From a virus: a stretch of DNA of 31,736 nucleotides. A program made the position numbers and the translations under genes. How positions within the stretch are numbered: the stretch's first letter is position 1; every line of letters starts with the position of its first letter. The stretch lies in the IMG/VR virus record IMGVR_UViG_3300032288_005505, positions 1 through 31,736 of that record, one strand, 5' to 3'. The notes below the pieces were generated by a model. It had not been told where the DNA came from, searched no databases, and saw nothing but the letters and a program-made list of their open reading frames with translations. Below, piece after piece: positions 1-31,736 of this stretch.

Positions 1-70
1 CTTTTTCACTGATGACTCTTTTTATAATTCGAGTTAAATCTGATTCTGTTAACCTTATAATTTTTTTCAT
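1..70 (-). CDS. N-terminus of unknown protein, runs off left edge
   Basis: The ATG is at 70-68 and the frame is open to the window edge, giving 23 codons. The peptide starts MKKIIRLTESDL and continues as a basic amphipathic helix ending in I-S-E-K. I do not recognise a function. The start is supported by an AT-rich upstream stretch with the TATTTAT motif (86-92) seen before other starts here, and by the gap after the RuvC-like gene, which ends at 106. My recollection is that similar short Lys/Ile-rich leaders head unrelated proteins in environmental Bacteroidota phages, but I cannot verify this. The I-x-E ending resembles the cleavage rule of T4-type prohead protease, so a capsid-targeting propeptide is one possibility. 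That is inference only. Confidence 0.6.
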   Translation of the reverse strand, partial: MKKIIRLTESDLTRIIKRVISEK

Positions 71-85
71 AGTATATTTTATTTA

Positions 86-92
86 ATAAATA
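86..92 (-). promoter_or_regulatory. TATTTAT motif upstream of the gene starting at 70
   Basis: On the coding strand the sequence TATTTAT ends 15 bases before the ATG at 70. It is one of eight copies of the same heptamer found 4 to 20 bases before gene starts in this window. It may be a late-promoter element or simply part of an AT-rich leader. Confidence 0.3.
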
Positions 93-105
93 TCTAATAA
101 AAAAA

Positions 106-714
106 TTATTTCCAAATTCCTTCTTGATTCATATAACCCAAAACACAAGTATAAGAATCTGCCATATCATAACACTCCTTTTTAAGTGTGTTATTTTTTG
201 TATAAAGCCAAGTAATTTGTGGTTCTTTGTCTGAAACTTTTTTCCAAATGATTTCTTTTTTATCAATATCCTTTGGTAGTCCCCCAAATAAAACGTGTTT
301 ACCTTTATCATTTTGTTGTACTAAATCAGGCCAAGCAAACTTTCTTGAGTTGTATGTTGATATAAACGAAGGTACTATTCCCAAAATATCATAAATCGAT
401 TTTGTAATCATTGAATTATATCTCAATAGTGTACCGACAGTCCACACGTTGTTTGAATTTAAAAGTGGTTCTTCTATCACGACACTTGTGATTCCTAAAT
501 TTCTATAATTTACAAGTTTTTCCTCAAAAGATTTAACCTTTATTAGAAGTTCTTCAATTTTATTTTCTACTTTTGGTTTTATCACTGGAGAAAAATGTGT
601 TAATTCCAATAATTGTTTTGTTTGAATGTCAAACAAACTCCATCCAATAGTTTTTGTAGATATATCCAACCCCAAAACTTTTGGTGAATTTTTAAAATCT
701 GTTTTTTGAGCCAT
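106..714 (-). CDS. RuvC-like Holliday junction resolvase / RNase H-fold nuclease
   Basis: The 202-residue protein has the layout of a RuvC-like nuclease. The first beta strand carries GLDISTKTIGWS with Asp17. A second acidic motif is VVIEEPL (Glu81/Glu82). The C-terminal helix holds KKECYDMADSY with Asp183 and Asp186. These fit the acidic metal-binding set of the RNase H superfamily. Such enzymes cut branched DNA, and in phages they resolve replication and recombination intermediates before packaging. The gene follows the 734-residue fibre gene by one base, so it appears to be read on the late transcript. The family is diverse and includes poxvirus- and phage-type resolvases. The fold is well supported, but the exact substrate is inferred. 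Confidence 0.75.
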   Translation of the reverse strand: MAQKTDFKNSPKVLGLDISTKTIGWSLFDIQTKQLLELTHFSPVIKPKVENKIEELLIKVKSFEEKLVNYRNLGITSVVIEEPLLNSNNVWTVGTLLRYNSMITKSIYDILGIVPSFISTYNSRKFAWPDLVQQNDKGKHVLFGGLPKDIDKKEIIWKKVSDKEPQITWLYTKNNTLKKECYDMADSYTCVLGYMNQEGIWK

Positions 715-715
715 A

Positions 716-2920
716 TTAAAAATCTAATTTAACGGGATACTGCTGAATTCCTTGTCTTTTTTCAGGTGACTGTATCTTAGATACAACCATAAGTTCTTTA
801 TTTTCATTGTAAAGAGCAACTTCAGTAATGTATGGTGGTGTCGAATTATCCCAAGTTGGGTTGGTAGATGTCAAAAACTGAGTTTGTCCTAAATTACATA
901 AAAAATTCATAACATATATTGTTGCTTGAATGTCTGTTTGTATTGAACCGTAAAAAAAGTACTCTCCTCCAAAATTTAATGTTATCCCACTAAGAGCGGC
1001 TGTCGGTAAATCTATATAATTATTTAAATTATATGTTGGTGCATTATCATACATATCTTTGGTGATTTGTATTGTTGCACCTGTTAGTCCTGATAATGTT
1101 AAGAAGTTATTATTTGTGGATGCCGAAAGTTGAGGCATTACGTCAATTTCTTTCCATTGTATTGGATTTGGTCTAGTTGTTCCCGATGATACTTTTTGAA
1201 CTAATACTTTCATTTCATTTGCAGTAAACCCTGTTGGTATGGTGCTAACATCTGAAACCAAGAAAGGGAATTCATTTCCAAATTTTAAAAATATATTGTA
1301 AGTTGGTTGTACAACTTCGACTAATTGTGGGATTATTTTTGTATAATAATTACAATGAAGTGAGTTTGTAAATGCACTATTATTAAATCTATATGTGACA
1401 AACGCAGCCTGTGTATTCGCACTTAATAATCCTTCATCAAGACCCATAACACCTTCACAAGCATTCGGAATAATTGTCCCAACTTTTGGTGCGGGTAATG
1501 TCCAACTTCTATTTGATTTATATGACATAGAAGCAACTATTTCATCATCGTCAAATATTACCATTTTTAAATCAGGAAATACTTTACCAACTCTGTTAGG
1601 ATACCCGTCAGTGTTTGGGTGAGTATCCCATAAATAATAATATCTTATACCAGGATTATTAAATTCCGCATCTTTTTTAGATTTAATATAATATACCTGA
1701 AATAAATCAATTGATGTAAAACCACTCGGATCGGTAAAAAATTCTTCACCTATTGTTCCGTTAGGGTTTTTATGCCACATTAACCACGGAATACTAATTT
1801 TAAAATTTCTAGCTTGTCCTGTACCTCCAGGATTTGTTGCATCATATTCTTGTTGTGCAAACTTTTCACCATAAAAATTATCTATCGCCTGATTTGTATA
1901 ATGTAATATTGCAACCGCTTTAGAATCTGATGGATTTAAAGTAATTTTTTGTCCCATAGAGTTAACAAAATAAACTCCTCCTGTGTCTACTTGTCCTGTA
2001 TCACTATTATAACCAAAGTATTCTTTTGAACCAACATAACCTGAAGAACTAAAATTATTATAATCTAAATTTTGACTATTGAATAATCCTGCGGGTGATT
2101 CTGTCCAAGGAATATTCATATTCCAAATTTTAACATCCGATTGTGATAAATCACAATTAGTTTCAAAATTAATAACATTTGTTGCCCAATAAGGTGCAGG
2201 TGTTACTGAATCATACAACGCAGTCATTCCTGACGGATAAAATATTGCAATAGAATTTCCAGTATACCCCATATTCAAAAAGTCGGGTAATTGTCTATCA
2301 ACTTCTATTGTTACTGTTGATGCAGAAAAAGTATCACCTGTAACCCCAACAACAACATACGTAAATAATGGTGCGTTACCACTCAATGGTGTGACAGAAT
2401 TATTGGTAAATAAATTCAATATCATACCAGGGGTTACGGTTCCTGACACTGTAATATCTAATGTGTTTGCAGATAAAACTAATGTTGTTCCAGAGTTTAA
2501 TGTTGTATTATCTACTATAAAATTTGGTGTTATGGTGTATGCTGATGAAGTAAAGGCACTGTAGGATAAACTATTTCCAGTAAAAAATCCTCTAGGTGCT
2601 GCACTGTTAAAAATGTTATCAACAAACGACGAATCATATGGTATACCATATGTACTACCTGATGTTGAATCGACATATAGTGGGTATTTAACTTGTAATC
2701 TGTTACTTTCAGGTGCTGGTGTAGTATTTTGAGCATTGTATTGTGGCATCAAAATATTTAAATCAGTAGGTTTTTGTCCAGAAATACAATTATAACACAC
2801 TTCACTATCTCCAACTTGGAAATAGGATATTTTAAAATTTCCTTGTGATATATTTTTTCTTGCAGCATCCGTTAATATTGTATTTATTAATCCGCTGGTT
2901 GTTTTAATTATGTATGACAT
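716..2920 (-). CDS. Tail-collar-like fibre protein, 734 aa
   Basis: The N-terminus (about residues 1-45, with LTDAARKNISQGNFKISYF then VGDSEV) resembles the start of phage tail-collar fibre proteins of the DUF3751 type. Those typically begin with a helix followed by a statement of 'feature on a virion-attached beta sheet'. The C-terminus (YITEVALYNENKELMVVSKI) resembles the 'REIGLF' strand segment of the same family. Between them lie about 650 residues rich in Ser, Thr, Asn and Gly, with no recognised domain, probably beta-rich. It is probably a long fibre or collar attached to the baseplate. The ATG at 2920 is preceded by a TATTTAT motif at 2931-2925 and no Shine-Dalgarno sequence. The RuvC-like gene follows after one base. 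The structural role is likely; the family assignment is moderate. Confidence 0.6.
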   Translation of the reverse strand: MSYIIKTTSGLINTILTDAARKNISQGNFKISYFQVGDSEVCYNCISGQKPTDLNILMPQYNAQNTTPAPESNRLQVKYPLYVDSTSGSTYGIPYDSSFVDNIFNSAAPRGFFTGNSLSYSAFTSSAYTITPNFIVDNTTLNSGTTLVLSANTLDITVSGTVTPGMILNLFTNNSVTPLSGNAPLFTYVVVGVTGDTFSASTVTIEVDRQLPDFLNMGYTGNSIAIFYPSGMTALYDSVTPAPYWATNVINFETNCDLSQSDVKIWNMNIPWTESPAGLFNSQNLDYNNFSSSGYVGSKEYFGYNSDTGQVDTGGVYFVNSMGQKITLNPSDSKAVAILHYTNQAIDNFYGEKFAQQEYDATNPGGTGQARNFKISIPWLMWHKNPNGTIGEEFFTDPSGFTSIDLFQVYYIKSKKDAEFNNPGIRYYYLWDTHPNTDGYPNRVGKVFPDLKMVIFDDDEIVASMSYKSNRSWTLPAPKVGTIIPNACEGVMGLDEGLLSANTQAAFVTYRFNNSAFTNSLHCNYYTKIIPQLVEVVQPTYNIFLKFGNEFPFLVSDVSTIPTGFTANEMKVLVQKVSSGTTRPNPIQWKEIDVMPQLSASTNNNFLTLSGLTGATIQITKDMYDNAPTYNLNNYIDLPTAALSGITLNFGGEYFFYGSIQTDIQATIYVMNFLCNLGQTQFLTSTNPTWDNSTPPYITEVALYNENKELMVVSKIQSPEKRQGIQQYPVKLDF

Positions 2921-2924
2921 ATTT

Positions 2925-2931
2925 ATAAATA
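2925..2931 (-). promoter_or_regulatory. TATTTAT motif upstream of the gene starting at 2920
   Basis: The coding-strand copy ends four bases before the ATG. If it is a promoter core, the message for this gene would be leaderless or nearly so, which argues caution. It lies in the 27-base gap after the SprB-like gene. Confidence 0.25.
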
Positions 2932-2947
2932 CTTTTTTTATCGAATT

Positions 2948-4591
2948 TTATCCACCAACAAAAGTGTTATTTCCCGTTGCAACTATTGTTCCCGTTTTTG
3001 AAACCCCAAAAGATATTGGATCGACAGTTGTATTAACACTTTCACATTGATTTTGACTAACAATTTGAACGTTTGTAATTGATATACTATCATTGATATT
3101 TGCAAACATTTGACAAGGATTTCCTCCGTTAATCACACTTACACTTTGTGTCACACTTCCATTAACACTATCATTACCTCCTGTCCCTAAAATTCTTGCA
3201 GTATACTGTCTAATCGTTGTGGTTGTTACGTGATTAGGATAATTACTTGTTACAGTACACGGAACAGTTGTTGCAGTTGCCGATGTTATAAAAGGACCTG
3301 TACTTGTTAAATATAGTCCTCCTCCTGTGGTTCCTGTTGATTGTGAATATGATAATGTTGGTGTTCCATTATTTGCGGTTCCATAAATTGATGTTGACGA
3401 ATGACTAATACTGAAATTAATTTGTTTTCCTATAGGTAATGCTGGCGATACCGTTACAACCCAATCATTAGTTTTTGTTTGGTTTGTGGATGTATTATTT
3501 AAGTTTGATGATGTAAATGTAAGATTTAAAGTATATATAGTAGGACTTATTAGTGAATCTAAAGTTACAATATCCACACCTATGTTACCCAAAATATCTT
3601 GGACATAAACCGTATAATTACCTTCTGACAAACCGTTAAAAGTATTTGATGCTTGATAAAATGCCGGATCGTTAACTAAGGAATATTGATATGGTGGTGT
3701 TCCTCCTACAACTGAAGTCACTATAATAGAACCGTTCGTACCTCCATTACAAGATGGTGGTGTGCTGGATATATTGGCATTTACAACCGCTTGACACTCC
3801 CCCTGAGTAACCACTATTGTTGGTTGTGGTATTTGTCCTGGGACACCTAATATCGACCAAACCCCTATTGGTGGGCTTTGTATTGTTTGAAGCTGCGGTA
3901 TTCCTTGTCCCGTCCAACCTAAAATTTTCCAAGTAGATAATGTATTATCAAAATAAATTGTTTGGTTACCTGTTGTTGATGTCCAAGAAGGATATCCGTT
4001 TATTGTACTTGCCGAGTAATACTGAGTTTGTTGTTGACTTTGTGTGGATGTACTTGTAAAACAAAGCCCTGAAGTATTAAGTATTGCTGGTACACTTGGT
4101 AAACACTCAGAACAAAGATCGAAAGGACCATTAGTAGTAACTGCAGAAAAATTACTATATGTTTGTGCGGTATACAATTCTAAACCTTGACTAACCCAAC
4201 AACCCAACTGAGAATTTAAAGAATAAACTTTACCTGATTGGTATTGTGAATTTATATTAGCTAAAAAATATATTTGATTATTTAAATCGTTACAATTTGC
4301 AAATTTTTCTAAATAAAATGTATCAAAACCCACATTACACGTTGTAGTAGCGGTAAAATCACCATAATAATCTATTACTGTTGCGGTATAATCACCTGTT
4401 TGTAAATTTGTTAAGTTTTGTGAATGTGAACCATTACTCCAATTTATTGTGTATGGAGGTGTTCCACCTGTAATATATAAAGTTATCCCACCATCATTTG
4501 TAAATGGTGTATATGCGTTTGTACTACTACAAATTAATCCCATCGGAAAAATGGTTAAAATATCACAAGTATTTCCAGTATATCCAGCCAT
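2948..4591 (-). CDS. SprB-repeat adhesin-like protein, 547 aa
   Basis: Two stretches match the SprB repeat pattern (Gly-Gly-Thr-Pro-Pro-Tyr, then Trp-Ser-Asn-Gly or similar, then Gly-x-Tyr-Thr-x-x-Val-x-Asp). The first is at about residues 34-80 (GGTPPYTINWSNG) and the second at about 275-345 (GGTPPYQYS to GNYTVYVQD). SprB is the gliding adhesin of Flavobacterium. Between them lies a Cys-bracketed segment ending LCSECLPS, which resembles modules in the 542-residue protein at 5436-7064. The C-terminal 200 residues are Thr/Ser-rich and unassigned. No signal peptide or type IX secretion tail is visible, which fits a virion component rather than a secreted host protein. It lies three bases after the 173-residue fibre gene and probably forms part of the host-binding apparatus. 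Confidence 0.6.
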   Translation of the reverse strand: MAGYTGNTCDILTIFPMGLICSSTNAYTPFTNDGGITLYITGGTPPYTINWSNGSHSQNLTNLQTGDYTATVIDYYGDFTATTTCNVGFDTFYLEKFANCNDLNNQIYFLANINSQYQSGKVYSLNSQLGCWVSQGLELYTAQTYSNFSAVTTNGPFDLCSECLPSVPAILNTSGLCFTSTSTQSQQQTQYYSASTINGYPSWTSTTGNQTIYFDNTLSTWKILGWTGQGIPQLQTIQSPPIGVWSILGVPGQIPQPTIVVTQGECQAVVNANISSTPPSCNGGTNGSIIVTSVVGGTPPYQYSLVNDPAFYQASNTFNGLSEGNYTVYVQDILGNIGVDIVTLDSLISPTIYTLNLTFTSSNLNNTSTNQTKTNDWVVTVSPALPIGKQINFSISHSSTSIYGTANNGTPTLSYSQSTGTTGGGLYLTSTGPFITSATATTVPCTVTSNYPNHVTTTTIRQYTARILGTGGNDSVNGSVTQSVSVINGGNPCQMFANINDSISITNVQIVSQNQCESVNTTVDPISFGVSKTGTIVATGNNTFVGG

Positions 4592-4594
4592 TTT

Positions 4595-5116
4595 TTATCC
4601 CATTGATTTTATTGAATACCAAATTTTAATTAAAAACTCACCGTCACCTGTTGTAGGATCACCCGCACTGGTATAAAGAAATATTTTACTATTTGGTGAT
4701 ATTTGTATTTGTGCTTCCGTAGATGTTTTTATTGCAATCAAATCTGATGTCATAGTTGCAAAATCTCCTATTTGATAAACGTCACCCAAATTATTATCAG
4801 TAATAGAAACAACACCCCCGGTGTAAGTTGTAGTATTATAGGTAAATTCACTAATAAATTTAGCATCATAATAATTTCCTGGACCTGGATCTGGTAATAA
4901 TTCAAAAGGAACAGAATTTAGCAAAAGAACGTCCGCTGAAGGTACATTAACTTCTGTATAATATTGATATCCTCCCATAGCGTCTCCAAGTTGCCCTAAA
5001 TCTGCTTTATATGATGAACCTGATGTGTTTTGTGTTGTGTCACCGGTATTAACAATGTGAACTAAACTGTTCAATGTTACTGCGGTTGCTGTTGTTTTAT
5101 CTGTTAATCTTGCCAT
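4595..5116 (-). CDS. Short fibre protein with shared N-terminal anchor module
   Basis: The 173-residue protein begins with a stretch of about 45 residues (LTDKTTATAVTLNSLVHIV, then TQN, GSSYKA, L-GQL). It is clearly paralogous to the start of the 370-residue protein at 10233-11345. The remaining 125 residues differ from that protein and are predicted beta-rich (QIQISPNSKIFLYTSAGD to FLIKIWYSIK). The shared start probably docks each fibre to the same virion site while the C-terminal part differs. The ATG at 5116 follows an AT-rich leader containing CTATTAT (5133-5127), a variant of the TATTTAT motif. I see no enzyme motif. Confidence 0.55.
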   Translation of the reverse strand: MARLTDKTTATAVTLNSLVHIVNTGDTTQNTSGSSYKADLGQLGDAMGGYQYYTEVNVPSADVLLLNSVPFELLPDPGPGNYYDAKFISEFTYNTTTYTGGVVSITDNNLGDVYQIGDFATMTSDLIAIKTSTEAQIQISPNSKIFLYTSAGDPTTGDGEFLIKIWYSIKSMG

Positions 5117-5134
5117 TTATTTTTTTATAATAGT

Positions 5135-5434
5135 TTATTGAAATTCATATGGTGTACCGTCCATAAAGATAAATGTGTCCCCATCTTCGAATTGTTTAAA
5201 TATTGAGTATTCTCCGCATATTTCACAATTATTACTATCTTCAAATTTTATAGAATACCCAAGTGAGCTCTCATAAATTGATGGTAATTGAAATGTGTAT
5301 GGTAATTCTCCAACATTATCGATTGTATCTATGTATTGGCAAACATTTGTTGCCCCGCTAGAGCAATCATTACAAACCCATACGTTTATTGGGTAACTTC
5401 CTGTTGTTGTATTTACTGTTACAAATGTAGCCAT
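5135..5434 (-). CDS. Small Cys-containing single-domain protein (paralogue A)
   Basis: This 99-residue protein belongs to a set of three in the window (others at 11374-11658 and 11679-11960). Shared features are a start with an Ile/Val-rich strand, a Ser-Tyr-Pro or Ser-Pro-x-x-Tyr turn, then I/V-C-(N/D) near residue 20. A second Cys follows near 30, a Leu-Pro segment near the middle, a D-x-N-x-C segment at about residues 66-70, and an acidic tail. This copy and the one at 11374 both end in an F-M-D-G/D then F-x-F-Q type sequence. It looks like one small immunoglobulin-like beta domain. The function is unknown; a decoration or adaptor protein on the fibre complex is an inference. It is read one base after the 542-residue TP-linker gene. 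Confidence 0.55.
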   Translation of the reverse strand: MATFVTVNTTTGSYPINVWVCNDCSSGATNVCQYIDTIDNVGELPYTFQLPSIYESSLGYSIKFEDSNNCEICGEYSIFKQFEDGDTFIFMDGTPYEFQ

Positions 5435-5435
5435 A

Positions 5436-7064
5436 TTAACAATTTCCGTTTACAATACAAAATTCTGTTATCATACCGTTATTATCAACACTGTATATTT
5501 TACCACCGTATTTGATATACGATAAAATCACAGGTATAGTAAGTGTGGTATCTTCATAAATATAATTTCCACTCTGTAAAGGTAAAGTACTATATGAGCG
5601 GTAGAATGTCACGTCAGCACCACCGTTAGTTAATTCACAAACAGGACAAGACACACCAAACTCACCTTTCGCACTATACGTATTATATAATGGTGTTGGG
5701 GTTGGATTTGGTGTCAAACACTCTAAGCAAGTAGAATAAGTTGTTGCACTTGTGGTAGTAAACGCATTTATTGTACTCCAAATAAATCCAGCTGGTGGTG
5801 TGTAATTTACAAAATCACCAATATATGTGAAACAATTACCCGAAATATCTTTTAATATATCACCCTCTACTATATTTGTTGGTGGATATAGTGCCTGAAT
5901 TACCATAGAATTTGATGTACAAGAGGTAAACACAAATGATGTGTTTGGTGCGTATGTCGGTGTTGGTGTTGCTGTTGGTGTAGGTGTAGGTGTTGGCGTT
6001 GGACTAGGTGTCGGAGTAGGTGTTGGTGTTGGCGCAACACAATCTCCACAATCACCACTATATGTTAATGATATGAATGTTAATAAATCAGATGGACTAC
6101 CTAAAAAGTCAGAAACATAAGTTACACATTTAAATTCTCCATTTATGTTGGCTAAGAAAGTGGTTCCTGAAGTGATTGCCGAAGATTGGAAAATTAATGG
6201 ATCAGCAACAAAATAATTTTCACCATTTTCACAATCGTTTAACACTTTTATAGTTACACAATTAAAATAACCGCTATCTATAACAAACGTAACACTTTGA
6301 CCCGTTATTGGGTATGGATATACTGTGGGTGTAGGTGTTGGTGTTGGGGTAGGTGTTGGTATTGGTGTTGTACCACTGAATGATAATGAAACAGTAAACC
6401 CTGAACACAAGTCCGGAGTCGGTGGCGGTGTAGGTGTAGGTGTTGGCGTTGGAGTAGGGGTTGGTGTAGGGGTTGGTGTCGGTATATCACAAGCAACTAA
6501 TACATCAAAATCAAAAGAAGCACAAGGATCGTATGGTGTCGGTGCTGGTGTACATATACCTTGTGATAGTACTGATGCATCCAAATCAGGACAAGTGGCG
6601 TTCGTAGGATTAGAACCATAAAAAACACAAGTTCCCGTTAAAGAGTCAGATAAACACCAATTTGTTCCATTATAATGTAAATATCCAGGTTCTGTTCCTC
6701 CAGTCCAATAAGGGTATGTATTATAATTTCCTGCAACCACATAACTATCATTGTACCCACTATATGTTGAAATCGGTATATTAATACAAACTATGTTACT
6801 ACAACAATCACCAGTCAAACATAGTGAATCTGTACATCCCGTTTGTGTGGTATATACGCCATCAAGTTGTGTAAAAGATACTGATGTGAATCCTGATGTA
6901 AACGCAGATACAATAGTATAACAACCATCGGGAACTACAGGGTCACCTGAAAAATGATATGTTTGCCCAGTACTTGCAGTACCTCCAGTTGCAATCCAAG
7001 CCGCCTCATCAGTATAGTACTGATAACCTTCGTAACAACAACCTTCAAATAATAAATTAGCCAT
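5436..7064 (-). CDS. Multi-domain fibre protein with Thr-Pro linkers, 542 aa
   Basis: The protein is beads-on-a-string. A Cys-rich N-terminal domain (about residues 1-190) is followed by three long (Thr-Pro)n linkers at about 194-217, 233-248 and 344-370, and a shorter one near 452. Between them lie beta domains of about 80-100 residues. Two of these end in a C-x2-C pair (GDCGDC and STCLEC) just before the next linker. The last domain (VTFYRSYSTLPLQSGNYIYEDTTLT to a C-terminal NGNC) matches the end of the 907-residue protein at 11961-14684. TP linkers act as stiff spacers and are common O-glycosylation targets. The gene starts at an ATG at 7064 with no Shine-Dalgarno, behind a palindrome (7066-7079) and a TATTTAT motif. 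The two glycosyltransferase-like genes lie immediately upstream. Confidence 0.6.
   Translation of the reverse strand: MANLLFEGCCYEGYQYYTDEAAWIATGGTASTGQTYHFSGDPVVPDGCYTIVSAFTSGFTSVSFTQLDGVYTTQTGCTDSLCLTGDCCSNIVCINIPISTYSGYNDSYVVAGNYNTYPYWTGGTEPGYLHYNGTNWCLSDSLTGTCVFYGSNPTNATCPDLDASVLSQGICTPAPTPYDPCASFDFDVLVACDIPTPTPTPTPTPTPTPTPTPPPTPDLCSGFTVSLSFSGTTPIPTPTPTPTPTPTVYPYPITGQSVTFVIDSGYFNCVTIKVLNDCENGENYFVADPLIFQSSAITSGTTFLANINGEFKCVTYVSDFLGSPSDLLTFISLTYSGDCGDCVAPTPTPTPTPSPTPTPTPTPTATPTPTYAPNTSFVFTSCTSNSMVIQALYPPTNIVEGDILKDISGNCFTYIGDFVNYTPPAGFIWSTINAFTTTSATTYSTCLECLTPNPTPTPLYNTYSAKGEFGVSCPVCELTNGGADVTFYRSYSTLPLQSGNYIYEDTTLTIPVILSYIKYGGKIYSVDNNGMITEFCIVNGNC
5956..6033. repeat. Hexanucleotide-type repeat encoding Thr-Pro linker
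   Basis: On the plus strand this is a run of GGTGTN units; on the coding strand it gives alternating ACN-CCN codons. Wobble positions vary, so the run is imperfect. The unit is six bases, so gain or loss of units keeps the frame and changes only linker length. Confidence 0.85.
6325..6370. repeat. Hexanucleotide-type repeat encoding Thr-Pro linker
   Basis: A shorter run of the same GGTGTN unit, encoding about seven Thr-Pro pairs between two beta domains of the 542-residue protein. Confidence 0.85.
6414..6483. repeat. Hexanucleotide-type repeat encoding Thr-Pro linker
   Basis: The first linker in translation order. About eleven units, with one CCN-for-ACN change giving a Pro-Pro-Pro near its C-terminal end. 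Nearly identical in sequence to the other runs. Confidence 0.85.
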
Positions 7065-7065
7065 T

Positions 7066-7079
7066 AAAGTTTAAACTTT
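7066..7079. promoter_or_regulatory. Perfect 14-bp palindrome before the gene starting at 7064
   Basis: AAAGTTTAAACTTT is a perfect inverted repeat with no loop, lying between the TATTTAT motif and the ATG. It could be a protein-binding site or a chance product of AT-rich sequence. It is too short and loop-free for a convincing RNA hairpin. Confidence 0.3.
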
Positions 7080-7084
7080 TATTT

Positions 7085-7091
7085 ATAAATA
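7085..7091 (-). promoter_or_regulatory. TATTTAT motif upstream of the gene starting at 7064
   Basis: The coding-strand copy ends 20 bases before the ATG. Here the flanks also make a TATAAATA on the coding strand, the consensus of T4 late promoters, which leaves room for a short leader. It lies in a 56-base intergenic gap. Confidence 0.4.
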
Positions 7092-7120
7092 ATCAAAACT
7101 TTATTTTAATGTAGGGTATA

Positions 7121-7912
7121 TCAACCAAAAATGTCAAAATATTGTCTCCAATCCGATTTAATTATGTTATATTCATCTTTATTTTCCAAATAGCAAAAAT
7201 CTAAATATTTTTCTTCACTACCCACATACCCTTTTTTTAAGTTTTCTCTAATAAAATTATTAAAAACAAATATTAGTTTATTAATTTTTTCATTGTTCGG
7301 TACAAGGATACAACCTCCGTGTATATATCTAAATTGTGAAACTAAATGAAATGGTTTATCATCAATTGTAAAATTTTCTTGATGACTAAAAAAAGTTATC
7401 TTATCACTAAACCCATTATTAATTTTTTTAATGTTCGGAAACCCTTTTTTTATTTTTGCATCAAAATCTCTTAATACACCAGCATCACACCAAATGAACA
7501 TATCGGAATTAAAATCTTTATCATCAATTGATTTTTTTATAAAGTAAAGTTTGTTAAATATTATTATATTATAAAGTGGTTTTGTCATTTCTGGAACATT
7601 GAAGTGTAGTCTACTCTTAAACTCGTCACTTTCCATCAAGGTTTTGGTTTCGTGGTAAAATAATTTATATGAATTTAAATTTTCTAAAACATCTATTTTA
7701 ATAATAGTTTTTTCTAAATTTGGATCAACGACTTTTCTTTGTTCTATTATAAAATTTTTAAATTTTTCTTCTGTGTATATTACCATATTTGTATCAAAAT
7801 ACAAAATATTTTTCATCCACACCATATAGGTATTATACGATATTTCATAATTATCCCACTTATCCCTACCAATATCAAAAAGAGCTGTTACTATAGTTGG
7901 GTTTGTTATCAT
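7121..7912 (-). CDS. HtrL/YibB family glycosyltransferase-like protein
   Basis: The 263-residue protein opens with TIVTALFDIGRDKWDNY, the signature start of the HtrL/YibB family (Pfam HtrL_YibB). It has a central IWCDAG motif at about residues 140-145, where an acidic D-x-x pair would bind a metal and sugar nucleotide in a GT-A-like fold. The length agrees with bacterial members, which occur in surface-polysaccharide loci. The biochemical activity of the family is not well established, so sugar transfer is inferred from its fold and context. The start ATG overlaps the stop of the upstream glycosyltransferase gene by four bases (ATGA), which implies co-translation. Together the pair interrupts a run of fibre genes, so their substrate may be a fibre protein or the host surface. 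Confidence 0.7.
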   Translation of the reverse strand: MITNPTIVTALFDIGRDKWDNYEISYNTYMVWMKNILYFDTNMVIYTEEKFKNFIIEQRKVVDPNLEKTIIKIDVLENLNSYKLFYHETKTLMESDEFKSRLHFNVPEMTKPLYNIIIFNKLYFIKKSIDDKDFNSDMFIWCDAGVLRDFDAKIKKGFPNIKKINNGFSDKITFFSHQENFTIDDKPFHLVSQFRYIHGGCILVPNNEKINKLIFVFNNFIRENLKKGYVGSEEKYLDFCYLENKDEYNIIKSDWRQYFDIFG

Positions 7913-9138
7913 ATCGTTCCTGTTATTTTATCTAACCATTCTTTTGATTTTGAATGTGCCCACACTGTCCAACTTTTTGGTTCAGAATAACTTAAAAATT
8001 CTCTTTTAATCACCACTTCGTCATTGGATAATAACCTAATTATCTCTTGTTCATTTTCGTCTTTTCTATATAATTCTTTGTTGTTTTCATCGTGAAATAT
8101 TACCGCCCAAAAGTCATAATCATTTTCAATGAAATTACTTTTGTTTAATTTTATTTCATATTTGATGGTTTTTAAAAAACTATTTTCCCACTCTTTTTCA
8201 TCTAAAATTACAGGATTAGGCGGATAGTGTTTTTGTAATGTATATTCTTGTACTGATCTTTTTTCAAACAAGACACCAGCATATTTTTCATAATCTCTCA
8301 AAGTTCTTTCTTTTCCTAAACCATATTTTCCGTCGTGCCCCTCTTGTTTATTACCGTCCATACCAAATAATTTACGGTTCAAAAGATGTGATTTTTCATT
8401 TTTTTTGTACCACTCTTTATCGTCATCCCATTGTTTTGTCCTACCTTCTCTTGTGTATTCATGCCAAAGAACAACTTTATGTGGGTGAAATAAATCATAA
8501 CCGTGAGTAAACGCCCTAACGGCAATCGATATTTCTTCTCCGTGAAAATAAAACTCAGGATTATGTTGTACTTCTTTTGAAAATTGTCCTAAAGTGAAAC
8601 AAAAGTGTGCAGAATAAAATCTTGATGGAATTGGTTCTGTTAAACTTTCCCAATTTGGTATCATTTCGGGTAAGAAAAATATTGCCCCTTCGGGAATAAA
8701 TTTATCAAAAACCATTCTCCAAGGCACTGTTACCCTCCCTTGTGGATCATTTTTAGGGTTATATGATGAAACATAAGCAGTTAATAGTGGTTTTTTATGT
8801 CCTTTTTCTTGTAATTGTTTAATCATACTGATTAATGTTTCATCCCAATTTTTTTCAAATCTCATATGAGAATCTATTTGAAGAGTATATTCTTCATTTT
8901 CGTATAATTGTTGTATTTGATTTCTTGCCCAACAAACACCTTTACTTTCACTCCAATTAAAATCTAATATTCTAAATCTATTATCTTTTGAAAACTCTTC
9001 TAAAGATTCTGTTTCATCGTGTTGCCAACAAATACCAAAAGTTAAATTTTCAGGGTATTTTGCCTTGTCAATACAATCTCTAATAGTAGGTAAAAGTTCG
9101 GGATCCCTGTAAGAAGCAATTTGTACAAATATTTTCAT
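7909..9138 (-). CDS. GlcNAc-transferase-like glycosyltransferase (GT60-like) with extra C-terminal domain
   Basis: The N-terminal 290 residues match the family that includes the Skp1-protein GlcNAc transferase (Pfam GlcNAc). IASYRDPELLPTI is at residues 8-20 and CWQHDE at 37-42. LQIDSHMRF carries the metal-binding D89-S-H91. HGEE is at 199-202 and WHEY at 225-228. These enzymes transfer GlcNAc from UDP-GlcNAc to hydroxyl groups on protein or glycan. The last 100 residues (from about PNPVILDEKEW) form an extra domain I do not recognise. It begins as NPV..DEKEW, ends in SWTVWAHSKSKEWLDKI and may bind a carbohydrate. There is no signal peptide or membrane segment, so it should act in the cytoplasm. 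It overlaps the HtrL-like gene by four bases. Confidence 0.75.
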   Translation of the reverse strand: MKIFVQIASYRDPELLPTIRDCIDKAKYPENLTFGICWQHDETESLEEFSKDNRFRILDFNWSESKGVCWARNQIQQLYENEEYTLQIDSHMRFEKNWDETLISMIKQLQEKGHKKPLLTAYVSSYNPKNDPQGRVTVPWRMVFDKFIPEGAIFFLPEMIPNWESLTEPIPSRFYSAHFCFTLGQFSKEVQHNPEFYFHGEEISIAVRAFTHGYDLFHPHKVVLWHEYTREGRTKQWDDDKEWYKKNEKSHLLNRKLFGMDGNKQEGHDGKYGLGKERTLRDYEKYAGVLFEKRSVQEYTLQKHYPPNPVILDEKEWENSFLKTIKYEIKLNKSNFIENDYDFWAVIFHDENNKELYRKDENEQEIIRLLSNDEVVIKREFLSYSEPKSWTVWAHSKSKEWLDKITGTI

Positions 9139-9202
9139 AACTAAATATTATGAAAATAAGGTAATTAATAAATGATTGGTTTAATTGAAGTGTTGTAAAA
9201 AA

Positions 9203-9937
9203 TTATATCCCATATCTATTTCTATCGGCTTCAAGGTTTTTTAAAACTTCATCAGCAGTTAGTGCCTTGTGGTATACCCTGACTATACCCATTTTACCTT
9301 CAAAAAGTTCACCAGAACCACAAAACCTACCTAAATGAAGTCTGCAAGAAATGCTTGAGGGGTTTAATATATCAGGTAAATATGGTTGTGAGTTTGATGC
9401 CTCAAGTACCCCATTTACATAAGCAAAAAGACCTGATTGACTGAAAACCGCAACAACGTGAACCCATTCATCGGCATTTATCAAATTAGATGCCGTTTGA
9501 ATATTATTAACGCTAGCCCCACTAGAGGAGTATAACCAAAATCTTCTATCTGAAGTAAATCTACACCTATAACCTAAATTCGCCCCCTTTCCTATTATAT
9601 TTGGGTCACTTGCAAATGATGATGGTTTAACAAATGCCTCTAAAGAAACTTCGTCAGTAAATAAATACGAATCTAATGTTGCGTCATTAGCAATATTTGG
9701 ATTACCATAAGTATCAATACGAACAGTATCATCAACACCATCATAGATTATACTACCACCCCCATCACTTGGATCGAAATTATTATTTGTATCAAAATTG
9801 ATAAAACTCGCTTTTGCAGCTAAAGTAGACAAATCATAAGCGGTTGTTGCACTTGGTTGGTAAGAGGTAGTATTTGCCGGATCCATAAAAAAAACTAACC
9901 CTTCTTTAACAATTTCTTTTGCTCCTACTTTTATCAT
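9203..9937 (-). CDS. LamG/concanavalin-like jellyroll domain protein
   Basis: The 244-residue protein has the pattern of the laminin G-like jellyroll (Laminin_G_3 type). GLVFFMDPANTTSY is at about residues 13-26, and the D-G-V-D-D strand near 65. EVSLEAFVKPSS follows, then DEWVHVVAVF near 155 and LFAYVNGVLE near 168. The tail (VRVYHKALTADEVLKNLEADRNRYGI) is typical of phage LamG-bearing tail proteins. Such domains bind carbohydrates and occur on tail-fibre and neck proteins of T4-like phages. It lies between a small unknown gene and the glycosyltransferase pair. A 64-base gap follows it with no clear terminator. A sugar-binding fibre tip or decoration is the likely role. Confidence 0.7.
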   Translation of the reverse strand: MIKVGAKEIVKEGLVFFMDPANTTSYQPSATTAYDLSTLAAKASFINFDTNNNFDPSDGGGSIIYDGVDDTVRIDTYGNPNIANDATLDSYLFTDEVSLEAFVKPSSFASDPNIIGKGANLGYRCRFTSDRRFWLYSSSGASVNNIQTASNLINADEWVHVVAVFSQSGLFAYVNGVLEASNSQPYLPDILNPSSISCRLHLGRFCGSGELFEGKMGIVRVYHKALTADEVLKNLEADRNRYGI

Positions 9938-9955
9938 TTTATTGAAATTTTTATT

Positions 9956-10222
9956 TTATCTTATTCTTGGTGTATCTGTATTATCTGTCCACTCATCACT
10001 AACCATAATTAATAGTATTTCTTGGTGTGTATATGGACCATCTTTTGTTAACAACGAATCGACAGAACTTGGCGTTTCTCCATCCCATTTTACCACAGTT
10101 TTAGAACCGTCCAAAGATAACCTTAATTCGTCTTTATTTTTTTGTAGTACTTGATTAAAGTCCACACTGTTAATTTCACTATAATCTAAAATCATATACC
10201 TTCTGTTTTCAAAAATTTCCAT
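9956..10222 (-). CDS. Small unknown protein, 88 aa
   Basis: I prefer the ATG at 10222 (MEIFENRRYMIL) to the TTG two codons upstream. It leaves ten bases after the stop of the 370-residue fibre gene. The protein is acidic in the middle and mixed alpha/beta by eye, with a run KDELRLSLDGSKTVVKWDGE. There is no Cys and no membrane segment. I do not recognise a family. Its place between a fibre gene and a LamG gene suggests a fibre chaperone or small virion protein, but nothing in the sequence proves this. Confidence 0.5.
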   Translation of the reverse strand: MEIFENRRYMILDYSEINSVDFNQVLQKNKDELRLSLDGSKTVVKWDGETPSSVDSLLTKDGPYTHQEILLIMVSDEWTDNTDTPRIR

Positions 10223-10232
10223 AACCAAAAAA

Positions 10233-11345
10233 TCAAATAGTTCTTATTATTGTTTTTACTTCCCAACCTAAAGTTGTTGCTGAAGATTGTAATATACAGT
10301 TTGTTGAATTTGCAGATAAAATCAAACCAATATCTGTTGTTGTTCCAATACTCGTGGTTACCGATTCAACGTAATTAACTGTGTTTGCACTAAAAATAGC
10401 CATTATTTGCCCTGCCCTTGCACTTGGTGTTATTCCATTCACTACTGTATAATCAAACCATGCACCTGTATAGCCACTTATTTCGATAGAAAAAACATCT
10501 GTAACTCCAGTATTTGGTAAAAATTTAACAGTTGTGTACATAGCGGGCGCCGAATAATTTCCAACCAACATTTTGTAGTTGTCATAAACTTCTATTGTTG
10601 GTAACCCTGAAATATTGTTAACCGAAAATAAATTTCCTGTCAAACTATCTTTAATTGAAAATAAATCACCCGTACTTCCTGACACATCCATTATAGGTTC
10701 GCTAGTACTACTCCCTGAACTAACAACTTTCAATGCTGTTGGTGTTTTTCCTGATAAAACAGTATTACCAACTACTTGGATTACTGAGGTGCACGGTCTT
10801 ATTTTACCAACAAAAAGTTCTGTTATACAATTAGCTGACGTACTACCTGGTAAATTTTGATATGTTGTGGCACTAATTGTTGTTGCGGTAACACCAGTTA
10901 AATTTATGTTATTATTCAAATTGATAACAGTATTTGAACCACTTGTTACTGTGTTTATATTTGTACCTCCCGAAGACGTTAATGTAAACCCGGTTACATT
11001 AAATGTACCTCCAGTATTATTTGTAAATGTAGTAGTACCCGCAGAATATGTTCCTCCCGTTACAAACACATCGGTACTTCCTGTAAAAAATCCCGTTACA
11101 TTAAATGTGCCTCCAGTATTATTTGTAAATGTGGCAGTACCTGCTGAATAGGTTCCACCCGTTACAAAAGTATCACCACTACTACCAAAAATACTTACCA
11201 ATTGACTTAACTCCGCCTTATATGAAGAACCATCGGGGTTTTGAGTAACATCATTTGGATCCACAATATGTATTAAACCATTAAGTGTTATTGCACTTTG
11301 TGGAGCTAAAGTTCTATCCGTTAAATATTGATAAGTTATTGGCAT
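10233..11345 (-). CDS. Fibre protein with tandem 34-residue repeat and shared anchor module
   Basis: The 370-residue protein starts with the anchor module found in the 173-residue protein at 4595-5116 (LTDRTLAPQSAITLNGLIHI, TQNPDGSSYKAELSQL). Residues from about 58 to 120 hold two near-identical copies of a 34-residue repeat (FVTGGTYSAGT, FTNNTGGTFNVTGF), followed by Ser/Thr/Asn-rich beta-strand sequence. The C-terminal 160 residues (from about IRPCTSVIQV) look like a globular tip, with a Gly-Trp-Glu-Val strand at the very end. Trimeric beta-structured fibres commonly have this organisation: conserved anchor, repetitive shaft, variable tip. No Shine-Dalgarno precedes the ATG at 11345, but a TATTTAT motif lies eight bases upstream. 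Confidence 0.65.
   Translation of the reverse strand: MPITYQYLTDRTLAPQSAITLNGLIHIVDPNDVTQNPDGSSYKAELSQLVSIFGSSGDTFVTGGTYSAGTATFTNNTGGTFNVTGFFTGSTDVFVTGGTYSAGTTTFTNNTGGTFNVTGFTLTSSGGTNINTVTSGSNTVINLNNNINLTGVTATTISATTYQNLPGSTSANCITELFVGKIRPCTSVIQVVGNTVLSGKTPTALKVVSSGSSTSEPIMDVSGSTGDLFSIKDSLTGNLFSVNNISGLPTIEVYDNYKMLVGNYSAPAMYTTVKFLPNTGVTDVFSIEISGYTGAWFDYTVVNGITPSARAGQIMAIFSANTVNYVESVTTSIGTTTDIGLILSANSTNCILQSSATTLGWEVKTIIRTI
10993..11168. repeat. Tandem duplication of about 102 bp in a fibre gene
   Basis: A block of about 74 bases starting GTTACATTAAATGT at 10993 recurs at 11095, an offset of 102 bases, with only scattered differences. It encodes the two copies of the 34-residue shaft repeat. 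The high DNA identity suggests a recent duplication or ongoing gene conversion. Confidence 0.85.
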
Positions 11346-11353
11346 TTTATTTT

Positions 11354-11360
11354 ATAAATA
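11354..11360 (-). promoter_or_regulatory. TATTTAT motif upstream of the gene starting at 11345
   Basis: The coding-strand copy, preceded by C (CTATTTATAAA), ends eight bases before the ATG in a 28-base intergenic gap. The extended form CTATTTATAAA also occurs before the gene at 18573. Confidence 0.35.
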
Positions 11361-11373
11361 GTACCAAAATAGT

Positions 11374-11658
11374 TTATTGAAACACAAAATAAATATCGTC
11401 CATAAATGAGAATCCAAAATCGTCTTGGAATATTTTTCCTCCACAAACAACTTCTTGTGATAACACACAACCAAATATGTCAACAAGTTTAACATACACT
11501 ATTTGTTCGTTTGGGAAAAATAAATCGGAATTTATTGTTACTATTGGCGGGATATTTGTGTTTCCTGAAACCAAAAAACATCCAGCATTTGTTGGATCAC
11601 AAATGTAAACGTCGTATGGTGAAACACCACTAGTAACCCCCGTTATTTGAATTATCAT
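11374..11658 (-). CDS. Small Cys-containing single-domain protein (paralogue B)
   Basis: This 94-residue protein has the layout of its neighbour at 11679-11960 and of the 99-residue protein at 5135-5434. There is an ITGVTSGVSPYDVYICD start, a second Cys near residue 28 and a Pro-containing central strand. A D-I-F-G-C segment follows, then a Cys near 72 and the tail FSFMDDIYFVFQ. The start resembles a truncated SprB-type unit (G-x-S-P-Y). The Cys pattern suggests either a disulphide after release or a metal site. The function is unknown. It begins 20 bases after the previous gene, with a TATTTAT motif four bases before the ATG. Confidence 0.55.
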   Translation of the reverse strand: MIIQITGVTSGVSPYDVYICDPTNAGCFLVSGNTNIPPIVTINSDLFFPNEQIVYVKLVDIFGCVLSQEVVCGGKIFQDDFGFSFMDDIYFVFQ

Positions 11659-11662
11659 ACAT

Positions 11663-11669
11663 ATAAATA
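11663..11669 (-). promoter_or_regulatory. TATTTAT motif upstream of the gene starting at 11658
   Basis: The coding-strand copy (preceded by G) ends four bases before the ATG in a 20-base gap. The closeness to the start fits a translation-related AT-rich leader at least as well as a promoter. Confidence 0.25.
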
Positions 11670-11678
11670 CGTTAGAAA

Positions 11679-11960
11679 TCAGAATAATATTCCATCACTA
11701 CCTTCCGTTGTAAGAACAAATTCGTCTTCAGTTGTTAAAAAGAATGTTTCTGTACAATCAATATATTGGAACAAAAGGCAGTTGTTAGCATCAATTGCTT
11801 GTACAATTAAAATGGTTGCGTTTTGATAAAAACTAGGTAACACATAAACACCCGTTGTATTTCCTAAAAAAGAACAATTATTACCATATTCGTCGCATAT
11901 AAAATAGTTTACTGGTGATGCACCTCCACTCATTGATGTTATGTCGATAGAATATGGCAT
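11679..11960 (-). CDS. Small Cys-containing single-domain protein (paralogue C)
   Basis: This 93-residue member of the three-paralogue set begins MPYSIDITSMSGGASPVNYF followed by I-C-D. It has Cys near residue 29, a LPSFY central segment, a D-A-N-N-C segment and a Cys near 69, then an acidic Thr/Glu tail. Its tail differs from the FMDG-type tail of the other two. It starts directly after the stop of the 907-residue adhesin gene (TAA then ATG), so the two are probably translated together. A partner or cap for the adhesin is a reasonable guess, not shown by the sequence. Confidence 0.55.
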   Translation of the reverse strand: MPYSIDITSMSGGASPVNYFICDEYGNNCSFLGNTTGVYVLPSFYQNATILIVQAIDANNCLLFQYIDCTETFFLTTEDEFVLTTEGSDGILF

Positions 11961-14684
11961 TTAACAATTATATTGAGTTAAAATTACACCACTGTTATTA
12001 AATTGTATGATTGTTCTTGTACCAACAATCGGACAATCATTTGATAAATAGATGGTTCCCCAACCGCTGGAAGGTCCGTAATTAACCGCTAAATAACCGA
12101 TATTAGTAGTTAATGAAGAATCACCATACACAACATCACCAATATTTAAAGTTGCTCCTGTTGTATAAAATGTTGTATCACAATTTGTTTCCAAACAAGC
12201 ATTTACACTTGAACTTAGCGGATAGTTGTTACCAGAACCAAACCAAACACCTGCAGGTAGTGCCGGAGTTGGTGTCGGAGTTGGTGTTGGTGTAGGTGTT
12301 GCAGTTGGTGTTGGTGTGGCAGTTGGTGTTGGTGTCGGCGTAAACGTCGGTGTAGGTGTCGGCGTAGGTGTAGGTGTCGGCGTAGGGGCAAGTCCTCCAC
12401 AACTAATATAATATTCAACACTCAATTCCAAAGAAAAATCCGTTTCACCTAAAGGATCTACCCCACCCACACAATTTGATTCAATATATAAACTGTTGTT
12501 TAGTAAATCTATTTCATAAGAACCTATTTCAGGTATACCACTTAAAATAGTTTCTATTGCCAATTGCCAAGATGCATCATCCCAAACATTTAATTGCTCT
12601 ACATATGTGTTACCACTTAATGTTATTTGACAACTTACAATAGCATAATCTAAAATACAATTTGTGTATCCCGATGTTAAATCCAAAAACCCTTCACTAA
12701 CCATTTCAGGTATACCTCTTTTTGTTCCGCTTGTTGTAACAAAACTATTTTGACATATTAAATATTTAGTACCTCCAGTATATGTATTTACACCACAAAC
12801 AATATTGAAATTATGAATATTTGTACATCCGCTTGAATCTGTAACAAAAACAGCATAAGTACCTCCACTTAACCCTGTTACCAATGAACCTGTATTTGCT
12901 GATAGTGAACCTTGCCAATCATATGTAAATGGTGGGACACCATCATATATTAATACTTGAGCAGTTCCATCAATTCCTGTTACACAATTTGTTGTTATAA
13001 TATTACTAACTAAACTACCAGTATCCCCTATAATAATTGGTATTGATATAGTACAACCGCTAGCATCAACAACTTGGACGGTATATGATCCTGAAGTTAA
13101 GGAACTAAAAGTATGTGAAGAAAGGGGTAAATCAATTATTGATTGATTACTAATATTATTTATTAAATAATAATCTAAAGGTGATGTATAACCAGTACTT
13201 ACCTGAATACCTACGGTTCCGTTAGCTGAACCACAAGTACTAGGTGTCGTTGTTGCTGTAACTTGGAATTTTTCTTCATTTTGTATTGTAATTGGTTGTA
13301 TAAATTCACACCCACTAGATTGTCCTGAAATAGACAATAAATAGTTTCCGGAATTTAAATTACTGAAAGTTGTGTTTAAATTTGATGAATATTGTGTAGA
13401 TATTGAATTATTTGTAAGACCTGTAAGTTGAAATAAAAACGGGGCAATCCCTGTTAATACAATATTAATTTCACCGTCGTTTCCATTACAAGTTGTATTT
13501 GTAACTGTAGTGTTTATTATATCAAAACCGTTTAGAGTGGTTAGTGTGGCATTAACTAATAATGAACACAAACCAGCATCTTTTACTAAAATTTCATAAG
13601 CACCTGTTGGTAAATTTGGTACCGTGAATGTATTACTAAGAGTAAAACTTTGGTATCCTGTATTTGCAGATATAGTGTATGGTGCAGTCCCTCCTGTTAT
13701 TGTTACAGTCACCGAACCATCAGAATTAAAACAAGATGGATTTACTGATGTGATTAAACCAACACCGAGAGGATTGGCAACACCAACCGTTTCTGTTTGT
13801 GATGTTTCACAACCATAAAAATCAGTTACTGTTACTGTATATGAACCAACAGTCAATCCTGTTACCATTTGTGTAGTTTCACCATTGGACCATAAAAAAC
13901 TATAAGGACCATTTCCTGTTAATCCTGTAACAGACAACTTACCCGAATTTGGTACACACTCCGATGTGTTTACTTTCCATAAACCAAACGTTGTACCACT
14001 ACTTCCACTAACTACAACATTATCAGTAATGGCACTAACCATTCCATAATCATATACTACGGAAAAATAAATTCCTTCATCTAACCCTACTAAAGTGTAC
14101 GGTAATGAATTAACTTGATATGTTGAAAAAATAGTATTGTTTTTATAAACAATTAAATCATATGGAGCTGCGGTTGATGTAGCATTTATTGTAAACGTCC
14201 CATTAGAATCACCACAAGTAGTTCCATTAGTATTAGTGATGGATGCAACAAAACAATCTGAAATTTCAACGTTTATAAATAACTCATTGTTTTGTATTCC
14301 TAATGAATCGTTTAATCTAAAAACATATGTTCCTCCTGTCAACCCTGTAAATGTTATATCAGATGAACTAGTTTGTGCAGATAAACTTCCTGGCGTAATA
14401 TTGTCTATAGTGTATGGAGGTATACCACCAAATGATTGTATGGTAACTATACCGTATGGATTATCACATAAACCAGTTACGGTGAAAACATAACTGAGAG
14501 GCCCTTGATTACAATTTTGTGTACAAGTTGATCCACTATCCAAAATAACACCAATGGTAGATGCGGATGTTGAAGCAGATATACAAACATTTTCGAGTCC
14601 CGGCGATATCCCCGCTTGGACTAACCCACAACAGTCAGTAAAATAATAATAACCTCCGGATGTAAATCCTGTAATACAAGCCAT
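11961..14684 (-). CDS. Large adhesin-like protein with seven SprB-type repeats and Thr-Pro linker, 907 aa
   Basis: Residues about 72 to 625 contain roughly seven SprB-type repeats. Each has a Cys-x-x-x-(N/D)-G start, a GGTAPYT or [10 protein letters not shown] core, and a G-x-Y-x-V-x-V-x-D-x-x-G-C end. The clearest is at 243-300 ([20 protein letters not shown]). A non-repeat region follows to about 765. Next comes a long Thr-Pro linker (about 766-808) and a C-terminal domain of about 100 residues related to the end of the 542-residue protein. The repeats resemble those of the Flavobacterium gliding adhesin SprB. I place the start at the ATG at 14684, which forms a TAATG with the upstream stop; an in-frame TTG three codons earlier is possible but less likely. 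Probably a host-binding tail appendage. Confidence 0.7.
12264..12388. repeat. Hexanucleotide-type repeat encoding long Thr-Pro linker
   Basis: About 20 units of GGTGTN on the plus strand, the longest such run in the window. Scattered changes give Thr-Ala and Thr-Phe interruptions. It is near-identical in unit sequence to the three runs at 5956-6483, about 6 kb away, so recombination between the two genes is possible. Confidence 0.85.
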
Positions 14685-17665
14685 TATGAACAAACAATAT
14701 TAATATCTAAACCTACATTTAGGTCTAGAAGTTTATTAGTAAAATCAGCATAACAAGAAGAATTACTTATTGTTAAACTACCACTGGTAAAATAATAATT
14801 TAAACCGTATTGATATAAATACTGAAGTTTGTCATCTATAGCATTTATAACGTCAAAATAGGTTAATGGTGTTCCATTTACATTATCTATCGCATTTGGT
14901 CCATAACCTGTGTAAAAATATTCTTTAATTAACACTTCTTGTTGACTTGTTATTGGATCTAATAACCTAACTAAAATATACCAATTAGATTCTAAATTAT
15001 TAAAGTTACAATTAGTTAGGTTATTGGTTACACCTAAAACTGTTTCAGATAATATTCCAATTGGGTCAAATAAAGGTAAATCACAAACTAGTGTTTGATC
15101 AATACAATCATAGGTATAAGGTTCACCGTTATATGTACACGGAAAACATTCCACAGACAATGGTGTTATTGTACAACCTCTTTGTCTTCTCCAAACATAT
15201 TTTTGTCTATGAAAAATAGAGTTGTCCATTTTTTGTCCTGTATTCCATAGTGTTGTTGCCGGAACAAATTGTTCAACTAATCTAACCCAATAATCACCTA
15301 AACTTAATGTAAAATCTATCATTTTTTGATAGGTAAATTGGTTGTTTGGGATGTTCAAAGTTTGGTTACTATTAATATAGTTCCAAAAAATTGATTGTAG
15401 TGTTGGGTATCCCCCTGTTTTACCGTCTGAAATGTATTGTCTATTTCTAACGTTTATAAAATTATTATAAAAATTTTGAGCAAATTCAAAAAATGTTTTT
15501 TGATTTGGTTTTGGATCGATGTATGTCCAATCTATATTTCCTGGTGATGGGTATGGTGAGGTAAATCCACTATTAGGGATTGGGTAACCATAAGTTGCTG
15601 ACATATTCCATATGTCGTAGGTTATTCCTTGTCCCATATTTAAATAAACTTCCATATTTTTAACATTCAAGGAAAGTCTGTCATCCTCTAATATATAATT
15701 TGTCGCAGCTAAGTCCTGTAAATTTTTTCTTAATCCAACATCATTTAATGTCCAACTCTTTTTGTTGTCGATAACTTTTGTAATGTTGTACCCCAAATCC
15801 ATAAAAGGAAAAGAACGATATCTATCCAAATATTCTTTACCGTATGTAAAAGGAGTCAAAACAGAATTAACTACAGGTATTTGTGAATTCAAATCAGATG
15901 TTGCGTAACTAATTTGTTCAGGTGATCTGTGTTCAGGTGTTAGTTCAAACCAACCCGATCCTTTTTGGAAAAAGTAATCGTCGGTATATGTTGGTCTTTG
16001 TGGGTAACCCGTTTCTAAATTTATCGGGTAATCTTGAATGTCTGTATTAACATTAAATATTTGGCTACTTGTTGTAAACCCAGTGTACTGTACCCCCCAA
16101 ATTGAAAACGTATTACTCGATAATAAGGATGGGGTTTCAACATACTTTGTTCCACCCGATATTGTCATATATTCTTCAAAAAAATCATCTACAGATATTT
16201 TTTGATCAGCAACATAAATGTACTCATTAAATTCTATTAAGGCTTCAGGCGCACCAACCATCCTTAAAATATATTCAATAGATTTTCGAGTACCTTTTGA
16301 TTTAAATAAAAAAGCCGAATTTAGTATAAGGTTTCTAAAATATTGATAATTTAGCTCTGCTGGTGTTTGTTCTTTTGATTGTCCAGGATATATAACATCA
16401 TTTGTAGTAGTAAAAATAGAATCTAATAATTTTTCATTTGTTATTGGGGAAATGTCGGTATCCCAACCTAATGTTTTTGCTAAATTTACTAATAATTGTG
16501 ATGGAATGTCATTTCCAACAATATAATTAACGGAATTAATGTTACCTAACGAATCAATAAACTTTTTTGTCTCATCAAAACTTCTACCGTAAATTTGAAG
16601 TACGTTTTCTAATTTCTGATCGGGAGTATCAAATTCTTTTAAACTACCTGAAGTTAAAAATCTACTTATTAAGTTAGTTTTAAACTGATCCAATCTTTCA
16701 GATATTAGTTGTAGCGTATTCAAATAATTATCAAAATTTGAAGTGACTATGTCTAAATTCCAAACCCCGTCTAACTTCCAAGTAACTATGTTGTTAATCA
16801 TTATATAGTTACCATTACTATCATAATCAGGGTATTTAAATTTTGCCGTATACTTAGGAAAACCATTTCTATTTAACAAATAATCTTCAACCTCATCAAA
16901 CGCATCTTGGAATATTTTTTCAGTATTTAAATTGTTTGGTTTTAAAATTAGTGTTTGTGTTGATGTGGTTGAACTAAATGGTTTACCTTTAACTACTATT
17001 GGTATTGTACCTGCAGTCAATGTCTGAGTTGGGGTAAAATCAAGTATCGGGTATTCGGTTGTTAAGTCCGTGGTATAAAGTGAATATCCTTCATAATTTT
17101 TTGTCAAATTCCTGAAATCACTTATTTTGAATGGTCTTGTCGATATGTTTTGAGCGGCATTTACACTATAATCAATATCAAAAGGGTTTTTAAAAAATTG
17201 AACGTTAACATCAAATGATGTTTCATTTGCAACCGCATCATAAACTATATTAAACGCAGTAAAACCGGTATTTAAACTATAATTTTGTTGATCTATTTGA
17301 ATTGCCGCAGGGAAAAAATTAATAATTTTTGTTACTGAAGCTGAAATTCTTTTTTGTAATGAACCATATAAAGAAAAACTTGTAATTTGTGATAAGTCAA
17401 AATTTGGATATACACTGAAGTTTTTTTTGATTATAACTTTTGTTTCTTCAATTGTTCCTATATTTAGGTTTTCTAAATTAAAAGGTTCTGAAAAAACTCC
17501 TGTACCAAAACTTCTGTTAACTTTATCAAATACTGCAGTAGTATATTCAAAATTACCCTGTGTTAAACCACCACCATTTACTACTTGAAATCCGACTAAA
17601 TCGTCAGAAAAAGTACCCGATCCGACAGGTGCAGGTTTTGGACATATGAATTTATTTTGAGCCAT
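14684..17665 (-). CDS. Large baseplate protein with P2 gpI / T4 gp7-like segment, 993 aa
   Basis: Around residues 436-468, [20 protein letters not shown] followed by IEYILRMVG resembles the most conserved part of the P2 tail protein I family: an 'R-x-L-I-x-x-A-x-x-x-x-x-x-K-G-T' helix. That family corresponds to T4 gp7 and TssG in contractile systems. It is preceded by a Leu-x-x-Leu-G-W-D motif (near 400). The N-terminal 300 residues look beta-rich. The C-terminal 200 residues are Cys-containing ([19 protein letters not shown]) and may be a separate binding domain. The start ATG overlaps the stop of the 302-residue gene (TAATG), and its own stop overlaps the adhesin start the same way. Baseplate wedge membership fits the position after gp6. 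Confidence 0.55.
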
Positions 17666-18573
17666 TAACTAATAATATTTGTAAAGTTTTTACTAAAATC
17701 AATGTTAGCACCTCTATCTTGTCTAACTTCGTAAAGTAATTCATTAAAGTTATCTCTAACCTCAAATAAGTTATATTGTTTGTAAATATTTCCAGCAGTA
17801 TCGTACAATGTATAAATCCCATCATCAATACTTTTAGTTTGATTACCGTACAACGCTATTGCCAATGTATCAATATCATAGTTAGCGATTTGTACTTCAA
17901 GAGTTACCGGATTGAAAAAAGTGTTTGTTATTATAATGTTTTGATTAGGTTGTCCAATAAACGGTGTTGCGTTTGGTTTGTTTGTTGGTGACGAACTTGG
18001 TGATAATGTTAAAAATATCAAATCACTTCCTCCTTCAACATACCTATATCTTAGTGCTTTTTGTGATGTATTTGTTTGATCTGAAACAACTGGTTCACAA
18101 AAAAATGCAGATGTTACAATCCTATAAAAATTTGGTATTTTAGTACCATCTGAATTAAGATATTCAATTCTAAAACCAACTAATCCCTGATTAACAAATT
18201 TATTTCTAAATTGTTGTGGAACATCGTTAATATCAATAACAATACCTTTAACGCTTGGTAATGCAGATAAAACACCACAATCAGTTATCGATGTTCTAAT
18301 TTCTGCAGGACGAATATATAATGTATATATTCCGACGTTAGTAAATTCAGTTGCCGGTAATCTTAAATTATAAAGTCCCCCCAAAATTTCCACATTCGCA
18401 TTTCCTCCTGTATTTGCATTATGAAAATATGGTGTTAAAATATTTGCTGCGTTTAATTTTTTTAATACAAAGTTTGTTGTAACATCTCTAGATGGTGTAT
18501 AATGCAAAATTATTTCAACATCCTGTGGTGAAACGTCTGCTGGTCTAACAATACCATAAGCTCCAAGTGCCAT
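17665..18573 (-). CDS. Unknown baseplate-region protein, 302 aa
   Basis: The protein starts MALGAYGIVRPADVSPQDVE with strand-turn-strand pattern and has beta-rich sequence throughout. Segments such as YNLRLPATEFTNVGIYTLYI and VTLEVQIANYDIDTLAIALYG show this. No Cys pairs beyond two isolated ones, no membrane segment and no enzyme motif are visible. I do not recognise a family. It is translationally coupled to the 993-residue gene by a TAATG overlap, and a TATTTAT motif lies 14 bases before its ATG. A baseplate or tail-tube-end component is suggested only by context. Confidence 0.55.
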   Translation of the reverse strand: MALGAYGIVRPADVSPQDVEIILHYTPSRDVTTNFVLKKLNAANILTPYFHNANTGGNANVEILGGLYNLRLPATEFTNVGIYTLYIRPAEIRTSITDCGVLSALPSVKGIVIDINDVPQQFRNKFVNQGLVGFRIEYLNSDGTKIPNFYRIVTSAFFCEPVVSDQTNTSQKALRYRYVEGGSDLIFLTLSPSSSPTNKPNATPFIGQPNQNIIITNTFFNPVTLEVQIANYDIDTLAIALYGNQTKSIDDGIYTLYDTAGNIYKQYNLFEVRDNFNELLYEVRQDRGANIDFSKNFTNIIS

Positions 18574-18587
18574 TATTAATTTATTTT

Positions 18588-18594
18588 ATAAATA
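18588..18594 (-). promoter_or_regulatory. TATTTAT motif upstream of the gene starting at 18573
   Basis: The coding-strand copy (CTATTTATAAA) ends 14 bases before the ATG, in a 37-base intergenic gap between two otherwise tightly packed gene groups. This gap is the only such break between 22249 and 14684, a plausible place for an internal promoter. Confidence 0.4.
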
Positions 18595-18610
18595 GTTTAT
18601 GTGGTTTTTT

Positions 18611-19693
18611 TTAAGTTGTATTAATTCGGAAAAAACCATATCCGTATCTTTCCAAATCACCAATATTATCAACTTCCCCCAATCTTATTAAAGATTCAAA
18701 AGCAGAATATCTCCCTCTTTCAAGTAAAATGTCTGTTTGTATTTCAGGATCCATAACAAAATCTAATAAGTACTCATCTTTTGTTAATCCCGAAACAACA
18801 ATATCATTTGCGGTAAATCCTGAAGAATCAATTAAAAATAATGTTTTACCATTAGTAAAGTCATAATATAAAACATTGTTTATTGTATATGCGGTGTAAG
18901 TGTTATTAATTTCATTAACATAACCAATACTTCCATTACCTAAATTTTGTATGTACCCAACAGTATATGGTTGAGGTCCGTATCTTCTTAATTGATTTAA
19001 ATTTGATAAAGTATATCCTGAAACTAAAAATGGTACAGTTGTGTAGTAACTTGAAACTTGTTGGTTTATATTATTATTTGAGTCTCCAGTAAAGATATAA
19101 TTGTAACTTAATGGTGTTGCCGACCAATTACCCCCTAATTGATTAAATGTTATATTTCCAAGTTGGTTGTCTATGGTTACCCCAGTAAACGGTATCGATA
19201 CTGTTTTTTTAACTTCGGTTATACCCCAAGTGTTAGTTTGTGTCAACGTAATTGTGTACGTTTGACTGACTGTGTTATATGTGTGTTCTTGTAGATTATT
19301 TAAAGTACTTAGTGTTGCGGTTTCATTACCATCCCCCCAATTAATTTTATATGTAGAAATATTAAGAAAACTTGCCGAATTGTATGATGATGAATTGAAA
19401 ACTTTTACATTATATGGATTTATAGGATTACCCGAATATATAAAATTTGTCACCGTATCAATTTGATCCAAAAACCCTTCAAAAGGAGAGTAGTATCCAA
19501 TATCATTTATTTTTTGTGTAAGTAGTATTGGGATTGTTAGACCAGTTAACAATGATGTTCCCCCAGTACCTCCACTTAAAATATATGGTAAGTTTTCATA
19601 CACACCAAAAGCGTTACTTCCGTATATTTCTTGGACAATATCTGAAGATAATACTTCAGGTGAAATTACTATATTTATTTTTTCTGGTGTCAT
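18611..19693 (-). CDS. Baseplate-region protein with PKD domain, 360 aa
   Basis: Residues about 92-170 form a PKD-type beta-sandwich: KINWGDGNETATL (WGDG at 119-122), then EHTYNTVSQTYTITLTQTN. That is the usual W-x-F-G-D-G then H-x-Y-x-x-x-G-x-Y pattern with Gly replaced by Gln. PKD domains mediate protein or glycan contacts on cell-surface proteins and occur in phage tails. The remainder is unassigned beta-rich sequence (LDFVMDPEIQTDILLERGRY near the C-terminus). The start ATG overlaps the stop of the 288-residue gene (TAATG). The role is structural by context. Confidence 0.6.
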   Translation of the reverse strand: MTPEKINIVISPEVLSSDIVQEIYGSNAFGVYENLPYILSGGTGGTSLLTGLTIPILLTQKINDIGYYSPFEGFLDQIDTVTNFIYSGNPINPYNVKVFNSSSYNSASFLNISTYKINWGDGNETATLSTLNNLQEHTYNTVSQTYTITLTQTNTWGITEVKKTVSIPFTGVTIDNQLGNITFNQLGGNWSATPLSYNYIFTGDSNNNINQQVSSYYTTVPFLVSGYTLSNLNQLRRYGPQPYTVGYIQNLGNGSIGYVNEINNTYTAYTINNVLYYDFTNGKTLFLIDSSGFTANDIVVSGLTKDEYLLDFVMDPEIQTDILLERGRYSAFESLIRLGEVDNIGDLERYGYGFFRINTT

Positions 19694-20559
19694 TACGGAT
19701 TTACATATTCATACCATCTTATGGGGTTTGCAATTGTCCCTCTTCTATTTAATGTACCATTTACAGTTTCAGTGTACACAGCATATTCGTATGTGTCATA
19801 ATTTAAAATATATTTGTAATAAAAATTTTGTCTTTTATTTATATTGAAAACATTCGGTCCAACAAATGTTGATTGAGGTGAATTTATCATCCTAATAAAT
19901 TGTCCTTTTTTTGCATTAAAGAATTTAGCACCAACATAAAATTCATTTGGCGGAAAATAATTTTTATCTTTTAACCAATAGACATAAAACCCTTCTTTGT
20001 CTGCACCCACCGAATCCAAAACAAATTTTGGTTTTTTAACCTCAACTGAAATTTGATTTGAGATTGGTCCAACCAAACCAGGTTCTTTTAAACCTTGTTG
20101 TGTTGGTATTATTACTGAAAGTAATATTCTTTGTGTTTCTGAGTCAGTTGTATCATAAAAATCTAACTTAAAAAAACTTCCTTTAAAATTATTTGCAAAA
20201 TAATAAATTTCGCTATCAGTAAACGATGCATTTTGATAGTCTATTGCCCAATTATTTATTGTAGAAGCAGTTACCTCAGATAAAAAATCATAAAAAAAGA
20301 ATTCATAATTTATTGACGTTTTTAAAAGTTGAATTGGTATTTGAAGTAACCCCACAGTAAAGTTTATTGTATAATCTTGGTGGGCAAACCTTGTAATCTC
20401 AAAATCCTGTGGTGGATTTATAATTTGTTTTAAAACTTCTTTTTCATAATTTGCAATCGCTTCCGATCTACCATCGAAATCAAAAGTAATTTCTAATGGA
20501 ATATTAACAAATTCATCATTTGTTGTAATTATTTTTCTATATGAATTATTCACAGTCAT
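19693..20559 (-). CDS. Unknown baseplate-region protein, 288 aa
   Basis: The protein starts MTVNNSYRKIITTNDEFVNI. It contains aromatic-rich strands such as FEITRFAHQDYTINFTVGLL and INYEFFFYDFLSEV, and ends IRWYEYVNP. It shows no known family signature, no Cys and no membrane segment. The start ATG lies 14 bases inside the 3' end of the preceding gene and the stop overlaps the next start, so it is embedded in a coupled cluster with baseplate genes. A structural wedge component is inferred from position only. Confidence 0.55.
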   Translation of the reverse strand: MTVNNSYRKIITTNDEFVNIPLEITFDFDGRSEAIANYEKEVLKQIINPPQDFEITRFAHQDYTINFTVGLLQIPIQLLKTSINYEFFFYDFLSEVTASTINNWAIDYQNASFTDSEIYYFANNFKGSFFKLDFYDTTDSETQRILLSVIIPTQQGLKEPGLVGPISNQISVEVKKPKFVLDSVGADKEGFYVYWLKDKNYFPPNEFYVGAKFFNAKKGQFIRMINSPQSTFVGPNVFNINKRQNFYYKYILNYDTYEYAVYTETVNGTLNRRGTIANPIRWYEYVNP

Positions 20560-22249
20560 CCGTTGTTGGTTCGTTATAACCTGACGTTGTAGGTTCGTTT
20601 ACGTCTCGTATTATTGGGTAATTTATAAAGTTTATTTCTTTAAAAGGGTAATGAGCGTCATTTGTAAATGGTATATTTAAACCTAAATTATCACTATCTA
20701 CATATCCATAACTATAAAGATCCCTCCAAATAAATTGATTTGTTTTTTCAGAAAAATATGAATAAAAAGGTATATTACTTACAACACTAGCATCAGCATT
20801 CTCAACATAATCACTGAAAACTCTGATTGGGATACTGTGGTGTGGTTTATATGAATACCCCGATGGATACTCATTTGTTGAGTTGTCAAAAAATACATTT
20901 GTATTTAATGAGTATTTGTGGTAAATTGGTGAAAGGACGTATTCTTTTTGTTCATAGTCATTGTATTCACAAAAATCACCTTTTATTGTGTCACCTTTTT
21001 TTAACAATTTATTATAATAAAAAGTATAACCTTGTTTTGTGTAAGATTGCACCACAATATTATCTTTGTTTAACACTGAATTATGATTCCACCAAGGATC
21101 AATACTATTTTTTTGAAAATTAAATCCCCAACCAATATCAATTGCTTTATTTTGATTTGCAGGTGGTTTATTAAACCATCCGGCAAATCCCCTATTAATG
21201 ATTGTAAAAAATAATTCCGTAACCGGTTTTCCATTATTATCTATTAAATTTGTAACATCAATGTCGGGATTTACTGTGAACCCATAACTTTGACTACCTG
21301 TTTTAACTGAAACTCTTTGTTGATTGTCAGGTGTTAACGCCGAATATTCTAACTTTCTTTTATTAGGGAAAGGGTTATTTTCAAAACCCATTTTTGTAAT
21401 AAAAGTTTCATTATTTTCAGTCAATAATTTATGTAATCTAACATAATATCTTGATTTTGTTTCACCGCTATTATTAATATCTCGTATTCTTTTAAAGTTA
21501 CCTGCTCTTCCGTCATATACGTCGGTATTTGGAAATGATAAATCAAATAAAGAAAACACTTTTTCATTTGACCTATATGTCCCATCACCCACATTATATA
21601 TTGAAAAAATATTTTTTCCGTTAATAGGAAAACTTAACTCAATTGATTGTCCTGCAGTTAAATTGTGTTTTGTAGCACAATAAAAATAAACCAATTGTTT
21701 TCCATTTAAACTTCCTTTTTTTATAACAAAAGGTACTCCGTCAGAAACATTGAAAACATTTGTAACTGAATTGACGCTTCCTTGTGTGTATGACATAGTT
21801 TGTGCTGTTGTACTACTATAAGGATAAGTAACATAAAACATCCAATTGTAACTTGTTGCACTTTTTGATATGAAATTTAAATGGTTAGGTATTCCTCTAT
21901 CTCTAATCATACTAAACTCATCATATTGTGGGTAACCCCTCCAAACATTAGTATTAATTGATTGTACGGGATCGATTAAATATAGAATGTTTTTAAAAGG
22001 TGTATAAATAGAAGTACCAGAAACCGTGTTATCAAACACATTAACAATTTTACCACTCAACCTAAAAGTATTAGAAAGTTGTCTTTCTTCTTCAAAAATG
22101 TTTTCAACATTTACCAAAGAAGACCTGTCCCCTTGAACAAGGTTTCTTCTGTCTCCTATTAAGTTAACAGACACTTGTTCATCAACATTTGCAGAACCCG
22201 CAAATCTTTTAGAACCAAGTACAATCCTTATTTCATCTTGTTTTCTCAT
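20546..22249 (-). CDS. Unknown baseplate-region protein, 567 aa
   Basis: The protein is rich in aromatic residues and Asn, with no family I recognise. The N-terminal 60 residues are polar and basic (LGSKRFAGSANVDEQVSVNL), the rest beta-like. The C-terminus carries a short tandem motif, NEPTT-SGY then NEPTT-DDCE. The DNA of this motif overlaps the start of the next gene. Its own ATG overlaps the stop of the 2089-residue gene as ATGA. The neighbours suggest a baseplate or short-fibre protein; the sequence alone does not say which. Confidence 0.55.
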   Translation of the reverse strand: MRKQDEIRIVLGSKRFAGSANVDEQVSVNLIGDRRNLVQGDRSSLVNVENIFEEERQLSNTFRLSGKIVNVFDNTVSGTSIYTPFKNILYLIDPVQSINTNVWRGYPQYDEFSMIRDRGIPNHLNFISKSATSYNWMFYVTYPYSSTTAQTMSYTQGSVNSVTNVFNVSDGVPFVIKKGSLNGKQLVYFYCATKHNLTAGQSIELSFPINGKNIFSIYNVGDGTYRSNEKVFSLFDLSFPNTDVYDGRAGNFKRIRDINNSGETKSRYYVRLHKLLTENNETFITKMGFENNPFPNKRKLEYSALTPDNQQRVSVKTGSQSYGFTVNPDIDVTNLIDNNGKPVTELFFTIINRGFAGWFNKPPANQNKAIDIGWGFNFQKNSIDPWWNHNSVLNKDNIVVQSYTKQGYTFYYNKLLKKGDTIKGDFCEYNDYEQKEYVLSPIYHKYSLNTNVFFDNSTNEYPSGYSYKPHHSIPIRVFSDYVENADASVVSNIPFYSYFSEKTNQFIWRDLYSYGYVDSDNLGLNIPFTNDAHYPFKEINFINYPIIRDVNEPTTSGYNEPTTDDCE

Positions 22250-25200
22250 ATCTGTCCTACAACATATTTTTTAATGTATCGATTCATAGCGCTTTTACCT
22301 TTAAATAATCCAAAATAAAAATGATAAGGAGCACTTACAACGAAATCAGGAGTGTTGTTTGGGTTTTGTGATGGTGCAAATGTTGGTACTCCGTTATTAT
22401 CATAATTGTAAATATATCCAGTATTCGGTCCATTACTTGCTTGGAAATATTCTGTAGTAATAAAAGACATCTCTTGGTATTTTGTTTCATATATTCCATT
22501 TATATTTGTGTACCAATTATTATCTTGATCACCCAATATTGATAAATAACCGTTTGAATCATTTCTCAACCATTTATACATAGGTACGTTTTGCGTTTTT
22601 GGATAACCATTATATTGAAGGACGTTACCGAAAGTAAGAATACCTGGACTTAATGTCCTTCTTTTTGCAACATCGCTTTCATATAAAACACCCACAACAG
22701 CATTTCCATTTGTCGTTGACAAATAAACATCATTATCATCATAAAATTGATCGTTAAATGGTAATATTCCGTATTCTGAGTTTATACTAAACATTTGAGC
22801 CACATCCCCATCAATTCTAAGTCCCGACCTACTGAAAAGTGCAAAAACAGATGCGTTTCCAGTTCCCAAATACAAATCGGAAGTACTTGTACTAAGTAAA
22901 CGAGATAAAAAGAAAAATAACAAAATAGTGTCTGTTGGGTTATACGTGGTGGTTTTTAATGTTTCCACTAAATACCCGTCTAATTGTGGATTAAAACAGA
23001 TTTCTTTTGTAAATTGATCTCTTGGTCCTAAATCCATTATTGTTGTAGGAAAGAAAATATTTCTACTATTCAATCCTCCGTATTCAGATGCATTTTCCCA
23101 CTGTCCTCCAAACCAAGCCTTTTTTCTTGGTACTTGACCTACAAATTGATTCTGCGTGTGATCATATGGTGTTGATCGATAAAAGAAAGAATTTGATGTT
23201 CCTGAAGCGAAATAAACCGGTCCTTGATATGGGGCATTTGCACTTTCGGACGAACCACAGAACTTATATATTGGTTGTCCATTTAAATCAAAAATAACTC
23301 TATTTTGAAATGCAAAACTATATAACCCTCCGTTAACCCAATTATTATGAAAGACGTGTGAGAATACTTCTCTACAAGCAGCAAAAGAAAAAATAAATCT
23401 AGCCTTCCATTCCGCTAAACTATTCGCGTCTCTTTCTAATTCTGCTTGTGATAAATATTCTTTTGATACAAAATAATAACACCCCCCTACCACTACTTGT
23501 TTTTCTAAATTTCCATCAAAGTTATTAGCGCAAGGCGCCACAACACCAAATGTCTCTCCGTTACCACTGTAACAAGATAATAAAGTCATACCTTCACAAG
23601 ACAAACTATTAATGACTAAATCACTAACTGTACTTCCAGATGGTCTATCAGCGAAATCTTGACCTACTCCAACATCTAAAGGTACATACGGAGTAAAAGT
23701 TAACTCAGTACTAATCCCTCCTTCTAAAACTTTATAAATCTTGAAATTATCATTTAAAAATAACGCATATGATGAGTTTCCACTTATTTGTGTTGTTGTT
23801 GAAGTTGGTAACCTATCAGATCTAAAAACTAGTCTTGTACTATCTTCAATCGTACAATCATAACTGTAATTAGTGTCTGTCAAATATGATGGTGAATATA
23901 CTCTAGCAAAAATACTACTTGTATTGTTTATGTTAAATAATTGTCCAGGTGTTGTTGTTGACGCAATAAGAGTACCACCTTCAATATTCCCAACATCAGT
24001 AACATAAGAAGGGTAAACTGATGGTGATATGTTTGTTGGGGGGTCAGTGGAATACCATAACCTCGATATTGTATTATATCCTTGTGTCCAATTGTATGCC
24101 CGTGGTGAATATACACCAGCAGGTGTTGTAAATGAAGCAACATTACGACTATCCCCAGGATAAGAAACAAAAACAGATTGTGATTTGTCTAAAGATGAAT
24201 AATATTTCAACGAATTATTTGTAAATGCTGAAAACGATTGAAATAAAGGTAAAGTATTGAGTCCTGAAACAGGAGACGAAAATGAAGGATGAAATAACCT
24301 TATATTTCTATTATTTATTACATAATGACTTTCAGGTGTATGTACGTCATACGCCCAAGTAGATGGTGTAACACCTGGTACTTGCCAAAGTGCGGTTGTT
24401 GCTGGCGCAATAGGTAACGTATTAAGTTGTGGTGGTATATTTAAATAATAATTTCCCGTCACTTTAATGTCTCCTAATGGTTTTCCAAATAAAGGGGATA
24501 TATCATACTCTATTCTTTGTTTTTCAGTGTATGGATCAACTCCCCTTACTAAAATTGCTATTTCTTTGTTATCAAAATTACTAACAATTTGTCTTGGTAT
24601 TGCATTATATGTTCTATTAACATTTGTCCAATTCGCATAAGGTCCAGATGTCGGATTAGTCAATGACGAGTTTATTATAAAATCAGAATTACCCGTATCT
24701 ATAAGTCGTTTAAGACGAACCCCAATATTAGGATTACTAAACGCACCACCTATTAATACCTTATATAGTGGTAAAAAGTTTTCTCTTTTTATATCATACA
24801 CACCACCACTCGCATTTTGACTCCAAGACTGATTCAAATTGAATGCCGTGTCAACAGAACCATCATTTAATAATCTAACTATTTGATTTCTTACATTATT
24901 TCGGTACTCTGTAAAATCACCACCAACTAAAAGTTTTTCTACGTTATTTGCGTCTAAATAGTTATATATAACCCTCACAGTATCATCAAACCCGTCAGAT
25001 AACGACAAAGATGTATTTGTAAAAGATTGTATAATATTTCCATTTTGTTGTGTTTTTACAATTCTACCAACATAAACATTTCTATAATAAGTAAAATTTC
25101 CACCTATATAGATGTCTCCAGTACCATCTAACGCCTGTTTTATTGTGTAAACATTTCCGTTAATTGGGTTTGTTTGTGTTAATTGTGAAGTAGTACTAAA

Positions 25201-28200
25201 TGATGCATCTAAAGTTCCTGAAGAATTCAATCTTACCGCATATCTTCTATTTTGACTGTTAAAGGTTGTAAAGTCTCCCCCAACAAGAATACTTCCGTTT
25301 GTTTGTAATGAAACATCTCTTACGATATTATTAAATCCTGAACCAATATTCAAATTATCGTCAGCACCTAAAGGAGTTAAACGTAGAAGTCTGTTAACCG
25401 GAATTGTATTAAAAGAAGTAAAACTACCACCAACCAATACTTTACCATCAACAGGTTGTATTGTTACTTTATAAACACCCTCACCCGGTTGAAAGGCATT
25501 TGATACCGCAAATGTTGAATCCACTGTTCCATTAGTTTCTAACCTAACTAACGCATCTATACTTGGATTTCCATCATATTCCGAAAAATCTCCCCCGACA
25601 ATAATTTTTCCGTCAGAAGGTTGTATAGCAATAGTTCTAACTGTATCATTAAACCCAGCACCAAAATTAAATGATGGGTCATAATCTCCGTTAGAATTTA
25701 ATTTAATGATTCTAGAACACGGAGTACCATTATAAGAAGTAAATTCACCTCCAATATAATAATTACCACCTGAATCTATTGCCACAGTATGAACTGTATC
25801 ATTAAACCCACCATCAAATGGTGTTTGAGATGCTGACGCCAAACCTTTACCCCATCTAAATTTCATACCGTGCTCATAGACATAATTTTGAAGTGGTCCA
25901 TAAGCATTCAAATCAAGTAAAGGGAATAATTGAGCCATTGTACCCCCAGTAACTAACTGAAAATATTCAACACCAGCCTTATACTTATACGCCTTTTTTT
26001 GTTCAGTTAATTTTAATTTTAATCCCACAGTTGTGGCATATCCATTTGGTTGTGGGTTATAATATGTTATATATTTTTGTACTAATTGTGTAGGATTGTA
26101 TAATGCATCCCCTGTTATTGAATTTGTTCCTAATTCATTTAATGTCGCTCCCGTTAAGTTAGGGTCATATATCTCATTCGTATTTGTAAATGATAATAAA
26201 GTTCCCGGATCACCCAAATTACTTAAAGTTCCTTGATCACAAACAAGTATTAGTGGTTGATCATAAAACGGCGCTGAGACATCTTCTGTAGTTGTATTAG
26301 GTATAAAATTTTTAATTGTTGTTTGTATTTTACCCCCAAAAGATGTTCTATAAGTATCTCTAGTATTTAATTGATTTAACCTTTGGGACCATGTTTGAGT
26401 AAACGATAAAGTTGCAGAAGGACTAATTTGACTAGGCCAAGTAACAACGGGTGTTTTATACAGTTTAAATTTATTATTTGATTTGTCACCTAAATACCCC
26501 GCAAATCCCTGTCCTATTGACGAATTTAAAGTTTCATTTGTAAAATCGTAATTAGGGTTTGTCGCATTGCTATTAGGATCGTAATTCCTTATGAGGTTTG
26601 CCATATAATTTTCATTATATTTACTATAAGTTCTAACACTATTACTATCAATTAAAACACTAAAATTTCCAGCATCTTGATATAAATCAATCAAATCGTC
26701 CCCTACTTGAATTATCTCACAAGAACAATTATCACAATCAGGATATGATAACATTGGTAAAGAATATCTTGCAAATGGATTTTGTGGCTCCATTAATTCT
26801 AATGCCCACTTTTCACAATTGAAAGCCTCTCCCCACCCAAGACTATCAAAAACATCATTTATTTTATAACATAAACTTACAATGTTATCATTCCAAAAAT
26901 TGGCTAATTTATTCCATAACCTAACAATAATATCATAAAGCCAAGCAAGTACGTGTAATACAACAATGAAAATGTATATTAACGGATAAAATAACCCTAA
27001 TGTGAAATACACAACAAAAAATATGATATCAAACCTAAATTGTGCATCATTTGTTGGAAACCTATTTGTTGTCGCTGTACAAGCCCTTTCTGTTATTTCT
27101 TTAATTCCTAAAATTCTAGATGGTATATATCCCCATTTCCATCTATCTATATGTCCCGATACTGTATAAACTCGATTATAATTAAATTCAAAAAATTTAT
27201 CCTCACAATCAACCGCTTCTTGTATGATTTGTAACCCCAATGTGGTTCCCGTATCCCCATAATCATTCCAATCTAAACTAAACGCATATGACTTTCTTTG
27301 TAAATCTGTGTCATCAGGTTCATTTAAACTTGTAGATAACCAACCATATTCTTTTATATTTGGAACTAAATAATCAGCTCTTATTATTGTTGAACCTTGT
27401 GGGTCTTCATTTTGATATTGAATCCTGAATCTATATTTTGCCTTCGTTGGTATTCCAACCGTTGGATCGTTAGACAAAATTTGTTCTCCAAATTCGTTTG
27501 TTGTTATATAGTCAAGATTCATCGGCACTTCAACTAACCAAGTCCCGTTATCATCAATTATGTTACCACCATCCTCAAATTTATATTCTTCTAAAACAGG
27601 AAATCCAATAGAATCGCTATTAATAGTTTGTCTTATTGCTAAAATTTTTCCTGATTGCGTAACCATATCACAAAGAGCCCCTGTATTTAAACTTGGTTTA
27701 CAACTTACCTTTAATTCGTCTTCATCAGAATTGCTAAATATAGAACCCATAAAAATTGCTTGTGGTGAAATTTCAATTCCTGAATCACGCAAATCAAAAT
27801 CGACTCTTGTTATTCCAATTGTACAATACTCGTCATCCCCCCAAAAAGGATCAACTTCCACTTCTTTAACTTCATTAATAATTTGTGGAAGCATCGCTAA
27901 ATTAGAATTAGCCCTGAATTGAGGTCCAGCAAATTGTCCTTCAACACCTATCCCCATTCTTATTAAATCTGCAGGTCTTTGTGAAAAACATCCAATGTTA
28001 GATATGTCCATATCCATAACAACACTTTGCATCCCTAAAGGAACACCAACAATCATAAAATCACCACTATCGTTTGTACGTACTGTGAATTTATAATATT
28101 TTTCATATATCTCTAATACTTCAGTTCTTGTTAATAAATCATTTCTGTCAGGAAAAGTTCCTGTAGGTGTATGTCCACCATACTCTTGTACATACGGTAG

Positions 28201-28515
28201 TAGATTATATCTGTAACCATCTTCGTTTTTATCAGAAATAGATTTGTAAGGATATAAAGTTGAGATAATTGGATCAACTTCGTCTTCAGTACTAAGGGGC
28301 ACAAAAACAGAAATACTAACATTAGGTACTCCATACCCTCCGTTTGCAATTACCCTACCAGCAATCACACCATAATCGGCACAAAATTTAGTATATAAAT
28401 CTTCTTGTTTTAATTTTAAAGACAAAATTTCTATCAAATCAAAATCTTGATCGATTTTCATTTGGATATTTTTGTCTGAACCTGGTTTCGCCTTGATTCT
28501 ATAGCTTTTGAACAT
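22246..28515 (-). CDS. Giant baseplate-region protein with carboxypeptidase-regulatory-like domain and seven-bladed propeller, 2089 aa
   Basis: Domains in order: an N-terminal polar region; a carboxypeptidase-regulatory-like beta-sandwich split over residues about 50-75 (AGRVIANGGYGVPNVSISVF) and 141-170 (TNDSGDFMIVGVPLGMQSVV); and a very hydrophobic stretch at about 495-531. Next, a Cys cluster (DCDNCSCE near 588-595), then seven delta-60 (DUF5122) repeats at about 902-1281. Finally there is a long unassigned region with several Cys and a tail ending YIKKYVVGQI. The gene directly follows gp6, where T4 carries gp7, so it is probably a wedge or wedge-attached protein. There is no signal peptide. 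Length and domain mix are unusual; the start ATG follows an A-rich leader with a TATTTAT motif 14 bases upstream. Confidence 0.65.
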   Translation of the reverse strand: MFKSYRIKAKPGSDKNIQMKIDQDFDLIEILSLKLKQEDLYTKFCADYGVIAGRVIANGGYGVPNVSISVFVPLSTEDEVDPIISTLYPYKSISDKNEDGYRYNLLPYVQEYGGHTPTGTFPDRNDLLTRTEVLEIYEKYYKFTVRTNDSGDFMIVGVPLGMQSVVMDMDISNIGCFSQRPADLIRMGIGVEGQFAGPQFRANSNLAMLPQIINEVKEVEVDPFWGDDEYCTIGITRVDFDLRDSGIEISPQAIFMGSIFSNSDEDELKVSCKPSLNTGALCDMVTQSGKILAIRQTINSDSIGFPVLEEYKFEDGGNIIDDNGTWLVEVPMNLDYITTNEFGEQILSNDPTVGIPTKAKYRFRIQYQNEDPQGSTIIRADYLVPNIKEYGWLSTSLNEPDDTDLQRKSYAFSLDWNDYGDTGTTLGLQIIQEAVDCEDKFFEFNYNRVYTVSGHIDRWKWGYIPSRILGIKEITERACTATTNRFPTNDAQFRFDIIFFVVYFTLGLFYPLIYIFIVVLHVLAWLYDIIVRLWNKLANFWNDNIVSLCYKINDVFDSLGWGEAFNCEKWALELMEPQNPFARYSLPMLSYPDCDNCSCEIIQVGDDLIDLYQDAGNFSVLIDSNSVRTYSKYNENYMANLIRNYDPNSNATNPNYDFTNETLNSSIGQGFAGYLGDKSNNKFKLYKTPVVTWPSQISPSATLSFTQTWSQRLNQLNTRDTYRTSFGGKIQTTIKNFIPNTTTEDVSAPFYDQPLILVCDQGTLSNLGDPGTLLSFTNTNEIYDPNLTGATLNELGTNSITGDALYNPTQLVQKYITYYNPQPNGYATTVGLKLKLTEQKKAYKYKAGVEYFQLVTGGTMAQLFPLLDLNAYGPLQNYVYEHGMKFRWGKGLASASQTPFDGGFNDTVHTVAIDSGGNYYIGGEFTSYNGTPCSRIIKLNSNGDYDPSFNFGAGFNDTVRTIAIQPSDGKIIVGGDFSEYDGNPSIDALVRLETNGTVDSTFAVSNAFQPGEGVYKVTIQPVDGKVLVGGSFTSFNTIPVNRLLRLTPLGADDNLNIGSGFNNIVRDVSLQTNGSILVGGDFTTFNSQNRRYAVRLNSSGTLDASFSTTSQLTQTNPINGNVYTIKQALDGTGDIYIGGNFTYYRNVYVGRIVKTQQNGNIIQSFTNTSLSLSDGFDDTVRVIYNYLDANNVEKLLVGGDFTEYRNNVRNQIVRLLNDGSVDTAFNLNQSWSQNASGGVYDIKRENFLPLYKVLIGGAFSNPNIGVRLKRLIDTGNSDFIINSSLTNPTSGPYANWTNVNRTYNAIPRQIVSNFDNKEIAILVRGVDPYTEKQRIEYDISPLFGKPLGDIKVTGNYYLNIPPQLNTLPIAPATTALWQVPGVTPSTWAYDVHTPESHYVINNRNIRLFHPSFSSPVSGLNTLPLFQSFSAFTNNSLKYYSSLDKSQSVFVSYPGDSRNVASFTTPAGVYSPRAYNWTQGYNTISRLWYSTDPPTNISPSVYPSYVTDVGNIEGGTLIASTTTPGQLFNINNTSSIFARVYSPSYLTDTNYSYDCTIEDSTRLVFRSDRLPTSTTTQISGNSSYALFLNDNFKIYKVLEGGISTELTFTPYVPLDVGVGQDFADRPSGSTVSDLVINSLSCEGMTLLSCYSGNGETFGVVAPCANNFDGNLEKQVVVGGCYYFVSKEYLSQAELERDANSLAEWKARFIFSFAACREVFSHVFHNNWVNGGLYSFAFQNRVIFDLNGQPIYKFCGSSESANAPYQGPVYFASGTSNSFFYRSTPYDHTQNQFVGQVPRKKAWFGGQWENASEYGGLNSRNIFFPTTIMDLGPRDQFTKEICFNPQLDGYLVETLKTTTYNPTDTILLFFFLSRLLSTSTSDLYLGTGNASVFALFSRSGLRIDGDVAQMFSINSEYGILPFNDQFYDDNDVYLSTTNGNAVVGVLYESDVAKRRTLSPGILTFGNVLQYNGYPKTQNVPMYKWLRNDSNGYLSILGDQDNNWYTNINGIYETKYQEMSFITTEYFQASNGPNTGYIYNYDNNGVPTFAPSQNPNNTPDFVVSAPYHFYFGLFKGKSAMNRYIKKYVVGQI

Positions 28516-28529
28516 TTTTTTCTTTGTTG

Positions 28530-28536
28530 ATAAATA
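28530..28536 (-). promoter_or_regulatory. TATTTAT motif upstream of the gene starting at 28515
   Basis: The coding-strand copy (CTATTTAT followed by CAAC) ends 14 bases before the ATG. The TATTTAT core is kept while the downstream AAA found elsewhere is not, which argues that the core itself is the shared element. Confidence 0.35.
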
Positions 28537-28545
28537 GTTATTGAC

Positions 28546-28562
28546 TTACTTTTAAAAAGTAA
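28546..28562. promoter_or_regulatory. Near-perfect palindrome in the gap before the giant gene
   Basis: TTACTTTT and AAAAGTAA flank a single central A. The gap of 73 bases between gp6 and the giant gene is one of the largest in the window and holds this palindrome plus the TATTTAT motif. It could be an operator or weak hairpin; no T-run typical of a terminator follows. Confidence 0.3.
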
Positions 28563-28588
28563 TATCATATCAAACAAAATAAACAATC

Positions 28589-30430
28589 TTATGAAAAGTC
28601 GACTGTAGTAAGATTTTTAACTCTCACTTTTATGTCTTTGTTTGGGAATCTAATTTGATAAATCTGATCGGGTTCAGCAAAGATTGTACTATCAATAAGT
28701 TCTATTTCTTTAGTCACAACACTAATATATCTTTGTGATGTTTCTGATGAAGAATATAACCCACCAACTTTATTGTAAATTTTCAAATCCGTAAGAGCAT
28801 TTACCCCTGATATATTTTGAACAATTGTTCTTATTTCAGAAACATTAACATTTTGTCCAAGCTCTCTATTTGAAGGTAACATATAATTATTCACACTATT
28901 AATTACCTGTGTAATAACATCTCCTTGTGAACCAGGACTGTCAAGAACAATAAAAAATTCAAATTCTAAATCAATAACTTTAGCAACTTCAATCGAGATA
29001 TAGTCGTTTATCATTCTATATTTTGACAAGTATGTTGCTAAATTTGTTTTTAGATTGTTAGAGACGGTTTGAGTTAAAACCCCCGTACTATCATAAGATA
29101 ATATTTTTACTGAAATTTTATTGTTAACTTCAGATATAGCAACTTTAGCAGGTGCCCCAAAATTACCTGGCATTGTATCAATTAAAGATTTGTAATCATT
29201 AATAGTAACCGCCCTTTTTTGTGCCGAAAAATTATATGTCACCATATTTCTTACTTCTTCAACACTTGGTTGGTTTGCACCTCCAATTGCTGCGGTGACA
29301 TTATTTACTCTCAACGATTGAATGACATTGTTGTTAATAATTTCTGATGGGCCGTTTACCACAAAATCAACTAACCCAACTTGATTAATTGCACCAACAC
29401 CTATGTTACTTGATAACCCACCACCTGTTCTATATTGAACAAAAAGGGTAGTGTTTGGTTTTACAGTGAGCCCAAGTCCTATATTATTTTGAAAGTTTTG
29501 TAATTTTAAAGGTATTCCTGTAGTTGTAAATTGTCTTAATTGTTCATCAGGTGTAACAGTACCCGCACCAAATTGGATTTTAAGAAAACCTTCAGGTGTG
29601 TATTCAGTTATGAATCTATTATCTGTTTTTATATATCTACCAACCTTTACCCCAGCTTCATCAACAGGTTTTGTTGGGTCTTCAATAAATACAGTATCTT
29701 CAACCAAAGCATCCACTTCATACCACCTATTAGTGGAACTTGCAAATTCAGAAAATGAGGGTGTAGCCTGATAAGTCGTACCTTCTTTTTGAATTATAGA
29801 TGTTACTCCTAAAACATTTTTATCAGGTAAAAAGAAATTATAAAAAGGTATTACGTCTTGTGGATTAATTACTTTTTTAAAAACTTGGGTTGTACCATTA
29901 ACCACAACTTCTCTTTTAGTTATAATATAACTTGTTACTGAATTATTATTACCGTTAAAAATCGGAACTTTTGTTCTATTAATAAATCCTTCTCTGTTAA
30001 ATTGTGATGAAAAATCTATGTCATACACTGTCTCAAAAGTGGTTCCTCCCCCGTTAAATTGTGTGCCTGTTCTTAATATACCTAAATACCTAACATCTTC
30101 AGCATCCCCAAAAGCCGGTACTGTAATTGAAATGTCAACTATCGCAACAGAAGGTCTGAAACCAGGAACTTTAAGTCCGTAAGTTCTTGCAATATTAAAT
30201 ATAGATGATCTTTGTTGAGCATATTGTAGTACTGTTTCTTGTATACTTCTATCTATATGAAAATTTAAATTGTCTCCAATTGCTGCGTTTAAATCCATTA
30301 AAACGGAAAAAACCGATGCGTCATTAAAATTTTGAATTAAGTCGGGATAATACTGTCTTGTGTAATCAATAAGATCGTTTCTTAACCCTTCAAAATCTCT
30401 TTCAGTATATGATATTTTTCTATTTGCCAT
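28589..30430 (-). CDS. Baseplate wedge protein, gp6/J-like
   Basis: The 613-residue protein matches the baseplate J / T4 gp6 family in layout and key segments. The start is ISYTERDFEGLRNDLIDYTR, then FNDASVFSVLMDLNAAIGDN and YAQQRSSIFNIARTYGL, as in gp6 of T4-like phages. The conserved QKRAVTINDYKSLIDTMPG segment lies in the second half. T4 gp6 has 660 residues, so the length is usual. In T4, gp6 dimers join neighbouring wedges into the baseplate ring around the central hub. It starts at an ATG at 30430, four bases after the gp25-like gene, with no Shine-Dalgarno but an AT-rich leader. Confidence 0.9.
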   Translation of the reverse strand: MANRKISYTERDFEGLRNDLIDYTRQYYPDLIQNFNDASVFSVLMDLNAAIGDNLNFHIDRSIQETVLQYAQQRSSIFNIARTYGLKVPGFRPSVAIVDISITVPAFGDAEDVRYLGILRTGTQFNGGGTTFETVYDIDFSSQFNREGFINRTKVPIFNGNNNSVTSYIITKREVVVNGTTQVFKKVINPQDVIPFYNFFLPDKNVLGVTSIIQKEGTTYQATPSFSEFASSTNRWYEVDALVEDTVFIEDPTKPVDEAGVKVGRYIKTDNRFITEYTPEGFLKIQFGAGTVTPDEQLRQFTTTGIPLKLQNFQNNIGLGLTVKPNTTLFVQYRTGGGLSSNIGVGAINQVGLVDFVVNGPSEIINNNVIQSLRVNNVTAAIGGANQPSVEEVRNMVTYNFSAQKRAVTINDYKSLIDTMPGNFGAPAKVAISEVNNKISVKILSYDSTGVLTQTVSNNLKTNLATYLSKYRMINDYISIEVAKVIDLEFEFFIVLDSPGSQGDVITQVINSVNNYMLPSNRELGQNVNVSEIRTIVQNISGVNALTDLKIYNKVGGLYSSSETSQRYISVVTKEIELIDSTIFAEPDQIYQIRFPNKDIKVRVKNLTTVDFS

Positions 30431-30434
30431 TCTA

Positions 30435-30896
30435 TTATAAATTAATAATTATAAACTCTCTACTACCAAATGGATTGTTTTCATCTATGTATTCAATACG
30501 AATTTTTGCAGTATACTCCTCCGTGTTTGCACCTGGCACCCTATAAACAGGTATATCAAATTGTTCAGGTCTTAAATCACCAACCGACATTTCAGATTCA
30601 GTATAGGGTTCAACAACAACATTTTGTATTGTTAGATTTGGTATAAACTGTTTTACGGACTCTTCAATTTCTGTTTTAATACTATCAAAAGTATCTCCGT
30701 CAAGTGGTTCGAATATATACTCATATAGTCTTGTTCCAAAATTTGGTAAATAGTACCTACTTCCTTTTCTTGTTAAAAGTAAATGTACCAAATCTGTTCT
30801 GATTTCTTCTTCGGTGGTTTCAGACAATGAAAGATATTTTCCAACTTGACTTTGTCTAAATGGAAAATTAATACCATATGTTATACCGTTTGCCAT
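30435..30896 (-). CDS. Baseplate wedge protein, gp25-like
   Basis: The 153-residue protein matches the GPW/gp25 family. It has an N-terminal extension with INFPFRQSQVGKYLSLSETT, then EEEIRTDLVHLLLTRKGSRY, the family core 'LLT-x-x-G-x-R-x-x-x-P-x-x-G-(T/S)-x-L', followed by YLPNFGTRLYEYIFEPLD. The C-terminal part ends ENNPFGSREFIIINL. T4 gp25 (132 residues) sits at the wedge core where the sheath is anchored and is conserved in all contractile systems. It is the first gene after the terminator at 30941-30958, so a promoter probably lies in the 47-base gap before it. Confidence 0.92.
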   Translation of the reverse strand: MANGITYGINFPFRQSQVGKYLSLSETTEEEIRTDLVHLLLTRKGSRYYLPNFGTRLYEYIFEPLDGDTFDSIKTEIEESVKQFIPNLTIQNVVVEPYTESEMSVGDLRPEQFDIPVYRVPGANTEEYTAKIRIEYIDENNPFGSREFIIINL

Positions 30897-30901
30897 ATCA
30901 T

Positions 30902-30908
30902 ATAAATA
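30902..30908 (-). promoter_or_regulatory. TATTTAT motif upstream of the gp25-like gene
   Basis: The coding-strand copy ends five bases before the ATG at 30896. It lies in the gap just downstream of a terminator, where a new transcription unit should start, which supports a promoter role. Confidence 0.4.
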
Positions 30909-30940
30909 TAATAGCTTAATATTTTATATAAATAAAAAAA

Positions 30941-30958
30941 TCCTTACTTTCGTAAGGA
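30941..30958 (-). terminator. Rho-independent-type terminator overlapping a stop codon
   Basis: TCCTTAC and GTAAGGA form a 7-bp stem with a 4-base loop (TTTC on plus, GAAA on minus). In the minus direction it is followed by seven T residues. T-rich sequence also follows in the plus direction, so it could work both ways. The TAA stop of the DUF5522 gene lies in the 5' arm and loop-proximal region of the minus-strand hairpin. Confidence 0.75.
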
Positions 30959-31171
30959 CTTTTTTAAGTTTTTATTACCTTTTTGGTGAAGTGGTTCATA
31001 GGGGCAATGTCTACATCCACTACCACAACAACTACCCCTACGTTTATGATACTCTTCAGTCATAACCATATTTCCTTGTTCATTATAATAAAAGTCAGTT
31101 GGTTGAAGTTTCGGTCCAAACTCTCTAACATATAATTGTTGTACCCAATCTTTAGATGCACCTAAATTCAT
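30944..31171 (-). CDS. DUF5522 family Cys-rich small protein
   Basis: The 75-residue protein carries the DUF5522 signature: DFYYNEQGNMVMTEEYHKRR followed by GSCCGSGCRHCPY, with four Cys and a His that could bind a metal. The family is small, of unknown function, and familiar from Bacteroidota genomes, so this copy may have been captured from a host. The end is Lys-rich (NLKKSLRK) and its stop codon is part of the terminator hairpin. It lies 85 bases after the ribonucleotide reductase gene. I see no enzyme function. Confidence 0.8.
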   Translation of the reverse strand: MNLGASKDWVQQLYVREFGPKLQPTDFYYNEQGNMVMTEEYHKRRGSCCGSGCRHCPYEPLHQKGNKNLKKSLRK

Positions 31172-31256
31172 TTTAATTTTTTTTTCTAAGATTATAGAAC
31201 GCCAACAATACTTGATATGTTAACGTAACATTATTTCCCCACTGAACTTTCATAAC

Positions 31257-31736
31257 TTATACAATTTCACACGCACCTCCCGCACACGCAGCTTCTCCTC
31301 GTAAGTCAGTGTTATCTTGTAATTCAACAACTTTGGTTAAATCAACATCTTTAAGTGCTGAAAGTAGTGTTTCAAATTGTTCTTTTGTACAATCTTCAAA
31401 CGGTGCTTGTGTGTATGTTCCTCCATTATATGGTAATACAGATAATCCGTCATAGAAATCTCTATTGTTCCACATCCAATCACCAACTAAATCCCACTCA
31501 TCCTCTTTGATTGAAACTGTTGCAGAAACGTTATGTGTGTTTTGTCCACTTCTGTGTCCTGGTTTAATCCACTCTTGTGATACTTTTTTCACACGTTCCA
31601 ACATTTGAAATACTGACTCGTGTCTTACAATTGAACCCATTGGTGCTTTTTGTGGGATAGTAATAACTGCAGTATCGTGAGGACGGAAGAATTCATCTTC
31701 AATTAACTCAGGGTGATTAATTGCCAAGTAAGAATA
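31257..31736 (-). CDS. Class II ribonucleotide reductase, C-terminal fragment
   Basis: About 159 residues are visible and the frame stays open to the right edge, so the gene continues outside the window. Matches to adenosylcobalamin-dependent reductases include the NVSATVSIKEDEW and NNRDFYDGLSVLPYNGGTY segments, AQAPFEDCTKEQFE-type sequence and the C-terminal pair Cys-Ala-Gly-Gly-Ala-Cys. That pair has the spacing of the Cys731/Cys736 redox pair of Lactobacillus leichmannii reductase (Cys-Val-Gly-Gly-Ala-Cys). The enzyme makes deoxynucleotides from ribonucleotides for phage DNA synthesis and does not need oxygen. A TTG in frame at 31727 is not the real start. Confidence 0.88.
   Translation of the reverse strand, partial: YSYLAINHPELIEDEFFRPHDTAVITIPQKAPMGSIVRHESVFQMLERVKKVSQEWIKPGHRSGQNTHNVSATVSIKEDEWDLVGDWMWNNRDFYDGLSVLPYNGGTYTQAPFEDCTKEQFETLLSALKDVDLTKVVELQDNTDLRGEAACAGGACEIV

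Follow-up and report, generated by a model that had tools for sequence, protein, structure and literature searches.

The locus raises the question of what two adjoining glycosyltransferase-like genes do among the fibre genes of a phage tail. The window, the whole stretch of DNA analysed here, is a 31.7-kb fragment of a large aquatic phage, comprising positions 1–31,736 of the IMG/VR record IMGVR_UViG_3300032288_005505. Its tail genes lie on the minus strand. Two baseplate wedge genes, located upstream of the glycosyltransferase cassette in transcription (at higher coordinates), mark the region as a virion tail module and are followed in transcription order by long fibre/adhesin genes with profile matches to SprB repeats and a Laminin_G_3 domain. 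The cassette itself is transcribed in the order GT60, HtrL and a protein with Thr-Pro (TP) tracts, with 56 bases ahead of the TP gene. The features of the region are:

28589–30430 and 30435–30896, minus strand: baseplate wedge genes
11961–14693, minus strand: second TP-tract protein, 910 residues, with SprB repeats; TP tracts at 12264–12389; possible second acceptor
9203–9937, minus strand: Laminin_G_3 (lectin-like) protein upstream of GT60, in fibre context
7909–9138, minus strand: GT60-type (PF11397) glycosyltransferase, 409 residues; DSH at residues 89–91; β-rich C-terminal domain at residues ~310–409
7909–7912, minus strand: four-base ATGA stop/start overlap of the GT60 and HtrL genes, read from the sequence
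7121–7912, minus strand: HtrL_YibB-family protein, 263 residues, predicted GT-A-fold glycosyltransferase; W-x-D-A-G at residues 141–145
5436–7064, minus strand: TP-tract protein, 542 residues, with three long TP tracts; probable acceptor candidate
6426–6482, minus strand: TP tract of 19 residues in the 5436–7064 protein, mixed codons
6324–6359, minus strand: TP tract of 12 residues in the same protein
5973–6035, minus strand: TP tract of 21 residues in the same protein

An earlier note on this DNA had described the GT60-like and HtrL/YibB-like genes as overlapping by four bases and lying directly upstream of the gene encoding the TP linkers. The open reading frames, the profile matches and the ATGA overlap all bear this out, and the minus-strand gene at 5436–7064 is indeed the next one downstream. 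SprB repeats occur in fibre-like proteins at 2948–4591 and 11961–14693; such repeats are typical of Bacteroidota gliding adhesins, and their presence suggests a Bacteroidota host. A RuvC-like Holliday junction resolvase (106–714) adjoins the fibre module.

The 7909–9138 protein belongs to the GT60 family. It matches PF11397 with an E-value of 4.5e-73, scoring 247 bits where the cut-off is 21, and it also matches phrog_24687 ('glycosyltransferase') over its full length with 535 bits. The DSH motif is invariant in all 36 aligned GT60 sequences, in which many other positions are kept too. The predicted structure has a pLDDT of 92, and its top 31 PDB fold matches identified by Foldseek are polypeptide GalNAc-transferases, with E-values down to 1e-10; the superpositions are loose (TM about 0.5), so the match argues for a kinship of fold and does not prove specificity. 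The two hallmarks of the family, a GT-A fold and a conserved D-x-H/D metal/nucleotide motif, are thus represented by the GalNAc-transferase-like predicted fold and by DSH. PDB sequence searches gave no significant match. Neither the GT60 nor the HtrL protein contains a transmembrane stretch, which in the case of GT60 would fit a cytoplasmic enzyme that modifies virion proteins before assembly. Characterised GT60 members are polypeptide α-GlcNAc-transferases acting on Thr of mucin repeats or Pro-flanked peptides, with KPPTTTTTTTTKPP as an assay peptide (PMC3769586, PMC8724618).

The TP content of the two candidate acceptors is not accounted for by composition. The 5436–7064 protein contains 32 TP dipeptides, compared with a mean of 9.7 and a maximum of 18 in shuffled sequences, and the 11961–14693 protein contains 19, compared with a mean of 7.2 and a maximum of 16; as these counts exceed every shuffle of both proteins, chance was rejected. 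An origin as DNA slippage repeats was rejected as well, the codons being mixed and the reversed motif almost absent. The mixture of synonymous codons indicates that the tracts are kept at the protein level. The family of the 542-residue protein was found in 25 GT60 loci, and its members carry TP tracts in all 25.

GT60 relatives are encoded in at least 337 viral contigs. In a non-redundant set of 32 loci (<90% identity, at least 5 kb on each side), which are not phylogenetically independent, a (TP)3 tract, or TP3, lies within 10 kb of GT60 in 28, within 5 kb in 24 and within 1.5 kb in 19. Thr/Pro-rich tracts encoded together with the transferase are what a mucin-type system calls for, and the control loci described below are near zero in this respect. 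The earlier note had proposed checking whether related phages keep the enzymes and the TP linkers together, and had named frequent occurrence of the gene pair in phages lacking such linkers as an outcome that would speak against its idea. The 28 loci answer the former in the affirmative. The latter is not the pattern observed, the exceptions being the 4 of 32 loci with no TP3 within 10 kb and one 219-kb GT60 contig (L050) from which TP3 is absent throughout. Over eleven long records the TP tract nearest GT60 is closer than if randomly placed, with a Fisher combined p of 5e-4 that is optimistic, since some of the records are related to one another and fibre genes tend to sit together in any case.

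TP3 is found in none of 13 HtrL-bearing loci of the Bellamy type, which lack GT60. Nine large cultured phages without GT60, hand-picked and non-random (KVP40, P-SSM2, phiKZ, G, GAP32, Atu_ph07, PTm1, S-SKS1 and T4), contain one TP3 motif in total and Bellamy contains none, whereas the cultured GT60 phages XacN1 and RAS14 contain 29 and 19, respectively. Approached from the opposite direction, PF11397 is present on 8 of 20 long contigs picked solely for a TP4 motif; the mean number of TP motifs is about 23 in these eight versus 7 in the other twelve. A set defined by a neighbouring 993-residue gene divides by clade. The close clade has both GT60 and TP tracts; in the distant clade TP tracts are present and GT60 was seen on 2 of 15 checked fragments, whose lengths of about 30–100 kb do not allow absence to be proved. 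A look for another transferase near the TP genes of the GT60-negative clade turned up just SprB-type and unknown proteins. This TP-positive distant clade with few visible GT60 genes is the main point against strict dependence. A further set, built around a DNA polymerase gene that lies nearby and including many stretches that end near the cassette, comprises 24 stretches with GT60, HtrL and TP, 11 with GT60 and HtrL without TP, 24 with TP and no GT60 in the stretch, and 21 with neither.

The HtrL_YibB protein stands in a looser relation to the tracts. The 7121–7912 protein matches PF09612 (E-value 3.7e-24, 86 bits, cut-off 24.1), yet its 91.4 bits against the YibB equivalog model TIGR02192 fall far below the cut-off of 264.9, and it is therefore not YibB itself. 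Its model (pLDDT 93) adopts a GT-A fold with XXYLT1, LARGE1 and LgtC as nearest structures, at E-values of about 3e-5 to 5e-4 and with loose superposition, so that the protein is probably a sugar-extending transferase. No HtrL relative is present in 11 of 80 GT60 loci, some of which end at the contig end, and in five of the 11 (L006, L008, L011, L015 and L052) the TP gene directly follows GT60; an obligatory unit of GT60 and HtrL was rejected on these grounds. Elsewhere HtrL takes other forms: a distant version of about 560 residues with an extra C-terminal domain in some GT60 loci (for example L023 11842–13503 and L033 11926–13608), and a 753-residue version in L017 fused to a CmcI/rhamnosyl-O-methyltransferase-like domain. 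GT25, GT10, GT11-like, DUF3431 or CmcI/rhamnosyl-O-methyltransferase-like genes are interposed in many GT60 loci. In Synechococcus phage Bellamy (L297), which has neither GT60 nor TP tracts, HtrL lies within a nucleotide-sugar operon together with epimerases, a nucleotidyl transferase, UDP-glucose dehydrogenase, a carbamoyltransferase and a methyltransferase.

GT60 is thus the constant partner of the TP proteins, and HtrL_YibB is an optional member of a variable glycan cassette headed by GT60. Of the pair as the earlier note framed it, the link between GT60 and TP tracts stands. HtrL does not hold its place as an equal partner: it is optional, has other glycan enzymes beside it or in its stead, and occurs without TP tracts in cyanophages that lack GT60.

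The same arrangement is found in bacteria, where GT60 is rare. Of 390 genomes of the order of Jiulongibacter, seven encode GT60, three of them with strong matches. A TP protein directly adjoins GT60 in Saprospiraceae, Jiulongibacter, Planctomycetaceae, Prosthecobacter and Desulfobacterales records; the enrichment of TP neighbours has a p of 0.011 from small numbers, and some of the MAG contigs may be viral. On the Jiulongibacter sediminis chromosome (L392 7942–15145) a TP-repeat gene lies between two divergent GT60 genes, and a carbamoyltransferase and a large HtrL relative come next; this amounts to the phage cassette in bacterial form. In Trinickia terrae two GT60 genes lie near the gene (L407 16619–18967) for a VgrG-like type VI spike protein that matches Phage_GPD and Gp5_trimer_C and contains a run of about 25 TP repeats; this protein is possibly a glycosylated secretion spike. 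A protein combining a crAss-type muzzle C-terminal domain with a long TP tract was observed near GT60 at L410 3321–5246, on a contig binned as Gammaproteobacteria that is probably phage.

We infer that the GT60 cassette probably O-glycosylates the TP tracts of virion proteins in a mucin-type manner. Five lines of evidence lend support to this assignment: the co-occurrence and proximity of the genes, the TP-poor controls without GT60, the adjacency in bacteria, the GalNAc-transferase fold match, and the glycoproteins of XacN1 described below. The idea of the earlier note that the two enzymes might glycosylate Thr of the TP linkers accordingly gains independent support for GT60, short of proof, and loses the equal share that it gave to HtrL. 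GT60 would act as a cytoplasmic polypeptide O-glycosyltransferase that places the first sugar, by family probably α-GlcNAc, onto Thr of TP tracts in the phage's own fibre/adhesin proteins. The GT-A-fold HtrL_YibB transferase would add a further sugar next, and in relatives GT25, GT10, DUF3431, O-methyltransferase and carbamoyltransferase enzymes could variably lengthen or cap the chain. The outcome would be mucin-like virion linkers that may be stiff, protease-resistant or antigenically variable. More tentatively, such glycosylation might be widespread in phages and bacteria, with GT60 recognising TP tracts on phage fibres, type VI spikes and bacterial surface proteins while exchangeable downstream enzymes diversify the glycan, giving phages a changeable sugar coat of their own making.

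Few phages are known to glycosylate their virions, and little is understood of how the modified residues are chosen. If GT60 reads TP tracts, it would be possible to predict target proteins for hundreds of large aquatic phages from their sequences, and GT60-type mucin initiation, so far described in protists, would extend to phages and bacteria. The cultured GT60 phages XacN1, RAS14 and CM1, one of which has deposited proteomics data, are directly testable systems.

The virion could instead be glycosylated at sites other than TP, such as Ser/Thr-rich fibre domains or the small upstream adhesin-like proteins, the TP tracts being just rigid linkers. The GT60 phages without a nearby TP tract and the same-clade contigs with TP tracts and no visible GT60 agree with this, and large adhesin-rich phages could share TP tracts by happenstance; we nevertheless consider it rather unlikely, given that TP proteins are recurrent neighbours in unrelated phages and bacteria and that the known GT60 and fold-matched GT27 enzymes act on Thr in Pro-rich peptides. 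The target might also lie outside the virion. Prophage O-antigen transferases change the host surface, for example against superinfection, and HtrL_YibB, GT9, GT25 and GT10 are families often located in LPS loci. A cassette in which HtrL_YibB has GT9, GT25 or GT10 neighbours could by this token alter the LPS or capsule of the host, for instance as a superinfection block, and the nucleotide-sugar operon around the Bellamy HtrL points the same way. Such a role is improbable: peptides are the substrates of GT60 and of its fold neighbours, the two window proteins lack a membrane segment, their genes sit within a virion fibre module, and phages with HtrL alone have no TP tracts.

Two further readings alter the chemistry. 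Protists have a related cytoplasmic transferase, the Skp1 enzyme, that acts on hydroxyproline, and its kinship with GT60 raises the case of GlcNAc being added by GT60 to hydroxyproline of the TP tracts, as in Dictyostelium. The hydroxyproline glycan of Skp1 has been described (PMC8724618). A prolyl hydroxylase does not regularly accompany the phage enzyme: PF13640, the sole oxygenase family searched, is present in 3 of 10 GT60 phage records and in neither XacN1 nor RAS14, and on this distribution the hydroxyproline route was mostly rejected and is very improbable. To our knowledge GT60 is not among the DNA glucosyltransferase families, its gene lies among fibre genes, and no gene for base hydroxylation was seen in the window, which together leave DNA glycosylation against restriction the faintest of the readings. 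It owes its mention to phage glycosyltransferases being well known for this role (see the discussion in PMC12619734).

A literature search combining GT60 and phage returned no paper, and searches on mucin-type glycosylation in phages or on TP linkers returned nothing relevant. The window HtrL resembles enterobacterial HtrL/YibB in its PF09612 match across most of the protein and differs in falling far under the equivalog cut-off; we know of no activity of the enterobacterial proteins that could be transferred to relatives. Large aquatic phages have been reported to share four core glycosyltransferases whose target is unknown (PMC12619734). In mycobacteriophages, as far as the work of Freeman et al. 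2023 is represented in the text citing it (PMC12619734), phage-encoded transferases place glycans at the C-termini of capsid and tail-tube subunits; the likeness lies in phage transferases serving virion proteins, and the difference in the fibre TP tracts and GT60 proposed here.

The protist GT60 enzymes (Trypanosoma cruzi mucins, Dictyostelium) share with the window enzyme the Pfam family, a GT-A-type predicted core and a candidate acceptor rich in Thr and Pro whose gene is adjacent or close by. Unlike them, the window enzyme is of phage/bacterial type, soluble, equipped with its own β-rich C-terminal domain and encoded in a virion fibre locus, and its acceptor is putative. The GT27 polypeptide GalNAc-transferases of animal mucin-type glycosylation, which act on Thr/Ser of mucin-type peptides, are the solved structures whose fold comes nearest to the GT60 model; the PDB sequence search gave no significant match, no ricin-type domain was recognised in the window GT60, and the donor probably differs.

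A cultured counterpart is Xanthomonas phage XacN1. Its host is a proteobacterium, and its GT60, ORF334, is just 45% identical to that of the window. The two have in common GT60, an HtrL-like gene and encoded TP tracts. The XacN1 cassette comprises GT60, a carbamoyltransferase, two unknown genes and the HtrL-like ORF330, with a GT9 gene nearby, and TP motifs occur in ORFs 174, 180, 190, 232–237, 325, 350, 372 and 384. In the available text of the XacN1 report, at least two virion glycoproteins are described and ORF328 and ORF334 are suspected by its authors (PMC5852040); the raw virion proteomics data are deposited as PXD008065.

Follow-up and report, generated by a model that had tools for sequence, protein, structure and literature searches.

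A predicted seven-bladed delta-60 propeller, optional and fast-diverging, in a protein encoded beside phage baseplate wedge genes

Introduction

The window analysed here, positions 1 to 31,736 of the IMG/VR virus record IMGVR_UViG_3300032288_005505, encodes a protein of 2089 residues (22246..28515, minus strand; coordinates of the open reading frame confirmed), which contains a series of repeats. The question raised by this locus is which structure the repeats form, how this structure came to lie in the protein, and what it does beside genes of a phage baseplate. A sequence-only reading had proposed seven delta-60 repeats forming one propeller inserted into the protein, which is referred to as the carrier in the following.

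Results and Discussion

The seven proposed units were found at residues 902-1281 (24673..25812, minus strand). Seven GGxF cores lie at residues 922, 974, 1029, 1079, 1138, 1198 and 1256, with spacings of 52, 55, 50, 59, 60 and 58 residues; in 20,000 composition shuffles of the 380-residue segment, there were 0.29 such cores on average and 5 at most. The whole protein matches the Pfam model of the DUF5122/delta-60 repeat (PF17164) with 164.9 bits at a cut-off of 27 (E 4.4e-49). Applied to single units, the model matches six of the seven, five of them above the cut-off; degeneration is strongest in units 5 and 7, the fifth alone reaching 16.7 bits, which is below the cut-off, and the seventh alone showing no match to this model. 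The strict start, core and end motifs originally ascribed to every unit are present in some units only. If D is additionally accepted as the third residue of the start motif and Y within the core motif, the start occurs in four, the core in five and the end in three of the seven units, while the motifs exactly as first written give, by eye, three starts and four cores.

The AlphaFold2 model of this region is a closed seven-bladed propeller, as had been suggested, and is mostly confident, with the last blade less so. Ten-residue means of the pLDDT are 67-94 over most of the propeller, with one block of 43 and three blocks of 55-59 in its last part, and the flanks lie mostly below 50. Seven sets of three strands plus a short fourth strand are predicted, and based on the DSSP assignment of the model the blades, all on the minus strand, comprise residues 908-958 from the first strand (blade 1, 25642..25794), 959-1013 (blade 2, 25477..25641), 1014-1064 (blade 3, 25324..25476), 1065-1124 (blade 4, 25144..25323), 1125-1179 (blade 5, 24979..25143, the degenerate fifth unit), 1180-1238 (blade 6, 24802..24978) and 1239-1281 (blade 7, 24673..24801, the most degenerate and of lower model confidence). 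The propeller alone gave nothing meaningful against PDB sequences (best E 0.21). Structure comparison over about residues 897-1274 resulted in Z scores of 25.5-27.4 among the best 50 matches listed, most of which we take to be seven-bladed chains of the WD40 type. One match is titled "7-bladed designer protein"; 277 residues of the model could be aligned to this 286-residue protein with a Z of 26.1 and an rmsd of 2.8.

Some propellers are glycosidases or lyases, and the propeller could accordingly be an enzyme, for example a glycan-cleaving depolymerase. The top Foldseek match, the propeller enzyme CylK (18% identity), points in this direction, as does one of the two guesses given for the PhiKZ protein gp131C in the accessible part of PMC4901313, a cell-degrading enzyme. 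However, no enzyme family was matched in Pfam, and the 26 columns invariant among the 13 propellers compared are mostly glycines and phenylalanines, the others being three aspartates and one residue each of tyrosine, glutamine and arginine. An enzyme is thus a very improbable explanation.

The carrier gene is directly preceded in the window by two genes called baseplate wedge subunits by PHROGs, one at 28589..30430 (phrog_219, E 3.5e-21) and one at 30435..30896 (phrog_261, E 6.3e-19), both on the minus strand; for these the names gp6 and gp25 are assumed by us, the PHROGs label being "baseplate wedge subunit". The proposed gene position directly after a wedge gene was hence borne out, and it is the position of a T4 gp7-type wedge protein, which directly follows a gp6-type gene. 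In all 13 relatives listed, an ORF of 610-619 residues, recognised by length and position, lies just upstream of the carrier. Outside the propeller, no link to gp7 was obtained from PHROGs or from a PDB sequence search with the N-terminal profile, and the structure model of residues 1-760 has a mean pLDDT of 39, too low for a fold comparison with gp7. A second profile gave a designed protein as its best PDB match (E 0.0037). Within the conserved N-terminal core (residues 1-500, 27016..28515, minus strand), a CarboxypepD_reg match was detected in one of the 11 members of A4 (E 0.00073).

A very hydrophobic segment near residues 500-560 was present in all 30 representatives examined, with best 19-residue Kyte-Doolittle means of 2.34-3.36, and does not fit well to a plain wedge subunit. 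This segment could be explained by a carrier that is associated with the membrane or ejected and no wedge part of the virion, so that the propeller would face the cell envelope during entry. Such a role is quite unlikely, the carrier gene lying directly after two wedge subunit genes.

The propeller is flanked by two conserved stretches, an N-side anchor ending just before it (residues 785-894, 25834..26163, minus strand) and a C-side anchor (residues 1325-1412, 24280..24543, minus strand), both matched by profile and alignment in relatives with and without propeller. Both anchors were recognisable in 74 contigs. The stretch between them comprises either 26-63 residues without a single unit (50 contigs) or 420-447 residues with the propeller (24 contigs), and no intermediate length was observed among the 74. 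The share of 24 in 74 is not a frequency, since only the 80 contigs nearest to the window were kept out of at least 487 relatives and the search started from peptides next to the propeller. Since the 50 contigs lack this piece, the propeller is indeed an insert, as first read. Loss of the repeats by assembly collapse was considered as a cause of their absence and rejected, because the 50 contigs miss all units together and have both anchors in one open frame. Nor was a delta-60 match found elsewhere in the fetched stretches of these 50 contigs (718,891 bases; ORFs of at least 100 residues, E up to 1e-3).

The tree of the N-terminal core requires five changes between presence and absence, at least four of which are forced by well-supported branches. 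DUF5122 was matched in nine of the 11 members of A3, the insert being absent from L036 and L021. The first 500 residues of L036 are 98% identical to those of L029, and in L036 both ends of the linker are kept while the propeller is missing. Together with the 50 contigs, this indicates that the carrier family is independent of the propeller.

Where the propeller is present, it changes faster than the carrier between diverged relatives. Two diverged pairs showed a core identity of 96-98% and a propeller identity of 43-45%. Divergence faster than the surroundings, which is common in receptor-binding proteins without defining them, was found within the gene for five diverged pairs. In one pair, L028/L035, the propeller also stands out from the 15 kb or so around it, the DNA identity being mostly 77-99% over 15 kb and 55-69% over the propeller. 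The dN/dS of five propeller-bearing pairs was 0.18-0.42 for the propeller and 0.026-0.048 for the core, with dS mostly close to 1 or higher and with the L029/L036 "propeller" entry (linker codons only) and two entries of infinite dS omitted. The stretches flanking the propeller are variable too, with a dN/dS of 0.10-0.27 where dS could be estimated.

In contrast, no excess of change was observed in six near-identical pairs (L033/L046, L038/L041, window/L007, L009/L011, L009/L015 and L030/L031), which are 99-100% identical in both core and propeller. This indicates that the propeller is fast only over longer times, with the exception of one tract in L008, where 20 nucleotide changes fall within 84 nucleotides of blade 1 although the first 926 codons are identical to the window.

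Between diverged relatives, the loops on one face change most. The loops DA and BC showed a mean pairwise identity of 24% and mean length standard deviations of 2.06 and 1.91, compared to 38%, 0.66 and 0.26 for the loops AB and CD; strand A, with 33% identity, is as variable as the latter. The variability of DA and BC may be no more than a property of this fold.

A dN/dS below 1 is compatible with relaxed constraint as well as with a fold kept by selection. The former would apply if the propeller were a decoration under little constraint, evolving neutrally or almost so and tolerating change and loss, for which both the values of 0.18-0.42 and the repeated changes of presence could be claimed. 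However, seven units and an open frame are retained in all 13 phage propellers compared (the remaining 11 of the 24 are near-copies), even where the identity to the window is as low as 26%. Together with the dN/dS below 1, this makes a mere decoration an unlikely explanation.

The trees of propeller and core are largely concordant (78 pairs, Spearman 0.79), and the idea that propellers are freely shuffled between lineages was therefore rejected as the main process. L028 and L035, sisters in the core with 96% identity, are separated when the tree is built from the propellers, although this placement is weakly supported. Propellers often serve as protein-binding platforms. The concordance of the trees and the place beside baseplate genes would also be expected for a propeller that serves the baseplate as a structural spacer or as a platform for attachment, such as a fibre holder, and whose divergence tracks a partner protein. 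This explanation is rather doubtful, since 50 of the 74 contigs, and L036, whose core shares 98% identity with L029, do without the propeller. Altogether, the very different or absent propellers in relatives suggest an optional, fast-changing domain for gripping the host.

The earlier statement that no such arrangement had been described was too strong, as a baseplate propeller and delta-60 arrays are known from other phages. According to the accessible part of PMC4901313, the seven-bladed propeller of PhiKZ gp131C (4GBF) lies in the periphery of the baseplate, and receptor binding is suspected for it but unconfirmed. Baseplate propellers in phages are hence already known, and that of the window is a further variant. 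Both proteins, set side by side by description, have seven blades and belong to the baseplate region of a large phage; in gp131C the propeller is the C-terminal domain, whereas in the window it consists of delta-60 units, is internal to a 2089-residue protein encoded after a wedge gene, and is optional among relatives. A five-bladed propeller platform is given in the same accessible text for the receptor-binding protein of phage phi11 (PMC4901313). The likeness would lie in a propeller acting as host-recognition domain on the baseplate, the role proposed for the window; phi11 differs by its five blades, its trimeric receptor-binding protein and its nature as a Staphylococcus aureus siphophage.

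Delta-60 arrays or matching folds are encoded by the Stenotrophomonas phages RAS14 and CM1 and by an uncultured Caudovirales (A0A6J5M436), with a propeller identity of about 25%. When the stretches fetched from RAS14, Flavobacterium phage immuto, uncultured phage LR756508 and Microcystis phage Mel-JY01 were searched at E up to 1, the N-terminal, C-terminal and C-anchor profiles of the carrier remained without a match. Bacterial DUF5122/delta-60 proteins belong to the same repeat family. Nine bacterial loci showed 25-37% identity, and the titles of six name genera which we assign to the Bacteroidota. Among 12 bacterial ORFs with units, 14 units were counted in six and 4-11 in the others, with a mean period of 49.4 residues, compared to seven units and a mean of 56.5 residues for the phage form (spacings outside 35-85 residues excluded). 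No mention of "delta-60 repeat" was found in the literature searched, which leaves out most subscription papers; DUF5122 was found in a single paper of it, the modelling study PMC8078820, in the accessible part of which "phage" occurs only within a Pfam name.

Conclusion

The data are best explained, with a probability of roughly 0.55, by an optional, fast-diversifying surface- or receptor-binding module that displays an exposed face to a variable host-surface ligand. In phages probably infecting Bacteroidota, a large protein encoded beside the wedge genes carries a predicted, self-contained seven-bladed delta-60 propeller at one fixed site and retains its conserved parts without it. The propeller outpaces the carrier between diverged relatives, most in the loops of one face, and this face, if exposed on the virion, would most likely bind a variable glycan or surface protein of the host during adsorption. 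More tentatively, and with considerable doubt, the whole propeller could be an all-or-none host-recognition cassette in widespread uncultured phages, with in-frame gain, loss and replacement at a single site of a core baseplate protein and further variation by the replacement of short tracts within single blades, as in L008.

For most uncultured phages it is not known which parts bind the receptor, and the propeller is recognisable from the sequence at a fixed site. Its presence or absence between close phages could be used as a natural experiment on host range, and the propeller would also serve as a marker to be searched for in viromes. Furthermore, the propeller may show how a repeat of Bacteroidota proteins entered phages.

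Repeat units and predicted fold

The 2089-aa carrier protein is encoded on the minus strand of the 31,736-base viral window, in the open reading frame 22246-28515. Seven GGxF cores were found at residues 922-1256 of the protein, 50-60 aa apart, compared to 0.29 on average and at most 5 across 20,000 composition shuffles of the repeat segment. Pfam assigned the repeats to DUF5122 (E 4.4e-49), overlapped by a weaker hit of the Rax2 propeller model. Scoring of single units detected six of the seven, five above the cut-off. The seven units of the sequence-only reading are thereby borne out, while its strict motifs held only in part: slightly relaxed, the start was present in four, the core in five and the end in three of the seven.

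Residues 770-1400 were modelled in AlphaFold2 from an 11-sequence alignment (insert present in nine, absent from two). Averaged over blocks of ten residues, pLDDT was 67-94 in most of the propeller, with one block at 43 and three near the end at 55-59; blade 7 is the least secure portion of the predicted structure. The flanks were mostly below 50, and the pTM was 0.59. In VIA-align, solved propeller structures superposed on about residues 897-1274, led by the spliceosome chain 7dvq_T (Z 27.4, 284 residues, rmsd 2.8) and including PRL1 (4yvd, Z 26.8) and 7big, a '7-bladed designer protein' (277/286 residues, Z 26.1, rmsd 2.8). The best three Foldseek matches were two CylK entries and 7big in the PDB and uncultured Caudovirales proteins on the viral side, one titled 'Delta-60 repeat'. 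The model and its superposition on the seven-bladed 7big support the proposed whole closed propeller, as a prediction and not a solved structure.

The carrier also contains a C-x2-C-x-C motif, PDCDNCSC, at residues 592-599 (26719-26742, minus strand), a possible metal site found in all nine members examined. A strongly hydrophobic segment at about residues 494-560 (26836-27036, minus strand) occurred in all 30 family representatives examined, with best 19-residue Kyte-Doolittle means of 2.34-3.36 and a poorly conserved sequence. It looks membrane-inserting, which would be odd in a wedge protein.

Presence among relatives

A scan with the alignment of 11 family members retrieved at least 487 relatives; the analysis covered the 80 closest to the window. 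Removal of 15 duplicate fetches from 103 rows left 88, and both conserved anchors beside the propeller (residues 785-894 and 1325-1412) were recognised in 74; the other 14 were mostly cut at contig ends. A propeller was present in 24 of the 74, the window included, with 420-447 aa between the anchors and 5-7 delta-60 units scored, whereas the remaining 50 comprised a gap of 26-63 aa and zero units. Among 30 clusters (>95% identity over the first 500 aa), 10 carried the propeller, 19 lacked it and one was mixed: L036 lacks it and keeps both linker ends of its cluster partner L029.

A tree of the core (residues 1-500), built from the 74 contigs and L022, which was scored as absent with its anchors unrecognised, requires five changes in propeller presence, at least four of them forced by the starred branches. 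The drawn root is the midpoint. With L022 as the outermost row, the next branches are all propeller-less, so the pattern would fit a single gain with losses afterwards; several gains may also have occurred. The carrier frame ends early in L010 (1394 aa) and L053 (1388 aa), with the contigs continuing beyond, reflecting either a broken gene or a sequencing error.

Divergence of the propeller

Six pairs of near-identical contigs showed 99-100% identity in both core and propeller. In five diverged pairs, core identity exceeded propeller identity: 98% vs 45% (L051/L053), 96% vs 43% (L028/L035), 93% vs 62% (L030/L032), 92% vs 53% (window/L009) and 89% vs 55% (L029/L033). At fourfold sites, propeller differences exceeded core differences in L051/L053 (69% vs 28%) and L028/L035 (63% vs 45%), and somewhat in window/L009 (61% vs 50%) and L029/L033 (60% vs 49%). 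Replacement by an older homologous propeller would fit this excess in the four pairs. For L030/L032 the values were alike (propeller 48%, core 50%), as expected if only amino-acid change is faster. Over the five pairs, dN/dS was 0.18-0.42 in the propeller, 0.026-0.048 in the core and, where dS was estimable, 0.10-0.27 beside the propeller; these values are rough because dS was 0.45-2.08 across core and propeller. For L028/L035, DNA identity was followed along 15 kb in steps of 150 columns; it was mostly 77-99%, falling to 55-69% in the propeller and 69-80% in the flanking steps, with one at 89%. Free exchange of propellers is opposed by the propeller and core trees, which largely agree.

The window and L008 showed 100% core and 97% propeller identity. 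Their first 926 codons are identical, and an 84-nt tract of blade 1 then carries 20 nucleotide differences; 16 of these lie in residue-changing codons. No donor of this tract was found among the loci compared, and it may reflect a mixed assembly. From carrier residue 1722 on (22291-23350, minus strand), the same clusters of nucleotide changes (76 changes) separate the window from both L007 and L008, which agree with each other; a recombination tract is likely.

In 13 propellers, loops were delimited by strands from the model, the D strand by a fixed offset. In propellers, the DA and BC loops share one face by convention. Mean pairwise identity was 20% for DA and 27% for BC (together 24%), compared to 35% for AB and 40% for CD (together 38%), and mean length SD was 2.06 and 1.91 vs 0.66 and 0.26. 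Inner strand A, at 33%, was no better conserved than the AB loop. As a control, unit spacing was read with a profile from the window's units; the mean period was 56.5 (SD 4.3, 78 spacings) in the 13 phage propellers and 49.4 (SD 2.5, 110 spacings) in 12 bacterial ORFs from eight of nine bacterial loci. As a comparison of neighbouring units rather than orthologous loops, this favours loops that are longer and more variable in the phage propellers, with no bearing on function.

Gene neighbourhood and proposed biological role

Two proteins encoded upstream of the carrier matched PHROGs baseplate wedge subunits (phrog_219, E 3.5e-21; phrog_261, E 6.3e-19), labelled here gp6-like and gp25-like. The former agrees with the earlier placement of the carrier after gp6. 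The carrier had no match in PHROGs; given the two wedge genes, its gene occupies the gp7 position, a term of place without implied homology. In 13 of 13 listed relatives an ORF of 610-619 aa, known by length alone, lies immediately upstream. By the 613-aa wedge protein, the nearest cultured records were Flavobacterium phages immuto (28% identity).

A further candidate adhesin is a 910-aa protein (11961-14693, minus strand), which contains SprB repeats (E 2.7e-17) and also matches a Hoc-like head decoration (E 1.2e-6). In a search with six short peptides, six of nine bacterial propeller matches had Bacteroidota titles. Together with the SprB repeats, this suggests Bacteroidota as hosts. A glycosyltransferase (7909-9138, minus strand; phrog_24687, 535 bits) matched only XacN1, CM1 and RAS14 in the phage collection at E up to 1e-5; CM1 and RAS14 were also the collection's only two records matching the propeller. 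In Stenotrophomonas phage RAS14, a 1100-aa hypothetical protein (L016:6678-9980, plus strand) showed two groups of delta-60 matches, about 12 altogether and several of them weak; an adjoining protein showed weaker ones.

Propellers at phage baseplates are already known, so the module is of a known kind and the earlier remark on the lack of a described example goes too far; for an optional delta-60 insert at this carrier site, no description was found in the part of the literature searched. The predicted fold, the presence pattern and the divergence rate are direct results of the analysis; exposure of the module, its place in the virion, the host and any binding are inferences. A closed, optional propeller that keeps its seven blades, changes fast between diverged relatives with variation greatest on one face, and belongs to a protein encoded alongside the baseplate genes is best interpreted as a module for binding the host surface.
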